Source: Defluviimonas aquaemixtae (GTDB lineage: Bacteria > Pseudomonadota > Alphaproteobacteria > Rhodobacterales > Rhodobacteraceae). Taken from it: a stretch of 64,000 nt of DNA. The DNA lies in contig NZ_OMOQ01000001.1 in the NCBI RefSeq assembly GCF_900302475.1, positions 2,346,601 to 2,410,600 on the forward strand, in the 5' to 3' direction. A model generated the notes under the pieces. That model was given only the letters and a program-made list of their open reading frames with translations, was not told the DNA's origin and made no database searches. Positions 1-64,000 of the stretch are shown here, one piece after another (within the stretch, counting starts at the first letter, position 1; each line of letters starts with the position of its first letter). The position numbers were made by a program, and so were the translations under genes.

Positions 1-320
1 TTCGCGGACAATGTCGATACAGGCACGACGACGGGCGGGGCCCAGAAGTTTCCCCTTGCAGCTTCCGTCAGGATCATCTTGTCCAGCGTCAGGTCCGATA
101 CGGCCTTACTCAGCCGCTCGTTCTCCTTCTGCAGCCGATTGAGCTCCCTCAGTTGGTCGGTTCCCATCCCGCTATACTGCTTGCGCCAGCGATAGTAGGT
201 CTGCTCGGTGATGGGCACCTCGCGGATCGCATCCACCCGCGCCATCCCCAGGCCGACATGAACCTTAACCTGCCGCAGCTTTGTAACAATTTCTTCCGGC
301 TTGTGCCGCTTCGTAGCCAT
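1..320 (-). CDS. IS3-family transposase OrfA, partial at window edge
   Basis: The protein starts MATKRHKPEEIVTKLRQ and continues with the helix-turn-helix and leucine-zipper region of IS3/IS407-group OrfA (TEQTYYRWRKQY near residues 38-49, then ELNRLQKENERL, then SDLTLDKMILTEAARGNF). OrfA binds the element's ends and is normally joined to the OrfB DDE catalytic domain by -1 frameshifting. The OrfB frame is visible in the shifted frame just after GNF, reading LGPARRRACIDIVRE. OrfA of this group usually stops at the codon after GNF; here that codon is TGG, so the frame stays open to the window edge. Whether this is a mutation or a natural variant cannot be decided here. Confidence 0.85.
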   Translation of the reverse strand, partial: MATKRHKPEEIVTKLRQVKVHVGLGMARVDAIREVPITEQTYYRWRKQYSGMGTDQLRELNRLQKENERLSKAVSDLTLDKMILTEAARGNFWAPPVVVPVSTLSA

Positions 321-376
321 TCTGGTCCTCCGTTTTCCTAAACATAATGGCGGAACACTTCAGTGGGGGAGGATCA
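1..376 (-). mobile_element. IS3-family insertion sequence, one end
   Basis: The first 376 bases are read as one terminus of an IS3-family element whose other end lies outside the window. Support comes from an OrfA-type transposase reading frame (start at 320) and a terminal sequence beginning TGATCCTCCCCC on the minus strand at 376, typical of the TG start of IS3-group ends. The junction falls inside the coding frame of a cupredoxin-like gene, which is cut off there. The inverted repeat partner and target duplication cannot be seen, so the exact boundary is inferred to within a few bases. Confidence 0.8.
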
Positions 377-583
377 GCTGGACAACGGGTCGCGGTTCAC
401 GAACCGGATGGTCGTGCCGGGGGCGACAGCAAGGCCGCGCGGCGAGAACCAGATGCGCTCGCCACGCGACGTGCCGCGCATCTCGATAATCTCGGACGGC
501 GCGGCCGTGGCCCGCTTAGTCAATGTGAGGGTGGCGAGCGCGCTACTCCCGAGGGTCAGAACCATGCGTCGGGACGGTCTCAT
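374..583 (-). pseudogene. Cupredoxin-like (plastocyanin/azurin type) protein truncated by the IS
   Basis: The 69-residue frame has a signal peptide with twin-arginine character (MRPSRRMVLTLGSSALATL, ending near ATAAP). It then shows the first strands of a small blue-copper domain (RGERIWFSPRGLAVAPGTTI, then RFVNRDP). Intact relatives are roughly 130-150 residues and carry the copper-ligand histidine just after the NRDP segment, plus a later Cys-His-Met cluster. All of that is missing here. The stop codon TGA coincides with the first bases of the IS end, so the insertion itself terminates the frame. The start overlaps the stop of the upstream gene by ATGA, indicating an original two-gene operon. 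The product cannot bind copper in the usual way. Confidence 0.75.
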
Positions 584-999
584 TCCGCAAGCCGCCCCTT
601 GGCCTCGTCATCGTGATAGAGCACGATACGCGCATGCGGTTTCTCAACGCCGGGATAACCCGCATTGTAGTAGATCTCCACGTCGGAAACCGTGTGCGAC
701 CCGACGCCGAGACCGTCATAGGCAGTCCCTTTCTGAAGATCTTCCAACGGCGTCATGTAGACGGTCGCTGAGAGTTTGCCATCGTGATCGTAGGCGAGGA
801 AGGGGCCGGCAGGCAGGATCGTGGGATACACGAAGAGCGTCCCGAGGCCCGGAACAAACTCCGGAATCGGCAGTACGTCACTGACCTGACCGTAGGGTTC
901 GCCCGGAGGCGACTTTTCCAGCGCCGTTTCACCATGCGCGACCGAAACGCCCGTGGTCGCGGCAAGCATCGCGGCGGTCAGCGGCAGAAGTTTCTTCAT
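580..999 (-). CDS. Small secreted DUF5602 (TTHB210-like) protein
   Basis: The 139-residue product has a clear Sec signal peptide (MKKLLPLTAAMLAATTGVSVAHG). The mature domain ends with YNAGYPGVEKPHARIVLYHDDEAKG, resembling the PGVxxPHxxxHFY segment of DUF5602/TTHB210-like proteins. The biochemical role of that family is not established. The start at 999 is chosen over upstream in-frame codons because a GGAAAGGA ribosome site sits just before it and the signal peptide begins there. The gene is translationally coupled (ATGA) to the truncated cupredoxin gene, so the pair may once have acted together, for instance in periplasmic metal or redox handling; that is inference. Confidence 0.65.
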   Translation of the reverse strand: MKKLLPLTAAMLAATTGVSVAHGETALEKSPPGEPYGQVSDVLPIPEFVPGLGTLFVYPTILPAGPFLAYDHDGKLSATVYMTPLEDLQKGTAYDGLGVGSHTVSDVEIYYNAGYPGVEKPHARIVLYHDDEAKGRLAE

Positions 1000-1695
1000 G
1001 TCTCGTCCTTTCCTGATCATGGCAGCAACGATCTGGGCCACCTGATCCATTGGATGCAGCGGGTCAGGAAAGGTTCCCCGTCAACGAGAATTTTTCGGGC
1101 AAGAAACGTCCGGCAATCGTGTCGTGTCGGGGTAGAATGGCGGAACAGAGCGTTCGTCGAAGATCGACCGCTTCAGAAACTCGCCGTGAGAACGGAACGC
1201 GTTTCGTTGTTGGTGATCGGGTCTGCCACGGACAACCACTTTCCAAAACCTAAGCGCAGGTGGCCCGGAACTGTCATCCGCTGCGTGATTGATGAACGGC
1301 AACTAGGGGCCGGTCGCTGCGATCAGCTGTCGTCAGGGCTGCCGACGTCGCCAGCAGGAACCTCCCGCCCGAACTGCGGGCAAAGCCTCCGTTGCTCACG
1401 GCCCAATCCCGCCGTTCGTCGGCATATCTCGAGTCTGCGCTGCGACCCGTCGAAACTAAGACATCGCAGGCTACGGCAGGTCCAGACTGCGCAGATCATG
1501 CAGCCATTCGTTCGATTGTAGTTCCATCGCGCCTTCCGCCTACCACTTGCGAGGCTTACTGTTCCGTTCGTCGGGCCCCGGACGATATGTTGCATAATCT
1601 TTGATCGACCTGCGCTGCTGCGCCGGATCGAGTTGCATTGCGCGCAGTCGCCGGCTTCATTACCACGATGCGCGGCAGCAACGGCTGCGCGTGCG
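1000..1695. other. Intergenic, no gene supported
   Basis: About 700 bases separate the DUF5602 gene from the end of the metalloprotease gene. Both neighbours are on the minus strand, so the right part should hold the protease terminator and the left part the promoter of the DUF5602 operon. Several short frames cross the interval, but none has a recognisable protein motif, a convincing ribosome site or continuity. No RNA gene or repeat was recognised. Confidence 0.5.
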
Positions 1696-4600
1696 TCAGT
1701 TCTCGGGAAGGGTGGTTGTGAAAAGTTCGAGTGTCTGATCACCAGCAGGGCAGAGGCCGCCATCGATAGGCTGCCAGTCGCCATAGCTCCAGCCGGCGTC
1801 GCCGTCCGTTCCGAGTCCGCTCGTGCCAGAGACGGAGCGATCCGCGGCGATGTCGGGATGCGTGAACCAACCCCAGAAATGATCCTGCGCCCCGTTGATG
1901 GTTGTGACGCGCCGGCCCGTCTCAAGATCATAGCCGAATCCCGCGACAGCCTGGATCGACAGCCAGTATCGACGCCCCGGAGTTCCGATGAATGCGTTGG
2001 CCAGCACCGGCGGCTGCACAGCGACACTGCCGAGGTCGCGCGGGTCGGGCTTCGCGGCAACCGCCGCCCAGCAGTTCTCTAGATCAACCATGTGTTCGAT
2101 GACGCGCCGCCCGTTCGGGCCGCACTCCGTCAAGCCTACGTCACGCAGACCGATCTCGGCGGGCGGGCAGAAAAATTGCCCTAAATCGGTGCCTGGCTGG
2201 CCGTGGGCGCCCGGTGTGCTTGCCGGCGCTGGTTGCTCGGTATGAAACCCGATCAGCCATCCATCGATATCTTTGCCATCGCCCTGCGGCCCACCCAGGG
2301 CTGGCGGAACGAAGTCTTCGTCCAGAAAGGCGCCCCAGAATCGCACGGACTTGATGGCGTTGCCATCCGCGATGAAGTCGTCTGCAACGACCGTATTCGG
2401 CCCTGGAACCCGGGCGCATCGTACCTGAATGCCGATACTGCCGACCGAAAGTTCCTGTCCTTCGAAACGGACACCGACGATATCGGTCCCGCCCAGAGAC
2501 TGCACGACCGATGACTCGCTTTTCGGCACGTCCAGTTGCGCCGAAGGGGTTCCGGCGGCGCGCTCGTTGACGCTGAAGGTGGCGGTACCTCCGCAATTGT
2601 TCATTAGTGCCGACACACCAACAACCCGGTTGCCACGTCCTGCGAATTGCGAGAGATCCATGCTCACCGAGCCACTAAATAGTCCGAAGACGCGTCCATG
2701 CAGTGGCGGTACGTCGGTGCATCCCTTAACGGTAGGATTTTGCGCGTCGTCGACAACGAGCCGTGTCCCGCTGAACCTTAGAGCTGCGACCGAAGGCGAG
2801 GTTTGTTCGCACACCGTTCCGGCGGGCACCCGTTCCTGCTGTTCTGTAATGTCTCCGAGAGCAAGAGACTGAAGGTCAAGGAACGCCGTCGTCAGTCGGC
2901 CGAGGGAACGGTTGGCACCGACATTGGAGGGCGCCGCGAAGCCCATGAGAGTATCGCCGGGCCCGTGCTGCCAGACCGGCACGCGCTGGCGCGGTGGAAG
3001 CGACAACCTCAGTTGCTCGGCCGTCTGGTTCGTCATCTCATCCGCGACCAGCGTTGGATGTGCCCCATCCAACGAGGCCGCGTTCGCCCGGAAATTGAGG
3101 TTGAGGTTGCTCCAATCATCGAAGCCGCGCAGCTTCTGCCACGGAGAGGGGCCGCAATCATGAGCCCCAAGGTTGTTGATGTCGGCCTCTGCGAGTGTCT
3201 CGGCAGGATGCGCGTCGTGGTCCCAGTTGATCGGGCCACTGCCTGCGCCGATGGCGCGTGTCGCACCGGGCGCCGGTGCAAACCGCGTTTGCAGGGGACC
3301 GTCGCCGATGCCTACGGACTCGTCCAAGGCGCCTTCGTCAAGAACGCCGTTCTTGGCGGCCGGCAGAGCCGCGCGGGAGTAGTCCCAAAGTGACGTCGGC
3401 AGCAAGCCCTCCCGCTGGAAGGCGTAATTCATCACTGACAGGTAGTTCGGTTTGCAGTTGATCGCGTCATCTCCACCGTGACGGAGCCCCAGATTGTGTC
3501 CGAGCTCGTGCATCAGCGTTCCCGTCGCCCAGTTCCGGTAATCGGCTAGGGGCCAAGTCACAACGCTGTCGCCCAGCGAAACGATGAAATCGTCTCCGTT
3601 CAGCTCCGCTATGCCCGAACTACCGCCTCCATCATGGCTGTGGGCCCAAAGACTGTAGTGATAGACCAGACGCTTGGCACTGATCGCAGCAGAGTTCGCC
3701 CGCTCTGCCGACGTACCGAAACGCAGGCGTTTAGTATCGCTGAGACAGTCGAGATCGCATTCATTTGCGTGCGGCAGAGTCTCATCCAGCTGGAGGTGGA
3801 GGTTAATACCGGGACGGCCGTCCGGATTGGCGACGGGCGCGCTCGCGAAGGCCAACGCTACGCGTCGGCGCGCCGGAAGAGGCGGGATATGGTTGTGAAT
3901 AGCCGGGCCGGACGGTCCGCAATCACTGCCCGTCACGCGGCAATCGAATGCGTCCATCTCGACGAAGATGTCTTTGTGGTCGGCCGACGCGCCAAGTACG
4001 GGAAGATCTAGATCCACGGTGCCGTCGCTGTCGTAGTCGATCCCGAGTGTTTCCCACGCATCGAGGAGGCTGTCGCCGTCACGGTCACCAATTTCAATAC
4101 CGACGGCAATGCTGTCTCCGGGATCGAAAACCACTCGTGCCGATGGAGTGTGGGAGAACGCGGCGATACGGACGCCCGAGCCCTTGTAGACCTGGACATT
4201 CGCACTCGGGACGCTTGCCGTCGGTGCCAGGCTGTGGGCGATGACAATCTCGGCGGCCCCGCCACCGTCAATGTCGCCGACGGCCAGACCGTCGCCAGGA
4301 TCGAAGGGGACCGGCGTGGAAGGGCTATCCGCGAACCAGCCGATCCGGGTGCCTGAAACGGTGTAGATACCGATGCCCGCGCTCTGCGAACCGCTCGCGC
4401 CGCCATGACTGATGTTAATGCTGTGAGCAATGATGATTTCTTCATGGCCATTGCCATCGACGTCGCCAACTGCCACTGCGTCGCCGGGATCGAAGGGCAC
4501 CGCGCTTGCAGCAGTGTCGGCGAACACGCCAGTGCGGACTCCCGAGGCGGCATAGATAGCGACAATCGCGCTCTGCGGTCCACTCGCGCCGCCAGGGCTC

Positions 4601-5226
4601 ACGTTTACACTGTGAGCGATGATGATCTCGTCGACGCCGTTCCCATCGACATCGCCGGACGCAAGCCCGTCGCCTGGATCGTAGGATACTGGCGAAACGA
4701 ATGAGTCCTGAAATCGGGCGATTTCCGTTCCCGATGCCTCGTAGACAGACACCGCGGCGCTCTGCGTACAGCCGGTCGTCTCGCTCGGATGGCAAAGACT
4801 CTCGACCACTACGATTTCGTCGGAGCCGTTGCCGTCGACGTCTGCCGTGGCAAGGTCGAAATTCGGCTCAAGGAGCGGCCCGACCGGCTGCAGAGAGGGC
4901 GTGATCGCAGCCTGAAATCTCGCCGTCACCACACCGAATTGGTTCCGGATCGTGATCGCACCCGACGGATCGGCGAGGACGATCTCATCTCGCAGATCGC
5001 CGTCTATGTCGCCGACAGCCAGTCGGCTTCCAGAGGGAAGGTCCGATGGCATTCCACCACGAACGCCATGAATCGGATGGCGGCCCTCATGATCCAAAAT
5101 CGATATGGTCGCAGCAGACGCCACGACTATGCCCTCGGGTGTCTGCGCGTGTGCCGGAATGGCAGCATGAAGTGCCGAGAGCGAAACGAGAACCATCGAT
5201 GCAGAAACGAAAGTTCGATGGACCAC
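1696..5226 (-). CDS. Large secreted metzincin-like zinc metalloprotease with VCBS/FG-GAP repeats
   Basis: The 1176-residue protein starts at GTG with GAGGT six bases upstream and has a Sec signal peptide cleaved near residue 28 (AIPAHAQ). Residues about 60-370 hold five repeats of the VCBS/FG-GAP kind with Asp-rich calcium loops (GDIDGDLRDEI, ADVDGNGSDEI, GDVDGNGVDEI, GDVDGNGHEEI, GDIDGGGAAEI). A protease domain follows, with the extended zinc motif HELGHNLGLRHGG near residue 572 and a SVMNYAF Met-turn about 20 residues later, the metzincin pattern. The C-terminal 450 residues are beta-rich with scattered cysteines and no membrane anchor. It is probably an extracellular or surface protease whose repeats mediate binding. 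Neighbours give no substrate hint. Confidence 0.8.
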   Translation of the reverse strand: MVHRTFVSASMVLVSLSALHAAIPAHAQTPEGIVVASAATISILDHEGRHPIHGVRGGMPSDLPSGSRLAVGDIDGDLRDEIVLADPSGAITIRNQFGVVTARFQAAITPSLQPVGPLLEPNFDLATADVDGNGSDEIVVVESLCHPSETTGCTQSAAVSVYEASGTEIARFQDSFVSPVSYDPGDGLASGDVDGNGVDEIIIAHSVNVSPGGASGPQSAIVAIYAASGVRTGVFADTAASAVPFDPGDAVAVGDVDGNGHEEIIIAHSINISHGGASGSQSAGIGIYTVSGTRIGWFADSPSTPVPFDPGDGLAVGDIDGGGAAEIVIAHSLAPTASVPSANVQVYKGSGVRIAAFSHTPSARVVFDPGDSIAVGIEIGDRDGDSLLDAWETLGIDYDSDGTVDLDLPVLGASADHKDIFVEMDAFDCRVTGSDCGPSGPAIHNHIPPLPARRRVALAFASAPVANPDGRPGINLHLQLDETLPHANECDLDCLSDTKRLRFGTSAERANSAAISAKRLVYHYSLWAHSHDGGGSSGIAELNGDDFIVSLGDSVVTWPLADYRNWATGTLMHELGHNLGLRHGGDDAINCKPNYLSVMNYAFQREGLLPTSLWDYSRAALPAAKNGVLDEGALDESVGIGDGPLQTRFAPAPGATRAIGAGSGPINWDHDAHPAETLAEADINNLGAHDCGPSPWQKLRGFDDWSNLNLNFRANAASLDGAHPTLVADEMTNQTAEQLRLSLPPRQRVPVWQHGPGDTLMGFAAPSNVGANRSLGRLTTAFLDLQSLALGDITEQQERVPAGTVCEQTSPSVAALRFSGTRLVVDDAQNPTVKGCTDVPPLHGRVFGLFSGSVSMDLSQFAGRGNRVVGVSALMNNCGGTATFSVNERAAGTPSAQLDVPKSESSVVQSLGGTDIVGVRFEGQELSVGSIGIQVRCARVPGPNTVVADDFIADGNAIKSVRFWGAFLDEDFVPPALGGPQGDGKDIDGWLIGFHTEQPAPASTPGAHGQPGTDLGQFFCPPAEIGLRDVGLTECGPNGRRVIEHMVDLENCWAAVAAKPDPRDLGSVAVQPPVLANAFIGTPGRRYWLSIQAVAGFGYDLETGRRVTTINGAQDHFWGWFTHPDIAADRSVSGTSGLGTDGDAGWSYGDWQPIDGGLCPAGDQTLELFTTTLPEN

Positions 5227-5339
5227 AGTGTTACCTCGTATGTGGCGCCTACAACACTGCGCGATAGTGCCTCGAAATCCACCGCACCCAGTGATTTGAA
5301 TCAGGCCGCGCGCAATTTATCCAAGCGAAGCGAGCGGGA

Positions 5340-5800
5340 TGGTGCTTGGGGTGCTGGCCCTTGCGGTCGCCGGAGAAGCGATACCAGACGGCGGGCGGGA
5401 CATCGCCGCCCCAGGCCGCTCGTCGCGGGCATAGGACCAAAGACGCGCCGACTGAGTCATGCCGGTGCCTGGCATCAGCATCCGCACCGGCGTATCGTCC
5501 GCGAAGATCGCCTGGGCGGAGAGGCATGGCGACCGATGGCATCTGCCAGGGGTTCCAGCAGAGCGGTGGTCTTGCCGGCCCAGTCGGCCAGTTTAGAGCG
5601 ATCGAGGTCGAGACCTTCAAGATCGAAGATCTGGATCTGACGATAGAGTGGCAAGTGATCGGAATATTTGCTGACCAGCATATGGGCCAGCAGCCCCGGA
5701 CCCGGGCGACCGGTCGCGCTGCAAAACGGAAGAGTCCGGCCGCAGCCGGGTCGGGAGAACGCATTCGCGAGGCCAAGTGGCGGAGGTATCAGGCGACTGC
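5340..5800 (-). pseudogene. IS66-family transposase (TnpC) remnant
   Basis: On the minus strand, 5475-5681 reads HMLVSKYSDHLPLYRQIQIF followed by DLDRSKLADWAGKTTALLEPL, the conserved core of IS66 TnpC. A neighbouring frame further left continues the family sequence with PPAVWYRFSGDRKGQHP, and the preceding part (GRPGPGLLAHM) is out of frame with its own upstream. At least two frameshifts therefore break the gene, and both ends of the IS66 transposase (normally over 500 residues) are absent. It is a dead fragment lying between the protease gene and the E1 cluster, marking past insertion at this boundary. Confidence 0.75.
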
Positions 5801-6062
5801 GAGCCAGTCTCTGCCAGGACAGTAGCGCTGCACCTTATCCGGCGAGAGGACCACGCCATCACCGGACGGTCATGAGGCGATCGTCGATTCTTAGATTGCT
5901 CAGCGCTGCACGTTTGTACGGAAGGCAATCCGTGACCATCTACCCGGCGCGACCGTAGCGCTGGCACCACTCTACAGGCTGCCACGTAGTCAGCGCCACC
6001 GCCAGCATTGTGAGCACCCTTACATCGGCACTCAGCCGTATCGAAACGTTCGCGCCCGTCGA
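5801..6062. other. Intergenic, no gene seen
   Basis: This stretch lies between the IS66 remnant and the upstream regulatory sequence of the E1 alpha gene. Neither strand gives a recognisable protein. Part of it may be further decayed IS66 sequence. Confidence 0.4.
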
Positions 6063-6076
6063 CTGACGCGCGTCAA
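6063..6076. promoter_or_regulatory. Degenerate FNR/FixK-like box upstream of the E1 cluster
   Basis: CTGACGCGCGTCAA matches the FNR consensus TTGAT-N4-ATCAA in the core TGA-N6-TCA with three outer mismatches. It contains the palindrome TGACGCGCGTCA. It lies about 95 bases before the E1 alpha start, a usual distance for an activator site. Other boxes in this window have similar variants (TTGACGCGGATCAA, TTGATGCGAGTCAA), which raises its credibility, but alone it is weak. Confidence 0.35.
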
Positions 6077-6170
6077 TGACAGCACCCGCATCGGAGCGCC
6101 ATCCTCACGCGTGATCATGGCGCATAGATCGCAGACGCGACCGCGTCAGGTTGGCTGTTGGGAGGACGAC

Positions 6171-7394
6171 ATGACAGACAATGACGGGAACCTCGTATTC
6201 TGTTCTGACGAGGAAGAGCAGGCACCTCAATCTGAAAGCCGCCGCGGTTTTCTGAAGCTAGCCGCGCTCAGCGGAGCGGTGGCGACGCTCTCGACGCGGC
6301 GCGCCCTTGCAAACGGCGACACCGCGTTCCACGCGAAGGATCTGCCGGATGACAAGCTGATCGACATGTACCGGACGATCCTGAAGATCCGCTGGCACGA
6401 ACGGACCCAGGCGGACCAGATGCTCGGCAACCCCGACTACCGGGGCTACAACCACTTCTATGCCGGGCAGGAAGCGGTCGCGACCGGCGTTTGCGCGGCT
6501 CTGCGCAACGATGGACCATTTGAGCAGATCGACCTCGTCTACTCGACGCACCGGCCCTCGGGCCACGCCATCGCTAAAGGTGTAGACATCCCGACGATGG
6601 TCGCCGAGATGGACTTCCGCGCGACCGGCATGAACGGTGGCTACGCGGCCGAGATGCACATTTCCGACCCCTCGGTTGGCTTCGTCGGCGCCGACGGGAT
6701 GATCGGGCCGGGCCACGTAACCGCGACCGGCTCCGCCTTCGCCTTCCGGGCTCGCGGATCTGACCAGGTTTCGGTCGTCTTCGGCGGCGATGGCACCTAC
6801 GCCACACCGCAGTTCCACTCGGCGCTGAACAACGCCAAGCTCCTAGATCTGCCCTTCATCTACGTGCTGGAAAACAACCTTTATCACCAGTACGCGCACT
6901 ACACGTACTCGTGCCCCCACAGGGACATCGCCGACGCGGCCACGGCCTACGGCATCCCGGCGCGGGTGGTGGATGGCCAGGACGTGATGCAGGTCTACAA
7001 TGCTGCGAAGGAGGCGGTGGACCGCGCCCGCGCAGGTGGCGGCCCGGGGTTCATCGAGGCCAAGACCTACCGCTATTACAACCATTGGGGCGCCCCCGGC
7101 GCCAAGGAAGGCGAACTCGGCGCGTTCGGCTACGACCCCCTCGCCATCACGTCGTTCCGACCGGAGCGCGAAGTCCGCGCCTGGATGCAGCGTGATCCGG
7201 TGGATATCGCGCGGAATATCCTCGTGGACTGGGGTGTCGTTGACGAGGCGCGCGCCACCGAGATCGAGGACGAGGTCAAAACTGAGATCACGGCAGCCTT
7301 CGAATGGGGTCTCGCTCAGCCGCTTTGCACGCCTGAGGATGGTCTCAAGCACGTTTTTGCCGAGGGTACGGTTCTGCCACGCCAGTTCGGTTGA
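6171..7394 (+). CDS. TPP-dependent 2-oxoacid dehydrogenase E1 alpha subunit with Tat signal
   Basis: The 407-residue protein is an E1 alpha subunit of the pyruvate/acetoin/branched-chain 2-oxoacid dehydrogenase family. Unlike known members it begins with a twin-arginine leader: SRRGFLKLAAL with Arg24-Arg25, a hydrophobic stretch and a predicted cut after ALA near residue 47. The TPP/Mg motif is GGDGTYATPQFHSALNNAK ... VLENN; the GDG and closing NN are kept, but the usual NQG and the FHEA glutamate are replaced. The His-containing loop reads TYRYYNHWGAPG. The start at 6171 is preceded by GGAGG; an upstream in-frame ATG lacks one. The E1 beta gene follows 33 bases downstream. A periplasmic oxidative or non-oxidative 2-oxoacid decarboxylase is the simplest reading; the substrate is unknown. 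Confidence 0.85.
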   Translation: MTDNDGNLVFCSDEEEQAPQSESRRGFLKLAALSGAVATLSTRRALANGDTAFHAKDLPDDKLIDMYRTILKIRWHERTQADQMLGNPDYRGYNHFYAGQEAVATGVCAALRNDGPFEQIDLVYSTHRPSGHAIAKGVDIPTMVAEMDFRATGMNGGYAAEMHISDPSVGFVGADGMIGPGHVTATGSAFAFRARGSDQVSVVFGGDGTYATPQFHSALNNAKLLDLPFIYVLENNLYHQYAHYTYSCPHRDIADAATAYGIPARVVDGQDVMQVYNAAKEAVDRARAGGGPGFIEAKTYRYYNHWGAPGAKEGELGAFGYDPLAITSFRPEREVRAWMQRDPVDIARNILVDWGVVDEARATEIEDEVKTEITAAFEWGLAQPLCTPEDGLKHVFAEGTVLPRQFG

Positions 7395-7427
7395 GCCGAC
7401 GGCCTTCGCGTATGAAAGGAAACGACG

Positions 7428-8399
7428 ATGACTGAGAAAAGCTGGATGTATGCGGTCCTTGAGGCCGTGCAACACGAAATGCGCGAGGATCCGGCGATGA
7501 CCTGGATTTTCGAGCTCACCCCGCCGGTGGCCTCCAACCCCGGCATGCCGGTGATCAACCTGGAGACGGAGTTCGGCCGCAAGCGCGTGGTCAATGCCGG
7601 CATTGACGAATACTGGATGGCGGCCATGGTGCTGGGCGCGGGCCTCGCCGGGTCGCGCTCGGCGACCTACATTCCTTATCAGGGCGCTCTGATGCCGTTC
7701 GAGCTGATCCAGAACTACGCTGGCAAACTTCGCCACATGACCGGCGGCAAGGCCTCGATGCCCGTTGTCTGGATCATCGAGATGACCGGCCAAACGCCGG
7801 GCTTCGCCGGGCAGCACTCCTGTTACGAGGAAGACAGCTTCTACATGCACATCCCCGGCGTGCGGACGGTCATTCCGTCGACGCCCTACGACGCGAAGGG
7901 GATGATGGTCTCCGCGCTCCGCTCGCCCGACCCGGTCGTCTATCTCTATCCGGCGGGCTTGCGGACCCTGACCGAAGAGGTGCCGGACGAGCAATACGAG
8001 GTGCCGCTCGACAAAGCCGCGGTGCGGATGGAGGGCAGCGACCTCACTATCGTCAGTTCGGGCGGCGGGATGCCGGGCGTGCTGGAGGCGGCTGAGACGC
8101 TGAAGGGCGAGGGCATGGGTGTCGAAGTCATCGACCTGCGCGTGCTCAAGGAGATGGACACCGAAACGCTCGTCAATTCGGTCGCCAAGACCAAGCGACT
8201 GCTGACGGTGGACCAGTCCTACTACACGCTCGGGCCAGGCGCCGAGGTCGTCGCACGCTGCGCCGAGAACGTTGACGGTGCGCGGTTCAAGCGGGTGGCC
8301 TTCCCGGACGCGCCGCCACCGGCCTCGCCCGAGATGTTCCTCTGGATGCGGCCGAGCGCCGAAGGCATCGCGGGAGCGGCTCGTGCCATCGTCGGCTGA
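7428..8399 (+). CDS. TPP-dependent 2-oxoacid dehydrogenase E1 beta subunit
   Basis: The 323-residue product has the transketolase-like pyrimidine-binding half followed by the C-terminal transketolase domain of E1 beta. RVVNAGIDEYWMAAM aligns with the family's RVxNTPLxE segment, keeping the catalytic glutamate that activates the thiamine pyrimidine. The motifs GFAGQHSCYEEDSFYMHIPG and VIPSTPYDAKGMM are also typical. The first residues (MTEKSWMYAVLEAV) contain no export signal, so if the enzyme works outside the cytoplasm the subunit must cross with the Tat-tagged alpha subunit. No E2 acyltransferase or E3 gene is adjacent, which argues against a classical dehydrogenase complex. A ribosome site AAAGGAAACG precedes the start. 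The gene overlaps the next start by 17 bases. Confidence 0.85.
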   Translation: MTEKSWMYAVLEAVQHEMREDPAMTWIFELTPPVASNPGMPVINLETEFGRKRVVNAGIDEYWMAAMVLGAGLAGSRSATYIPYQGALMPFELIQNYAGKLRHMTGGKASMPVVWIIEMTGQTPGFAGQHSCYEEDSFYMHIPGVRTVIPSTPYDAKGMMVSALRSPDPVVYLYPAGLRTLTEEVPDEQYEVPLDKAAVRMEGSDLTIVSSGGGMPGVLEAAETLKGEGMGVEVIDLRVLKEMDTETLVNSVAKTKRLLTVDQSYYTLGPGAEVVARCAENVDGARFKRVAFPDAPPPASPEMFLWMRPSAEGIAGAARAIVG

Positions 8400-8715
8400 G
8401 GCGGATCGCCGGGCGAAGCCGCAGGCGGCGGAGCCGAAAGTGCCCGCCGCCGAAGCGCCCCGCTGTGAGTCCTGCGGAACTGGCAGGCTGGCGCTGGATA
8501 ACGTGCGCACAGCACTCTGGTCGGGCGAGCGGCTCGTCGTTGTCGAGGATGTCCCGGCGCTCGTTTGCACCCATTGCGGCGAGCAGTTTTACGAGGACGA
8601 GACGGCGATGCGGCTCGACATGCTGCGTGGTGGCGGTTTCCCCACAGGCAGCGCGGCGCGCGAGATGGTGGTGCCCGTGTTCAAGTTCAGCACGCCGCGC
8701 AACTCCGAAGGTTGA
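8383..8715 (+). CDS. YgiT-type zinc-finger protein
   Basis: The 110-residue protein is read from GTG at 8383, inside the end of the E1 beta gene. It carries paired cysteines C28-x2-C31 (CESCGTG) and C62-x2-C65 (CTHCGEQ) separated by a VVVEDVPALV beta segment, the layout of YgiT/MqsA-type zinc-finger domains. No helix-turn-helix follows and no toxin partner is adjacent, so it is unlikely to be a standard antitoxin. The C-terminal part (FPTGSAAREMVVPVFKF) is unassigned. Its place between E1 beta and the cytochromes suggests an accessory or assembly role, for example chaperoning the exported enzyme; that is inference. The first 25 residues are low complexity and the exact start is uncertain. Confidence 0.65.
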   Translation: MPSSAEADRRAKPQAAEPKVPAAEAPRCESCGTGRLALDNVRTALWSGERLVVVEDVPALVCTHCGEQFYEDETAMRLDMLRGGGFPTGSAAREMVVPVFKFSTPRNSEG

Positions 8716-8721
8716 GGGCTC

Positions 8722-9276
8722 GTGAACGGAAATCGCGTCATAGGTATCGCCATCCTCGCCGGTTTCGGCGCGAGTTCTGGATTGGCGCAAGGCGATGACT
8801 TCGCCTTCATGCCGCCGGGCGGGAAGTCGATCTTCGTGGAAGCGCTCCTGCCCGGCGATGCGGCGGGCCTCGCAGAGGCCGCCGCACGCAAGGCCCGCGT
8901 CGAGGAATGGGCCGAATGGGCGCGGCAGCAGAATCCCGATCTCTCCCAGGCCGCGGTTGAAACTTTCGCGGGCTATGCTGCGCTCAACTTCCCCGTAACG
9001 GATGATGTCGCCGGGGCGCTCGCCGAACGTGGCGATGTGGCGCTCTTGCCGCGCGACGGGAAAGAGCTTGCCATCGCGCAGTGCCAATTCTGTCACTCGC
9101 TGTTTACGGGCTACCTCATGCAGGACCGCGGCGAAACCAGTTGGAAAGGCACGTTCAAGGCGCCGTTCCATGCCGAGATCCCGATGAGCGAAGTCGAGCG
9201 CGACACCTTTGCCCATTACTCGGCGATCAACATGCCGCTGAAATTCGAGGATGTGCCGCCAGAACTGAGGTTCTGA
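8722..9276 (+). CDS. Exported monoheme cytochrome c (first of a pair)
   Basis: The 184-residue product starts at GTG six bases after the zinc-finger stop and has a Sec signal peptide (MNGNRVIGIAILAGFGASSGLAQ). One heme-attachment motif C121-QF-C124-H125 lies in the C-terminal half; methionines such as in AEIPMSEVE or NMPLKF are candidate sixth ligands. The N-terminal half before the heme has no recognised domain. It resembles the next gene in overall plan: a short conserved start F(A/D)F(M/I)P.GG, the heme motif at about residue 120, and an ending PPELR. It is probably a periplasmic electron carrier for the Tat-exported E1 enzyme, by gene order only. Confidence 0.75.
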   Translation: MNGNRVIGIAILAGFGASSGLAQGDDFAFMPPGGKSIFVEALLPGDAAGLAEAAARKARVEEWAEWARQQNPDLSQAAVETFAGYAALNFPVTDDVAGALAERGDVALLPRDGKELAIAQCQFCHSLFTGYLMQDRGETSWKGTFKAPFHAEIPMSEVERDTFAHYSAINMPLKFEDVPPELRF

Positions 9277-9298
9277 CACAGGAAGAGGGGCTGAACGC

Positions 9299-9862
9299 AT
9301 GAGACGTCCTGCATTTCACAAACTCATGGCGGTGATTGCCGCACTGCTGGGAACGGCAGTGATCGGGCTCGCTCAGGAAGATGTCTTCGACTTCATTCCC
9401 GTTGGTGGCCGTACGCTGCTGGAGAACCTGCGGGCCGAGGGGATGCCGGCAGACCTGGAAGGCGGCATCGGCTCGCAAGGCGGCGACGCCGAGGCGTGGC
9501 GCGCGCGGCTTGAGGCCGCCGGTGCCGAAGCGCCGTCGCTCGAGGCGCTCGACGCCTGGCAGACCGACACGCTCGCCTACTATCTGGCGGCCAATGCTCC
9601 GCTTGCCAGCGGTGTGGATCTGCCGCGCGACGGCAGGGACATGGCGCTCGCCCTCTGCCAGTCCTGCCACATCATCACGGTGGTGGTGACGCAGGAGCGG
9701 ACTCGCGAGGCGTGGCTGCGGACGATGAATGGGCCGAGCCATGTCGAGATCGCGACCACCCCGGCCGAGCGGGAAGCGCTCGCGGATTACCTCGTCATCA
9801 ACGCCGGGATCCCGATCGACCAGATTCCACCCGAACTGCGCGCCGGCGGCGCCTCCTACTGA
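9299..9862 (+). CDS. Exported monoheme cytochrome c (second of a pair)
   Basis: The 187-residue protein has a signal peptide (MRRPAFHKLMAVIAALLGTAVIGLAQ) and a single heme motif C120-QS-C123-H124. It is paralogous to the preceding cytochrome: both begin the mature chain with a DFxFxPxGG-like stretch, carry LPRDG just before the heme motif, and end with an alpha-helical segment and PPELR. Likely sixth heme ligands are not certain. Tandem duplication of a cytochrome inside a seven-gene operon suggests a two-step relay or a heterodimer. GAGGGG precedes the ATG with suitable spacing. Confidence 0.75.
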   Translation: MRRPAFHKLMAVIAALLGTAVIGLAQEDVFDFIPVGGRTLLENLRAEGMPADLEGGIGSQGGDAEAWRARLEAAGAEAPSLEALDAWQTDTLAYYLAANAPLASGVDLPRDGRDMALALCQSCHIITVVVTQERTREAWLRTMNGPSHVEIATTPAEREALADYLVINAGIPIDQIPPELRAGGASY

Positions 9863-9898
9863 GGAGCGCGGTCAACGGGCGACGGAGGGCATTCGCCG

Positions 9899-11329
9899 AT
9901 GCTGTTCACCACGCTCGATTTTCTGCTCTTTCTGCCCGTCGCGGTTCTCGTCTTCTGGCTGCTGCCGGTCCGGCTGCGCCTGCCCTGGCTCGTGCTGGCG
10001 AGCGTCATCTTCTATGGCAGCTTTGGACTTCAGAATCTCATCTATCTCGCGATCGTTATCGTCATCGTTCTGATCGCCGGCCGGATGCTCAGGACAGATG
10101 CGCTGGGTACACGACGTGTGGCGCTCTGGGGTGGCACCTTCGTGATCCTCGCGCTGATGGGCCTACTGAAATACTACGATCCGATCGCGGCAGAGATCAA
10201 CGGCTTGCCCACGCTCGGTCTCAGCTCGCCCGCGGGCTTTTCCTTCTACGCCTTCACCGCGATCGCGCTCATTGTCGACCGCTATCGCGATCCGGCGGCG
10301 GCGCGGGCAAGTGACGCGCAGGAAGTGCTTTATCTGGCCTGGTTCCCGAAGATCCTCGCCGGGCCGATCGAGCGGATCGGGCCGTTCATCGCCGAGCTGA
10401 CCGAAAAATCGCCACTTACCTGGCCGCAATTCGCTTTGGGGTGCCAGTTGATCCTATGGGGAATCGTCAAGAAGGTGGTCGTCGCCGATAACCTCGCGCC
10501 CTTCGTCGACCGCACCTATGCGATCCCCGCCTATGCCGTGCCCGTCGAACTCATCATCGCGAGCTACTTCTTCGCCTTCCAGATCTACTGCGATTTCTCG
10601 GGCTACACCGACATCGCCCGCGGAACATCGCAACTCTTCGGTATCCGGCTCTCGGAGAACTTCCGCCGCTCCTACTTCGCGCATTCGATCGGCGAGTTCT
10701 GGTCGCGGCGGTGGCACATCTCGCTCGCCGACTGGTTTCGCGACTACGTCTACTTCCCGCTCGTCGGATCCGAGCGGAAGGCCTGGCGCATGTATGCCGG
10801 GCTCATGGTCGTCTTCATCCTGAGTGGCATCTGGCACGCAGGGCTCGGTTACGGAATCGGCTGGGGCTTCGTGGCCTGGGGGATACTGAACGGCGCCTAT
10901 TTGTGGGGCGAGCGCGCCCTGAACCCCCTGCGCCGGCGGCTCCGCAAGCGCCTCGGCGCCAGTTGGCTCGGGTCTCTTCATACCTTCGCGGCGATCCTTG
11001 TCGTCTTCCACCTGATCCTCGTGAGCTGGGTCTTTTTCCGAGCCGGTGATCTCGGCGATGCCGCCTTGATTCTCGGCCGCATCTGGGACGATCTGCCGGC
11101 GTTGCCCGCGCTTCTGCCGAACTATCCCTTCACCGCAGAACACGGCTTTCTCGCAGCGTTGATTGCCGCGCTTCTCGTAATCGAGACTTTGATGGAACGC
11201 CCCCGCATCGCCGAACAGTTCGCCGCCGCGGCGCGCCCGCTGCGCTGGCTCGTCTGGCTTGCCTGCCTCTTCGCGCTGATCGTCCTCGGCCGATGGGACA
11301 GCGAAGTCTTCGTCTACATGCAGTTCTGA
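9899..11329 (+). CDS. MBOAT-family O-acyltransferase (AlgI/DltB-like)
   Basis: The 476-residue polytopic membrane protein begins with MLFTTLDFLLFLPVAVLVFW, typical of AlgI-type acyltransferases. It contains LKYYDPI, GFSFYAF, FPKILAGPI and FCDFSGY-like YCDFSGYTDIARG segments, then SGIWHAGLGYG with the invariant membrane-embedded His at residue 313. Family members move acyl groups, usually from a cytoplasmic acyl donor, onto polysaccharide or teichoic acid outside the membrane together with a DltD/AlgJ/AlgX-like SGNH partner. Such a partner follows directly. The substrate polymer is unknown; no alginate or teichoic acid genes are nearby. Confidence 0.85.
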   Translation: MLFTTLDFLLFLPVAVLVFWLLPVRLRLPWLVLASVIFYGSFGLQNLIYLAIVIVIVLIAGRMLRTDALGTRRVALWGGTFVILALMGLLKYYDPIAAEINGLPTLGLSSPAGFSFYAFTAIALIVDRYRDPAAARASDAQEVLYLAWFPKILAGPIERIGPFIAELTEKSPLTWPQFALGCQLILWGIVKKVVVADNLAPFVDRTYAIPAYAVPVELIIASYFFAFQIYCDFSGYTDIARGTSQLFGIRLSENFRRSYFAHSIGEFWSRRWHISLADWFRDYVYFPLVGSERKAWRMYAGLMVVFILSGIWHAGLGYGIGWGFVAWGILNGAYLWGERALNPLRRRLRKRLGASWLGSLHTFAAILVVFHLILVSWVFFRAGDLGDAALILGRIWDDLPALPALLPNYPFTAEHGFLAALIAALLVIETLMERPRIAEQFAAAARPLRWLVWLACLFALIVLGRWDSEVFVYMQF

Positions 11330-11340
11330 AAGGCCGACCC

Positions 11341-12306
11341 ATGGACAGCCTCAGCCGCACACCGCCTACATTGCCCTGGGCTCGCATCGCCGCCTTCCTG
11401 GGAGTCTGCATCGCGCTTTACGTCGCCGCTGCGGTGGTCGCGGAGTTCAGCGTGGGCCGGCGCGGAGAGGACACGGCCCTGCAGAAGCTCTACGCGGCGC
11501 GAGGCGCACCGGTCGACTGGGTTGTACTGGGGGCGTCGCATGCCCTGCCGCTGGACTACGGCGGCATCCCCGATCAACTCCACGAGGATACGGGGCAGAC
11601 GATGATCGTCCTCGCGGAGGTGGGCGCGGGACCGTATTACAGCGACTTCGTGTTGCGGCAGGCATTGGAGGACCTGCACCCGAAGCGCCTCCTCTATGTC
11701 GCGGATTCCTTCGCGTTCCGTTCCGCGCGCTGGAACAAGGAGCGTATCGCGGACCGCAAGCTGCTGCGCAATACGCCGCTGCGGCTGTCCACCCTCTGCA
11801 CCATGCTGGATTTGACCATCTCCGCCGACCTCTCGGCGCGTGCGGTCCTCGATTTCGCCACGGCGTTTTCGAAGATCAATCCGCCGGACCGGTTCCCGAG
11901 GGACGACTGGCGCGGGGCCGAGAACTTCGAGCGCCGCTTCCGTCCGTCACGCCACGCCACCGCCGCGCGGATCGAATATCTCTATCCCGAACCGCCTTCC
12001 GAAGAGACGCAAGTCCGCTACTTCCAAGTTCTCGAGGCGATGTTCGCAAGAGCCCGCTCCGCGGGGCTCAGCGTCACCGTCGTCAAGATGCCGGTGCCTC
12101 GGGCCTTTCGCGATGCTCTCCCCGATGAGGCCACCTTCGACACCGCCCTCCGCGCACGCCTTGCACCACTCGGCATACCGATTCACGACTTCAGCGCAAT
12201 ACTCGACGATCCGGTCTATTATTTCGATACGGATCACCTTAATCGCGAAGGCGTCGACCGTCTCTACGACGAGTTCCTCAGGCCAATCCTCGCCGCGGGT
12301 GGCTGA
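11341..12306 (+). CDS. Membrane-anchored SGNH-like protein, partner of the MBOAT
   Basis: The 321-residue protein has one N-terminal transmembrane helix (residues about 13-35) and a periplasmic domain. WVVLGASHALPLD places a candidate nucleophile Ser66 in the GxSxx block, and FDTDHLNREGVDRLY near residues 295-310 gives the DxxH block of SGNH hydrolases (D296, H299). This architecture parallels DltD and AlgJ, which complete extracellular acyl transfer begun by the MBOAT protein. ATG at 11341 is chosen because it follows the MBOAT stop by 11 bases with a GAAAGG site; an upstream in-frame start would run 37 bases into the MBOAT gene. This is the last gene of the cluster. Confidence 0.75.
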   Translation: MDSLSRTPPTLPWARIAAFLGVCIALYVAAAVVAEFSVGRRGEDTALQKLYAARGAPVDWVVLGASHALPLDYGGIPDQLHEDTGQTMIVLAEVGAGPYYSDFVLRQALEDLHPKRLLYVADSFAFRSARWNKERIADRKLLRNTPLRLSTLCTMLDLTISADLSARAVLDFATAFSKINPPDRFPRDDWRGAENFERRFRPSRHATAARIEYLYPEPPSEETQVRYFQVLEAMFARARSAGLSVTVVKMPVPRAFRDALPDEATFDTALRARLAPLGIPIHDFSAILDDPVYYFDTDHLNREGVDRLYDEFLRPILAAGG

Positions 12307-12384
12307 TGGCATGGGCCTGTCGACTTCGGTCTAAGCATTCCACTGGGGGATTGGCTATCGAGGAGGATGTGCACCAACGCTTTG

Positions 12385-12790
12385 ACCATAAAGATTTAAT
12401 TCCAGGTTTGGTCGATCCGTTCAGTCTGGATTGTGTGCTTGGCCGGCCGAAAGACGCCAGTGCGCTCATCGCCTTTGCGCATTGTAGCTGAGCAGCAGGT
12501 TCAGTCCGTGCAGCAACTACATGGCGAGGGAACTGCAGAGGGCCGGCTTCGCGACATTGCTGTTCGATCTTCTGACCGAGGACAAGGCGCTCAGCCGTTC
12601 GACTGTGTTCGACATATCTCTGCTTGCCAGCGGCATCGGCGGTGCGCTTCGCTGGACGGGTTCCGCACTTGGGACCGCAGATTGTACCGGGCGCCTTGCG
12701 TCCGCTCAAACAACCAGGCGCGCTCGCCGCCGTTGTCGGTCTCGCCGGGTCGTGCTTCGCGGATCATATCCCCTGATTCCCCGAGGCGAC
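12385..12790 (+). pseudogene. Dienelactone hydrolase-like alpha/beta hydrolase, frameshifted remnant
   Basis: The first part reads LGRPKDASALIAFAHCS and then meets a stop, corresponding to the GASGxxxFAHGS start of stress-island dienelactone hydrolase-like proteins. In another frame it continues SRFSPCSNYMARELQRAGFA then TLLFDLLTEDKALSRST and VFDISLLASGIGGALRW, the next conserved block. A third piece (GALAAVVGLAGSCFAD) resembles the strand after the nucleophile. The catalytic Ser and His regions are lost, and at least one frameshift and a deletion are present. Related intact genes often accompany Hsp20 and phosphoribosyltransferase genes, in keeping with the neighbouring Hsp20. Confidence 0.6.
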
Positions 12791-12804
12791 GGCGCCACCA
12801 ATTA

Positions 12805-12820
12805 GCTGATCCGGATCAGC
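12805..12820. promoter_or_regulatory. FNR-like palindrome upstream of hsp20
   Basis: GCTGATCCGGATCAGC is a perfect 16-base palindrome containing TGAT-N4-ATCA, the core of the FNR/FixK box, with C and G in place of the outermost T and A. It is centred about 86 bases before the hsp20 start. Given the perfect boxes elsewhere in this island, FNR-type control of hsp20 is plausible. Confidence 0.5.
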
Positions 12821-12898
12821 GACCACCGACCCTTGCTGAACTAGATTCGCCCCGCTCCCTTTAGGGGAGTTCCGCATCCTCAATTCAGGAGAGTGATC

Positions 12899-13384
12899 AT
12901 GAGACAGAACCGTCTTCCTTCCCGAACGGAGTCCTCTACGACCACACCATTCTTCAGATCGCTGCATGACGAAATCGACCGCGTGTTCGACCGGTTCAGC
13001 AGCGGCCTTCCGATGTCCGCCCGCGACCTCTGGGGGCGGGCGGAGGATGCAGTGATGCCCGCACTCGACGTTGCCGAGACCGAGAAGGAGGTCGTCATCA
13101 CCGCCGAGGTGCCGGGCGTTGCCGAACAGGACCTCGACGTTTCGATCACCGACGACGTCCTCACTATCAAGGGCGAGAAGTCAAGTGATCACGAGGAAAG
13201 GGAGGAGAACTACCATCTCGTCGAACGCCGCTATGGCCGCTTCAGCCGGTCTGTGTCGCTTGGCTTCGCGCCGGATGACGGCAAAGTTCAGGCATCGTTT
13301 AGAGACGGCGTGCTCACGCTGAAGATAGCGAAGCCCGAGGGCGCGGTCACGAAGACCCGCAAAGTCAGTATCGGCAAGGGCTGA
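12899..13384 (+). CDS. Small heat-shock protein, Hsp20 family
   Basis: The 161-residue protein has an alpha-crystallin domain of about 90 residues (PALDVAETEKEVVITAEVPG through the FRDGVLTLKIAKPEG core) with the conserved GVL motif, and ends in a short KTRKVSIGKG tail. The N-terminal arm includes FFRSLHDEIDRVFDRF, typical of bacterial HspA/IbpA-like holdases. They bind unfolding proteins independently of ATP. AGGAGA lies six bases before ATG 12899; a GTG six bases earlier would put the site too close. A weak 5-bp hairpin (CTCCC...GGGAG) sits in the leader at about 12856-12870. The FNR-like palindrome upstream ties it to the low-oxygen island. Confidence 0.9.
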   Translation: MRQNRLPSRTESSTTTPFFRSLHDEIDRVFDRFSSGLPMSARDLWGRAEDAVMPALDVAETEKEVVITAEVPGVAEQDLDVSITDDVLTIKGEKSSDHEEREENYHLVERRYGRFSRSVSLGFAPDDGKVQASFRDGVLTLKIAKPEGAVTKTRKVSIGKG

Positions 13385-13407
13385 ACACCAAGCGCACTGA
13401 AGGAAGA

Positions 13408-13432
13408 ACGCAGCTGAGAGATCCAGCTGCGT
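13408..13432. terminator. Hairpin between convergent hsp20 and pentaheme genes
   Basis: ACGCAGCTG and CAGCTGCGT form a perfect 9-bp stem around the loop AGAGATC. It begins 24 bases after the hsp20 stop and lies between two convergent genes, so it probably ends transcription from one or both sides. No T-run follows, so it is not a classical intrinsic terminator. Confidence 0.55.
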
Positions 13433-13462
13433 CTATGCCTGAACATCTGCCACGCTGGTATG

Positions 13463-14551
13463 TCAGGGCCGCGTCCATACTTGCGTCTCTAGTTCGACCG
13501 CCTCGCCAAGGCTGTCGAGACTATCGATGAGTATCTGCTGCGCGTAAGCCGGATTGTGAGCGTAGATGCCCGGATCCTTCGCGACGAACTGGTAGTTGTA
13601 TGCCGCCTGCAGAAGGCGCGGCGTCCAGTGCTGATAGCGATTTGGATAGGCGAGCTCCTCTCCGTCCGGCAAGCCGTTGGCATTCAGATCGGCGAAGAAA
13701 TAGGGATAGTTATCGGGGGCATAGATTATCGGCGCGCCGGTGACCTCGGCGGCGTAGGCGAGGAGCGCCCGGCCCAGCGCATCGTGCAGCGTTGCCATCT
13801 CTGCGGCCACCCCTTCGGAAGCGTCACCGTCTGCATCCACATCATCCGGGCGCGTTCGGATCGCCCAAAGGTCTTGTGTGTTGTGGCAACTCGCGCAAAC
13901 GGTAGTGCTAACTTCGAGCGTATGCGCATCATGGCAGTTCGCGCAGCTGTCGAAGCCTGCGACATGCGCAAACCGGCCCGCATAGATCTTGCCCGGATAT
14001 TCGTAGGCGCCATGCGCCACCGCGCCCATAAGGCTCGCCGCCGCCGCGCGATAGTGGATGTTGATGAAGCCGAGGTCAGGCGAAACCGAGTCCGGCTCGA
14101 GCCCTGCGACCGCCGCCTCGACGCTGGACGATGACTGGCGGCCCTGATGGCACACCATGCAAATGGCGGAGCTACCGAGCCTCTCGACGACCGCGCCGCT
14201 CGGAAAAACGACTTCGTCGAGCGACGTCGCAGTGAGGTTGTGGCACGCTGCGCAATCGACGGTCGACCCGATCAGGGCCGGGCGATCCACGATACCGGGC
14301 TCGGTTCCGTCTGCGCCGAGAAAGTCGCGCAGCCCGCTGCTGGAATGGCAGGCCGCGCATTCCTGCGCGACGGCGCCGTCTTCGTTCCAATGCTGGAAGG
14401 ATTGCGATTCCTGGTCAGCATGCGGCGAACCAAGCCAGGACTCAACGATGTCTGCGAGTGGAACCTGCGTATCCTGAGCCCACGCCGTCTTGCCGGAGAG
14501 GAGCCAAAAGGACGGAACAGTCAGCAAAAGTCCGATAGTCCTACTGATCAT
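13463..14551 (-). CDS. Exported pentaheme cytochrome c
   Basis: The 362-residue protein has a signal peptide (MISRTIGLLLTVPSFWLLSGKTAWAQ) and five CxxCH heme sites in order: CAACHS, CAACHN, CMVCHQ, CANCHD and CASCHN. All lie in the first two thirds; the C-terminal third (APDNYPYFFADLNANGLPDGEE and onward) has no heme site and includes a calcium-loop-like DLNANGLPDGE segment. It is probably a periplasmic electron-transfer or respiratory multiheme protein; no known five-heme enzyme is recognised. ATG 14551 is chosen for its signal peptide and upstream GGGAGG; longer frames to 14788 lack one. A perfect FNR box lies about 83 bases upstream, so expression should rise when oxygen falls. Confidence 0.8.
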   Translation of the reverse strand: MISRTIGLLLTVPSFWLLSGKTAWAQDTQVPLADIVESWLGSPHADQESQSFQHWNEDGAVAQECAACHSSSGLRDFLGADGTEPGIVDRPALIGSTVDCAACHNLTATSLDEVVFPSGAVVERLGSSAICMVCHQGRQSSSSVEAAVAGLEPDSVSPDLGFINIHYRAAAASLMGAVAHGAYEYPGKIYAGRFAHVAGFDSCANCHDAHTLEVSTTVCASCHNTQDLWAIRTRPDDVDADGDASEGVAAEMATLHDALGRALLAYAAEVTGAPIIYAPDNYPYFFADLNANGLPDGEELAYPNRYQHWTPRLLQAAYNYQFVAKDPGIYAHNPAYAQQILIDSLDSLGEAVELETQVWTRP

Positions 14552-14627
14552 AATTCCCAGCCTCCCACGTTCCCGGACTGCTACAGCCGGATCAGTGTTA
14601 ATCATGCCGGATCGCTTTGGCATTCTG

Positions 14628-14641
14628 TTGATAAGGATCAA
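14628..14641. promoter_or_regulatory. Perfect FNR/FixK box (TTGAT-AAGG-ATCAA)
   Basis: TTGATAAGGATCAA matches the FNR consensus at all ten positions. It lies between the divergent pentaheme cytochrome (start 14551) and the APH-like gene (start 14676). Its centre is about 83 bases from the cytochrome start, a good activation distance, and about 41 bases from the APH-like start codon, which is too near for class II activation of that gene, so the cytochrome is the likelier target. Confidence 0.85.
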
Positions 14642-14675
14642 TGCCTCTTTACCGCCCTGCAGGAAGAATAACCGT

Positions 14676-15773
14676 ATGAACACCAGCTGCGCGGCGCCTT
14701 CCAATCCGCCTTCCTCCGCCGCCAAGATCGACGCGGTCGAGCGTGCGCTGGGGCCCAACGCACCCGTGGAGCGCAGAGAGACGAGCATGGCCTGGGTGTT
14801 TCTGACGGCCGACCGGGCCTACAAGATGAAGAAGCCCATTCGGCGGCGCATATTCGATTTCTCGACCACCGATTTACGGCGGCATGCCTGTTCGGAAGAG
14901 CTGCGTCTCAATCGCCGCCTCGCCCCGGACGTCTATCTCGGCCTTTCGCAGTTGAAGCGTGCTCTCGGTGGCGTGCTCTCGCTCGACGGTGAGGGCGAAA
15001 CCGTCGAATGGCTCGTACGGATGCGCCGTCTGCCGGACGCGCGCTTTCTCGACCGCGCCTTGGCGAACGGCGCGGTCACCGAGGCGGACATCATCGCCAT
15101 TGCCCGACGGCTCACCCGGTTCCATCAGTCGCTGCCCCCTGAGGTGCCGTCGTCCAATGAATACCTTTCGCGCTTCCAGTCTGATCTGGAGGAGACGCGC
15201 TCCTTCCTGCCTAAGAAATCGTTCGCAGACGAGGCGTCTCGGTTTGAACGCTTGACCGCACTGTTGGCGTCCGTTCTGGCAATGGAGCCTGGTCTGCTGC
15301 TGACCCGACTCACCGACAGGCGCGTTGTCGAAGGACATGGTGACCTCCGGCCCGAGCATGTCTGGCTTGGCCCTCCTGTCCTGATTATTGACTGTCTCGA
15401 AGCCGCGCGGGGACTCCGGCTGCTCGACCCGTTCGAGGAGTACGCAACGTTGGCAATGGAATGCGCGACTATTGACGAAGACTGGGTCGGCAAGCTTCTC
15501 TTTCGCGAGGCGACGAAGCGAATGGATGATCGACCCGATGCGCGACTCAGCGCGTTCTACACCGCGCATCGTGCCACGCTGCGCGCGCGGCAGGCGCTGG
15601 CCCATCTTCTCGACCCGACCCCGCGCACGCCCGCAAAGTGGCGGCCTCTGGCGCGGCGGTACCTGGTCGAGGCCGAGAGGGCCGCCGCTATCCTGGAAAC
15701 GACAGGAGCTCCACGAGCGAACCGTCATGATGGAGCCGCCGGATCGCCTCGGCGAAAAGCGGGGCCGCGCTGA
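14676..15773 (+). CDS. APH-like phosphotransferase domain protein
   Basis: The 365-residue protein resembles the N-terminal domain of the bifunctional aminoglycoside phosphotransferase-like/ATP-binding proteins found in stress-gene islands. It carries ETSMAWVFLTADRAYKMKKP (candidate nucleotide-binding lysine), EELRLNRRLAPDVYLGL, and the catalytic-loop block VVEGHGDLRPEHVWL followed by IIDCLEA (metal-binding Asp). The usual C-terminal P-loop kinase half (AAA_33) is absent, so it is a single-domain version. True aminoglycoside resistance is unlikely; the substrate is unknown. ATG 14676 is preceded by AGGAAG. Its 3-prime end overlaps the convergent PRPP synthetase gene by 86 bases. Confidence 0.75.
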   Translation: MNTSCAAPSNPPSSAAKIDAVERALGPNAPVERRETSMAWVFLTADRAYKMKKPIRRRIFDFSTTDLRRHACSEELRLNRRLAPDVYLGLSQLKRALGGVLSLDGEGETVEWLVRMRRLPDARFLDRALANGAVTEADIIAIARRLTRFHQSLPPEVPSSNEYLSRFQSDLEETRSFLPKKSFADEASRFERLTALLASVLAMEPGLLLTRLTDRRVVEGHGDLRPEHVWLGPPVLIIDCLEAARGLRLLDPFEEYATLAMECATIDEDWVGKLLFREATKRMDDRPDARLSAFYTAHRATLRARQALAHLLDPTPRTPAKWRPLARRYLVEAERAAAILETTGAPRANRHDGAAGSPRRKAGPR

Positions 15774-16665
15774 CCACTTCCACGCGCCGGTCGAAGAGCA
15801 CGGGATCGATACTCCGCCTGGGCACCGTGTCCGTTACGATCCACCGGTCGATTGCGGCGTCTTCCAGCGCCTGCTCCGCGCCCTTCGTGAACAGTCCATG
15901 CGCGGCGAACGCGATCACCTGCTCGGCACCGCGTTCCTTCAGAGCCTGCGCGGCCCTCACCATCGTGCCGCCCGACGCGATCATGTCGTCGACCACGATC
16001 GCCGTCCTGCCCTCGGCGTCTCCCACGAGGTGAGAGCCGCTGACGACGCCTGCGCTGCGCCGCTTTTCCATGAAGGCCGCGCGGACCGGTCGGCCGAGGA
16101 GCCCTTCGAGCATCTCCCGGAACAGCTGCGCCCGCTTCACACCGCCCGCGTCGGGCGACACCACGGACAGCTCCGCGCTGCCAAGCTGCGGGATCACATG
16201 CCGTGCGAACAGCGAACGCGTGTCGAGGTGCCAGTTGCAGCAGCGGAACGCGTTCTGGAAGGCGGCGAGGTTGTGGACGTCGAGCGTCATGACCGAGTCC
16301 GTTCCTACCGACTCGATCAGCCGGGCGAGCGTACGGGTCGCGACCGGATCTCGCGCCTTGGTCTGGCGATCCTTCCGCGCATAGGCCAGGTACGGGATGA
16401 CCGCCGTCACCCGCGCCGCGCCATCGTCCTTGAGAGTGGCGAGGAACATCAGAAGCCGGACAAGCTTGTCGTTCGTGTTCTGCTCCGCATCGCCGTGGAG
16501 GCCCTGGATCACGTAGGCATCTCGCCCTCGCACGTTCACGAGCGGCCGGCTCTTGTGCTCGCCATCCTCGAATGCCCGCTCTTCGTGCGGGTCAAGGTTT
16601 GTCCCGAGATGACCTGCCACCGCTTGGCCGAAGTCGCGGCTCGCTTCCATTGCGAACAAGAGCAT
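15688..16665 (-). CDS. Ribose-phosphate pyrophosphokinase-like protein
   Basis: The 325-residue protein belongs to the Prs family, which makes PRPP from ribose 5-phosphate and ATP. It has FEDGEHKSRPLVNVRGRDAY, PYLAYARKDRQTKARDPV (the flexible loop), LDVHNLAAFQNAF (catalytic His region) and the PRPP-binding loop IVVDDMIASGGTM. Several positions differ from housekeeping Prs (for example VVSPDAGGVKRAQLF in place of VVSPDxGGVxRA with the usual lead), as is common in the second, stress-associated paralogue. It is divergent from the AcsA-like gene and shares the FNR box between them. PRPP supply under anaerobiosis is a plausible role. Confidence 0.8.
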   Translation of the reverse strand: MLLFAMEASRDFGQAVAGHLGTNLDPHEERAFEDGEHKSRPLVNVRGRDAYVIQGLHGDAEQNTNDKLVRLLMFLATLKDDGAARVTAVIPYLAYARKDRQTKARDPVATRTLARLIESVGTDSVMTLDVHNLAAFQNAFRCCNWHLDTRSLFARHVIPQLGSAELSVVSPDAGGVKRAQLFREMLEGLLGRPVRAAFMEKRRSAGVVSGSHLVGDAEGRTAIVVDDMIASGGTMVRAAQALKERGAEQVIAFAAHGLFTKGAEQALEDAAIDRWIVTDTVPRRSIDPVLFDRRVEVVSAAPLFAEAIRRLHHDGSLVELLSFPG

Positions 16666-16752
16666 GAAGGGTTCCCATCGATTTCACAGCGCGATCTTGA
16701 CCGATCGCCCCGCTGCTGTCGCTGATCCAGGTCACGTCGATGCCATGCGGTT

Positions 16753-16766
16753 TTGATTTTGATCAA
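16753..16766. promoter_or_regulatory. Perfect FNR/FixK box (TTGAT-TTTG-ATCAA)
   Basis: TTGATTTTGATCAA matches the FNR consensus at every fixed position. It is centred about 94 bases from the Prs-like start (minus strand) and about 89 bases from the AcsA-like start (plus strand), so one bound dimer could control both divergent promoters. Confidence 0.85.
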
Positions 16767-16848
16767 CGTGCCAGCGGCGTGGGTAGGTAGCTTTTGAGGG
16801 GAACATCCATGAAGGCGGACGGCCGACCTTAAGGGGAGGAGTGAACCG

Positions 16849-18594
16849 ATGACCGAGGAAATGCTGCGCAAGGTCAAGGGAGCGGCCGGAAGGGCCAACA
16901 TGCCCGACTATGCCGCCGCCTGTGCGCAGTTTTCCTGGGACCAGGAGCGCGCAGCGCTCGCGGGCTTGCCGGGCGGCGGGCTGAACATCGCGCAAGAGGC
17001 TCTCGATGCGCAGATCGCGCGGGGGCGCGGCGACCGAATTGCGCTCCGTTGGATCGGCCGCGACGGCCAACGGCGGAACTTCAGCTACGACTCTCTTGCT
17101 AGATCCGCCAACCGCTTCGCGAACGTGCTCGGCTTGCTCGGCGTGAAGCGGGGCGAGACGGTCTATTCGCTTCTCGGGCGCGAGCCCGAGCTCTATTTCG
17201 CGGCGCTCGGCACGCTCAAGGCCGGTTCCGTCTTCTGTCCGATGTTCGCTGCGTTCGGGCCGGAACCTATCCAGGCCCGCATGGAGATCGGCTCGGCGAA
17301 AGTGCTAGTGACGTCCGCCGCTCTTTACCGGCGTAAGGTCAAACCTATTCGCGACCGGCTTCCGGACTTGGAGCACGTTCTGTTGATCGACGGCGAGGCA
17401 GAGGGATGCGCCGCGCTCGCTCCGATGATGGAGGCCGCCAGTGAAGAGTTCGCGACGACGAGGACACGGCCGGAAGACCCGTCGCTCCTGCACTTCACTT
17501 CAGGAACAACCGGTCTGCCGAAAGGTGCCAGACACGTTCACGAAGCGGTCGTCGCGCATCGCGTCACTGCCCGCCTCGCGCTCGACCTCAGGCCCGAGGA
17601 CATCTACTGGTGCACCGCAGATCCCGGCTGGGTGACTGGCACTTCCTACGGCATCATCGCGCCGCTCGTCATTGGCTCGACGATGATCGTCGACGAGGCG
17701 GAGTTCGACCCGGATCGTTGGTACGGCATCCTCGCCGACGAAGGCGTCACAGTCTGGTACACCGCGCCTACCGCGATCCGCATGCTAATGCGCGCCGGTG
17801 CCGATCTCATAGGCGGGCGCAAATTTCCCAAGCTCCGGTTCATGGCGAGCGTTGGCGAGCCCCTGAACCCCGAAGCCGTGCTGTGGGGGCATGAGGTCTT
17901 CGGGATGCCCTTCCACGACAACTGGTGGCAAACCGAAACCGGCGGCATCATGATCGCCAACTACGCCGCGATGGACGTGAAGCCCGGTTCGATGGGCAAG
18001 CCACTGCCTGGGATCGAGGCGGGGATCGTCGAGGTGACGGATGCGGGCGTAAGGGAACTCACCAAGCCGCAGGCGATCGGCGAATTGGCGCTGCGCCCCG
18101 GATGGCCGTCGATGATGCGAACCTACCTGCACGAGGAGGCGCGCTACAAAAAATGCTTCCGCGACGGCTGGTACTTGTCGGGTGATCTCGCGATGCGCGA
18201 CAAGGACGGCTATTACTGGTTCGTCGGCCGCGCCGATGACGTGATTAAGAGCGCCGGCCACCTGATCGGACCCTTCGAGGTCGAAAGCGCGCTGATCGAG
18301 CATGATGCCGTGGCCGAGGTCGGCGTGATCGGCATCCCCGACGAGACGGCAGGCGAGATCGTCAAAGCCTATGTGACGCTGCACAAGGGCTACGAGCCCG
18401 ACGAAGAGCTGGAGCGCGTGCTTCTCGGCCACGCCCGAAAGCGGCTTGGTCCTGCAGTCGCGCCGAAAGAGATCGTGTTCCGCCAAAATCTGCCGAAGAC
18501 GCGATCTGGAAAGATCATGCGGCGACTTCTCAAGGCCCGTGAGTTGGGGCTGCCCGAGGGCGATATCTCCACGCTCGAAAGCGACGAGAAATGA
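16849..18594 (+). CDS. acsA: AcsA-like acetate/short-chain acyl-CoA ligase
   Basis: The 581-residue protein is an adenylate-forming enzyme (ANL family). It has the P-loop-like [20 protein letters not shown] (about residues 213-232), [13 protein letters not shown] (A5 region), [21 protein letters not shown] (A7/A8 hinge) and the C-terminal [12 protein letters not shown] with the lysine regulated by acetylation. The length is closer to the 570-residue Bacillus AcsA type than to the 650-residue Acs type. It activates acetate or a related acid to acyl-AMP and acyl-CoA. An acyl carrier protein gene follows 94 bases later, so loading of a carrier protein is an alternative. GGGGAGGAG precedes ATG 16849, and the FNR box upstream suggests anaerobic induction. 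Confidence 0.8.
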
Positions 18595-18688
18595 CCGTTG
18601 CGTTCTTCAATCGTCGCGTGAGTGAAGGCGATCGTGGCGCGCCATTGCTGCGCGCCACAGTTCTCGATTTGCAGAATCCGGAGGCACC

Positions 18689-18931
18689 ATGACATCGGAA
18701 AAGATTGAAGACCTTGTGCGCAGGGAACTCGCCCGCATCGCTCCAGATGTTGACGTCGACGATATCGACCGAAAGGGCGACTTGCGCGAGGAATGCGACA
18801 TCGACTCGCTTGATTTCCTCAATCTGGTAACTGCGCTCGGCAAGGCGCTGTCGATGCCGATGCCTGAGGCGGACTACCCGAAGATGCGGAGCTTCGATGA
18901 CCTGGTCGCTTATCTCCGCGAGGCCTCTTAG
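18689..18931 (+). CDS. Acyl carrier protein
   Basis: The 80-residue acidic protein is a stand-alone ACP: helix I, the loop CDIDSLDF carrying the phosphopantetheine attachment Ser40, and the closing MRSFDDLVAYL helix. The DSLDF variant is typical of specialised ACPs rather than the fatty-acid AcpP (DSLDTVEL). It sits directly after the AcsA-like ligase, which suggests the ligase may charge it or work in the same short pathway. No ketosynthase or phosphopantetheinyl transferase gene is nearby. CGGAGGC lies just before the start. Confidence 0.85.
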   Translation: MTSEKIEDLVRRELARIAPDVDVDDIDRKGDLREECDIDSLDFLNLVTALGKALSMPMPEADYPKMRSFDDLVAYLREAS

Positions 18932-18995
18932 CTGGGTCCGGCCGGCGATGTTGCGGGCATTGGGTCCTAGGCGCCGCGGCACTTGGCGAGGCCGG

Positions 18996-19700
18996 TCATG
19001 ACCAATCCGCGACAAGCTCCTGCGCGCCTTCTGCCAGCGCGCGAAGCCGATCGGGGTCGCGCACGATGATCGTGTTTGGATCGTCGAGCTTTATCATTTT
19101 CTCGGCGCGCAGCTGCGTGATCGACCGGCTAACGGTTTCCGGTGTCAGCCCCACGTAGTCCGCGATATCCGAGCGGTTCATCGGCAAGCGGACTAAATGG
19201 CGGTCGTCGGCAGCTTCTCCGACGCGGTCGAGAAGCAGGATGAGAAATGCAGCCACTTTCTCGCTCGCCCGCCTGCGGCCGAAGATCAGGAAGTGGTCCT
19301 GCAGGAACCGGATTTCGTCCAGCGCGGCCGTCACGAGGAGCGAATGCAGCTTCGGGTCGCTCTCTGGATGATCGAGAGGATCGCAGCGCCGGGCCGACAC
19401 CTCGGCAGAAGTGATAGCGTCGCATTCGGTCGTGTGGCGGCCGGCGCAGGGCAGCCCAACGATATCTCCGGGAAATCCGAACGCGATGACTTGCCGCCGC
19501 CCGTCCCGCTGGGTCCGCGTCAGACGAAGAACGCCGGAACGCACCTTGTAAACAAATCTTGCGGGGTCGGACTCGAAGAAAATATGCTGCCCCGGTGCGA
19601 GTTGCCTGTTCAGGCGGTGCACGTGCCCATTTGGCTTTGGGTGGCTGTTTCGAAGCGCTGTTCGGGCTGAGCGAAGATCTTGTGAGACTGCTGCATACAT
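18996..19700 (-). CDS. Crp/Fnr-family regulator, FixK/Dnr type
   Basis: The 234-residue protein has a cNMP-type sensor fold (LAPGQHIFFESDPARFVYKVRSG ... GFPGDIVGLP) and a C-terminal helix-turn-helix with MNRSDIADYVGLTPETVSRS. The recognition helix keeps E..S.., the residues that in FNR/FixK contact TTGAT. The N-terminal cysteine cluster of true FNR is absent, so it should not carry an iron-sulfur oxygen sensor and is closer to FixK or Dnr; a single Cys occurs in LPCAGRHTTECD together with another nearby. It is the obvious candidate to bind the FNR-type boxes in this island. The start is placed at 19700 because GGGGG lies before that ATG; 19733 has no site. Confidence 0.85.
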   Translation of the reverse strand: MYAAVSQDLRSARTALRNSHPKPNGHVHRLNRQLAPGQHIFFESDPARFVYKVRSGVLRLTRTQRDGRRQVIAFGFPGDIVGLPCAGRHTTECDAITSAEVSARRCDPLDHPESDPKLHSLLVTAALDEIRFLQDHFLIFGRRRASEKVAAFLILLLDRVGEAADDRHLVRLPMNRSDIADYVGLTPETVSRSITQLRAEKMIKLDDPNTIIVRDPDRLRALAEGAQELVADWS

Positions 19701-19741
19701 GACGGCCCCCATTGTCGGCCCGAGCAGCATCACGCGCGTTT

Positions 19742-19781
19742 GTATCGGTGGTATCGGCGACTGTGTATCAATTTGTATCGG
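19742..19781. repeat. Four GTATC(G/A)(G/A) direct repeats, candidate operator
   Basis: GTATCGG occurs at 19742, 19751 and 19775, and GTATCAA at 19765, all in the same orientation within 40 bases. They lie in the intergenic region between the divergent FixK-like regulator (start 19700) and the OmpR-type response regulator (start 19876). OmpR-family proteins bind direct repeats about 10-11 bases apart, so this may be a binding site for the downstream regulator. Confidence 0.45.
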
Positions 19782-19875
19782 TTCCGCATCTTTGCCGCGG
19801 CATTTAATCTCCGGGCGCGGACAACTATTTTCCGTTTAGTATGAATGGCGCGGCACAAATTTCTGGGGGCAGCTT

Positions 19876-20622
19876 GTGACCGAGACGAATATTCTCGTGG
19901 TTGATGACGATGAAGGCGTGCGCAAAGTTCTGCGGCGCTGTCTCGAATCAGACGGCTTCCAAGTGCATGAGGCCGCAAGGGCAACGGAGGTTCAGACGAC
20001 GCTGGACCGGGTTCCTGTCAGCCTCATCACGCTTGATCTGAACCTCGAGGACGAGAACGGCCTCGACATCGCTCACCAGATTCGTAAGGCCTCGGACGTG
20101 CCGATCATCATGATCACCGCTAAGGGCGATCTGATCGACCGGGTCGTCGGGCTCGAGATCGGAGCGGACGACTACATCGCCAAGCCGTTCCACATCCGCG
20201 AGGTGCTGGCCCGCGTCCGCAGTGTGCTTAGACGTTCCAAGGAAACGCCGGGGCCAGCGAAACCCGCCGCGCCAATGGCGGTGCGCGAATTCTCGTTCGC
20301 CGGCTTCCGCGCCATACCGGACAAGCTCGAGCTAGAAAACCGCGAAGGAAACACGATTGAACTCACCAGCGGGGATTTCAAGCTTCTCAAGGTGTTCATG
20401 GAACATCCCCGCCGGGTGCTGTCACGCGAGCAGATCATGGACATTCTGAACGGACCCGGCTGGTCGCCGCTCGACCGCACTATCGACAACCAGGTTGCGC
20501 GCCTGCGCAAGAAGATCGAGAGCGAGCCCGGCGATCCGAAGATCATTAAGACGGTGCGGGGCGTAGGCTACATCTTTACGCCTGACGTGACGGTCTCACC
20601 CCGTCAGGTCAGCACGGCCTGA
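19876..20622 (+). CDS. OmpR-family two-component response regulator
   Basis: The 248-residue protein has a receiver domain (ILVVDDDEG acid pocket, phospho-acceptor Asp54 in LITLDLNLED, Thr in MITAKGD, Lys in YIAKPF) and a C-terminal winged helix (ELTSGDFKLLKVFMEHPRRVLSREQIMD ... DRTIDNQVARLRKKIE). It starts at GTG with GGGGGC upstream. The gene converges with a hybrid histidine kinase and overlaps its end by 27 bases, so that kinase is the likely partner despite having its own receiver. Direct GTATC repeats upstream may be autoregulatory sites. Confidence 0.9.
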   Translation: MTETNILVVDDDEGVRKVLRRCLESDGFQVHEAARATEVQTTLDRVPVSLITLDLNLEDENGLDIAHQIRKASDVPIIMITAKGDLIDRVVGLEIGADDYIAKPFHIREVLARVRSVLRRSKETPGPAKPAAPMAVREFSFAGFRAIPDKLELENREGNTIELTSGDFKLLKVFMEHPRRVLSREQIMDILNGPGWSPLDRTIDNQVARLRKKIESEPGDPKIIKTVRGVGYIFTPDVTVSPRQVSTA

Positions 20623-22152
20623 CAGCAGGATGCGCAGCCGGTTTGCAAGCTCGCTTTGCCGGTACGGCTTGTTCAGAAGCTGAAAACTCGTCGTGAAGCC
20701 GTTCTGCGGATGGATGAGGTCGCCTGAAAAGCCCGACGTAAGAAGTATCGCGATTTCCGGGTGCTCTGTCCGCACCCGTCGCGCCAGGTCGATGCCGTTC
20801 ATTTCGCCGGGCATCACGATATCCGCAAAGAGCGCGGCGGTTTCCGGATGGCGGACGAGCACCGCCAACGCCTCGTCAGCATTCGCTGCCTCGACCACGC
20901 GGTAGCCCATCGCCTCGAGCCGCGCGACGGACAGCCGCCGAATCGCGGCATCATCCTCTACGACAAGGATGGTCTCGCCCGATCCCGGTTCGACAGCGAC
21001 ATCGCCTTGTGCGCCTTCCGGCGAACCGGACCCCTTCGAAGATCCGCCTACGGCGGGAAAATATAGGCTGGCCGTCGTGCCAAGGCCCGCCTCGCTGTAG
21101 AGCGTCGCATGGCCGCCGGACTGGCGCGCGAATCCGTAAACCATGGACAGGCCCAGGCCGGTTCCCTTGGCTGCGGCTTTCGTCGTAAAGAAGGGCTCGA
21201 ACGCCCGCCTGACGACGTCGGCGGTCATGCCGGAACCGTTGTCCGTCACCGAGATGCGGACGTAGTTGCCCCGCGCCAGATCGATCTCGTGCGCCACGAA
21301 GTTATCGTCGATCATGACATTGCTGGTTCGGATGACGATATTGCCGCCTTCCAGCATCGCGTCCTGGGCGTTGATCGCAAGATTGATCAGTGCGGTTTGC
21401 AATTGCGCGTCGTCGGCTTCGACGATCCATATATCCTCTGCCAGGGACGTGCTGACGCGGATATTTGGGCCAAGCGTGCGGCCGAGGATGCTGAGCGTCG
21501 AGCGCACCGCTTCGTTCACGTCCAGTCGCTCCGGCTTAAGGTGGCTGCGTCGGCCGAGGGCGAGGAGCTTTCCGATGAGCGAAGACCCGAGCTCCGCGGC
21601 ACCGAGGGCCTCGTGAATCAGCGACCTGTCGCGCTCCTCCTCAAGCGATGCTTCGAGCAACTCTAGATTGCCGACGATTACCGTGAGAAGGTTGTTGAAA
21701 TCGTGGGCGACACCGCCGGTGAGCTGGCCAAGCGCCTCCATCCGCTGGGCGACCACCAGCGCTTCCTCCATCGCCTTTCTGCGTGTTAGATCGTGCATGA
21801 TGCCGACGAACATAGGTTCGCCATCGATCGTGCTTCGCCCCACCGACAGGTGAAGCGGAAAGATGCTGCCGTCCTTGCGAAGCCCCTCCAGGTCTCGCCC
21901 CTTGCCGATGATCCGCGTCTCGCCCGTCTTGATATGGTGCCTGACCGCATCGCTGTGACGGATCGCATAGGTGTCGGGCATGAGCATATCGAGCTTCGCA
22001 CCCGCCATCTCGTCCCGCTCGTAGCCGAAGAGCGCGCAGGCGGCCTGGTTGACGCGGATCATCCGGCCCTCTGCATCCGCGATGATGACGGCATCGACGG
22101 CCGCATCGAGAAGCGTGGCGAGCAGTTTTGTGCTCGGATCCGTCTGAGGCAT
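20596..22152 (-). CDS. FixL-like PAS hybrid histidine kinase, candidate heme oxygen sensor
   Basis: The 518-residue protein has a PAS domain (residues about 10-125), a HisKA/HATPase core (GGVAHDFNNLL with His150; DNGSGM; GTGLGLSMVYGF) and a C-terminal receiver (LVVEDDAAIRR; Asp in FADIVMPGEM). The PAS domain resembles FixL: IRHSDAV places His66 where FixL has its heme-ligand His, and IIGKGR places Arg86 exactly 20 residues later, matching the His200-Arg220 spacing of Bradyrhizobium FixL. There are no transmembrane helices. It may therefore sense oxygen and signal to the convergent OmpR-type regulator. The start at 22152 (MPQTDPS) is preferred over a TTG at 22212, though its ribosome site is weak. 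Confidence 0.8.
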   Translation of the reverse strand: MPQTDPSTKLLATLLDAAVDAVIIADAEGRMIRVNQAACALFGYERDEMAGAKLDMLMPDTYAIRHSDAVRHHIKTGETRIIGKGRDLEGLRKDGSIFPLHLSVGRSTIDGEPMFVGIMHDLTRRKAMEEALVVAQRMEALGQLTGGVAHDFNNLLTVIVGNLELLEASLEEERDRSLIHEALGAAELGSSLIGKLLALGRRSHLKPERLDVNEAVRSTLSILGRTLGPNIRVSTSLAEDIWIVEADDAQLQTALINLAINAQDAMLEGGNIVIRTSNVMIDDNFVAHEIDLARGNYVRISVTDNGSGMTADVVRRAFEPFFTTKAAAKGTGLGLSMVYGFARQSGGHATLYSEAGLGTTASLYFPAVGGSSKGSGSPEGAQGDVAVEPGSGETILVVEDDAAIRRLSVARLEAMGYRVVEAANADEALAVLVRHPETAALFADIVMPGEMNGIDLARRVRTEHPEIAILLTSGFSGDLIHPQNGFTTSFQLLNKPYRQSELANRLRILLSGRADLTG

Positions 22153-22227
22153 ATGAATTCGTTGCTGAAACAGGCCCGGGGCCACTGTTGCGCAGCGGCG
22201 CCCCAGCGTCAATCATGCGTCGCCTTC

Positions 22228-23415
22228 TCAGGCGGCCGGGCGCCTGATCGGCCCAGCGCCTCCGGAACTTCGGACCGGCCTGAGTTCCTGCAATACGCTC
22301 AGGTAGGCGAGAAGGTCGGCGAGCGTGATGACGCCCAGCAGACGACTGTTCTCCGCCACCAGGAACTTGCGTCGTTCCTGCATGGACATTCTGCGCATCA
22401 GCGTCTCTGTCGGCAGGGCGGGCGACACCGTGTTTCCCTCGCTCGCGGCGATGTAGATGTCCGAGACATGCGTGCTCTCCCAGTTCTCCCGGTCGATCTT
22501 CTGAAGCAGCGCCGCATCGATGTAACCGAGCAGGTGATCACCCTCGGCGACGGGGACGAAACTCACCGCATGGCGCAGCATGATCGTATCCACGACATGG
22601 GCAAGCGTGTCGTCGGGGCCTGCGACATGGACACGGTCGGTCATCAGCGCCCGAACCGTCTTGCCGGACAAGGAGGACTTGATCAGGACCTGCTGATAGG
22701 TGCCATGCGCCGCAGAGAGCAGAAACAGTCCGATCAGCACCTGCCAAATGCCGCCGATGGTCGCCCCCGAGAAGAGCGAGACAAATCCGAACGCGATCAG
22801 GGCGTAGGCGAAAAGCGCAGATGTGGCGCTGGCTCGGCGGGTCGCCTGGATCAGGTCGCCGGACGCGCGCCAGAGCGCAGCCCGCAGCACCCTGCCGCCG
22901 TCGAGCGGGAAGGCCGGCATCAGATTGAGGACCGCCAGTACGAAGTTGACCAGCGCGAGATACCGCAAGACCGCCTGAAACGCGGCGGAAAGCTCGGCAC
23001 CCTGCATCGCCTGAAGCCCGAGCCACGCCGCCCCTGCGATCGCGAAGCTCATGATCGGTCCCGCGATCGCGATCCAGAATTCCGATTGCGGACTCGACGG
23101 CTCCTCGTCGAGCTCTGCTACCCCTCCGAAGATGAACAGCGTGATGCCTCCCACTCCGAGCCCGAACCGGCGCGCGACGAGCGAGTGGGCGAGCTCGTGC
23201 AGGATCAGACCGGCAAAGAGCGCCAGCATCGAAACGATACCCAGCGCGAGATAATCGCCTCGACCAAGGTCCGGAACCTGTTGAGGAAAGTAGCCCGACG
23301 ACAGAGTCCAGACGACCAAAGCGGCAATCAGAAGCCAACTCGGATCCACTTTGATCTGAAATCCGAGGATATCGACCAATCGCACCGCTCTTGAGAACAT
23401 CGGAGCGTCTCGCAT
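22228..23415 (-). CDS. Site-2 (M50) intramembrane metalloprotease with CBS domains
   Basis: The 395-residue protein has about six transmembrane helices with the zinc motif HELAH (His73, Glu74, His77) and the third ligand in NLMPAFPLDGG (Asp172), the M50 site-2 protease pattern. Two CBS domains follow (VRALMTDRVHVAGPDDTLAHVVD and the stretch ending RRKFLVAENSRLLGVITLADLL), giving the SpoIVFB/sll0528-like architecture in which nucleotide binding may control cleavage. Its substrate is unknown; membrane-bound anti-sigma factors or stress proteins are usual. An FNR-type box lies about 50 bases upstream. A second possible start, MFSRAVRL, is 15 bases in and fits the box spacing equally well. Confidence 0.85.
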   Translation of the reverse strand: MRDAPMFSRAVRLVDILGFQIKVDPSWLLIAALVVWTLSSGYFPQQVPDLGRGDYLALGIVSMLALFAGLILHELAHSLVARRFGLGVGGITLFIFGGVAELDEEPSSPQSEFWIAIAGPIMSFAIAGAAWLGLQAMQGAELSAAFQAVLRYLALVNFVLAVLNLMPAFPLDGGRVLRAALWRASGDLIQATRRASATSALFAYALIAFGFVSLFSGATIGGIWQVLIGLFLLSAAHGTYQQVLIKSSLSGKTVRALMTDRVHVAGPDDTLAHVVDTIMLRHAVSFVPVAEGDHLLGYIDAALLQKIDRENWESTHVSDIYIAASEGNTVSPALPTETLMRRMSMQERRKFLVAENSRLLGVITLADLLAYLSVLQELRPVRSSGGAGPIRRPAA

Positions 23416-23459
23416 CTGCTTCGCCTGAGCGAATATTATTCCGGTCGGCGGTGGCCGAA

Positions 23460-23473
23460 TTGACGCGGATCAA
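23460..23473. promoter_or_regulatory. FNR/FixK-type box (TTGAC-GCGG-ATCAA)
   Basis: TTGACGCGGATCAA differs from the FNR consensus at one position. It lies in the short gap between the P-type ATPase stop and the site-2 protease start, centred about 50 bases before the latter, fitting FNR-type activation of that gene. Confidence 0.7.
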
Positions 23474-23507
23474 ATGGCCGGGCCCGCGTCGGCTGCACCC
23501 GCCGCAA

Positions 23508-26201
23508 TTACGCTTTGTCAGCCGTGCGCTGTGCCCTTTCGCCCACCTTACGCCGTGGATACACGCGGAGAAGCATCAGAATCTGTCCGGCGATGAGCGG
23601 GCCGAAGCTTGCGGCGACCGCGAGCGTCAACCCGGAGCCCCCAGGATGGGGTAGGTCGAGAAGCTCCGCCAGACTCGGCACCCAAAGCGCGCCCCCGATG
23701 AGCCCTACGCAGAGGGCTAGCGCCGCCCAGACATAAACGTTGCTCGTAACGTCGTTGACAAAGACGCCGCCCTGCGTCGAACGGACGTTGAAAACGTTCC
23801 AAAGCTGTGCGAGCGCCAAGGTCACGAAGGCTACGGTGACGGCTTTGCCGGCGGGGAGTTGCAGCCAGAACAAGGCCAATCCGAAAGCCGCCAAAGTAGC
23901 GACCGTGATGATGCCGCCCAACAGCCCGATTGACAGCCATTCGGGCTGCCCGACAATCGGCTCCTTCGGCGCTCGAGGGGGCCGCTTCATGATGCCGTCA
24001 TCGCCACGGCCAAGACCAAGCGCGAAGGCCGGAAACACGTCTGTAACAAGGTTGAGAAACAGGATTTGCAACGGCAGCAGCGGCGGAGGCAACCCGCCCG
24101 AGACGGCAATTCCGACGACCAGAACCTCGCTGACGTTGCAGGACATGAGGTAAACGACGAACTTACGGATGCTGTCGAAGATGACGCGCCCTTGACGCAT
24201 CGCCGCGATGATCGTCGCGAAAGCGTCGTCCCGCAGAACCATTTCGGCGGCTTCCTGAGCGACTTGCGTGCCACGCTGGCCCATGGCGATACCGATATCG
24301 GCTTTCTTAAGCGCCGGCGCGTCGTTCACGCCGTCCCCCGTCATCGCGACGACGTGGCCCGAGTCTTGAAAGAGCCGAACCAGGATCAGCTTGGTCTCCG
24401 GCGCGACTCGCGCGAAGACGTCTGCGGACAGAATGCGCTCGCGAAGCGAGTCGTCCTCGGTCTCATGCGAAAGACCGCGCAACTCTCTGCCTTCGATCAC
24501 CCTGAGCGCGCCTCGCCCCAATCCCGCGTCGCGTGCAATCGCGGCTGCGGTTGCAGAGTGATCGCCCGTCAGCATGACGATATGCACGCCCGCATCGAGG
24601 CTCGCGCGGACCGCCGCCGGCACATCTTCGCGAAGCGGATCGAGAAGGCAGACGAGCGCCACAAGCGTGAGCCCCGAATAAGGGGCGTCATTCGGAGTTC
24701 CCGTCTGCTTCATCGCCAGCGCAATTAGCCTCAATCCGTCGTTCGCAGCCTCGGATTGCCGCCTCAACCATTCCTTGCGCTGCACGGGGTCGAGCGCGTG
24801 CGGTCCATCGGCGTGAAGCGCCGTCTCGCATACCTCGATTACAGATTCCGGGGCTCCCTTGACCGCGTACAGATATTGCTCGCCGTCTTCATGTACGGTC
24901 GCCATCATCTTCAGGGCGGGGTCGAATGCATGGTCCGCGACCCGGGGGTAGCATTCCTGCAGGGACCGCCACGGCTGACCCGTGGCGTCGGCGACAGAAA
25001 GCAGAGCTATCTCCATCGGATCGCCCCTTCGCTCTTTCTCCGCTCCGTCGCCCGGATCGGCGCTGTTGCAAAGCGCTCCGATCCGCACCGCTGCAATTAA
25101 GCAGTCGTCCTCCGCAACCGACATCGCCCCGGGCTCGATGGGCACGCTGCCGCCGGCCAGCAGATAGCGAGCGACGGCCATGTCGTTTTCGGTCAACGTC
25201 CCTGTCTTGTCGGTGAGGATGAGGGTCGTCGCCCCCAGCGTCTCAACAGACGACAGGCGGGTAATGATGGCGTTTCGCGCCGCCATACGCCACATCCCGC
25301 GCGCCAAGCACAAAGTCGCTACGACCGGCAGACCTTCCGGGACTGCTGCGACCGCCAGCGCGATGCCGGTCTGAATCATCGCGCCGACCGTATGTCCGCG
25401 AACCACGCCTGCCAGGATCGTCAGCGCGGCAAGCCCCAGCGTCAGCCAGACCAACCGGTAGCCCAACCGGTCGAGTCGCTTTTCCAAAGGCGACATCTCG
25501 CCCTCGGCGCTTTGCGCCATTTCACTGATCCGGCCAACCTCCGTCGCCATTCCGGTGGCCACCGCGATTCCCGCGCCCGCCCCCTGCGTGATGGCGGTCC
25601 CGCGGAAGACCATGTTCGAACGGTCTCCGATCTCCGCTTCTGCGGCTTTTGTCTCAGTCGATTTCTCGACCGGCGTGGATTCGCCGGTCAGCACGGATTC
25701 ATCGGCCAACATCCTCGAGGCCTCCACGAGTCTCAGGTCGGCGGTTACAATGTCCCCGGCGTCCAGGACCACGATGTCTCCGGGTACGACGTCGCGGGCG
25801 TTGATCCGTCGGATCTTGCCGTCCCGCCGCACCACCGTGCGGACCTCAGCGATCCGCAGGAGGGACTCCATCGAGCGGGCGGCTCGCAGCTCGGTGAAAA
25901 AGCCGATCCCTCCGTTAAGGATGAGAACGACGACAATGGCCGCGCTTTCCGGCAAGTCGCCCAACAGGAAGGCCAGCGTCGCCGCCGCGGCCAGCAGCCA
26001 TACGATGATGCTTTTGAACTGGTGCAGCAGAATCGTGAGCGGGCTTTTGGCCTTGCGCATGCGCAGGCTGTTCGGCCCATGAAGCTTCCGCCTTCGAAGC
26101 ACTTCTTGGGACGAAAGGCCTTCGGACGGCAGGCAGCCTAGCGCAGCGGCCACGTCCTCCGACGACAATGCGAAAGGCCTTTCGATCGCCAACTCTGGCA
26201 T
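23508..26201 (-). CDS. P-type cation-transporting ATPase (P2-like)
   Basis: The 897-residue protein has the N-terminal cation-ATPase domain, the actuator motif VLTGESTPVEK, the phosphorylation site TDKTGTLTEND with Asp331, and MTGDGVNDAPALKKADIGIAM in the hinge, plus about ten transmembrane helices. The layout is that of P2-type Ca2+/Mn2+ or related cation pumps, not of heavy-metal P1B pumps (no CPC motif; no N-terminal metal-binding Cys). The transported ion is not certain. ATG 26201 follows AGGGAAAAAATA; a longer frame to 26288 has no supporting site. An FNR-type box lies about 165 bases upstream. Such ATPases are frequent members of Rhodobacterales low-oxygen islands. Confidence 0.9.
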   Translation of the reverse strand: MPELAIERPFALSSEDVAAALGCLPSEGLSSQEVLRRRKLHGPNSLRMRKAKSPLTILLHQFKSIIVWLLAAAATLAFLLGDLPESAAIVVVLILNGGIGFFTELRAARSMESLLRIAEVRTVVRRDGKIRRINARDVVPGDIVVLDAGDIVTADLRLVEASRMLADESVLTGESTPVEKSTETKAAEAEIGDRSNMVFRGTAITQGAGAGIAVATGMATEVGRISEMAQSAEGEMSPLEKRLDRLGYRLVWLTLGLAALTILAGVVRGHTVGAMIQTGIALAVAAVPEGLPVVATLCLARGMWRMAARNAIITRLSSVETLGATTLILTDKTGTLTENDMAVARYLLAGGSVPIEPGAMSVAEDDCLIAAVRIGALCNSADPGDGAEKERRGDPMEIALLSVADATGQPWRSLQECYPRVADHAFDPALKMMATVHEDGEQYLYAVKGAPESVIEVCETALHADGPHALDPVQRKEWLRRQSEAANDGLRLIALAMKQTGTPNDAPYSGLTLVALVCLLDPLREDVPAAVRASLDAGVHIVMLTGDHSATAAAIARDAGLGRGALRVIEGRELRGLSHETEDDSLRERILSADVFARVAPETKLILVRLFQDSGHVVAMTGDGVNDAPALKKADIGIAMGQRGTQVAQEAAEMVLRDDAFATIIAAMRQGRVIFDSIRKFVVYLMSCNVSEVLVVGIAVSGGLPPPLLPLQILFLNLVTDVFPAFALGLGRGDDGIMKRPPRAPKEPIVGQPEWLSIGLLGGIITVATLAAFGLALFWLQLPAGKAVTVAFVTLALAQLWNVFNVRSTQGGVFVNDVTSNVYVWAALALCVGLIGGALWVPSLAELLDLPHPGGSGLTLAVAASFGPLIAGQILMLLRVYPRRKVGERAQRTADKA

Positions 26202-26362
26202 TATTTTTTCCCTGGTACAGCATGCCTGATGGTCGGTACTCGCGTAGGCTGACGCAGTTGCGCCCCGGTCTGGCGGCCACGTCGGCACCCACCCCGCCGT
26301 TCTGCTTCGTCTCCTCGGGTCTACGCCACGCGCACATTAGCCCCACGCGCTTCAACGCCACA

Positions 26363-26376
26363 TTGATGCGAGTCAA
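26363..26376. promoter_or_regulatory. FNR/FixK-type box (TTGAT-GCGA-GTCAA)
   Basis: TTGATGCGAGTCAA has one mismatch to the FNR consensus. It is centred about 168 bases before the P-type ATPase start, so it implies a leader of roughly 125 bases if it activates that gene. Confidence 0.6.
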
Positions 26377-26513
26377 AGAAGCGGGGTAGACCGGTCCGGG
26401 GACGTTCTCCCGAACCTTATAGAAGTCAACATCCGGCGGCAGCGCGGCGACAGAGCTGACAATCCAGTTGCAGGTTGAAACGCTTTAGCCCGCTGGCATT
26501 CTAAACCAAGCAC

Positions 26514-26660
26514 ATGACGGTCAAGCTTCTGCCCTTCGACAACAAGTCCGAACTATCGGTTACCCTCGATTTGCCGGAGGGCTCCTCTGTCGAGGCGGCG
26601 GACGCGGTGGCCCAGAAGGTGGCGAAGGCCGTCCTCGCCCTCCCCGAGGGCAGCGCGACC
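26514..26660 (+). pseudogene. RND efflux permease fragment
   Basis: MTVKLLPFDNKSELSVTLDL followed by PEGSSVEAADAVAQKVAKAV and LALPE closely matches an internal segment of RND multidrug/metal permeases, in which this stretch opens the first periplasmic porter loop and is followed by VTDYQTYAGT. Here the similarity ends after LPE and the reading goes into unrelated sequence. The whole pump is about 1000 residues, so only about 45 residues survive. The frame stays open to 26822 by chance. Confidence 0.6.
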
Positions 26661-26914
26661 GTCGAGGGAGACATTCGCCGCGCGCTCGACACCTGGCATC
26701 AACGGAATTCACGCAGTGCGAGGCGAAGCGGGCATTCGCACACCTTTACCGAATGGCTGCCTGATGTCACGCCGAGGATGAAACACATCGGTCAGGTCAC
26801 AACAGCGTCAAGGTGCGAATAAGCTGTTTTTCGATAAGGCCATCGCATCGTCGCTGAAGATTTGTCGGCGCGTTATAGATGCGGGCCCGCGAAAGGCCAG
26901 GGATTGAACACCTA

Positions 26915-27078
26915 GTTTCGCAAGGAAACTGACGCCGGTGATCACAACACGCCGGGACACCGGCGACACAAACCTGCGCACAACCGTCTCCCACCTCAAG
27001 GCCCGTGGGATGCTCACGAAGCGCGGCGGACACTGGATTGTTTCCGCTGTCCGGAACCTGCTCAGCAGGATCGACCGT
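26915..27078 (+). pseudogene. Serine recombinase (resolvase-type) C-terminal fragment
   Basis: The stretch LTPVITTRRDTGDTNLRTTV, SHLKARGMLTKRGGHW and IVSAVRNLLSRI matches the DNA-binding tail of serine site-specific recombinases, where LRAIAxxLNxRGIxTARGGxWxxxxVRNxLxR is common. The catalytic N-terminal resolvase domain with its active serine is missing, so this is a remnant. With the adjoining RND debris it marks a former mobile or integrated segment. Confidence 0.55.
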
Positions 27079-27545
27079 ATCGCACCGCAGCCCCGGTCGT
27101 GCGCTAGGCTTCATGCGCGGACGGCCGAGAAGTTGGTGTCGCTGCCGGAGGGATCGACCACCCTAATCGTGAACCGCCTTCATGCACCGGTCGCGGATCA
27201 CCGCCGGATCGATGATGACTAACGGATGTTTGGCGATGCCCTTTCGCATTTGCAGACGATCACGGTCATCTTGCCCCATCCAGCGCATATCGCAGCACGC
27301 GCCCGGTGTCCTCGGCTTTTCACTCGACTACGCTGTCGCGCCGCAGGCCTCGGCCACCTTGGCCCGCGAGGTCTTGCGACCGGTACAGGTTGGCTCTTCG
27401 CCGGTCGACCTCGTCGATGACGCCTGCCAACTGCCTGTACGGCAATGTGGTCACGAACAAGATGCCGTTGGCGACAAGGTCGTCGGTAGTCCTGATGTTG
27501 AGTCCATTGGCCTGGGGGCTTTCAAAGAGGCAATCGGCGCTACCG
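27079..27545. other. Intergenic debris, no gene assigned
   Basis: About 470 bases between the recombinase fragment and the universal stress gene contain short frames only. One minus-strand frame (27320-27565) reads LFVTTLPYRQLAGVIDEVDR, which looks protein-like but was not recognised, and it is broken at both ends. It may be another decayed gene. Confidence 0.4.
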
Positions 27546-27956
27546 TTACGAGGTTCTGTGAACATGAACCGCGCAGGGGGCGTGCCGTACGACCCGCGCC
27601 GCAGTCGAGCCGATGAGGTAGTCGGTCAGACCCGGCTTGTGCGAGCCCATCACGATACAATCGATGCCATTTTTCTCGGCATATTCAACGATCGTGGTGT
27701 GGATGTGGCCGCGCACCAGTTTGGCGGTTGCATCGTTGACGCCAACCATTTTTGCCTTCATCAGATCACGCGCCCGGTCGTGGATTTCCTCTTGCAGCGC
27801 CTCCCACAGCTCGGCATTGGACGAACCGGGGGGTTCCTCAAGCACGTGAAGCGCGATGATCTCGCCGCCAGGAGCGCGCAGGGCTCGTGCAATGGCCAAA
27901 GTCTGCGGCGATACGCCGTGGTCGAGCGCCATGGCGACGAGAATCTTATGGTACAT
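27546..27956 (-). CDS. Universal stress protein (UspA family)
   Basis: The 136-residue protein has the Usp fold: MYHKILVAMALDHG at the first strand, an IIALHVLEEP second strand, and the ATP-binding G-x2-G-x9-G(S/T) segment as MGSHKPGLTDYLIGSTAARV, so it probably binds ATP. It is the last gene of the TRAP operon, 27 bases after the Zn-dehydrogenase. Usp proteins in TRAP operons (TeaD beside the ectoine transporter TeaABC) modulate transporter activity, which is the most likely role here. Start 27956 follows GGAGA; the frame extends four codons further without support. Confidence 0.85.
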   Translation of the reverse strand: MYHKILVAMALDHGVSPQTLAIARALRAPGGEIIALHVLEEPPGSSNAELWEALQEEIHDRARDLMKAKMVGVNDATAKLVRGHIHTTIVEYAEKNGIDCIVMGSHKPGLTDYLIGSTAARVVRHAPCAVHVHRTS

Positions 27957-27983
27957 GCGGGTCTCCAACGAGGTTCTTCACGG

Positions 27984-28964
27984 TCAGTTCCATGGGGTCA
28001 GCACGATCTTCGGCGCGGCGACCTTATGGGCTAGAAGGTCCGCAAAGGCATCGGCCCCCTCCTCCAGCGCACGGGTTTCGGTCCAGTCGAGCGGTCCAAG
28101 GCGGCCGTCGAAGATCGCCTGCGCCGTATCGCGGAAATCCTGTGCGCTGTATGCGTAGGTTCCGACGAAGGTGATCTCCTGCAGGGTCATTCTTCGGACA
28201 TCAAGACCACCCTCGTTGTCGCCAAGTCCCACATGCATTAACACGCCGCCAGGTGCCACATGCGCTGAGGCAGCGGACCGGGTGGTCGCGTAGCCCACTG
28301 CATCGACCAACAGCGGCCAGTGACCCGTGGGCGCATTCGTGACGTGCTGCCCGCAACGGTCCTGCAGATAGGCGCGCCGCGACGCGGCAGGCTCGGAAAT
28401 CGTGATCTGCGGACAGCCCATCGCCTCCAGGCTCAGGGACGTTGCCAGACCGATTGCCCCGCCACCGAGGATCAGCGCACGGCGCTCCATGCCTGGATGC
28501 AGCGTTGCCAGTGCCAGTCTTGCGGCATGCCAGCCCACCGCCAGAGGTTCGGCCAGAGCGGCCATGCGCAGCGGCACGCCCTCCGGAACGCCGACGAGAT
28601 TGCGCTCGGGAATGGTCACGAACTGCGCGAATGCGCCTTCGCGCGGGGGCATCGAGATGATCTGTCGGTCCGGGCACAGATTCTCACGCCCCGCCGTACA
28701 GGCCGCGCACGTGCCGCAGGTCACCAACGGGTTGACCGTCACACAGTCGCCATCTCGAGGGCCGCCGACAATCACGCCCGCCGCCTCGTGGCCCAGGATC
28801 AGCGGTGCGGGCCGGCGTTCGTCATGACCCAGATAGGCATGCATGTCGGACCCGCAAATGCCCACCGCCTCGACGCGGATCAGGTGATCGCCCAGGCTTG
28901 GACTGGGATTTGGCACGTCGCGCAGGACCATTGACCGGGCGCCTTCATAGACCAGCGCCTTCAT
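27984..28964 (-). CDS. Zinc-dependent alcohol/polyol dehydrogenase
   Basis: The 326-residue protein is a medium-chain dehydrogenase: catalytic-zinc GICGSDMHAY and LILGHEAAGVIVG, structural-zinc cysteines in VTCGTCAACTAGRENLC, and the nucleotide-binding ALILGGGAIGLATSLSLEAMG. It oxidises a secondary alcohol with NAD(P). Being just downstream of an HpsN-like dehydrogenase in a TRAP operon, it could interconvert the isomers or the 2-keto form of 2,3-dihydroxypropane-1-sulfonate as HpsO/HpsP do, but the substrate cannot be read from sequence. The gap to the HpsN-like stop is 39 bases. Confidence 0.85.
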   Translation of the reverse strand: MKALVYEGARSMVLRDVPNPSPSLGDHLIRVEAVGICGSDMHAYLGHDERRPAPLILGHEAAGVIVGGPRDGDCVTVNPLVTCGTCAACTAGRENLCPDRQIISMPPREGAFAQFVTIPERNLVGVPEGVPLRMAALAEPLAVGWHAARLALATLHPGMERRALILGGGAIGLATSLSLEAMGCPQITISEPAASRRAYLQDRCGQHVTNAPTGHWPLLVDAVGYATTRSAASAHVAPGGVLMHVGLGDNEGGLDVRRMTLQEITFVGTYAYSAQDFRDTAQAIFDGRLGPLDWTETRALEEGADAFADLLAHKVAAPKIVLTPWN

Positions 28965-29003
28965 GTCGCGACCCGCTGCGTTCGGGCGGTATGGTTTCCG
29001 AAT

Positions 29004-30311
29004 CTACCCATCGGCCTTCAGGTCGAACTTCTCGCCCGGGAAGAACTTGGCAAGCCGGGCGTCCGCTGCCCTTGCGTGACCCTCCATCCCTTCGAGCCGC
29101 GATATCCGCGCCGTTGCTTCGGCGATGGGGCGCGAGCCTTCGCGCGATGCCCGCTGCCAGGTCACTATCTTCATGAACTTGTGCACGCTTAGACCTCCAG
29201 TGTAGCGCGCCGCGCCCGAGGTCGGCAGCACATGATTAGTACCGGTTGCCTTGTCGCCATAGGACACCGTCGTTTCTTCGCCGAGAAACAGTGAACCGTA
29301 GCAGGTCAGCCGATCCAGCCACCAATCGAGGTTATTGGCTTGCACCGTCAGATGTTCGGGCGCGTATTCGTCAGAACAGGCGGCCATATCCTCGCGGTCG
29401 ACACAAAGGATAACCTCGGCATAGTCCCGCCACGCCGCGGCGGCATTGTCGCGGTTCACCTTGGGGAGATCGTCGATCAGCGCCGGCACGCGCGCCAGGA
29501 CATCTTCGGCCAGCGGACGGTGGTCGGTCACCAGCCAGACCGGCGAGTTGTAGCCGTGCTCGGCCTGGCTCACCAAGTCTGTAGCAACCAGGTGCGGGTC
29601 GGCGGTTTTGTCGGCGAGGATCAGGCTGTCGGTCGGCCCCGCGATCATGTCGATGCCGACGCGGCCGAAAAGGATGCGCTTGGCCTCGGCCACGAACTGG
29701 TTGCCGGGACCTACCAGGATGTTCGCCTTGGGCAAGCCGAACAGACCGAAGGCCATTGCAGCGACCCCCTGCACACCGCCCATCGCCATGATCTTGTCAG
29801 CTCCGCAGATATGAGCGGCGTAGACGATGGCCGGCGCGATGCCTACATCGGGCCGGGGCGGCGAGCAGGCGGTGATATGGCGCACGCCCGCGACCTTGGC
29901 CGTCGTGACCGTCATGATGGCGCTGGCAATGTGGCTGTAGCGCCCGCCCGGGACGTAGCAGCCTGCGGCATTCACGGGAATTGCCCTTTGGCCCGCGATC
30001 ACGCCGGGCACGATTTCCAGGGTCTTGTCGGATACGGTGCCTTTTTGCGTACTCGCGAAGCGACGCACATTGTCATGCGAAAAGCGGATATCGTCTTTCA
30101 GCTTTTCCGGTACGTGGCTGGAGGCGGCCTCGATCTCGTCCGGCGTCAGAATGATGTTGCGATCATACCGGTCAAACTCCAGAGCAAATTCCCGCGCTCT
30201 GTCATCGCCACCGGCTTCAATGTCCGCGAGGATGTTCTTCACCGTCGCATGGACCTCCGCTGCGTCGGATTTCGACGTCAGCGCGGCCTTTTTCAGGTAC
30301 CTGCGGCTCAT
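29004..30311 (-). CDS. Histidinol dehydrogenase-family enzyme, HpsN-like (sulfopropanediol 3-dehydrogenase)
   Basis: The 435-residue protein belongs to the HisD fold. It keeps the metal-ligand segment DLVSQAEHGYNSP and NAAGCYVPGGRY. In place of the biosynthetic GPSEVLVIAD it has GPTDSLILADKTAD, a variant seen in the catabolic branch of the family that includes HpsN, which oxidises (R)-2,3-dihydroxypropane-1-sulfonate to (R)-sulfolactate. The operon context (TRAP importer, Zn-dehydrogenase, IclR regulator) supports a catabolic dehydrogenase rather than histidine synthesis. No sulfolactate lyase (suyAB) or similar gene is in the window, so the HpsN assignment is probable, not proven. GGGAAGG precedes the start. 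Confidence 0.7.
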   Translation of the reverse strand: MSRRYLKKAALTSKSDAAEVHATVKNILADIEAGGDDRAREFALEFDRYDRNIILTPDEIEAASSHVPEKLKDDIRFSHDNVRRFASTQKGTVSDKTLEIVPGVIAGQRAIPVNAAGCYVPGGRYSHIASAIMTVTTAKVAGVRHITACSPPRPDVGIAPAIVYAAHICGADKIMAMGGVQGVAAMAFGLFGLPKANILVGPGNQFVAEAKRILFGRVGIDMIAGPTDSLILADKTADPHLVATDLVSQAEHGYNSPVWLVTDHRPLAEDVLARVPALIDDLPKVNRDNAAAAWRDYAEVILCVDREDMAACSDEYAPEHLTVQANNLDWWLDRLTCYGSLFLGEETTVSYGDKATGTNHVLPTSGAARYTGGLSVHKFMKIVTWQRASREGSRPIAEATARISRLEGMEGHARAADARLAKFFPGEKFDLKADG

Positions 30312-30380
30312 GCCGCCTTCCCCGATGTCAGGTATCGGGACAGGGCGGATAGGCAGACTAAGACGGCAGTCCTTGGCATC

Positions 30381-31430
30381 TCAAATCTTCTCTCGTTTGT
30401 TGTGGCGAATGGACGAAATCAGGGCAAAGCCGATCAGCGCGACGCCGATCAGGCCAGTAAGCGTTTCGGGAATATGCATCAGCGACTGCATGAACATGAT
30501 AACCGCCAGCGCGAAAATCGAATAAAAGGCACCATGTTCGAGATAGCGGAACTGATGCAGCGTGCCCTTCTCGACCAGCATGATCGTCATCGAGCGCACA
30601 TACATCGCCCCGACGCCAAGTCCGATGGCGATCAAGAGGATGTTCGTGGTCAGCGCGAAGGCCCCTATCACCCCGTCGAACGAAAAGCTTGCATCCAGTA
30701 CCTCTAGGTACAAGAACGCCCCCAACCCGCCGCGCGCGCCGATCTGGCTTGCCGCGCTGGCCGAGTGGTCGAGATAGGTGCCCAGTCCGTCGACCATGGT
30801 GAACGCCAGCAGCCCCATCACCGCCGATAACAAGAACGACGAGCGCTGATGTTCGGCCAGCGATTGCGAGACTATCACCACAATCACCAGCACGAAGGCG
30901 ATCTCGAATCCGCGTACTGAGCCGCATTTGCGCAGCCGGCGTTCAAGGCCCTCGATCCAGTCGATGGACTTGTCCTCGTCAACGAAGAACTTCAGCGCGA
31001 CCATCATCAGAAAGGTACCGCCGAAAGCTGCGATCGGCCCATGGGCATGGCCGATGATTCGCGAGTACTCGTCGGGCTCGGCCAGCGCCAGGAGCATCGC
31101 CTCGAATGGATTAACCCAGGCGAAGATGGCCACGATGGCCAGCGGAAAGACGATCCGCATCCCGAAGACGGCGATCAGGATGCCCCAGGTCAGGAATCGC
31201 TGACGCCAGACCGGCGTCATCTCGTCCAGCTTGTTGGCGTTGACTATGGCGTTGTCGAAAGAAAGCGATATCTCCAGCGCGGCAAGCACCGAACCGACCA
31301 GTAGAAAGCTCAGGACACCGTTTAGCGTCTGCTCGGTCGCCCAGCCCAGCCAGGCGGACAGCACAAGACCGATGGCAGTCACGACTAGCGGCCATTTCAG
31401 ATAGCCGATGGCACTACGGGGCTGAGCCAT
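30381..31430 (-). CDS. DUF475 integral membrane protein (TerC-like)
   Basis: The 349-residue protein has about nine transmembrane helices and belongs to DUF475. ALEISLSFDNAIVNANKL and DASFSFDGVIGAF are two inverted copies of the ExxxSxDN-type acidic motif typical of the TerC/LysE-like superfamily, whose members export metals or small solutes. It starts three bases after the TRAP permease stop, with GGTGGA as ribosome site, so it is a true member of the TRAP operon. That association is not usual for DUF475 and suggests a transport role linked to the imported compound, for example release of a metal or an end product. Confidence 0.85.
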   Translation of the reverse strand: MAQPRSAIGYLKWPLVVTAIGLVLSAWLGWATEQTLNGVLSFLLVGSVLAALEISLSFDNAIVNANKLDEMTPVWRQRFLTWGILIAVFGMRIVFPLAIVAIFAWVNPFEAMLLALAEPDEYSRIIGHAHGPIAAFGGTFLMMVALKFFVDEDKSIDWIEGLERRLRKCGSVRGFEIAFVLVIVVIVSQSLAEHQRSSFLLSAVMGLLAFTMVDGLGTYLDHSASAASQIGARGGLGAFLYLEVLDASFSFDGVIGAFALTTNILLIAIGLGVGAMYVRSMTIMLVEKGTLHQFRYLEHGAFYSIFALAVIMFMQSLMHIPETLTGLIGVALIGFALISSIRHNKREKI

Positions 31431-31433
31431 GCG

Positions 31434-33746
31434 CTACAATCCACCGACGAGGTTCGGCAGCCAAAGCGCGATCTGCGGGAACATGAAAATCAGGATCAAC
31501 CCGATGACCTGAATGACCATGAACTGCATCATCCCGAGATAGATGTCCTTGAGGTCCCATTCGGGCACGACACCCTTCAGGAAGTAGGCCGATAGCGCCA
31601 CGGGCGGACTGAGCCATGCGGTTTGCAGGTTCACCGCCACGAGGATGGCGAACCAGATCAGCATGTCTTGCTGGTTCTCGAAACCCAGGTCCAGCGACGT
31701 CACCGTTGGAATGAGGATCGGTACGATAATCAGGACGATAGGCACCCATTCCAGCGGCCAACCCAAGAGGAAGATCAGCGCCATGATCAGCATCAGCACA
31801 AGCACCGGCGACATATCGAGGCTAAGAAGCAGCTCGGTCAGCATCTTCGGCGTCCCCAGGTTCGAAAACACGGCGCCAAAGAAATTCGAAGCCGCGACCA
31901 GGAACATGATCAGCACCGTGATCTCAAGGCTCTTGATCAACGCGTCGTAAAGACCGGGGAAGGTGAACTTGCGGTAGAGGAGCGACAAAAGCACCGCGCC
32001 GAACGCGCCGCAGGCGGACGCCTCGGCAGGTGTCGCCCAGCCCGCCAGGATCGAGCCGAGCGCGAAGGCGATCAGCACCGTCGGCGGCACCAGGCCCATG
32101 AAGAACTCGTACCACAGCGGGGCGAAGTAGAATCCGCCCGGTCGGGTACGGTTGAGCCAGTTGTAGACGCCGTACATCACCCCGATCCAGGCCAGCGGCA
32201 CGACAAGCGCGCCCAGCAGGAAACCGTAGCCGACGGTGATCCCACGCGTGATCAGCCAGATCAGGAAGACCAGCGATGCCATGACCAGCACCACCTCGAG
32301 AAGGTAGAACCGCGAGGTTTCGGGCTGGTCCTCTGGTGCTAGGATCGGCCCCATGTCGGGATCTAGCCAGCAACGCCCAAGGGCATAAAGCAGGTAGAGC
32401 CCGGCCAGCATCACGCCGGGGATGATCGCGGCGCGGAAAAGATCGGTGACTGGCACTTCCAGCACCGGACCCATCACGATCAGCATGATCGACGGCGGGA
32501 TCAGTATGCCCAGCGTGCCGCCCGCGGTGATCGTGCCCGCGGCCAGCCGCACGTTATAGCCGGACTTGTTCATCGTGCGCGCGGCCATGATACCCAAGAT
32601 CGTCACTGATGCGCCGACGATGCCAGTGGCGGCGGCGAAAATCGTCGAGACGAACAGCACCGCGATGAACAGCGCTCCGCGCGTCCGGCTCATCATCATC
32701 TGGACCGCCTGGAACAGCCGCTCCATCAGTCCGGCTTGCTCCATCACGATACCCATGAAGATGAACAGTGGCACCGCGACTAGCTGATCCGAAAGCATCA
32801 CCGAATTGGTCTGCAGTGTCATCAGAAAGGTCGCCAGCTTGAAATTGGCACCCCATGTACCGAACACAAAACCAAGGAAGATCAGCGTGAACGAGATCGG
32901 GAAGCCAACAAAGATGGCGAACAGCATGACTGCCAGCATGATCAGCCCGATTGTGGGCTTGGAAAAGCTCAGACCTTCGCCGAAGATGCCGTCCCAGATG
33001 TCGCCCAGCGGTATGACGTTGGGGAAGAATACTCCGACGGTGATGACCGCCAGAACCACGGCATAGACCGGCAGGATGCGTCTGAACTTGCGCGCGCGAT
33101 CCTCGCCCATCTGGTGCAGCGCGCGAAACAGCTCCGGAAAGCCCTGCAGCAGCAACAGGAAGGCGCCGACCGGCATCGCCAGACGCGCAGGCCAAAGCAG
33201 CGGCGCCCAGGTGGAATCCGACGCCTGCTCGCCCGACAGGAAAGCCTTGAGCCAGTATTCCGACGACACCCAGGCAAAGAACAGCATCGCCGGGATGTAG
33301 AAGACGAGGTACAGCGTCGCGTCGACGGTCGCCTGTGTCTTGTGCGACCAGCCGCGATAAAGGAAATCGGCGCGGATATGGACGCCGCGCATCAGCGCAT
33401 AGCCTGCCGCCGCCATGAACAGTACGCCACCCAACATGCGGCTGACGTCGTAGACCCAAAGCGTCGGGCCGAAGCGCCAGGCGATGGCCACATCGTTCAT
33501 GCCGTTCTGGGTGAGGATCGCGAACATGTTGCGCGAAAAAACCTCGAAGACGATAACCAGGATCAGGGGGACCATCAGCAGGCATATGATCCGACCCGCC
33601 CAGAGGTTCAGGCGGTCGACGAAATACACGATCGGACGCATCCATGGCGTCATGTCGTCCGGCGTCTCGCCCGGCTCGCCCGCACGCCGCTCGGCAATCA
33701 GCTCGTCGGTGATATCCAGCTCTTCCGCGACGACCTCGTCGGTCAT
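31434..33746 (-). CDS. TRAP transporter permease, fused DctQ-DctM
   Basis: The 770-residue protein fuses the small TRAP subunit (about residues 30-260, four helices, with RPIVYFVDRLNLWAGRI and MRGVHIRADFLYRGWS) to the large subunit (about residues 270-770). The latter shows GTLGILIPPSIMLIVMG and GWATPAEASACGAFG, two signatures of DctM, the sodium-coupled permease. It works with the DctP protein encoded just upstream. The start at 33746 is taken from MTDEVVAEEL; an upstream in-frame codon at 33797 lacks support. An acidic cytoplasmic N-terminus precedes the first helix. Confidence 0.9.
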   Translation of the reverse strand: MTDEVVAEELDITDELIAERRAGEPGETPDDMTPWMRPIVYFVDRLNLWAGRIICLLMVPLILVIVFEVFSRNMFAILTQNGMNDVAIAWRFGPTLWVYDVSRMLGGVLFMAAAGYALMRGVHIRADFLYRGWSHKTQATVDATLYLVFYIPAMLFFAWVSSEYWLKAFLSGEQASDSTWAPLLWPARLAMPVGAFLLLLQGFPELFRALHQMGEDRARKFRRILPVYAVVLAVITVGVFFPNVIPLGDIWDGIFGEGLSFSKPTIGLIMLAVMLFAIFVGFPISFTLIFLGFVFGTWGANFKLATFLMTLQTNSVMLSDQLVAVPLFIFMGIVMEQAGLMERLFQAVQMMMSRTRGALFIAVLFVSTIFAAATGIVGASVTILGIMAARTMNKSGYNVRLAAGTITAGGTLGILIPPSIMLIVMGPVLEVPVTDLFRAAIIPGVMLAGLYLLYALGRCWLDPDMGPILAPEDQPETSRFYLLEVVLVMASLVFLIWLITRGITVGYGFLLGALVVPLAWIGVMYGVYNWLNRTRPGGFYFAPLWYEFFMGLVPPTVLIAFALGSILAGWATPAEASACGAFGAVLLSLLYRKFTFPGLYDALIKSLEITVLIMFLVAASNFFGAVFSNLGTPKMLTELLLSLDMSPVLVLMLIMALIFLLGWPLEWVPIVLIIVPILIPTVTSLDLGFENQQDMLIWFAILVAVNLQTAWLSPPVALSAYFLKGVVPEWDLKDIYLGMMQFMVIQVIGLILIFMFPQIALWLPNLVGGL

Positions 33747-33821
33747 GCCACCCGTCCCCGTAGTTTTGTTTGCTTGGTGTAGAGGCCCCGGCGGCACGGC
33801 CGAGACCTCCAGGTTCGTGGC

Positions 33822-34916
33822 TTACTTCAGGCTGTCGGCATGAGCCTTGCCCAGCGCGGCGTTCGATGCTTGTGCACCGGCCCAGAACGGCACGGCGATA
33901 TCGGCAAAGTCCTTCTGGCTCTGCCAGACCTTGGCGAAAAACTCGTTGTCCGCCGCGTTGGTCTCCAGCGCTGTTTTGGCCGCTGCCATGTAGGCCGGGA
34001 AGTAGTCAGCCGGCGTGTCATGGAGAATCACGCCGTGGTTTTCGGTCAGGTCCTTCAGCGCCTTGCCGTTTTCGTAGATACGATAGGACATGGCCTTGGA
34101 CAGCGACGCGTTGGCCGCAACCTCGATCGCCTTCTGCTGCAAGGGGGTCAGCGAGTCGTAGACGTCTTTGTTGATATAGAGGTCCGCATTCACCACGACC
34201 TGGTGCAGGCCCTGCAGGTAATAGTGCTTCAGCACCTTCTGAAAGCCGAAGACCGAGTCGGGCTTCGGGCAGCACCACTCGGCGGCGTCGATGGTGCCCT
34301 TTTCAAGTGCTGGCAGGATATCGCCGCCGCCCATCGCGACCGAGGCCACGCCGATATCCTTGTAGGTCTGGCCCGGGATGCCCGGAGGTGTGCGGAAGCG
34401 GTATTTTCGGAAGTCATCCATCGATGCGATCGGTTCCTTGAACCAGCCAAGCGCCTCGGGGCCGACCGGCTGCAACATGAATCCTTTGACGTTCATGCCC
34501 ATCTCGTCCCAAAGCTGATCGTAAAGCTCCTTGCCGCCGCCGTATTGGAACCACGACAGGAACGCGATGTTGTCGATGCCGACGCCGGCGCCGGCAACGG
34601 GCGAACCAAACAGCATCGCGGCGGGGTGCTTGCCCGACCAGTAGTGCGTCCAAGCAAAGCCGCCTTCGATCAGGCCGCTGTCGACCGCGTCGAGCGTTTC
34701 CTGAACGCCGACGACGGCACCCGCCGGCAGAATTTCGAACTTGACCTCGCCATCAGTCAGTTCGGCGACGTCGTTGGCGAATTCCTGCAGCATGTGGACT
34801 TCGTCCGCTTGCGCCGGGATCACCGACTGCACACGGATCACGGTCTCGGCCAACGCCGCCGAAGCCATCAGCGCCAGAGCCGCAGTCCCCATCGCTACGG
34901 TTTTGAGATTGAACAT
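33822..34916 (-). CDS. TRAP transporter solute-binding protein (DctP)
   Basis: The 364-residue periplasmic protein has a signal peptide (MFNLKTVAMGTAALALMASAALA) and the DctP fold, with KYRFRTPPGIPGQTYKDIGV carrying the conserved substrate-carboxylate-binding arginine region and WCCPKPDSVFGFQKVLKHYY. The WCCP-type motif places it in the mannitol/chloroaromatic and 2-oxoacid (TakP-like) branch rather than the C4-dicarboxylate branch. The ribosome site AGGGAGGAG is strong. It pairs with the fused DctQM 75 bases downstream. Its ligand is unknown; the neighbouring dehydrogenases suggest a hydroxylated organic acid or sulfonate. Confidence 0.9.
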   Translation of the reverse strand: MFNLKTVAMGTAALALMASAALAETVIRVQSVIPAQADEVHMLQEFANDVAELTDGEVKFEILPAGAVVGVQETLDAVDSGLIEGGFAWTHYWSGKHPAAMLFGSPVAGAGVGIDNIAFLSWFQYGGGKELYDQLWDEMGMNVKGFMLQPVGPEALGWFKEPIASMDDFRKYRFRTPPGIPGQTYKDIGVASVAMGGGDILPALEKGTIDAAEWCCPKPDSVFGFQKVLKHYYLQGLHQVVVNADLYINKDVYDSLTPLQQKAIEVAANASLSKAMSYRIYENGKALKDLTENHGVILHDTPADYFPAYMAAAKTALETNAADNEFFAKVWQSQKDFADIAVPFWAGAQASNAALGKAHADSLK

Positions 34917-35080
34917 GTATCTCCTCCCTTAAGTCATTGCCCTCTGTTTCATTTTGCCCGCCGAAGGACGAAGGCGCTGCCCCCGGCGAATTCGCCTCAG
35001 TCTGTTGGTAAGGAGTCCCTCGTTCCGCACCGTTGACTGTGTTGCCAGTCTTTTCTCTCATCCGCGCACATCCTGCTCCC

Positions 35081-36682
35081 TCATTCGCGCGCGTCCTCCC
35101 TTATGAGATCGCTGGCTTTTTCCCCGATCATGATTGCCGGGGCATTTGTGTTGCCGCTGACGATCCGGGGCATGATCGAGGCATCGGCGACACGCAGCCG
35201 CTCGATGCCCCGAACCCGCAAGCGCGGATCGACCACGGAAGTCGGGTCGGTGCCCATTTTGCAGGTGCCCGTTGGGTGATAGATCGTCACCGCCGTCCGC
35301 CGCGCCCAGTCAAGCGTCGCTTCTTCGTCGTCGAAAGCGATGTCGACGCCTGGCGCGTATTCTTCCGTAATATGTGATTTCAGTGGCTCGTGTTGCGCGA
35401 TCTTCCGTGCCAGCTGGATGCCCCTGACGATGGTGCGGCAGTCGGTGTCGGTCGCTAGATAGTTCGGGTGAATCGCCGGATGCGCGGCCGGATCGGCGGA
35501 GGTCAGCGTCAGATGCCCGGTGCTTTCGGGGCGAAGCTGGAGCACCGACGCAGTAAAGGCTGAAAAGGGATGTACGCCCTCGCCCGGGCTGTCGGCGCTG
35601 AAGGGTTGGATGTGGAACTGGATATCCGGCGTCTCAAGATGTGGCTCGGTCTTGAGGAAGGCCGTCCCGAGGCTTGCCGCCATGGTCATCGGCCCGCGCT
35701 GGGTCAGCGCGTATTGAATTGCGATCAGCGCCTGTTTGAAGATGTTGTCGGTCTCGACATTGATCGTGCTGAGATCAGTCTTGTAGACGGGCCGCGCCTG
35801 CAGATGATCCTGCAGGTTTTTTCCTACACCCGGCAACTCGGCCCTTAGCTCGATCCCGTGCGGACGGATATCGTAGGGGTCACCCACGCCCGAAAGCATC
35901 AGGATCTGCGGCGACCCGATGGCACCGGCGCACAGAATGACCTCGGCCCTGGCGCGGATATCGGTGGTCTCGCCCTTGATCGTTGCCTGCACGCCGACAG
36001 CGCGGCGATCCTCGATCAGCACCTTCTCGGTCTGCGCATCGGTCAGGATTTCCAGGTTCGCGCGACGCTTCGCTGGCTTCAGATAGGCCACCGCCGACGA
36101 ACAGCGCCGCCCGCCATTCATCGTTAGCTGGAAATAGCCCACACCCTCTTGATCGTAGTCGTTGTAATCCTCGGTACGCCGATAACCCGCTGCTTCAGCG
36201 GCATCGACCCAGCGGTCAACGATCTCGCGCTTCAGGCGCGAGGTCTGCACCGATAGCGGCCCGTCCGTTCCGCGCAGCTCGGTCCCGTTCGGCCCCTTCC
36301 AGGTTTCCGACCGTTTGAAATAAGGCAGAACGCCGTCCCACGACCAGCCGGTACAGCCCATCTGCGCCCAGCCGTCGTAATCCTGCGGCTGCCCGCGCAC
36401 GTACAATAGCCCGTTGATGGAGCTTGATCCGCCGAGTACCCGCCCACGCGGCCACGCAATCGAGCGCCCGGCAATCCCGTCGTCGGGCTCGGTGCGATAG
36501 CGCCAGTCCGACCTGGGGTTCCCCATCATCCGGAAATAGCCGACCGGAATGTGGATCCACGGGTTCATGTCCGGCGGTCCGGCCTCGAGCAACGCTACGG
36601 TGTACCGGCCGTCCTCGGACAGCCGGCTGGCAAGCGCGCATCCGGCGGACCCGGCGCCAATTATGACAAAATCAAACTCCAT
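35081..36682 (-). CDS. GMC-family FAD-dependent oxidoreductase
   Basis: The 533-residue protein is a choline-dehydrogenase-like GMC enzyme: N-terminal FAD-binding DFVIIGAGSAGCALASRL, RGRVLGGSSSINGLLYVRG, the second GMC signature GAIGSPQILMLSGVG, and the C-terminal active-site HPTGTCKMG. It oxidises an alcohol group with FAD and passes electrons to a respiratory acceptor. It is the first gene of the minus-strand run, 164 bases from the DctP gene, and divergent from the IclR regulator. The substrate is probably the compound carried by the TRAP system or a precursor. Start 36682 sits only two bases after GGGGG; a TTG nine bases upstream is the alternative. Confidence 0.9.
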   Translation of the reverse strand: MEFDFVIIGAGSAGCALASRLSEDGRYTVALLEAGPPDMNPWIHIPVGYFRMMGNPRSDWRYRTEPDDGIAGRSIAWPRGRVLGGSSSINGLLYVRGQPQDYDGWAQMGCTGWSWDGVLPYFKRSETWKGPNGTELRGTDGPLSVQTSRLKREIVDRWVDAAEAAGYRRTEDYNDYDQEGVGYFQLTMNGGRRCSSAVAYLKPAKRRANLEILTDAQTEKVLIEDRRAVGVQATIKGETTDIRARAEVILCAGAIGSPQILMLSGVGDPYDIRPHGIELRAELPGVGKNLQDHLQARPVYKTDLSTINVETDNIFKQALIAIQYALTQRGPMTMAASLGTAFLKTEPHLETPDIQFHIQPFSADSPGEGVHPFSAFTASVLQLRPESTGHLTLTSADPAAHPAIHPNYLATDTDCRTIVRGIQLARKIAQHEPLKSHITEEYAPGVDIAFDDEEATLDWARRTAVTIYHPTGTCKMGTDPTSVVDPRLRVRGIERLRVADASIMPRIVSGNTNAPAIMIGEKASDLIREDARE

Positions 36683-36695
36683 ATCCCCCAAAAAA

Positions 36696-36737
36696 GCAAA
36701 AATTGAGACTTTTTATCTCGATTTCGGCTCTTTTTGC
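36696..36737. promoter_or_regulatory. Nested inverted repeats, candidate IclR operator
   Basis: AAATTGAGA (36700-36708) and TCTCGATTT (36716-36724) are inverted with one mismatch around CTTTTTA. Outside them GCAAAAA (36696-36702) and TTTTTGC (36731-36737) form a second inverted pair. The region is AT-rich and lies between the divergent GMC and IclR genes, so it is a likely operator and promoter for both. The transcription start is not identified. Confidence 0.5.
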
Positions 36738-36793
36738 ACGCTACAGTGATTCGTGCCTAACACAACGCACTTTTCGACGGATCGGCGGAAACA

Positions 36794-37561
36794 TTGGACA
36801 AGAGCACGCGCATTCCCACCAACCTCAGAACGCTTCTGATCCTCGAGACCCTGGTCAGAAGCGACCGGGCGATGACGGCGACCGAAATCAGCGAAAGCCT
36901 CGGCTTGCCGAAACAGACGGTTCACCGGCTCTGCGCCACGCTGGAGCGCGACGGATTTCTTGCGCGGCAGGAAAACTCGAAACGCTACCATGCGGCCCGG
37001 CGGCTGCGTGATTTGGGCGCGGGGCTGCTGTATAACTCGCGTCATCACATCGCCCGGCGGCAGATCCTGCTCGACGTGGCCCGGCAGGTGCGCGAGACAG
37101 TGAATTTCGTCGTGCCCGAAGCCGACGGTATGAGCTATCTCGACCGCGTCGAAACCGACTGGGCGTTCCAGATCCAGCTGCCCATCGGCACCCATGTTCC
37201 GTTTCACTGCACCGCTAGCGGCAAATGCTTTCTGGCAAGCCTTGCGCCCAAGGCCAGGCGCGCGCTGGTATCCGCGCTGACGCTGGAACGCCTAACCCCC
37301 GCCACCCGGACCGATCCGGACGAATTGTTGGCCGATCTGGCCGACATCGCGCGGCGCGGCTACTCGCTCGACGAACAGGAGTTCCTGCAGGGCATGGTCG
37401 CAATTGCCGTACCTGTCACTGATTGTACCGGTCGGTTCGTCGCGGCGCTGGCCTTTCACGGCCCGACCCAACGGCTTAGCATCGCCGGAGTGATCGCCAA
37501 ATTGGGCATCCTGCAGGACGCAGCATCAAAGTTGCGCAAGGCTTTGTTCACTGACGAATGA
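36794..37561 (+). CDS. IclR-family transcriptional regulator
   Basis: The 255-residue protein has an N-terminal winged helix (MTATEISESLGLPKQTVHRLCATLERDGFL) and the IclR effector-binding domain (FHCTASGKCFLA, GYSLDEQEF, MVAIAVPVTD). It is divergent from the GMC/TRAP operon and probably controls it in response to the imported substrate; IclR regulators also sit beside sulfopropanediol genes in other bacteria. The start codon is TTG at 36794 with only a weak GGCGGA upstream, suggesting low translation. Confidence 0.85.
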   Translation: MDKSTRIPTNLRTLLILETLVRSDRAMTATEISESLGLPKQTVHRLCATLERDGFLARQENSKRYHAARRLRDLGAGLLYNSRHHIARRQILLDVARQVRETVNFVVPEADGMSYLDRVETDWAFQIQLPIGTHVPFHCTASGKCFLASLAPKARRALVSALTLERLTPATRTDPDELLADLADIARRGYSLDEQEFLQGMVAIAVPVTDCTGRFVAALAFHGPTQRLSIAGVIAKLGILQDAASKLRKALFTDE

Positions 37562-38401
37562 TATCAGTGCAGGCTTGCGGTGCAGAAAGTGCCGGTTTCA
37601 GCCCCGGGGACGTCGTGTCCCTGTCAGGCGAATGGGCCCAAGCAAGTGCGAATTCCAATCGCTCTCTTGCCATTTTCCATGGCTCCGATTCTTCCTTGCT
37701 CTGGAGCCTTCGAAAAACCCGGCGCGAATTAGATCACGCCGCGGCATCCGAGGCTTTGCAGTCATTGATCGAGCGGGGGAATGTGCAGCGAACTGCAGAT
37801 TCGTCCACTCACCGAACCTACGACCGGACCGAACGCTGCGCAGTGCATGAACGTCCGCGGTGGGCAAACTACACCGCAGCGCAATCCCCTAGTATAAGTG
37901 GCAGCTTTGGGCCGATCACGACTGGGCACAATGACCGACGCGGCGGGCCGGACGCCGCGCCGCCGCATAACTGCTCTCAGCCCCTTTGTAGAATGCTGCG
38001 CCAAACCCTGAAAGGCTGCAACGGGCGCTGAAAGCGGACTTGAGGAGTTACGCGGGCGGTCCGGGCTGGCGTCGGTATTGGCATCCTACATGACTTCATG
38101 GCTGTAGATGCGCTGGGCGCTCGTCTGTTCGCGCATCTCGCGGTGACACGAAGCTACTGGATTGTCTGGCACGAGTACCTACGCGGCGCGCGGTGGCACC
38201 TGCCGCGCGCCTTGATAGACGGGAAACGCGGGATGAGTTCTGCACGGAATGCGAGAGGGAGTCGCGTTCGATACCGGTTGGGACTGGATACCAATCAGCC
38301 TTGGGAAAGGAAGCATTCGCTTTTTCTCGACACGGACGCCCTGCCCAAATGGCAGCTGAGTCTTGTCAGCTTCGAGCCCGTCATCGGTGGAAGAACATCC
38401 T
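37562..38401. other. Intergenic, no gene supported
   Basis: About 840 bases lie between the convergent IclR and giant glycosyltransferase genes. Several short frames on both strands cross it (for example 37558-38031 plus), but none shows recognisable motifs or steady coding character. A loose 6-bp inverted repeat GGCTCC/GGAGCC at about 37681-37708 could be a weak terminator for the IclR gene. No tRNA or repeat array was seen. Confidence 0.45.
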
Positions 38402-41400
38402 TTATCCGCGCTCGGCCCAGTGGGAGAGGTTGCGGTCGGCGAGATAGCGGCTCACTTCGTCCGGGTTCGTAAATCGATCGAGAATGCTGACCGGGTTTTG
38501 TCGCTGAATGTCGAATTCCCGGCTTTCGGCAATTCGGATACCCAGTAAGCGCGACAATCGGGCGGGCGTTTCGGAATCGAGGATCGTCGTGTAATCGAGA
38601 AAGAGCGCCTCGCGCCCCGACTTGGCAAGCATCTCCGTCCCTTCCCGCGCCTTCCTGCGGATATAGGCCTCCCAACGCTCGAACTCCGCGGGGTCGAAAT
38701 GCGTCCTCACATGTTCGGTGGCCTCGCCCTTCAGGCTCGCCCACTTGTCCGTCGCTTTCGAAATCCGTTCGGACGAGAACTGCGCCAGAAGGTTCGAACG
38801 CCCGAGCCGTATCAGGCGGATATCTGGATCGCGGATCAGCGCCTCAGTGACATCGCACGAAAGGTGGCTGAAATGTTTGAAACCCATCGCCGCACGGCCT
38901 GCGGCATCGGCCTTGGCGTAGACGCGCCTTAGAAACCCGACCGGGTCGGCATTCCGCTCGGCAAGCGCTTCGACCTCCTTCACCGTGTTCCGTCTGAACT
39001 GGATCATCTCTTCGTGGAAAAGCTCGAAATGGCAAAGAACACCCGGCGTTAGGTTGAGAAGGTTACAAAGGAGAGTCGAGCCTGTCCTGGGCTCCGCGAG
39101 GATAGCGAAGCGAACCATCGGCGCGGTGACCCGGCGTGCCGCAGCATTGGGCGCGACGGTTCTGGCCTGCCTCGCAGTTTCGGAGGGCGGAGTTGCAGGT
39201 CCCCAAACCTCCGCGATTGCACAGAGAGCATCCGACAAAGCCTGCCCGAATTCCGGATCACAGTGCGGCCGCGCGCCACTGTCTAGGAACGCCCTGAGCG
39301 TCTCGCGTTCCCGACGCGACGCATCAGGATCCGTCGCCAGTCGGACCGCTTTCGAGACGTAGCTTCGAGGCGACCGCGCGACGAGATTTTTCAGGCCATA
39401 AGCGTTTACCCAGGAGGCGCCGGTCAACTGCCGAAGCGCACCGCCTGCACAGGTCAGGACTGGCACCCCCTGTGACAACGCCTCGCAGACCGTGGTCGCA
39501 CCGGTATAGGGAAAGCTGTCGAGATAGACGTCCGCCGCGCCGACGATCTGGTGGACCCGTTCGGTCGTCTGCGTCGGCAGCACGACGGTGCGGTCGCCCA
39601 CCACGCCCTTCTGGTCCAACGCAGCGATCCATCGGTCGCGGAACGCCTGTTCATCAAACGCCATCGACCAGTTGGACGCGAAGGGATAGAGGACGAGCGC
39701 GGCCTTCGGCGCGCGGGCAAGGATTTCGGCCCATGCCGAAAGCAAAGTATCGGTGATCTTGTGAGTCAACGCCCCGCTCACCAGCATCACCGCGTCGCCG
39801 GACAGCCCTAGGTCTCGCCTTACATCCGCCGCCGGCGGCGCGACCGGGAGGTCGTAGGCACACTGGACCGGGCCGCCGAGCCAGGCAACGGTCTCCGTGT
39901 ATTGCACTTGCGCATCCTTCGGCTCGGTGGCCCGATGCGTCAACGCGACGTCGAAGCTTCTGAACCCGCCGGTCGTCGGGCAGACCGCGCCGTGCCAAAC
40001 CTGAACACGCGCAAGACGATGCGCAAGGATGAGCGCCGTCTTTTCCCAATCGAAGACGTAGCAACCGGTGATCAGAAGATCGAGATCAAGGTCACGGATC
40101 CTCTGCACTGCCTCGGTCACAGTGAGGCCGGACAGAACCAACGTCGTCTCGAACCGATCGCCGGGGTACGCCGTTTGGGCGGTCTGGTCCATGGCGATCA
40201 GCAGGGGCTCGATCCGTGCCCGATCGACGCCCGCCCACATGCCAAGAAGCGCCCAACCTTCGGGATTTGCACGAATATCGCGGACAAGAACACCCACACG
40301 AAGCCTTCTTGGCCCGCCCTGCCGCGACGGCGCCTGGTAGGCCAGATCGGCGCCCGACGCGATCAGCCCGCGCTCGATCGCGCGGCTTCGCGCGCGGATG
40401 AGCGGTGCCAAGTTACCCGCACCGAAGATGACCCGCGCGGAACGGAGGCCACATAAAACGCCATGGCAAAGCTTGAAGATCGCGCTCGTCGTCTGCTCCG
40501 TCGCCAGCGCCACGCAGATGCCGTCATAGACCTCGCGCAGCCAGTCCGCATAGTTTGCCTGTTCCTCCTCGCTGTTTAGAAGAGGCGCGCGCGCCATGTA
40601 GGCGGCGACGGCGTCCGGCCGCCAGTAAAGCGGCGCTGGAAGCGCGGCGGGATTGCGGAAGACAGCCGAGCGATAGGCTGGGCGCGTGACAAGATCGGCA
40701 AGTGCCTGGCGGAGACTCACGCCCGGCTGCCCAGCATCAAGCGCACCAATTGTTTCCTCCAGCCGGCGTTCCGTCTCGGATGGCCGCAGGGCCGAGCCCG
40801 CTGCGCCGAGGGCGTCGAGCGTGGCAATGCCGTTCCGGCTCGCCGCGATCATCATCAGCGCCGCCGGATCGTGGTGCGAGAACATCTCGAGCACCTTCTC
40901 GCGGAGCGCGCACAGGGCTGACACATCGGGATCGTCTTCTGCGTCTATCTCAGCAAGCGCAGCCGAAATATCGTCGATGAGTTGACGGAACACGACCCGT
41001 TTCGGCCGCGGCGCCCAGCGAAGCCGTCCTGGCTGAATGTCGGGCTTGGCAATGACCTGAAGCGTCGAGAGCTCGAACGGGGCGGTTTCCGGCTCGACTG
41101 CCTCTGCCCCGTCCTCGCGTACGAAGACGGAGTGAAAGCCCAGTTCGACAAGACCGTCGGGCGGCAAGGCAGGCAGTTCGAATTCCACCTCGCCTGGCCC
41201 CTCCAGTACCAGCGCCGACAGCACTGCCCCGCCCATACTGATGCCCAGCACATGCCGACGACCCGGCACCGGTGGCAAGAGCGGAGACAGCGACAGCTTC
41301 AGCCGGCAATGCTCACGCGCACCCGCAACAGCAAGACGCAACATCGCTTCGGCGGCGTCGTTCCGCGCCCCGCTTGCTATGCCCTTGACCCAGCCCCCGG

Positions 41401-43219
41401 CAAGTAGCCGGACAGCATGGGGCGAGATGTTGAAATCGATGATCTCACACGGGTTTACCGGCTGCGCGTCTTCTGCCCCGTCAACCCCGTTCCATGACGC
41501 AAACCCGATGCCGTCCAACGCGAGCCCGCCCCCGCGCGAATGATCTTCGGGCCAGAAGGCGACTTTCAGCGCATGCGCGCTCCTTTCCTCACTAGGTGGA
41601 ATCTCGATCAGCAGGACGCCTGGTCCAGTGACGTCGCCCGCGAAGATAGGCCGGTCCTTATGCAATATCCGCAGAAACCCCGGCACGGTCGCCGCTGCGA
41701 TCGAAAGTTGCAACCGCCCGCCGTGGGCGAGGTGGGCAGAGAACCGCAACTTTCCCTCCGAGCCGGCCAGCAAGACATGATCTTCGGCCTCGGCCCATTC
41801 CAGCGGGGAAAGCCCGGGCCAATCCTCAAATCGCAATCGGGCAAGCCGACCCTCCGGCAATCGGGGCGCCGCGCCAAGCTCGCCCGCCGGCGTAATCGAT
41901 AAAGCAGCGAATACGACCGCGTTGTCGCCATTGAGCCTTAGGGACACGCGCCGCCTGGCCGCCCACGGATCGCGCTGCAGCGGAAACGCGATCTCTCCGG
42001 TGCCGCTCACCCGCCCGGACCAGATGGCGGTGCCGTCCGACCAGACCTCCACGAGGACCGGTTCCTCGATCTCTTCCAGCAGGCGAAGCTCCGCCCGCAC
42101 GATCAGCGTTTCGCGCGCGGGATCTACAGCGAAAAAAAGCGCCCTTGGCCGACAGGCAGCGCCCAGCCCGTCCGGGGCGAGTTGCTGCACGATGGCCGCG
42201 CGATGTGACACTTCGGAAAGCAGATCGATCCGCTCGCCAAACGGAACATGCGCCGGCCATCGCGGCTCAAGAAAAGAGCTGCGAGTGGGAAAGCCGGTCA
42301 GAACACGCGCACCCCTCGAACGCGTGCGGATCGACGCGGCCTGCCACCGGAGCGCTGCGGCCAGATCCTCCGCCTCCTCGGGCGTGCCGGCCGAAACGCC
42401 CTCATGTGTTGCCAGCGCGTCAAGAGCATCGGCGATGTCTGCGGCATTCTGCCGCTCGACCGCGTGATCCTGAATGCCGGGCGCGCTGCGCGCGTAGTTG
42501 TTCGACCCATGAACCCGGTATTCGCCGAGCACCCGCGGCACATGTCCCGCTCGACCGAGAAGGGCGGCGGCGCGGATCAGGAAGCAGTCCGCACTGATGC
42601 GCCAGCGCGCTTCCGGCATCGGCATGACCCGGGCGAGCATTTGCCGGGAAAAAAGGTTTCCCGACGTTGGCGGGAACGCGAAGGTTCCGGTGGCCAACAG
42701 GTCAGGCCGATTGTCCCCGGCCCGCGCCGCTAGCGACGCATCATGCAGGCCGAGACTACGACCCGCATCGTCGATCTTCTCTAGACCGAATGTCAGAACC
42801 GTAAGATCGTCGTGCCAATGATAAATCGCGGTTTCGAGCGCCTCGGGTTTCAAAAGGTCGTCCGCGTCGAGAAACAGGATCAGATCGCCGGTGGCGGCTG
42901 CAAATCCACGGTTGAACGCGGCTCCCTGCCCACGGTTCTCGGTGCGGATGTAGTCGATGCTATCGCGATAATGCTCGGCAACGCCCGGGCTGTGATCGGT
43001 CGAGCCGTCGTCGACGATCAGGACCTGCTCAGCCCTGCGAGTCTGGGCGAGAACACTCTCGATGCAGTCGGCAAGGAAATGGCCATAATTGTGGCAGGTG
43101 ATAACCACGCTGACAGTAGGATCTCCCAGCCGGCGGTATCGTTCGAACTCCGCCCGCAAGACGCCCGACGCAGCGACGCACCCGGCTGACGGAGATCCGT
43201 GCTGCATCGCATCACGCAT
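38402..43219 (-). CDS. Giant GT2 / GT41-like glycosyltransferase fused to a sulfotransferase
   Basis: The 1605-residue protein has three catalytic modules. Residues about 35-265 form a GT2 domain (VSVVITCHNYGHFLADCIES, LFLDADDLLKPEAL). A beta-rich non-catalytic region follows (about 300-750). Residues about 965-1345 resemble the GT-B catalytic half of O-GlcNAc transferase/SPINDLY-type GT41 enzymes (VYLDSFPYTGATTVCEALSQ) without TPR repeats. The C-terminal 240 residues are a PAPS-type sulfotransferase (ILAEPRTGSTLLCNLL P-loop at about 1375; RLIRLGRSNLLAQFSS). It may build and sulfate a glycan or glycoprotein in one polypeptide. Its start overlaps the stop of the upstream glycosyltransferase gene by eight bases. 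It probably acts in the cytoplasm; no signal peptide. Confidence 0.8.
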   Translation of the reverse strand: MRDAMQHGSPSAGCVAASGVLRAEFERYRRLGDPTVSVVITCHNYGHFLADCIESVLAQTRRAEQVLIVDDGSTDHSPGVAEHYRDSIDYIRTENRGQGAAFNRGFAAATGDLILFLDADDLLKPEALETAIYHWHDDLTVLTFGLEKIDDAGRSLGLHDASLAARAGDNRPDLLATGTFAFPPTSGNLFSRQMLARVMPMPEARWRISADCFLIRAAALLGRAGHVPRVLGEYRVHGSNNYARSAPGIQDHAVERQNAADIADALDALATHEGVSAGTPEEAEDLAAALRWQAASIRTRSRGARVLTGFPTRSSFLEPRWPAHVPFGERIDLLSEVSHRAAIVQQLAPDGLGAACRPRALFFAVDPARETLIVRAELRLLEEIEEPVLVEVWSDGTAIWSGRVSGTGEIAFPLQRDPWAARRRVSLRLNGDNAVVFAALSITPAGELGAAPRLPEGRLARLRFEDWPGLSPLEWAEAEDHVLLAGSEGKLRFSAHLAHGGRLQLSIAAATVPGFLRILHKDRPIFAGDVTGPGVLLIEIPPSEERSAHALKVAFWPEDHSRGGGLALDGIGFASWNGVDGAEDAQPVNPCEIIDFNISPHAVRLLAGGWVKGIASGARNDAAEAMLRLAVAGAREHCRLKLSLSPLLPPVPGRRHVLGISMGGAVLSALVLEGPGEVEFELPALPPDGLVELGFHSVFVREDGAEAVEPETAPFELSTLQVIAKPDIQPGRLRWAPRPKRVVFRQLIDDISAALAEIDAEDDPDVSALCALREKVLEMFSHHDPAALMMIAASRNGIATLDALGAAGSALRPSETERRLEETIGALDAGQPGVSLRQALADLVTRPAYRSAVFRNPAALPAPLYWRPDAVAAYMARAPLLNSEEEQANYADWLREVYDGICVALATEQTTSAIFKLCHGVLCGLRSARVIFGAGNLAPLIRARSRAIERGLIASGADLAYQAPSRQGGPRRLRVGVLVRDIRANPEGWALLGMWAGVDRARIEPLLIAMDQTAQTAYPGDRFETTLVLSGLTVTEAVQRIRDLDLDLLITGCYVFDWEKTALILAHRLARVQVWHGAVCPTTGGFRSFDVALTHRATEPKDAQVQYTETVAWLGGPVQCAYDLPVAPPAADVRRDLGLSGDAVMLVSGALTHKITDTLLSAWAEILARAPKAALVLYPFASNWSMAFDEQAFRDRWIAALDQKGVVGDRTVVLPTQTTERVHQIVGAADVYLDSFPYTGATTVCEALSQGVPVLTCAGGALRQLTGASWVNAYGLKNLVARSPRSYVSKAVRLATDPDASRRERETLRAFLDSGARPHCDPEFGQALSDALCAIAEVWGPATPPSETARQARTVAPNAAARRVTAPMVRFAILAEPRTGSTLLCNLLNLTPGVLCHFELFHEEMIQFRRNTVKEVEALAERNADPVGFLRRVYAKADAAGRAAMGFKHFSHLSCDVTEALIRDPDIRLIRLGRSNLLAQFSSERISKATDKWASLKGEATEHVRTHFDPAEFERWEAYIRRKAREGTEMLAKSGREALFLDYTTILDSETPARLSRLLGIRIAESREFDIQRQNPVSILDRFTNPDEVSRYLADRNLSHWAERG

Positions 43220-46200
43220 CAGCCCCCTCCACCGGGGTCACCGAGATAACCGCGCCGCCCAGAACCTGCGGGCTCTCTGCGCCCAAGAGATCGCCTGATA
43301 CGAGTTGACTGGTCATCACCTCTAGCCGCAACGGCGCGCTGAATGCCGCGGGCACAGGCAGATCGACGACGCTCGTCCCCTCCCCTTCGGTCGTTGCTGA
43401 TGAAAGGCGCTGGCCGCGCTTGTCGATCAGCGAAAGAGCCAGCCTCTGATCGAATGGCGGACCCAAAGTCAGCGTGCGCGCGCGCAGCGCGGAGGTTTCG
43501 GCCGGAAGTCCAGCAAGCAACAGATTTCCCGAACTCGTGGTAAGCCAATGCACCGCTTCATCCGTTGCCTGCCAGGCGTACGGCAGCTCTGGCCGGGCCA
43601 CGCCGCCCGGCAGCGAGTCCGCCGGATCGGCCGCGACCTGATTCGGCGGGGCGCAGTCGAGGAATGCCGAGGTCAGCACAAGACCGCTTGGGTCGGCATC
43701 TGCGACGAGTGCTATTTCCAGCGGTTCCGCCACGCCCCGAGGGCCAATGGGCAAGACGAGTCGTGCCCATGCTCCGATCACCGCCCGGTGCTGCGCGCCC
43801 TCGGTAGTCACCGTCAGGGCCAGTGGCTCGGCACGCTTACCGCTCCGCCGCAAATCAATCATAAGCGTTGACCCCCCTGGCACCGGCGGCAGCAAAACGG
43901 TCAGCAAAGCGAAGCGTGAGGTCAACACACCGCCTTCTGCCGTCACGCGGATACCGCAGACAGCCGTTCGAGGCGATGCGAAGAGATCCGCGAATGGACA
44001 GGGCATCGCGAAGGGCACTGCATCCTTGGCCGTGGGGGAGAGGCACAGGGCGCGCAACTCCGGCGGAACGCCGCTCTCCGCGAAAATAAGATTAATCTCG
44101 ACCCGCCCGTCCGGCTGGATACAGTCGTGCGCCAGCTCGATCACGGAACATGCGGAGCCCTCCCAGTGCAACACCGGAAGCTGAGCATTCCCCAACCGCG
44201 CCCGCAGCTCGATCGGAGCGGACCAGCCGAGAAGCAGCATCGAGCCACGCCGCTCGATCGATGTGAACGCCAGCTGCACCGACGTTCCGGCCGGCGTCAC
44301 GCTCCGCACTCGCGGCCAGTCCCAACCACGGCCAAGACACTGCGACGCGCGCAGACCCGTGCCGATCCCGTGCCAGTGGTTCGGCTCCAGCGCGGGCGCG
44401 GGCTGCCCGCTGCCGAAAAGAAGGTCGAGGCGAAGCGCCTGCAATCCCAGACTCTCTCTCCGTGTCGCACCGACCTCGATAGAAAAGATGACGTCCCGCC
44501 GTCCTGTGCCGGCGACCGGCATCAGCATCTCCGGCAAGCGCAGTCTGATCGTGCCATCTGTAAGCAGATGGCGCTCGTCTAGGAGATGGCCGTTCAGCAG
44601 GAAGCGTACGTCCGACAGCACCTCGTTCGCCAAAAGCCTGTAGTCGATCGAAAGCTGCCAGTCCCCGGCCACCGCCGGAAGGGTGAAGGCGAGACGCCCG
44701 GTCGCGCCGCGCAGCACCGCGCCGCGCGGACCGGACTCCGACCAGCCGGCGCCTAGCGGTGACGCCCCCGCCTCGGGGACGGTGAACAACCGCGAAACGT
44801 TCGTGTCGAAAGGCGGCCAAGTCGCCTTGCCCGCGCTTTGCCATATCGGCGCGGACGCTTCGTCCACTAACGAAACCAGCCTCTCGGCGCTGCACGCTGC
44901 CCCGGCGGGCGCGGCCTTCCGCCGCAACAATCCTTCGAACGCGCGCTCGTATGCTCCCCGCTCATCGGACCGAGCGATGGGATCGAGCCGCCCCAGCAAG
45001 GTGCGCCACGCGGCCCCCCGCTGAGCCGACCGCCGCGCCTTCAGGTAGGGCGTGCCCATCTCGGCGTGGAAATAGGCATTCGCGCCGTGGATTCGATACT
45101 GCCCCAGCACCTGCGGAAGATGAACGACGGACCCCCGCAAAGCCGCCGCGAGAACGAGGTAAAGATCGGCGGCAATGCGAAATTCTGGCTCGGGCATCGG
45201 CAGGATTGCCTCAAGAATGTGCCGTGGAAAGGCGTTCCCGCTCGTAGGCATGAACCCGAAGATGCCCTCAGTCAGAAGCGCACCCCGAAGATCGCCCGCC
45301 GCAGCGCGGAAGCAGGCCGGATGCAGGCCCGTCGCCCGCCCCTTTCGATCGATTGTTTCAAGAAGAAACTGCACCCGGCCCGCTTCTCGAACATCCGCCT
45401 GACCGAGCGTTTCGATGGCTTTCGCGCCAAGCCGGTCATCGGCATCGAGGAACAGAACTAGATCCCCCGTCGAGCTTGCGAAACCGGCGTTAAAGGCGGC
45501 TGCCTGGCCCCGGTTCGGCTGGCTGATGACCTTGATCCCGTCAAAGCTCGCGAGAACCTCTGCCGTATCATCGGTCGAGCCATCATCCACCACGATGATC
45601 TCATCCGGTGCAACGCTTTGTGCCTGTGCACTGCGGATCGCATCGGCGACATAGCGGCCATAGTTATGCGCGGTGATTATGACGCTGACACGCGGCCTCG
45701 CCCTTACGGCATGGGCGTCGGCGGCGTCGGACACGGCGGCCGCGATGATGCGGGGATCGGGCGGAAAAACGTTGAAGAGCCGTTCAACCGCCAGAAGCGC
45801 TCGCGTCCGGTCGCGCCGATTTCGACGGACACGCCGGGCCGCCGCAATGGCGCTGGAAAGCTCGTCAAGATCCTGCGCATCATGCGTCAGGCCGAGCCCT
45901 GCCGGCCCAGCGCCTGCGATCGTGACTACCTCTGCGCCCCGCGCCAGGGCGAACCAGACTTCGTCGGCGTTGTCGGTCACGACTATTGCTGCAGGTACAT
46001 CGCTGGCACTCGCCTCACCGAGTTTGTCCAAACACGAAAGAAACTCCGTCTTCCGCCCGACTCGAACGGCAATACCAGACTCTTCCTCGGAACCCTCACT
46101 GGTCACTGACGCGGCGGCGGCGCTTAGAGTATCTTCGGTCAACACATCTGCGTAGAGGGCGACGAGACGGCCCGGCCTGACATCACCGCGATATTCCGTC

Positions 46201-46490
46201 GCTATGACCCGCTCGGCCAGCGAAAGCCCAAGCCCGGTCCAACTCTCCCGCAACTCCAGCACCGGAAACCCGCCCGAGCGCGCGAGATCGTACAGCCGGC
46301 GGTCATCTGTTCCGCGCCCGCCCGAAACCAGCACCGCCGCTGGCTGAACATCATCAGAACCCGCACGCCACCTCCCACCAACGCCAAGCGCGCGCTCAAG
46401 CGCCTTGGTGTCAATCATCTCGGCGATGTCATTGGACAGGCGCAGAGCCTGAACCGCATTCGCTGTGTGTAGCTCCGCCACGTCACGCAC
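43212..46490 (-). CDS. Large GT2 glycosyltransferase with beta-rich C-terminal region
   Basis: The 1092-residue protein has an unassigned N-terminal Rossmann-like part (1-260), a GT2 domain at about 265-500 (RVSVIITAHNYGRYVADAIR, IIVVDDGSTDDT, LVLFLDADDRLG), and a long beta-rich tail (about 560-1092). The tail shares short blocks with the following 1605-residue protein, notably LLPPVPG before a predicted beta domain, and the two GT2 domains are also close (both have LFLDADD, PTSGN and LGxYRxHGxNxY). The pair therefore probably arose by duplication. It lies 20 bases after the lipoprotein gene and overlaps the next gene, so the three form one operon. The acceptor is unknown. Confidence 0.8.
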   Translation of the reverse strand: MRDVAELHTANAVQALRLSNDIAEMIDTKALERALGVGGRWRAGSDDVQPAAVLVSGGRGTDDRRLYDLARSGGFPVLELRESWTGLGLSLAERVIATEYRGDVRPGRLVALYADVLTEDTLSAAAASVTSEGSEEESGIAVRVGRKTEFLSCLDKLGEASASDVPAAIVVTDNADEVWFALARGAEVVTIAGAGPAGLGLTHDAQDLDELSSAIAAARRVRRNRRDRTRALLAVERLFNVFPPDPRIIAAAVSDAADAHAVRARPRVSVIITAHNYGRYVADAIRSAQAQSVAPDEIIVVDDGSTDDTAEVLASFDGIKVISQPNRGQAAAFNAGFASSTGDLVLFLDADDRLGAKAIETLGQADVREAGRVQFLLETIDRKGRATGLHPACFRAAAGDLRGALLTEGIFGFMPTSGNAFPRHILEAILPMPEPEFRIAADLYLVLAAALRGSVVHLPQVLGQYRIHGANAYFHAEMGTPYLKARRSAQRGAAWRTLLGRLDPIARSDERGAYERAFEGLLRRKAAPAGAACSAERLVSLVDEASAPIWQSAGKATWPPFDTNVSRLFTVPEAGASPLGAGWSESGPRGAVLRGATGRLAFTLPAVAGDWQLSIDYRLLANEVLSDVRFLLNGHLLDERHLLTDGTIRLRLPEMLMPVAGTGRRDVIFSIEVGATRRESLGLQALRLDLLFGSGQPAPALEPNHWHGIGTGLRASQCLGRGWDWPRVRSVTPAGTSVQLAFTSIERRGSMLLLGWSAPIELRARLGNAQLPVLHWEGSACSVIELAHDCIQPDGRVEINLIFAESGVPPELRALCLSPTAKDAVPFAMPCPFADLFASPRTAVCGIRVTAEGGVLTSRFALLTVLLPPVPGGSTLMIDLRRSGKRAEPLALTVTTEGAQHRAVIGAWARLVLPIGPRGVAEPLEIALVADADPSGLVLTSAFLDCAPPNQVAADPADSLPGGVARPELPYAWQATDEAVHWLTTSSGNLLLAGLPAETSALRARTLTLGPPFDQRLALSLIDKRGQRLSSATTEGEGTSVVDLPVPAAFSAPLRLEVMTSQLVSGDLLGAESPQVLGGAVISVTPVEGADA

Positions 46491-46510
46491 GCCGCATCAT
46501 GCGCGCAGGG

Positions 46511-46927
46511 TCAGTAATCGTTGTCTCGGTCACTTGAAGAGACATTCTGGACCGGGCTCGCCACTCTCCGGTTCCCGCACAACGCATTACGACGGTCGCT
46601 GGACACCTTCGCCCATGTGCTGTCCGGAATGCCCTGCAAGGCGTCCTCCCCTACCGCGCAAAGCGTCGAAAGCGGCAGTGTGTTCAACAGGGGTGCGACT
46701 TTGGGGCTCTCGGGATAGGCACGAACGAAAGCCTCGACATCGGCGGGCAAGCGGGATTCAAGCGCCCGGCTGCTAAGCCGCTGCTCCTCAGCGCTGACGT
46801 TTGCCGTGCGAGTCTCGTGAGTTTGGAATAAAGGTGCGCAACCGACCTGTGTCACTGCCATGGTGCCCGTAGAAACACCGACCATAAGCGATCGCGTCAA
46901 CAGGGAGAGTTTCGTGCTATTCGACAT
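46511..46927 (-). CDS. Small lipoprotein, divergent partner of the caspase-like gene
   Basis: The 138-residue protein has a hydrophobic leader (MSNSTKLSLLTRSLMVGVST) ending in VTQVGCAPL, a lipobox-like VGC with the acceptor Cys. The mature part contains LPADVEAFVRAYPESPKVAP, a segment like the helical repeats found after bacterial caspase domains; the divergent caspase-like protein has DPDVFRAFVTRFPGSPFEA. No catalytic motif is visible. It is the first gene of the glycosyltransferase operon. Start 46927 has GGGGGC upstream; an in-frame ATG 27 bases earlier is possible. Function unknown; an accessory protein for the caspase-like product is a reasonable guess. Confidence 0.55.
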   Translation of the reverse strand: MSNSTKLSLLTRSLMVGVSTGTMAVTQVGCAPLFQTHETRTANVSAEEQRLSSRALESRLPADVEAFVRAYPESPKVAPLLNTLPLSTLCAVGEDALQGIPDSTWAKVSSDRRNALCGNRRVASPVQNVSSSDRDNDY

Positions 46928-47116
46928 TGAACATGCCCCCCATCCTGCCTTCAAGGTTTACACGCGAGGGGTTTTCAGTCTAGCTATTTCTCGTCAGGCT
47001 GGGGGCAATGGCCGCTCTGACGGGCGGCACTGGATACAGCCACCGGGATAGTTTCTTTGTCATGTTTCGGGTTGCTTCGTTGACCCAATTGCCTTTTCGG
47101 CCTCGCGGAGAGCCGC

Positions 47117-49984
47117 ATGATAGCCCGCAGTCTCGATTCTCTTCTCGTGAAAGTCGCGGTCATGCTGTGGCTAGCGGTCGTGGCGACTACCGCTGCCATG
47201 GCAGAGGGGAGAGTCGCGCTTGTCGTCGGCAATAGCGACTATGAATATGTCTCCGCGCTTCCCAATCCGCGCAATGACGCGGCGGCGATCCAGACCAAGC
47301 TGCTAGAACTAGGATTCACCGTCGTTTCGTCACTAAACGCGGACCTCGAAGGGATCCGCGCCAATCTCGACCGCTTCAAGCAGGAAGCCGCAGGCGCCGA
47401 TATCGCGCTCATCTTCTACGCGGGCCATGGGCTTCAGATTTCCGGCGAGAATTACATCCTCCCCATCGACGCTAGGATCACTACACCATCTGATCTTCAG
47501 TCAGCGGCGATCCGAACGTCGGAGCTCTACGAAACATTCCGCTCCGCCCAACCGAAGCTCGCGATCCTGATCCTCGATGCCTGCCGCAACAACCCGCTCA
47601 CCGACGTGCTTGGCACCGCGCCGGGCCTCACGAGCGGTACCGCGTCGCCGCGCGAATTCGTGCGGAATCCGGAAAGCGCGGGCATGATCATCGCGTTCGC
47701 GGCGGCTCCTGGCGCAGTGGCTTATGACGGCATCGATGGCAACAGCCCGTACACGACTGCTCTTCTCCAGTGGATCGATCGCCCCGGGCTCGAGCTTGGC
47801 ACCATGTTCCGCAAGGTGCGCGGAACCGTGCTCGATCTGACGCAAGGCGCCCAGATTCCCTGGGTCGAAGAGGCACTGCTGCGCGAGGTCTACCTCAATC
47901 CGCTGGACCCCAATGCTCTCGCGGGCATCGTCGAGAGCGCGCGGGTGGAGCTTGCGCTTCTGGAGACGATCCGGGCGCTCGACGACCCTGTCGAGCAGGC
48001 CGCAGGCGCTGAATTCTACGATCGCTATGTCGATGGCGACCAGGTACTGGAGGAAGCAACCATCCAGCGCGCCTCGCTTACCGACGATACCGAGCTTTCG
48101 CAGGACGAGGCTTTCGCGCAGCAGGGCCTCATCTGGCTGTCGATCCGGAGGAGCGACGATCCCGACGTGTTCCGGGCCTTCGTAACGCGCTTTCCCGGCA
48201 GTCCGTTCGAAGCATTGGCCCTAGCGCGGATTGAGGCATTGGAGGCCGCCGACCCACCGCCGGTTCTCGCCGAACTGGCGACCGGTAACTTCGGAGCTTC
48301 GGCAGGTGACGGTGCGACAGAAGCGGCCGGCGTTTCCGGCTTCGGCACAGAGGATACCGCCCGCCCGGAAACCGTCGCGGAGCTTGGCGGAACGCCGGAG
48401 GGGGCGGACCAGCCGCTGCTGCCACTCGCCACTCCGGACTCACCTTCGGTCGTCGAGGCGCAGTTCGGCTTCGGCAAGCCGCATCTGGCCGCCGTTCAGT
48501 TGCTCCTGAGGCAGGCGGGCAGCTATGGCGGACCTATCGACGGGGATGTTGGCCAGCAATCACGGCGCGCGATCACCGATTTCCAGTCGGCGCAGGAGCT
48601 GCCCGCATCGGGCTATCTCGATCTTGAAACGTTGCTGGCGCTGGTCCGCCAGAACGCGCGCCCGGTTCTCCTCGGCGATCTGCCTGATGAGATGCGCGAC
48701 GCACTCCACCGTGTCGCCGCCACTGCTGCACGCGGGCCCGGCGCCGCGCCCGAAACGATTCGCGTCATCGCCATCAGCCGAAACGACGATGTCCACAACT
48801 ACTGGCGCGAGGTCGCCGATGAATTCGAGGCGGGTCATCCGGGCTACCGCATCGCGCTCAGCTTCCAGCCCGGCCAGGAATACCAGAGGCGGCTCATGGC
48901 GATCCTTGGCTCCGAAGACCCGCCCGACATCCTCTACACCTGGGGCGGCGGTCATCTGGACGCGCTGCGCCAAGCCGGTTTCGCCCGCGATCTGACGGCT
49001 GAGATGACCGATGGGTGGGCGCTCGAATTCCGGCCGGGTGCGCTTCAGAACTACACGTTCGACGGCCAGATCTACGGTGCGCCGGCCTTGATGTCGCTCA
49101 TTTCGCTCTGGGTGAACCGGAAGGTGATGGCCGAGGCCGGCCTGCCGGTCGAGGCCCTCGCGACATGGGAAGGCTTTCTCGATACCGTGGCCGAACTCAA
49201 GCGGCGGGGCGTCACTCCTATCGCCATCGGCGGCGGCGATGAATGGCCGTTCGAGCTCTACTGGGCCAATCTCGCCCAGCAGATCGGGGGTCGCTCAGCC
49301 TTCCAGGACGCGTATCAGGGACTCGGCCAGGGCTTCCGCGATCCAGTCTTCGTCGAGGCAGGCCGCCAGTTTCGCCGGCTGGCCGATCTGGAGCCGTTCC
49401 AGCAGGGCCATCTTGCTATGGATGACGGTCTCGCGGTCGAAGCCTTCGCCCAGGGCGAGGCTGCGATGGTCCTGACCGGAAACTGGCGGCTCCAGAAAAT
49501 GCGCTGGAAGTGGCCCGGCGGGCCCGAACGGATGCAGGCCGAGCTCCTGCGCCTCCCATTCCCGCGCGTCGATCAGGCGGCGGATATCGGAATCACCTAT
49601 GGCGGCGTTGACGGCTTTGCGGTCAATATGAACGCGCCGGATGCCGCGGTCGAGTTCCTCAAACTCATGACAAGCCCCCAGGTGCAACTGCGGATGATCG
49701 AGCTCGCCTCGTCGCTTCCCTCCGTGTCCGGCACGGACATCTCCATCGAGGATCCGTTTCTCAGCGGCGTCGCGAAGGAGCTTCTGGAAAGCAGCCATCA
49801 CCAGCTTTATTACGATCAGGCCCTCGGCCCCGTGGCCGGAGAGACGCTGACCCAGCTTGCCATGGCGATTGGCCAGCGCGCGATGACCGGTCCCGAAGCC
49901 GCCGAGCGACTCGATGAGGTCTGGGATCGCGTGCTAATCGAGAACCGCGGTACGGAGCCGTCTCAGACGATCCCAGCTGAGTGA
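47117..49984 (+). CDS. Secreted caspase-like peptidase fused to PG-binding and solute-binding domains
   Basis: The 955-residue protein has a Sec signal peptide (to about residue 29), then a C14 caspase-like domain with the catalytic dyad in IFYAGHGLQ (His104) and LILDACRNNP (Cys156). A helical linker with a FVTRFPGSPFEALALARIEA repeat follows (about 340-380), then a peptidoglycan-binding type 1 domain (about 450-512: QLLLRQAGSYGGPIDGDVG and onward). From about 546 to the C-terminus is a complete family-1 extracellular solute-binding domain (VADEFEAGHPGYRIALSFQP, DILYTWGGGHLDAL, FKxxx-type MVLTGNWRL). The usual ABC permease and ATPase genes are absent. Sugar or peptide binding may regulate the protease. 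GGAGAG precedes the start. Confidence 0.85.
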   Translation: MIARSLDSLLVKVAVMLWLAVVATTAAMAEGRVALVVGNSDYEYVSALPNPRNDAAAIQTKLLELGFTVVSSLNADLEGIRANLDRFKQEAAGADIALIFYAGHGLQISGENYILPIDARITTPSDLQSAAIRTSELYETFRSAQPKLAILILDACRNNPLTDVLGTAPGLTSGTASPREFVRNPESAGMIIAFAAAPGAVAYDGIDGNSPYTTALLQWIDRPGLELGTMFRKVRGTVLDLTQGAQIPWVEEALLREVYLNPLDPNALAGIVESARVELALLETIRALDDPVEQAAGAEFYDRYVDGDQVLEEATIQRASLTDDTELSQDEAFAQQGLIWLSIRRSDDPDVFRAFVTRFPGSPFEALALARIEALEAADPPPVLAELATGNFGASAGDGATEAAGVSGFGTEDTARPETVAELGGTPEGADQPLLPLATPDSPSVVEAQFGFGKPHLAAVQLLLRQAGSYGGPIDGDVGQQSRRAITDFQSAQELPASGYLDLETLLALVRQNARPVLLGDLPDEMRDALHRVAATAARGPGAAPETIRVIAISRNDDVHNYWREVADEFEAGHPGYRIALSFQPGQEYQRRLMAILGSEDPPDILYTWGGGHLDALRQAGFARDLTAEMTDGWALEFRPGALQNYTFDGQIYGAPALMSLISLWVNRKVMAEAGLPVEALATWEGFLDTVAELKRRGVTPIAIGGGDEWPFELYWANLAQQIGGRSAFQDAYQGLGQGFRDPVFVEAGRQFRRLADLEPFQQGHLAMDDGLAVEAFAQGEAAMVLTGNWRLQKMRWKWPGGPERMQAELLRLPFPRVDQAADIGITYGGVDGFAVNMNAPDAAVEFLKLMTSPQVQLRMIELASSLPSVSGTDISIEDPFLSGVAKELLESSHHQLYYDQALGPVAGETLTQLAMAIGQRAMTGPEAAERLDEVWDRVLIENRGTEPSQTIPAE

Positions 49985-50396
49985 GAGCGGAGACTGGACG
50001 ATGATTCCGTGAACCAGCGGTGATGGCCGGTGATTGCAATCTAGCGGGCCACCGCCCGCCTGCCCCCGAAATCATCGTCCAAATGGACCGAAGGCAAGCC
50101 ATGAACCGTAACTCGATAGGGTCGCAAATCAGAAGAGCGGAAACTCTGATAACGGCCGAGGGCGCATTGGGTAGCACGTCAACCCCTGAACAGAGCTAGC
50201 TGATAATGCGGACGCCAAGCGGAACGTGTCAGGGTCTGCTCGGCACTACCAGTCGACTTCGAACAATCCAGTGGGCTGGACATAACCGCACAACGCCCGC
50301 TCAACCGTTCTGTTACTACTTCTATGGTCTCTTGTCCCGGTCTAGCATGACCTTGGCCTTGAGGCGCCGTGTACCGCCTGAGGCGCTGAAGCGCGA
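49985..50396. other. Intergenic, no gene seen
   Basis: About 410 bases between the convergent caspase-like and MarR genes. Short frames only, with no recognised motif. No strong terminator hairpin was found by eye. Confidence 0.45.
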
Positions 50397-50840
50397 TCAC
50401 TCCTGTTCCCACAAGAGCCGGTCTATGCCGGCTTCGAATCCGTCGAATGTCTCGGCCAGCCGCGCTTCGATTTCTTCCTGAAACGAGAGGGCAAGCGGCA
50501 GCAGCTTTGCCATAAGCGCGCGGCCCTTTGGCGTCAGGGAAAGTTGCAGCAACCTTCGGTCGCTGTCATTTACGCTCTTGGCGATATGGCCCGCCGACTC
50601 AAGGCGCGAGGCGGCGCGGCTGACCTTGGATTTCTCCATCGCCACCCGCACCTCGATATCGCGGACGGATACGTCGCCCGAATGGGCGAGATGGGCGAGG
50701 ACGCGCCATTCGGGAATCGAGATGCCAAATTCCTGCCTGTAGTGCTTCGCAAGCTCCTCGCTCAGTTTCTGGGCGGCGACGGCCACCCGATAGGGCGTGA
50801 AGCGGTCGAGGTTAAATTCCGGCAGGTGAGATTCGTTCAT
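50397..50840 (-). CDS. MarR-family regulator of the homogentisate genes
   Basis: The 147-residue protein has the MarR winged helix (SIPEWRVLAHLAHSGDVSVRDI, VAMEKSKVSRAASRLESAG, DRRLLQLSLTPKGRAL). It is divergent from hmgA, and two palindromic operators lie between the genes, so it probably represses hmgA-fahA and itself and is released by an aromatic intermediate such as homogentisate. GGACAGGGC precedes ATG 50840; the frame continues 16 codons upstream without support. It acts as a dimer in the cytoplasm. Confidence 0.85.
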   Translation of the reverse strand: MNESHLPEFNLDRFTPYRVAVAAQKLSEELAKHYRQEFGISIPEWRVLAHLAHSGDVSVRDIEVRVAMEKSKVSRAASRLESAGHIAKSVNDSDRRLLQLSLTPKGRALMAKLLPLALSFQEEIEARLAETFDGFEAGIDRLLWEQE

Positions 50841-50898
50841 GCCCTGTCCTTCAACTGCGTCCAATCTCGGCGCCTCCACACGCTCCATAAACCACTAT

Positions 50899-50948
50899 AT
50901 CGTTGCATTTGCAACAAATTGACTTGACATCATTGCAAATGCAACGAT
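50899..50948. promoter_or_regulatory. Paired MarR-type operators between the regulator gene and hmgA
   Basis: ATCGTTGCATTTGCAA (50899-50914) and its exact reverse complement TTGCAAATGCAACGAT (50933-50948) are separated by 18 bases. Each half is itself a near-palindrome (GTTGCATTTGCAAC; TTGCAAATGCAA), so each can bind one MarR dimer. Their centres are about 34 bases apart, about three helical turns. The right copy covers the hmgA -10 region; the left copy is upstream of its -35. Confidence 0.85.
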
Positions 50949-50951
50949 AAT
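50924..50951 (+). promoter_or_regulatory. hmgA promoter, sigma-70 type
   Basis: TTGACA at 50924-50929 and GATAAT at 50946-50951 are separated by 16 bases and match the sigma-70 consensus well. The -10 and spacer overlap the right-hand operator, consistent with repression by occlusion. The hmgA start codon is about 50 bases downstream. Confidence 0.7.
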
Positions 50952-50999
50952 TCTGCCCGCGCCGGCCAGTGAGACTCGGCTGTCGCGGAGGGAAATCAG

Positions 51000-52370
51000 A
51001 TGACCCGTCACGAACTGCCGAAAGACTTGGTGCGCGCCACCGATACGACCGGCACATGCGAAGGCTACATGCCGGGCTTCGGGAACGACTTCGAGACGGA
51101 AGCCCTGCCCGGCGCTCTGCCGCGAGGCCAGAATTCGCCGCAGAAATGTAACTACGGTCTTTACGGCGAGCAATTGTCAGGCACCGCCTTCACCGCGCCG
51201 AGCCATCAGAACGAGCGGACCTGGTGCTATCGCATCAGGCCCTCTGTCAAGCATTCGGGCCGCTACGAGACTATTGCCCTGCCCTACTGGAAAACCGCGC
51301 CGCATGTCGTGGGCGACGTCATCAGCCTCGGACAGTACCGGTGGGACCCGGTGCCCCATGCCGGCGAGGAGCTCACCTGGCTGACCGGAATGCGCACGAT
51401 GACGACAGCGGGGGACGTGAATACGCAAGTTGGCATGGCAAGCCACATCTACCTTGTCTCCGCTTCGATGGTGGACGGCTACTTCTACTCGGCCGACAGC
51501 GAGCTTTTGGTCGTGCCGCAGGACGGCAAGCTGCGCTTCGTCACCGAGCTGGGCGTCATCGACCTCGAACCCAGCGAAATCGCCATCCTGCCGCGCGGAC
51601 TGGTCTACCGCGTGGAAGTGCTGGAGGGGCCGTGCCGCGGTTTCGTCTGCGAAAACTACGGCCAGAAATTCGAGCTTCCGGGCCGCGGCCCAATCGGCGC
51701 GAATTGCATGGCCAACCGGCGGGACTTCAAGACGCCCGTCGCCGCATTCGAGGACCGCGAGGTCCCGTCGACGCTTACCATCAAGTGGTGCGGCCAGTTC
51801 CACGAGACGAAAATCGGCCACTCGCCACTCGACGTGGTGGCCTGGCACGGCAACTACGCGCCTGTGAAATATGATTTGCGCACCTATTGCCCGATCGGCG
51901 CGGTCCTCTTCGATCATCCGGACCCGTCGATCTATACCGTATTGACGGCGCCATCGGGAGTCGCGGGGACGGCGAACATTGACTTCGTCCTCTTCCGGGA
52001 GCGCTGGTCAGTGGCCGAGCACACCTTCCGCCCGCCCTGGTATCATAAGAACGTCATGTCTGAGCTCATGGGCAACATCTACGGTCAGTACGACGCGAAG
52101 CCGCAGGGCTTTGTTCCGGGGGGGATGAGCCTTCACAACATGATGCTGCCGCACGGGCCGGACCGTGAGGCGTTCGAGAAGGCGACCTTCGCCGATCTGA
52201 AGCCCGACAAGCTCGACAACACGATGTCGTTCATGTTTGAGACCCGCTTCCCGCAGCACCTGACGGAATTCGCCGCCGAAGAGGCGCCCCTGCAAGACGA
52301 CTATATCGACTGCTGGGACAGTCTGAAAAAACGCTTTGACGGTACGCCTGAAGGCAACTGGGACAAGTAG
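51000..52370 (+). CDS. hmgA: Homogentisate 1,2-dioxygenase
   Basis: The 456-residue protein is a typical HGO, opening homogentisate to maleylacetoacetate in tyrosine/phenylalanine breakdown. Family landmarks include [40 protein letters not shown], and the iron-site region with [20 protein letters not shown] followed by [11 protein letters not shown]. Length agrees with the usual 430-450 residues. The start ATG has AGGGAAATC upstream. fahA follows after 33 bases. The isomerase for maleylacetoacetate (maiA) is not in the window. Confidence 0.95.
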
Positions 52371-52403
52371 GCCCGGACATTCGCCTGCGGATCGGATGAA
52401 ACG

Positions 52404-53675
52404 ATGAGCATGAAGAAAAGCTGGGTCGAAAGCGCCAATAGTGCTGCGACCGACTTTCCTCTCAACAACCTGCCCCATGGTGTCTTCTCCGTCGGTGACG
52501 GCGACCTGCGCTGCGGCGTCGCCATCGGCGACCGGATCGTCGACGCGACCGGGCTGGAAGCCGCCGGAATCCTGCGCGCCGATCCGGAGGCCGACGTGCT
52601 CGACACGCCATTCTGGAACGACTTCATGGAGCTGGGACCGAGCGCCTGGTACGCCTACCGTCAGGTCCTGACGATGATGCTGTCCGAGGGGATGGACGAG
52701 GATGTTCAGGACCGTGTGACGGCCTGTTCCGTCCCCATGTCCGAGGCGACTTTGCACTTGCCCTTCCGCGTCGCCGAGTACACCGATTTCTATGCCGGCC
52801 GGCACCACGCCACCAACGTGGGCACCATGTTCCGCGGCCCTGAGAACGCGCTGCCGCCGAACTGGCTGTCGATCCCCATCGGCTACAACGGGCGGGCCTC
52901 ATCCGTCATGGTCTCGGGCACGCGCGTATGTCGGCCGTGGGGGCAGCTCAAGGGGCCGAACGACGACCTGCCGCGCTTCGCGCCGTCGGCGCGGTTCGAC
53001 TTCGAGCTCGAGCTGGGCGCGATCGTCGGGCAGCCGTCGGAGGGCATGGTTTCGGTCGCGATGGCCGACGCGATGATCTTCGGCTACGTCCTGCTTAACG
53101 ACTGGTCGGCGCGCGACATCCAAGCCTGGGAATACCAACCGCTCGGCCCCTTCCAGGCCAAGGCAACGGCTACAACAATTTCACCTTGGATAGTGACCAA
53201 GGCGGCGCTGGAGCCCTTCCGCATATCGACGCCGGAGCGGGAGCGACTGCTGCTTCCCTATCTTCGCGAAACCGGACCAATGCTGTACGACATCGACCTT
53301 GAGGTTGCGCTCGCCCCGCATGGTGGGGCGCAAACCGTCATCGCCCGGACCAACTACCGCGAGATGTACTACTCCGCCGCGCAGCAACTGGCCCACCACA
53401 CAAGTTCGGGCTGCCCGATGCGGGTTGGCGACCTTCTCGGCTCGGGCACCATTTCCGGACAGAGCAAGGACAGCCGCGGTTCGCTCCTGGAGCTGAGCTG
53501 GGGCGGCAAGGAACCACTCAACCTCAATGGTGGAGAGACGCGCAGCTTTCTGGAGGATGGCGACACGCTGACCTTGCGCGGGGCGGCGCACGGCAAGGAC
53601 TACAGGGTCGGATTCGGGGCATGCACGGGGCAGATCCAGCCCGCAACGGAATTGCCGGGCTGGGCCAAGGAATAG
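52404..53675 (+). CDS. fahA: Fumarylacetoacetase
   Basis: The 423-residue protein hydrolyses fumarylacetoacetate to fumarate and acetoacetate, the last step of homogentisate degradation. It has EYTDFYAGRHHATNVGTMFRG with the metal-binding and catalytic residues, and LNDWSARDIQAWEYQPLGPF in the active-site lid and AKATATTISPWI, all matching eukaryotic-type FAH. Its length is as expected. It is cotranscribed with hmgA under MarR control. After its stop, about 290 bases without a gene lead to the cardiolipin synthase start. Confidence 0.95.
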   Translation: MSMKKSWVESANSAATDFPLNNLPHGVFSVGDGDLRCGVAIGDRIVDATGLEAAGILRADPEADVLDTPFWNDFMELGPSAWYAYRQVLTMMLSEGMDEDVQDRVTACSVPMSEATLHLPFRVAEYTDFYAGRHHATNVGTMFRGPENALPPNWLSIPIGYNGRASSVMVSGTRVCRPWGQLKGPNDDLPRFAPSARFDFELELGAIVGQPSEGMVSVAMADAMIFGYVLLNDWSARDIQAWEYQPLGPFQAKATATTISPWIVTKAALEPFRISTPERERLLLPYLRETGPMLYDIDLEVALAPHGGAQTVIARTNYREMYYSAAQQLAHHTSSGCPMRVGDLLGSGTISGQSKDSRGSLLELSWGGKEPLNLNGGETRSFLEDGDTLTLRGAAHGKDYRVGFGACTGQIQPATELPGWAKE

Positions 53676-53963
53676 TCACCGACAGGACAGCCGGGCTTAT
53701 TGCGGTTCAGGGCGGCCACGCGCGGCCGTTCATTCGGATGCACGACTGGGCGGCTCACCGGCTCGACGCCAACTCGCGGTTTCTTGCCGACTGCCCAGAG
53801 TCCCCCCATCGACCTCACACGTGACAACCGGGAGACTCTGCTGGCGATTGCCTTTTTGGAGGTCATCATGTCCTGATGGCGGGCGACGCCGGACGGGTCG
53901 AGGCGAATCCCGCCGACCGGACGGGGGGGCGATGCCGATTGGAGTAGCGGAGCGGACGACAAA

Positions 53964-55316
53964 GTGTACTTGTTCAACCAATATGTGCTGATTGTCGCCG
54001 GCGTGCTCGCGGCAGCGCTGGCGGTCGTGTTCGTCCTCCAGCAGCGCAGGACGCCGCAATCCGCCGCCGCGTGGATCCTGTTCATCATCGTCATGCCCTA
54101 TGTCGGCATCCCGATTTTCCTCATGCTCGGATTTCGCAAGCAAGGGTCGCGCTTCCCCGCGATCCAGTTCAGCGAACCCGCTGCGCCGCCTGCAGAAGAC
54201 TACTCAACTGCGGAAACCCTCGCCCGGCTCGGCGCTCCGGCGGCGACTGCCGGGAACGGATTTGTCCTGCACGACACCGCCGAGCGGGCCTTGGCGGAAC
54301 TCGACGCCGTCATCGCCGGCGCGACGGTTAGCCTAGACTTGCAGTTTTACATCCTTGACAATGATAGTTCGGGCCGCCGCTTAGTCCGTCTGCTGGCAGA
54401 GAAGGCGCGCGAGGGCGTGGCGGTGCGGCTGATCCTCGACAGGCTCGGCACGCTGACGCGTCCGCGCCGCGCGCTCGCCGAATTCACCGAGGCGGGTGGA
54501 CAGTTGCGCTTCTTCTCTCCATTCGTCCATCCGCCGGATAACGGTCACATGAACTTGCGCAACCACCGCAAGCTTGTCATCGCGGACAATTCCGTGGTCT
54601 GGGGTGGCGGACGCAATATCGGCGACGTCTATCTCGCGCCACCCGAGGGGCGATGGCTCGACCTGAGCTTCACCGTGACCGGTCCGGTCGTGCAGCACTT
54701 CCTCGATGTCTTCGCTTCCGACTGGGACGTGAGGGGACATGCTCAGCAGTCAAGACGGGCTCGCTGGTCAATAGCGGATCAGGACGCGGTATTGCAGCTT
54801 GTCCCCTCGGGGCCGGATGAGCCGGGCGACGTCCTGCACGACGGGCTCACAAATGCGATCCACAATGCGCGGCGCCGGGTCTGGATCGCCACACCCTATC
54901 TGGTGCCGACCGAAGCGCACAGCGCAGCGCTGGCCGTCGCCGCCCGGCGGGGAGTGGAGGTCCGTCTCTTGATCCCGGACCGCTCGAATAAGTGGAGCGC
55001 CGACCATGCCCGCGGCCCCTATTTGCGCGAGCTGGGGCAAGCGGGATGCCGCGTATTCCGCTATTCGGGCGGAATGCTTCATGCCAAGGCCGGGCTGATC
55101 GACGATACCGCGTGGGTCGGTTCTGCCAATTTCGATGTCCGCTCGATGCTTCTGAACTTCGAACTCGCGCTGTTTGTCTATGATGCGGGTTCAGTCGGCG
55201 CCCTGGAGCGTTGGGCGCAGGGCCTTGCGGAGCGCTCAACCGAGGGCCTGACTGAGGCTGGTCTGCCGCGCCGCGTACTCGAGGGTTTGTTCCGCCTAGG
55301 GGCGCCCGTGCTGTGA
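53964..55316 (+). CDS. Cardiolipin synthase (phospholipase D family)
   Basis: The 450-residue protein has two N-terminal transmembrane helices (VLIVAGVLAAALAVVFVLQ and AAAWILFIIVMPYVGIPIFL) and two HKD motifs of the PLD superfamily: HRKLVIADNSVVWGGGRNIG, following HMNLRN, and GGMLHAKAGLIDDTAWVGSA. It is of the bacterial Cls type, which condenses two phosphatidylglycerols. The first motif reads N-H-R-K-L-V-I-A-D, with Asp displaced as in many Cls proteins. The start is GTG 53964. Neighbouring genes give no functional link. Confidence 0.85.
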   Translation: MYLFNQYVLIVAGVLAAALAVVFVLQQRRTPQSAAAWILFIIVMPYVGIPIFLMLGFRKQGSRFPAIQFSEPAAPPAEDYSTAETLARLGAPAATAGNGFVLHDTAERALAELDAVIAGATVSLDLQFYILDNDSSGRRLVRLLAEKAREGVAVRLILDRLGTLTRPRRALAEFTEAGGQLRFFSPFVHPPDNGHMNLRNHRKLVIADNSVVWGGGRNIGDVYLAPPEGRWLDLSFTVTGPVVQHFLDVFASDWDVRGHAQQSRRARWSIADQDAVLQLVPSGPDEPGDVLHDGLTNAIHNARRRVWIATPYLVPTEAHSAALAVAARRGVEVRLLIPDRSNKWSADHARGPYLRELGQAGCRVFRYSGGMLHAKAGLIDDTAWVGSANFDVRSMLLNFELALFVYDAGSVGALERWAQGLAERSTEGLTEAGLPRRVLEGLFRLGAPVL

Positions 55317-55355
55317 TCGGCGTCACCAGCGCAAGGCCACCACTATGGACTCACA

Positions 55356-55375
55356 CCCCGGCGGAGGGGCCGGGG
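55356..55375. terminator. GC-rich hairpin after the cardiolipin synthase gene
   Basis: CCCCGGC and GCCGGGG form a perfect 7-bp stem with the loop GGAGGG, 40 bases after the cls stop. No T-run follows, so it may end transcription together with the longer hairpin next to it. Confidence 0.45.
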
Positions 55376-55400
55376 CATGAGCGTCCCGCGCGTGCGGGCA

Positions 55401-55450
55401 TCGTCAGCGGAACCCGAGTACAAGGGGGACTTGCGGCGGTCCGCTGACGA
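55401..55450. terminator. Long inverted repeat between convergent cls and DegP-like genes
   Basis: TCGTCAGCGGA (55401-55411) and TCCGCTGACGA (55440-55450) form a perfect 11-bp stem with a 28-base loop. It sits directly before the DegP-like stop and between convergent genes, so it could act as a bidirectional terminator. Confidence 0.5.
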
Positions 55451-55455
55451 AGGGA

Positions 55456-56601
55456 TCAGGCGTCGTGCGCGCTGCGGTTTGCGAGCGTGACGTCGAGCGT
55501 CAGGCGCTCACCCCTGCGCAGCAGCTCGATCTGCGCCGCCGTGTCCGGTGCCTCGCCCGCGACCGCGCGTGTCAGGTCGCGCACCTCGTTGATGGGCTTG
55601 CCGGCAAAGCTCAAAACGATGTCGCCGGATTTCAGGCCCGCCTTCGCCGCAGGGCTATCCGGCATCACGCTTTCGACGACCGCACCCTTGGCCGCGTCGT
55701 AGCCGAGCACACTGGCCACTTCGTCGGACATCGGTTTTATCTGTACCCCAAGCCAGCCGCGATCGATCTTGCCGTCGTCCTTGATGTCGTCGACGATCGT
55801 CTTGACCATCTGCGAAGGCACCGCGAAGCCGATCCCAATCGACCCGCCGTCGGGCGAGAAGATCGCGGTGTTCATGCCGATGACCTCGCCATCCGCGTTA
55901 AAGAGCGGCCCGCCCGAGTTGCCCCGGTTGATGGCTGCGTCGGTCTGGATGTAGTCGTCGAACGGCCCGGCCTGGATGTCGCGCGCTTTGGCGGAAACGA
56001 TACCCGAGGTGACCGTGCCGCCCAGACCGAAGGGGTTGCCCATCGCAATGACCTCGTCGCCCACCCGGACGGAGTCGGAATTGCCGAATTTGACCGTCGG
56101 AAGCGGCTTGTCGGCGTCGACGTTCAGAAGCGCGATGTCGGTCAGCGGATCAGTGCCGACGACATTGGCATCGAGGGTTGTCCCGTCGGCGAACTTGATC
56201 CGCACCGTCTCGGCGCCGTCCACAACGTGCTGGTTGGTGACGATCAGACCATCCTCGGAGATGACGAAGCCGGAGCCGACGCCCTGCTGCGCCTGTCCGT
56301 TCGGCGTGCCGGGCATTCCCGGCATGTCCGGCATCATCCCGGGCGGCAGCCCGAACCGCCTTTGGAATTCTTCAAGGGGGAAGCCTTCCGGCATCTGGCC
56401 TTCGGCGTTGGCAGGTGCGGCCTTCGCGGTCACTTCGACATAGACGACTGCGGGAGAGACCTTGGCGACAAGGTCTGCATACCCCCCAACGGGAACCGCC
56501 ATCGCAGCCGAAGGCGCAATGACGGTAAGGCTCGTGGTGGCGAGCGCCGCAGCCAGTACGGTGGCGGCAACGCGAGGCGCGCGGTGTATTTTGGTTTGCA
56601 T
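55456..56601 (-). CDS. DegP/DegQ-like periplasmic serine protease
   Basis: The 381-residue protein has a signal peptide (MQTKIHRAPRVAATVLAAAL to PSAAMA), a trypsin-like domain with the catalytic triad in VTNQHVVD, DPLTDIALLNV and RGNSGGPLF, and a PDZ domain (RGWLGVQIKPMSDEVASVLG, SPAAKAGLKSGDIVLSFAG). Only one PDZ is present, so it is closer to DegS/HtrA than to two-PDZ DegP, but the cleavable signal makes it periplasmic. It degrades or refolds damaged envelope proteins. A two-component system is divergent from it, suggesting envelope-stress control. Start 56601 follows GGAG; a longer start six codons upstream is unsupported. Confidence 0.9.
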   Translation of the reverse strand: MQTKIHRAPRVAATVLAAALATTSLTVIAPSAAMAVPVGGYADLVAKVSPAVVYVEVTAKAAPANAEGQMPEGFPLEEFQRRFGLPPGMMPDMPGMPGTPNGQAQQGVGSGFVISEDGLIVTNQHVVDGAETVRIKFADGTTLDANVVGTDPLTDIALLNVDADKPLPTVKFGNSDSVRVGDEVIAMGNPFGLGGTVTSGIVSAKARDIQAGPFDDYIQTDAAINRGNSGGPLFNADGEVIGMNTAIFSPDGGSIGIGFAVPSQMVKTIVDDIKDDGKIDRGWLGVQIKPMSDEVASVLGYDAAKGAVVESVMPDSPAAKAGLKSGDIVLSFAGKPINEVRDLTRAVAGEAPDTAAQIELLRRGERLTLDVTLANRSAHDA

Positions 56602-57001
56602 GAATCTGCTCCAGATCACGGGTTCTTTGGCAGGATTGTGGCCGGCCCGCCTGCCGTTCGGATGATCGGAGCTATACAGATTCGTAATGTCACGCGCCTG
56701 TGATGGATGCTGTGATGGCGCCTTACGAACAGGTAGTCACACCGCAATTCAAGCTTGAGGTGCAGTCGCCAATTACTGGTGATGGAGACATCGTGGGACG
56801 GACATCGTCGATGCCTGTCCTGCCGGTGGCGCCAGCCGAAAAGTCTAGGTCAATCGGTGCAGGGCGGCGTGAGTGAGGCCGCGAAAGACTTGCCAAGGGC
56901 GGGCGCAGGCATACGTTTGCTGTCATGGGGCCGTCGGACGCCGGGTAAGAGACGGTGGCGGCCAGAGGCCTGTTGGTGGGAACGCACGGCACGGAACTGA
57001 C
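56602..57001. other. Divergent promoter region, DegP-like and response regulator
   Basis: About 400 bases without a supported gene separate the divergent protease and response-regulator starts. The nine-base repeat CTGTGATGG occurs twice, at 56698 and 56710, with a 12-base period, which could be a direct-repeat site for the adjacent OmpR-family regulator. No other clear signal was seen. Confidence 0.4.
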
Positions 57002-57673
57002 ATGCACATACTCGTGATCGAGGATGACAGGACGACAGGCTCTTACATCGCCGAGGGCCTGCGGGAGGAGGGTCATGTCGTCGATCTCGTGCCCGACGGC
57101 CGCGACGGTCTGATCCGCGCCTCGGCAACGCCCTACGACGTGCTCGTAGTCGACCGGATGCTGCCGGGGATCGACGGGCTGTCACTCATCAAGATCCTGC
57201 GTGGGGCGAAGAACCATACGCCGGTCCTCTTCCTGACGTCGCTCGGCGGCGTGGACGACCGGATCGACGGACTGAATGCCGGCGGGGACGACTACCTCGT
57301 CAAGCCTTTCGCATTCGGCGAGCTTTCCGCCCGCATCGCGGCGCTGGCCCGGCGGCCACAGATCGCGCAGGAAGAGACGGTTCTCTGCGCCGGCGACCTT
57401 GAGATGGATCTGATCCGACGCAAGGTCTCCCGCGCGGGCGTCGAAATTGATCTGGTGCCGCGGGAATTCGCGCTTCTGGAGCATCTGCTGCGCCGCAAGG
57501 GCCGGGTGCAGACGCGCACCATGCTGCTCGAAGCGGTGTGGGACATCAGCTTTGACCCTCAGACCAACGTGGTGGAAACCCATATCAGCCGGCTGCGGTC
57601 GAAGGTCGACAAGCCTTTCGACCACGAGTTGATTAAGACCATCCGCGGCGCCGGCTACCGGATCGAGGGTTGA
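57002..57673 (+). CDS. OmpR/PhoP-family response regulator
   Basis: The 223-residue protein has a receiver domain (ILVIEDDRTTG, Asp51 in LVVDRMLPGIDG, FLTSLGG, YLVKPF) and a winged helix (LVPREFALLEHLLRRKGRVQ, TNVVETHISRLRSKVD, GAGYRIEG). It is followed four bases later by a sensor kinase gene, its cognate partner. ATG 57002 is at the conserved start of the receiver; a longer frame from 56873 has no family similarity. It may regulate the divergent DegP-like protease. Confidence 0.9.
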   Translation: MHILVIEDDRTTGSYIAEGLREEGHVVDLVPDGRDGLIRASATPYDVLVVDRMLPGIDGLSLIKILRGAKNHTPVLFLTSLGGVDDRIDGLNAGGDDYLVKPFAFGELSARIAALARRPQIAQEETVLCAGDLEMDLIRRKVSRAGVEIDLVPREFALLEHLLRRKGRVQTRTMLLEAVWDISFDPQTNVVETHISRLRSKVDKPFDHELIKTIRGAGYRIEG

Positions 57674-57677
57674 GCCG

Positions 57678-59069
57678 GTGGCCCGTCAGCGATCGTCCAT
57701 CCTGGAGTCCACCCCGCTCAGGCTTACGGTCGCGCTGATCGCGCTTTTCGCGATCGTGTTCCTTCTAACATTCGCCGCCACCTATACGATCACCCGCTCT
57801 GCGATGTTGACATCCCTGAACGACTCTTTGGTGCAGGAGATGACTGGTTTCCGTGCTGCGCCTTCGGCCGAGGCGCTGTCGGCGCTGGTGCGCTCGCAAT
57901 CCTCGGTCACCGATCCCAAGCAAAAAATTCTGAGCTATCTCGCACCTGGCGGCTTCGTCGCAGGCAACGCCGCGCTGCTGCCCGAACGGGAGGGATTCCG
58001 TGCCATTGCCCTCGGCAGCACTACCGGAGACGGTAGCGGCGAGATCGACGGGGAGTATTTTACCCTGACCGAGCGGCTGCGCGGCGGGCTCATGACCATC
58101 GCGTTCAGCGCCGCTCCGGTCGACGAGTTGGGCGCGACCTTCATCCGGGTCTTCTTGTTCAGCCTTCTGCCCACAACCGCAATCGCACTGTGCGGCGGGC
58201 TGCTGCTAGCGCGTCGCTCGGCCCGTCGGCTCGATGCGCTTGAAACGACGCTCGATCGTCTCACGGCAGGCGACCTGAAGGCGCGCGTCCCGACGCTTCC
58301 CGGGCGCGCCGACGACCTGACCCGGATCGGCGAGCGGATCGACCGAATGGCTGTCTCGCAGGAGGCGCAGGTGTCGGCGCTGCGCCAGGTCTCCGCCGAT
58401 ATCGCGCACGACCTGAAGACTCCGATCCAGCGCGTCTCGGTCATGCTCAACCGGCTGAAGGATGACAAGCGGCTGCCATCCGAGGCGGTCGAGATCGCGA
58501 ACCAAGCTACAGCCGAGACCGACCGGATTGTCGCGATCTTCCAGGCGCTCCTGCAGATCGCGCAGATCGAAGGCGGTTCGCCTCGCGCGCGCTTTGCCGA
58601 GGTCGACATCGCGGCGCTCTCCGAGACCTTCGCCGAGGTCTACACGCCTGCGGCCGAAGAAAGCGGTCACCGGCTGGTCTGCAGCAGGCCGGCTGAGCCG
58701 GTGCGAGTCTCGGGAGACAAGACGCTTCTCGGTCAGGCGATCGCCAATTTGGTGGAAAACGCGCTCCGCCACACCCCGCCCGGTACAGTCGTGACTCTGG
58801 AGCTGGACTGTCAGGCGGGCCAGCCGGTGCTCAGCGTCGCCGACACCGGCCCCGGCATCCCGGAAGCTGAACGCGACAACGCCCTGCGCCGACTCTATCG
58901 GCTGGAGACGAGCCGGACGACGCCGGGGAGCGGTCTCGGCCTCAGTCTGGTCGCGGTGATCGCCGACCTGCACGGCGCCAAACTGTCGCTGGTCGACAAC
59001 GCGCCGGGGCTGCGGGCGGAGCTTCGGTTCCCGCCCGTGGCGAAGTCGGAACATCGCCCTGAGCCGTAA
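57678..59069 (+). CDS. Membrane sensor histidine kinase with HAMP domain
   Basis: The 463-residue kinase has two transmembrane helices (about 14-36 and 156-178) around a short periplasmic sensor, a HAMP domain (LARRSARRLDALETTLDRL and GDLKARVP), a phospho-acceptor site ADIAHDLKTPIQRV and the ATP-binding domain (NLVENALRH, DTGPGIPEAERD, GSGLGLSLVAVI). It starts at GTG four bases after the response regulator stop. The sensor is short, about 120 residues, with no recognised ligand fold. It probably forms an envelope-stress pair with the adjacent regulator. Confidence 0.9.
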   Translation: MARQRSSILESTPLRLTVALIALFAIVFLLTFAATYTITRSAMLTSLNDSLVQEMTGFRAAPSAEALSALVRSQSSVTDPKQKILSYLAPGGFVAGNAALLPEREGFRAIALGSTTGDGSGEIDGEYFTLTERLRGGLMTIAFSAAPVDELGATFIRVFLFSLLPTTAIALCGGLLLARRSARRLDALETTLDRLTAGDLKARVPTLPGRADDLTRIGERIDRMAVSQEAQVSALRQVSADIAHDLKTPIQRVSVMLNRLKDDKRLPSEAVEIANQATAETDRIVAIFQALLQIAQIEGGSPRARFAEVDIAALSETFAEVYTPAAEESGHRLVCSRPAEPVRVSGDKTLLGQAIANLVENALRHTPPGTVVTLELDCQAGQPVLSVADTGPGIPEAERDNALRRLYRLETSRTTPGSGLGLSLVAVIADLHGAKLSLVDNAPGLRAELRFPPVAKSEHRPEP

Positions 59070-59274
59070 CCGCGCGCCTGCCCCAGCTATCCGCGCGGCA
59101 GAAATGGACCGGGTCCTTGAAGCCCTTCCGATAGTCGATCTCGGCCCGGTTGAACCGCCGAAATCATCGGCCGCATGCATTTTCGACTACTGCCAGTCAT
59201 CGCTCTGCATTTTGCGTTTTTCGTGCCAGGTCGTGTCTTATGATCACCAATGGAGCGCGATCGGGAGAACCGGC

Positions 59275-60444
59275 ATGAAGACACAGGTTGCCATCATAGG
59301 GGGCGGTCCGGCCGGACTTCTGCTGTCACAGTTGCTGAACCGGGCGGGCATCGCGACAATTCTCGTCGAGAAGCACTCACGGGCCCACGTACTGGCCCGC
59401 ATCCGCGCGGGCGTCTTGGAGCAGAGCACGGTGGAACTCATGCGCGAGGCGGGTGCCGGGGCGCGGATGGACCGCGAAGGGTTGCCGCATGACGGCTGCA
59501 ACCTGTCCACCGCGCACGGTATGTTCCGCGTAGATTTCAGTGAAGGCTGCAATGCGCAGGTGATGGTCTATGGGCAAACGGAGCTGACAAAGGACCTCTA
59601 CGACGCGCAGGACGCAATCGGCGCGACAATTATCGACGAAGCGGAGGATGTCGCGCTGCACGGAGTTGATGGCGACGCGCCGAGCGTGACGTTTCGAAAG
59701 AACGGTGCGCCCCAGCGCATCGACTGCGACTACATCGCCGGGTGCGACGGCTTTCACGGCGCCAGCCGACCGACGATCCCGGCGGGCGTCCGCCACGAGT
59801 TCGAAAAGGTCTATCCATTCGGCTGGCTTGGCCTTCTGTCGCCCACTCGTCCAGCCGCCAAGGAGTTGATCTACGCAAACCATCCGCGTGGCTTCGCTCT
59901 CGCATCAATGCGGAGCCACAGTCTGTCGCGTTACTATATTCAGGTGCCGTCGAGTGCCCGGGTCGAGGACTGGTCCGACGAAGATTTTTGGGGGGAGTTA
60001 AAGAGGCGGCTGCCCGCGAGCGTTGCGGCGACGCTGGAGATTGGCCCGTCAATCGAGAAATCCATTGCGCCGCTCCGCAGCTTCGTGTCGGAGCCAATGC
60101 GCTGGGGCCGGCTCTTCATTGTCGGCGATGCAGCCCATATCGTTCCGCCCACCGGAGCGAAGGGCCTGAACCTTGCCGCTTCGGACGTGCGCTATCTTTA
60201 CGAGGCGCTGACCGCGACGATCCTGAATGGCGATGTCCAGGCGCTCGACCACTACTCGGACCGGGCGTTGACGCGCATATGGGGCGCAATGCGGTTCAGC
60301 TGGTGGATGACCTCACTGCTACACCGATTCCCCGATCAAAGCGACTTCGACCAGAAAATCCAGGAAAGCGAGCTTCACCAGCTTGAGACGCTCCAAAGTG
60401 CACGCGCGACCATGGCCATCAACTACACCGGACTGCCCTATTGA
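59275..60444 (+). CDS. pobA: 4-hydroxybenzoate 3-monooxygenase
   Basis: The 389-residue flavoprotein matches PobA, which uses NADPH and O2 to make protocatechuate. It has VAIIGGGPAGLLLSQLLNRA, the flavin-binding IVGDAAHIVPPTGAKGLNLA, and CDYIAGCDGFHGASR with the DG motif. Length equals the 390-residue family norm. ATG 59275 is preceded by GGGAGAAC; the upstream 57 codons have no similarity. It stands alone here without protocatechuate dioxygenase or a PobR gene. The link to hmgA is metabolic only. Confidence 0.9.
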   Translation: MKTQVAIIGGGPAGLLLSQLLNRAGIATILVEKHSRAHVLARIRAGVLEQSTVELMREAGAGARMDREGLPHDGCNLSTAHGMFRVDFSEGCNAQVMVYGQTELTKDLYDAQDAIGATIIDEAEDVALHGVDGDAPSVTFRKNGAPQRIDCDYIAGCDGFHGASRPTIPAGVRHEFEKVYPFGWLGLLSPTRPAAKELIYANHPRGFALASMRSHSLSRYYIQVPSSARVEDWSDEDFWGELKRRLPASVAATLEIGPSIEKSIAPLRSFVSEPMRWGRLFIVGDAAHIVPPTGAKGLNLAASDVRYLYEALTATILNGDVQALDHYSDRALTRIWGAMRFSWWMTSLLHRFPDQSDFDQKIQESELHQLETLQSARATMAINYTGLPY

Positions 60445-60761
60445 ACCGCCCGCGTCCGCCCATGCGAGCGGATGTCCTGCGCCAAAATCGGCCGCAATCG
60501 CCGGATCAGGCGGTCCGCTACACAGCGATCAGACACGCAGTCCGACCCGTGGCCAGTCTCGCCTCGTCCATGTCAAATCGCTGCTGCGGATCGTGTCGGG
60601 TCGCATGTCGGTCCGTCCGACCTGGCAAAGGAACCATTCGATATCAGAGGATTGCCATGAAATAGCGTGAGTATCGCTTGTCGCAGCGCTACTATGAGCG
60701 TCAACAATAAGGACGCACATTGAAAACGCCGTATGTCCGACACGTCCCCAGGGAGGATGAA
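60445..60761. other. Intergenic, probable TRAP operon promoter region
   Basis: About 315 bases between pobA and the dctP gene contain no supported gene; frames on the plus strand here are short and lack motifs. The end of the region carries GGGAGGA, the ribosome site for dctP. Confidence 0.45.
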
Positions 60762-61796
60762 ATGAACCGGATCTTGAAGCTCATCTGCGCCACCGCCATG
60801 GCCTCCGTCGTCGGCTCGGCAGCGCCGGCTCAAGAGGTGACGCTTACCTTGCACCATTTCCTGCCGCCGGTCGCGAATGCCCACAAGGTGATGCTCGCGC
60901 CGTGGGCTGAGAAGGTGTCGGCTGACAGTGGCGGGCGCATAGCCATTGAGATCTTCCCGGCGATGTCTATGGGGGGCAAGCCGACCGAGCTTTACGGACA
61001 GGTTCGCGACGGCACCGCCGATATCGTCTGGACACTTCTCGGCTACACACCTGGCGTGTTCCCGCGCACGGAAGTGTTCGAACTTCCCCTCGTCCATGCC
61101 GGGTCTGCGACCGACACAACGATCGCGCTGAACGCCTCGCTCGACATGCTCGCCGAAGATTTCAAGGACGTGCATGTCTTGTTCCTGCATGCCCATGACG
61201 GCAATCTCATCCACTCGGCGACGACAGCGATCCGCACCTTCGAGGATGCCGCCGGCCAGAAGCTACGCACGCCCAGCCGCTCGGGCGCCTGGGTCATCGA
61301 GGCAATGGGCGCGGAGCCGGTCGGCATGCCGGTCCCGGCGCTGCCCGAGGCGATGTCGAAAGGCGTTGTGGACGGCGCGCTGATCCCATATGAAATTGCG
61401 CCCGCGCTGAAACTGCAGGAGCTCGATAAGTTCACGACCGAGTTGCCGGACGGAGGGCGCCTTGGCACATCCGTCTTCATGGTAGCTATGAACAAGGATG
61501 TCTACGAGGCGCTTTCGGACGATCTGAAAGCGGTGATCGATGCCAATTCCCGCACCAACATATCAGCCGAGATCGGTGCCATGTGGGAAGATTTCGAGCA
61601 GGGTGGAATCGATGTTCTCGCCTCGGCCGGTGTCGAGAGGATCGTCGTGTCGGAAGAGGAGGCTGCCAAGTTCAACGCGGCGAACGAAACCGTCGTGGGC
61701 CGCTGGGTCGACGAAGTGACAGCCAACGGCATCGACGGCGCGGCAATCGTCGAACAGGCTCGCGCGGCCGTGGCCGCCGCGAAGGCCGGAAACTGA
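60762..61796 (+). CDS. TRAP transporter solute-binding protein (DctP)
   Basis: The 344-residue periplasmic protein has a signal peptide (MNRILKLICATAMASVVGSA) and the DctP fold with HHFLPPVANAHKVMLAPWAE and GQKLRTPSRSGAWVIEAMG, which holds the conserved substrate-binding arginine. It is unlike the other DctP in this window. The ligand is unknown; the nearby pobA and BKACE-type gene suggest an aromatic or keto acid. ATG 60762 follows GGGAGGATGAA. The permease genes follow on the same strand. Confidence 0.9.
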   Translation: MNRILKLICATAMASVVGSAAPAQEVTLTLHHFLPPVANAHKVMLAPWAEKVSADSGGRIAIEIFPAMSMGGKPTELYGQVRDGTADIVWTLLGYTPGVFPRTEVFELPLVHAGSATDTTIALNASLDMLAEDFKDVHVLFLHAHDGNLIHSATTAIRTFEDAAGQKLRTPSRSGAWVIEAMGAEPVGMPVPALPEAMSKGVVDGALIPYEIAPALKLQELDKFTTELPDGGRLGTSVFMVAMNKDVYEALSDDLKAVIDANSRTNISAEIGAMWEDFEQGGIDVLASAGVERIVVSEEEAAKFNAANETVVGRWVDEVTANGIDGAAIVEQARAAVAAAKAGN

Positions 61797-61857
61797 TCCG
61801 GATACCAGGGGGACCGTACCGTCCCCGACCCGAACTACCTGAGTCAGGGAGGGAGCC

Positions 61858-62355
61858 ATGCCCGTCATTCTGGGGCGCTTGGCGGATGCCTTTGCCGTGC
61901 TTGGCGGCGCCATCCTGCTGATCATCGTCGGCGTCACGACTGCGAATGCCGGGGCATTCATCCTCGACCGCATCGCGGCCTTCTTCAGCGCCGATGTGGC
62001 GGGACTGCCGGGCTACGAGGACTTCGTGCAGCTCATGATCAGTGGTGCCGCCCTGATGTTCTTTCCCTATTGCCAGGCCCATCGCGGTCACGTCTCGGTG
62101 GACCTCTTCATGGAACGGATGCCTCAGGTGCTGCGGCGCCAGATCGACCGCGCCTGGCTTGGCCTGACCGCCGGCATGGCCCTGTTTCTGGCCTACTGGA
62201 TGATCTACGGCCTCATTGAAGCGCGCGCCGACGGCGTGCTGACGAGCGTGCTTGGCTGGCCAGTCTGGCCGTTCTACCTGCCCGGCATCGCGTCGATGAT
62301 CCTTTGGGCGCTTGTGGCGATGTCGCAGCTCGGCGAAGGCGCGAGACATGCCTGA
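61858..62355 (+). CDS. TRAP transporter small permease (DctQ)
   Basis: The 165-residue protein has four transmembrane helices and the small-subunit features of DctQ (GYEDFVQLMISGAALMFFPYC, RGHVSVDLFMERMPQVLRRQ). It helps the large permease assemble with the solute-binding protein. GGGAGGGAG lies upstream. The gene overlaps dctM by eight bases. Confidence 0.85.
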   Translation: MPVILGRLADAFAVLGGAILLIIVGVTTANAGAFILDRIAAFFSADVAGLPGYEDFVQLMISGAALMFFPYCQAHRGHVSVDLFMERMPQVLRRQIDRAWLGLTAGMALFLAYWMIYGLIEARADGVLTSVLGWPVWPFYLPGIASMILWALVAMSQLGEGARHA

Positions 62356-63739
62356 TCCGATTACCATCGGCATGCTCGGACTTCTCCTTCTATTCGGCCT
62401 TCTGATCCTTCGGATGCCGGTCGGAATCGCGATGATCACCGTGGGCGTCGGAGGAACCTGGGTGCTGAGCCTAGTTGTAGGCCATATCCGCTTCGTCCCC
62501 TATCTCCGTCAATTCAAGTCGCTCTTGTGGGAGAATGTGGCGAACTACGATCTCTCGGTCGTGCCGCTCTTTGTTCTCATGGGCTACATCGCGGCCGAGG
62601 CGCGGTTGTCGAGCGATCTCTTCAAGGGGCTCGAGGCGCTTCTGTCGCGGCTCCGTGGCGGCGTCGCGATGGCTGCGGTCGCGGCCTGCGGCGGGTTCGG
62701 CGCGGTCTGCGGATCGTCGCTCGCTACCGCCGCGACGATGGGCAAGGTCGCGCTGCCGGAACTAAAGGCGTTGGGCTACTCGCCGCGGCTCGCCTCGGGC
62801 GCCCTCGCGGCCGGCGGCACGCTTGGAATACTGATCCCGCCTTCGGTCGCGCTCGTCATCTATGCGATCATCGTCGAGGGCTCGATCCTCAAGATGTTCC
62901 AGGCAGCCGTCCTTCCCGGACTGCTTGCAGTGCTGGGTTTCATCCTCGTAATTGCGGTGCTGGTCAGGCTCAATCCCACACTCGCGCCCGCACCAAGGCC
63001 GATGGAGCGCGAAGCCCGGCGCATCGCGATTCGACGGCTCGTGCCGGTAATCGCGATTTTCAGCGCGATTATCCTAGGCCTTGGCTTCGGCCTGTTTACC
63101 CCGACCCCGGCGGCATCGATCGGGGTCTTCGTCATCACGGTCTACGGCTTTGTGCTGCGCGGCGTGACGGGCGAGGGTCTGACACTCTCAGGTCTGCTAA
63201 GTGCGATCCGGTCGACTGCGATCACGGCGGGCATGATTTACTTGATCCTGTTCGGTGCCGAAGTGCTGAAGGGCTTCTTCACCCGCACCGGCCTGCCGCA
63301 AGCTCTTTCAGACTGGGCGGCGACAAGCGGTCTCGATCCCATGAGCGTGCTCATCATCATGCTGGTGATCTTCATTGTCCTCGGCTGCTTCATGGAGAGC
63401 CTCGCAATGATTCTCGTCGTCGTACCATTCTTCTGGCCAACGCTGATAGCGCTCAACGGCGGGGATTTCGTCACGGCGGACAGCGCCGCCTTCGGGATGG
63501 ACAACGACAGCCTGAAGATCTGGTTCGGCATCCTGGCGCTCATCGTCGTAGAACTCGGGCTGATTACGCCGCCGGTGGGCCTCAACGTCTTCATCATCTC
63601 GTCGCTCGCAAAGGACACGCCGATGGCCACTGTCTTCCGCGGCGTGCTGCCATTCCTCGCCGCCGAGTTCGTCCGGGTGGGCCTGATCCTGATGATCCCG
63701 GCGCTCACTCTCATCGTGCCGCGTCTTATCGGACATTGA
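62348..63739 (+). CDS. TRAP transporter large permease (DctM)
   Basis: The 463-residue protein has about twelve transmembrane helices and the DctM signatures FGAVCGSSLATAATMGKVAL, GTLGILIPPSVALVIYAI and GLITPPVGLNVFIIS. It is the sodium-coupled permease of the DctPQM system. ATG 62348 lies inside the end of dctQ (ATGCCTGA), showing translational coupling; a longer frame starting at 62312 overlaps further and lacks similarity. Confidence 0.9.
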   Translation: MPDPITIGMLGLLLLFGLLILRMPVGIAMITVGVGGTWVLSLVVGHIRFVPYLRQFKSLLWENVANYDLSVVPLFVLMGYIAAEARLSSDLFKGLEALLSRLRGGVAMAAVAACGGFGAVCGSSLATAATMGKVALPELKALGYSPRLASGALAAGGTLGILIPPSVALVIYAIIVEGSILKMFQAAVLPGLLAVLGFILVIAVLVRLNPTLAPAPRPMEREARRIAIRRLVPVIAIFSAIILGLGFGLFTPTPAASIGVFVITVYGFVLRGVTGEGLTLSGLLSAIRSTAITAGMIYLILFGAEVLKGFFTRTGLPQALSDWAATSGLDPMSVLIIMLVIFIVLGCFMESLAMILVVVPFFWPTLIALNGGDFVTADSAAFGMDNDSLKIWFGILALIVVELGLITPPVGLNVFIISSLAKDTPMATVFRGVLPFLAAEFVRVGLILMIPALTLIVPRLIGH

Positions 63740-63841
63740 TCTGCCGGGGGCTGTGGGGCGCGCGGCGCGAGCCGCTACGGCGCGGGGACATCACTCAATC
63801 ACCCTCGCATGCGGGCGACCAAGGTCTGATATGGCTACGCG

Positions 63842-64000
63842 CTAAGCCAGCTCAAGCAGTGCACGCGCGGCTTGCCAAGTCGCCACGGGTCGGTCGTACT
63901 TTTCGCAAAGCTCCGTCACTCGACGAACGAGCGCCGCGTTCGACGGCGCGAGCCGCTCCTTGTCGAGACGCACGTTGTCCTCGAGCCCGGTGCGCGCGTG
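63842..64000 (-). CDS. Beta-keto acid cleavage enzyme (BKACE/DUF849), C-terminal end, partial
   Basis: The reading frame is open at the window edge and ends at TAG 63842. The 52 residues visible (HARTGLEDNVRLDKERLAPS, then NAALVRRVTELCEKYDRPVA and TWQAARALLELA) match the C-terminus of DUF849 proteins such as 3-keto-5-aminohexanoate cleavage enzyme, in which VRVGLEDN, LAPSNA and RPVAT are conserved. Such enzymes cleave a beta-keto acid with acetyl-CoA. The gene converges with dctM. Substrate not assignable from this part. Confidence 0.8.
   Translation of the reverse strand, partial: HARTGLEDNVRLDKERLAPSNAALVRRVTELCEKYDRPVATWQAARALLELA

Follow-up and report, generated by a model that had tools for sequence, protein, structure and literature searches.

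What would a TPP-dependent E1 enzyme do with a Tat leader, and why should it be encoded beside two c-type cytochromes and an MBOAT–SGNH pair? The question is raised by seven genes at positions 6171–12306, all on the + strand, of the window, i.e., the whole stretch of 64,000 nucleotides of Defluviimonas aquaemixtae DNA that was analysed (Table 1). The most likely answer is a low-oxygen periplasmic TPP dehydrogenase in which cytochrome c takes the place of E3; that an acyl-Tyr/Ser relay also takes the place of E2 is less certain.

Layout and spread of the module

An earlier note, made from the letters of this DNA, had described a seven-gene, one-strand cluster with gaps of 40 bases or less; all seven genes are indeed present on the + strand, and the largest intergenic gap is 36 bases. 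GGGAGG lies 5′ of the E1alpha ATG. The same note described two gene overlaps. YgiT, with GTG 8383 as its likely start, overlaps E1beta by 17 bases; for the SGNH-like gene, homologs point to ATG 11341 rather than the ORF start at 11293 as the most likely start, and therefore one overlap is supported, not two.

Table 1. Features of the seven-gene module (positions in the window)
Feature	Position	Strand	Remark
Putative FNR/DNR-type palindrome, CTGACGCGCGTCAA	6063..6076	+	95–108 bases 5′ of E1alpha start
E1alpha, TPP-binding, N-terminal Tat leader	6171..7394	+	PF00676, 168.5 bits
E1beta, without signal peptide	7428..8399	+	PF02779 and PF02780
YgiT-type zinc-finger protein (CxxC...CxxC), without signal	8383..8715	+	TIGR03831 above cut-off
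cyt1, exported monoheme c-type cytochrome, CQFCH, second His150, C terminus LRF	8722..9276	+	
cyt2, exported monoheme c-type cytochrome, CQSCH, second His148, C-terminal tail LRAGGASY	9299..9862	+	
MBOAT acyltransferase (His273, His313), C-terminal hexapeptide FVYMQF	9899..11329	+	PF03062, 68.8 bits
SGNH transferase, N-terminal hydrophobic helix, DltD/PatB-like (Ser66, Asp296, His299)	11341..12306	+	

The order E1alpha, E1beta, YgiT, cyt1, cyt2, MBOAT, SGNH is invariant in 55 loci, and genes are absent solely at contig ends; because the identical order recurs in this way, the cluster is beyond chance. These loci represent at most 52 genomes, mostly alpha- and betaproteobacterial (L046 and L050 belong to one assembly; L080, L089, and L092 to another), and they were retrieved with two 7-residue patterns, which remoter carriers may escape. 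Roseovarius marisflavi, Defluviimonas salinarum, and Ramlibacter lithotrophicus are examples of environmental carriers in culture. Nine genome stretches were also compared, of which only one (G183) adds a genome, again with the seven-gene order, so that the recurrence which the earlier note had proposed to look for across genomes was found. In G019, one 35-residue piece at 74% is possibly a remnant. The module is rare: in an order-level sample (11 candidates scored per genome), the cytochrome pair was found in 7 of 292 genomes, with the whole cluster in 7/7, and in a phylum-level sample (8 candidates per genome), the genome of the window was the sole carrier among 398. The YgiT-type finger is present in 53 of the 55 loci, the remaining two being cut; our guess is a cytoplasmic assembly or proofreading/checking factor. 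A few genes are apparently split and were left unmended (cyt1 of L086, MBOAT/SGNH of L049, and SGNH of L054). Two of the alignments were built from chosen loci; the run-on SGNH ORF of L074 and the E1beta of L067, with an in-frame stop, were excluded.

The E1 pair and the cytochromes

The N terminus of E1alpha has what is expected of a Tat substrate: twin arginines at residues 24–25, a hydrophobic region, and a cut site predicted by eye after ALA at residue 47, where SESRRGFLKLAALSGAVATLSTRRALA ends and NG follows. The Tat motif was found in all 52 loci that hold the start of E1alpha and in 118 of the 120 best listed homologs, the other two starting within the leader; the twin Arg and the hydrophobic stretch are kept, and the remainder of the first 50 residues is variable. 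The leader seen in the earlier note is conserved, and none of the 52 loci shows the same neighbours without it, whereas homologs of that kind would, according to the note, have refuted its reading. Export of E1alpha is predicted from this leader. E1beta, as claimed before, has no signal (53/53 complete copies), and therefore hitch-hiking export together with E1alpha is predicted. Both subunits look like E1 proteins, with E1_dh and transketolase-type domains, the TPP motif, and conserved catalytic-type residues (in E1beta, Glu61 and His130); the active-site neighbourhood is unusual (His127-Arg128, YHQYAH).

E1alpha misses the PDH equivalogs (TIGR03182, 218.8 vs 393.85 bits; TIGR03181, 166.5 vs 411.35 bits), and five cytoplasmic acetoin-type relatives, so called after their record annotation, are also below the cut-offs (TIGR03182, 321–375 bits). 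In a midpoint-rooted tree in which the window gene itself is L008, the Tat E1alpha proteins form one clade (support, 100/100; stem length, 1.87); L107, an E1 outside the family whose twin-Arg match lies only 5′ of its annotated start, was set by hand to non-Tat. We rejected an assignment of the substrate by motif: THR (not YR), common to the acetoin-type relatives and the module E1, recalls the acetoin type, and the Tat clade is separate in a tree that is midpoint-rooted only.

The earlier note had also named an E1 pair beside normal E2/E3 genes in relatives as a refutation of its reading. No E2 was found beside the module: when both E2 proteins encoded in the own genome served as queries, no lipoyl E2 matched in the 55 loci and nine genome stretches (flanks of at most 9–10 kb, often cut), and the same queries recovered E2 in 6/6 E2-holding control loci. 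The two E2 genes of the own genome each adjoin other E1 genes, and an acetoin-dehydrogenase-type E2 adjoins four of the six annotated cytoplasmic E1 relatives.

The two cytochromes are paralogous (35% identity, E 3e-26), and both keep CxxCH and a second His, with the heme Cys and His in 51/52 rows of cyt1 and 49/49 rows of cyt2; together with export signals, assigned by eye among the copies listed, this agrees with the pair of exported monoheme c-type cytochromes proposed before. Pfam gave no match above cut-off for them, and the model of cyt2 shows weak cytochrome c folds over residues 34–101 and 110–173. The C-terminal end of cyt2, LRAGGA(S/T)Y, was found in 48/48 locus copies and in 120/120 among the homologs listed, and the model gives it low confidence (pLDDT 59 for the last 7 residues); the tail is invariant and, as modelled, flexible. 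The final RF of cyt1 is lacking in 2 of 51 C termini, some of which may be assembly faults.

The MBOAT–SGNH pair and the upstream box

MBOAT combines its domain and invariant His with a C-terminal FxYxxF in 45 of 47 copies (some of the two departures are possibly assembly faults), described in PMC12148441 as the acyl-shuttle motif. It scores below the cut-off of the DltB equivalog TIGR04091 (134.9 vs 375 bits). Ser66, Asp296, and His299 of SGNH are kept in 44–46 of 46 rows, and its model, with Ser and DxxH in an SGNH fold, has DltD as the best Foldseek match (E 1.8e-7), with PatB (7tjb) at E 1.5e-4. What the earlier note had called an MBOAT protein and an SGNH-like partner is, by these marks, a full pair. 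An acetate-CoA ligase (16849–18594) and an ACP (18689–18931) were considered as DltA/DltC for this MBOAT and rejected. The ACP is present in 7/10 cluster-bearing vs 9/41 cluster-free genomes (51 genomes, selected among those available). In the two genomes inspected more closely, G013 and G016, it is the last gene of a different, cytoplasmic operon that reads ligase, fused E1 alpha/beta, lipoyl E2, ACP; therefore we take it as a neighbour in the same low-oxygen island and not as part of the module.

Of 53 regions 5′ of E1alpha, 35 contain a TTGAY-N4-RTCAA-type box, which we take to be the FNR/DNR consensus, vs 83 of 409 upstream regions outside the cluster (control genes include antisense ORFs), 21 of 289 inside it, and 133 of 1929 random windows. 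The scan covered 53 of 56 upstream regions, i.e., 50 loci, the window, L083, and L089; in L069, L090, and L092, which were excluded, E1alpha is cut or begins at a contig end. The box as defined is missing in 18 of the 53, of which six have it with one mismatch on a looser look and the others with more. The putative box, which like the FxYxxF hexapeptide and the invariant cyt2 tail goes beyond the earlier note, suggests low-oxygen switching by an FNR/DNR-type regulator. Denitrification as the electron sink is only suggested: nosZ is present in 8/10 cluster-bearing genomes, and the link is weak, 18/41 cluster-free genomes carrying nosZ as well.

A proposed periplasmic dehydrogenase and its alternatives

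We propose that an FNR/DNR-type regulator would switch on expression when oxygen is low. E1alpha and E1beta would fold and bind TPP in the cytoplasm and would be co-exported via Tat through the alpha leader; the leader and its conservation are observed, and the export is deduced from them. In the periplasm, the enzyme would carry out oxidative decarboxylation of a 2-oxoacid (pyruvate is our first guess) or cleavage of an acetoin-type ketone, and two electrons would be passed singly to cyt1/cyt2 and then, possibly, to an oxidase or nitrogen-oxide reductases, so that the cytochromes would do what the E3/NAD branch does in ordinary dehydrogenase complexes. The acyl remainder may be taken by the DltD-like SGNH serine and an MBOAT acyl-tyrosine relay, which would substitute for the lipoyl arm of E2; this is the weaker step. 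To the statement as a whole, that the seven genes are one low-oxygen machine in which a periplasmic E1 feeds both the cytochromes and the SGNH/MBOAT relay, we give a probability of roughly 40%. Taken separately, a periplasmic E1 that gives its electrons to cytochrome c seems probable to us, and entry of its acyl group into the relay is a tentative idea with somewhat less than even chances. We know of no precedent for direct electron transfer from TPP to heme.

The seven genes might instead be two half-machines under one promoter, E1 and the cytochromes oxidising a 2-oxoacid to the free acid in the periplasm, and MBOAT/SGNH, on cytoplasmic acyl-CoA, O-acylating an envelope glycan or a module protein (the Ser/Tyr tail of cyt2, or E1), which we regard as a real possibility with the odds against it. 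According to PMC12148441, known MBOAT–SGNH pairs carry acyl groups outward from cytoplasmic donors, a direction that favours the half-machines and leaves E1-to-SGNH transfer without a precedent; MBOAT retains its hallmark residues in the alignment, as such a pair would. Over 41 loci, not corrected for shared ancestry, divergence of E1beta tracks that of cyt1 (r 0.75) and cyt2 (r 0.79), and MBOAT tracks SGNH (r 0.88), which we count in favour of the main proposal; the tracking is mostly better within the subsets E1beta/cyt1/cyt2 and MBOAT/SGNH than between them, which favours the half-machines. However, there is no polymer or glycosyltransferase gene within the module, and MBOAT/SGNH are present in every uncut locus, beyond what a loose association requires. 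A bolder scheme, a transmembrane pyruvate dehydrogenase that decarboxylates outside, gives electrons to cyt1/cyt2, and moves the acetyl group via the cyt2 tail Tyr (or Ser) or the SGNH serine to the MBOAT C-terminal Tyr and on to cytoplasmic CoA, i.e., a Dlt/Pat relay reversed, is unlikely in our judgement; if true, it would supply acetyl-CoA at low oxygen with no NADH being formed.

E1 enzymes can yield carboligation products, and the unusual active-site surroundings noted above would suit a non-oxidative E1 (decarboxylase or carboligase, e.g., acetoin-making) whose neighbouring cytochromes serve another donor; yet the two cytochromes adjoin the E1 genes in every locus uncut there, the module holds no further oxidoreductase, and we consider this quite improbable. 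Least credible is an enzyme that acts in the cytoplasm and has a vestigial leader, or one that serves as a membrane anchor: the signal-free E1beta and YgiT would agree with it, but the twin Arg and hydrophobic stretch persist where the other early residues vary, and partner proteins are exported.

The proposed periplasmic dehydrogenase has in common with the 2-oxoacid and acetoin dehydrogenase complexes the E1 alpha/beta architecture, the TPP motif, and catalytic-type residues, and it differs by the Tat leader, the lack of E2 at the locus, the cytochromes and MBOAT/SGNH, and its separate clade. With PatAB, AlgI/J, and DltB/DltX/DltD, it shares the MBOAT C-terminal FxYxxF, the SGNH Ser and DxxH, and a DltD-like fold, whereas its fixed TPP dehydrogenase and cytochrome partners, the lack of polymer genes, and the sub-cut-off DltB score set it apart. 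Quinoprotein alcohol dehydrogenases and SorAB are periplasmic dehydrogenases with a dedicated cytochrome c; the module differs from them by TPP rather than PQQ or Mo, by C–C cleavage, and by a heterotetramer. Pyruvate oxidases and pyruvate:ferredoxin oxidoreductases perform TPP-dependent pyruvate oxidation without NAD, but they are cytoplasmic and use FAD or Fe-S clusters within the enzyme, and no flavin or Fe-S domain was found in the module. If exported as proposed, this E1 would be, to our knowledge, the first to leave by the Tat pathway with its partner hitch-hiking. As the earlier note had supposed, no description of such a machine was found, judging by the titles and abstract openings of the papers listed by searches of an open-licence library.

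Being compact and strictly conserved, the module allows each step to be tested by single-gene deletion. If the proposal is true, E1-type 2-oxoacid oxidation would also occur beyond the cytoplasm and without a lipoyl complex, and, on the outer side of the inner membrane and controlled by low oxygen, TPP chemistry would be coupled directly to respiratory cytochrome c. The module would then provide an additional entry point of carbon electrons into respiration and possibly a new use of MBOAT–SGNH acyl-tyrosine chemistry.

Gene order and occurrence of the module

The seven genes that the earlier note placed at 6171-12306 are all present in the window; of its two gene overlaps, that of the YgiT finger with E1beta is supported and that of SGNH is not, with the SGNH start set by homologs. 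Cyt1 and cyt2 are paralogs by sequence comparison. The source genome is 4.2 Mb in size, and the top named E1alpha homologs belong to bacteria of the Paracoccaceae/Roseobacteraceae type, e.g., Defluviimonas.

Features of the window in and around the module
Feature	Position	Strand	Remark
Large protein	1696-5226	-	FG-GAP repeats, DUF7901; reprolysin-type peptidase match slightly below cut-off
FNR-type box CTGACGCGCGTCAA	6063-6076		5' of E1alpha
E1alpha	start 6171 (ATG)	+	
E1beta	start 7428	+	
YgiT finger	start most likely 8383 (GTG)	+	start within E1beta 3' end
SGNH	start most likely 11341	+	judged by homologs
Multiheme c7/c3-like cytochrome	13463-14788	-	close to module
Acetate-CoA ligase	16849-18594		
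Acyl carrier protein (ACP)	18689-18931		gap to ligase only 94 bases
Crp/FNR-family regulator	18996-19733	-	nearest FixK/FnrL models, scores under their cut-offs

Searching named genomes with an E1alpha family alignment as query yielded 55 loci in no more than 52 genomes. Record titles assign most of them to Rhodobacteraceae and their relatives, to Hyphomicrobiales, and to Betaproteobacteria, among them Ramlibacter lithotrophicus. With the window proteins as queries, E1alpha was found in 55 of these loci, E1beta in 54, YgiT in 53, cyt1 and cyt2 in 52 each, MBOAT in 50, and SGNH in 46; the seven-gene order is constant throughout, absences falling solely at contig ends, and the flanking genes vary. 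An E1alpha ortholog (spanning 393 residues or more at 73-100% identity) occurs in 5 of 61 relatives, and the cytochromes in the identical five; the cytochrome pair occurs in 7 of 292 genomes sampled from the order, with the whole module in 7/7, and among 398 genomes of the phylum in the own genome only, counts that are not additive, as these carriers largely coincide with the named loci (sole extra genome, G183). Given this constant order and the few carriers in the order and phylum samples, the module is a tightly linked unit with a rare and patchy distribution. One genome without it holds 35 residues 74% identical to the window E1alpha (G019:C234:28220-28324), possibly a remnant. The multiheme cytochrome was ruled out as a member because only two other loci (L045 and L050, gene calls) share it.

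An E1 enzyme with a Tat leader and no adjoining E2

The Tat leader predicted for E1alpha homologs is conserved: an in-frame RRx[FLIVM][LIVMFI] precedes the E1alpha domain in 52 of 55 loci, the other three being cut at the leader. The motif lies within the first 80 residues in 118 of the best 120 homologs (1562 in all), and the two motif-free rows start within the leader; R24, R25, and F27 are invariant in an otherwise variable leader (21-row alignment). E1beta was rightly described as signal-free, all 53 complete copies (one, from locus L067, with an internal stop) beginning directly at the enzyme domain. TPP enzymes fold around their cofactor, which would explain the use of Tat instead of Sec, and the natural inference from these leaders is that the alpha/beta pair is exported by Tat with E1beta hitch-hiking.

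Alignments show that E1alpha retains the TPP motif GDG...NN and the loop His in TYRY..H, and that E1beta has Glu61 and His130 where pyruvate dehydrogenase carries catalytic residues; we take the catalytic roles of these residues to be those described for human and Bacillus E1. The substrate is not readable from sequence, because E1alpha carries an insertion behind His305 that solved E1 chains lack, and the residues around the active site are unusual (YHQYAH). In a 49-row tree the Tat E1alpha rows group as a single, fully supported clade (stem, 1.87 changes per column), separate from PDH-like and acetoin-dehydrogenase-like E1.

The E1 pair of the module beside E2 genes in relatives, which by the earlier note would speak against its reading, was not seen: the two own-genome E2 proteins, both encoded next to other E1 genes, gave no match in any of the 55 loci or the 9 genome stretches, and the same queries match E2 in control loci L103, L105, L106, L108, L151, and L152. 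Acetoin-type E2 adjoins E1 in 4 of 6 annotated cytoplasmic relatives, the gene tables of the other two being possibly incomplete. On a Sphingobium plasmid (L104:3995-8262), the genes after the E1 pair encode a stand-alone lipoyl protein and a dehydrogenase of the PQQ-dependent kind, an unusual E1 neighbourhood. In genomes G013 and G016 (L151, L152) the ligase and ACP genes flank a fused E1 alpha/beta and a lipoyl E2, an odd combination of dehydrogenase complex with ACP; the central part of this cytoplasmic operon may have been lost from the window genome.

Cytochromes and the FNR-type box

Cyt1 and cyt2 have CxxCH and Sec-type signals (by eye). A second His is conserved in the alignment (150 in cyt1, 148 in cyt2), which suggests His/His heme ligation and low potential. 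The cyt2 model (mean pLDDT 90.5) weakly matches cytochrome c folds at residues 34-101 and 110-173, as if it had two cytochrome c-like domains with a heme site in the second only. Its final eight residues, LRAGGA[ST]Y, are constant in 48/48 complete locus copies and in all of the best 120 of 1343 homologs, despite ~50% identity to the window cyt2; the last seven have low model confidence (59), the profile expected of a tail ordered only in a partner.

A box nTGA[CT]N4[AG]TCAn, lying between 350 bases upstream and 60 bases downstream of the E1alpha match start, occurs in 33/51 plus 2/2 upstream regions (35/53); mononucleotide shuffles predict 0.72 of 51. Among regions upstream of other called ORFs, 83/409 outside the cluster and 21/289 inside it have the box, as do 133/1929 random windows. 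The Crp/FNR-family regulator of the window is a candidate for this box. Neighbours across loci include Crp/FNR regulators and Hsp20, UspA-like, CBS, BON-domain, and phosphoribosyltransferase proteins (named by eye, save those scanned against domain models), and the neighbourhoods look like islands for low-oxygen survival; nosZ, in 8/10 carriers versus 18/41 non-carriers, is suggestive only. An ATP-synthase-like gene set (second type, by eye) adjoins the module at loci L047, L048, L049, L054, and L073.

A putative periplasmic route for electrons and acyl groups

The most economical reading of these sequences puts the cytochromes in place of E3 and SGNH/MBOAT in place of the lipoyl E2. That a periplasmic E1 passes electrons to cytochrome c we consider probable (about 0.7); that SGNH/MBOAT would take over its acyl group is more tentative, somewhat under an even chance. 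The acyl group could flow outward to modify a component of the envelope, or, in the bold case, inward onto CoA; we know of no precedent for TPP-to-heme electron transfer, which counts against either direction. Among the open-licence papers listed in searches for the seven-gene system, none described it. The parts of the module are known families, and the whole assembly matches no kind known to us; the proposed replacement of E3 by the cytochromes, with SGNH/MBOAT handling the acyl group, would explain why all seven genes stay together.
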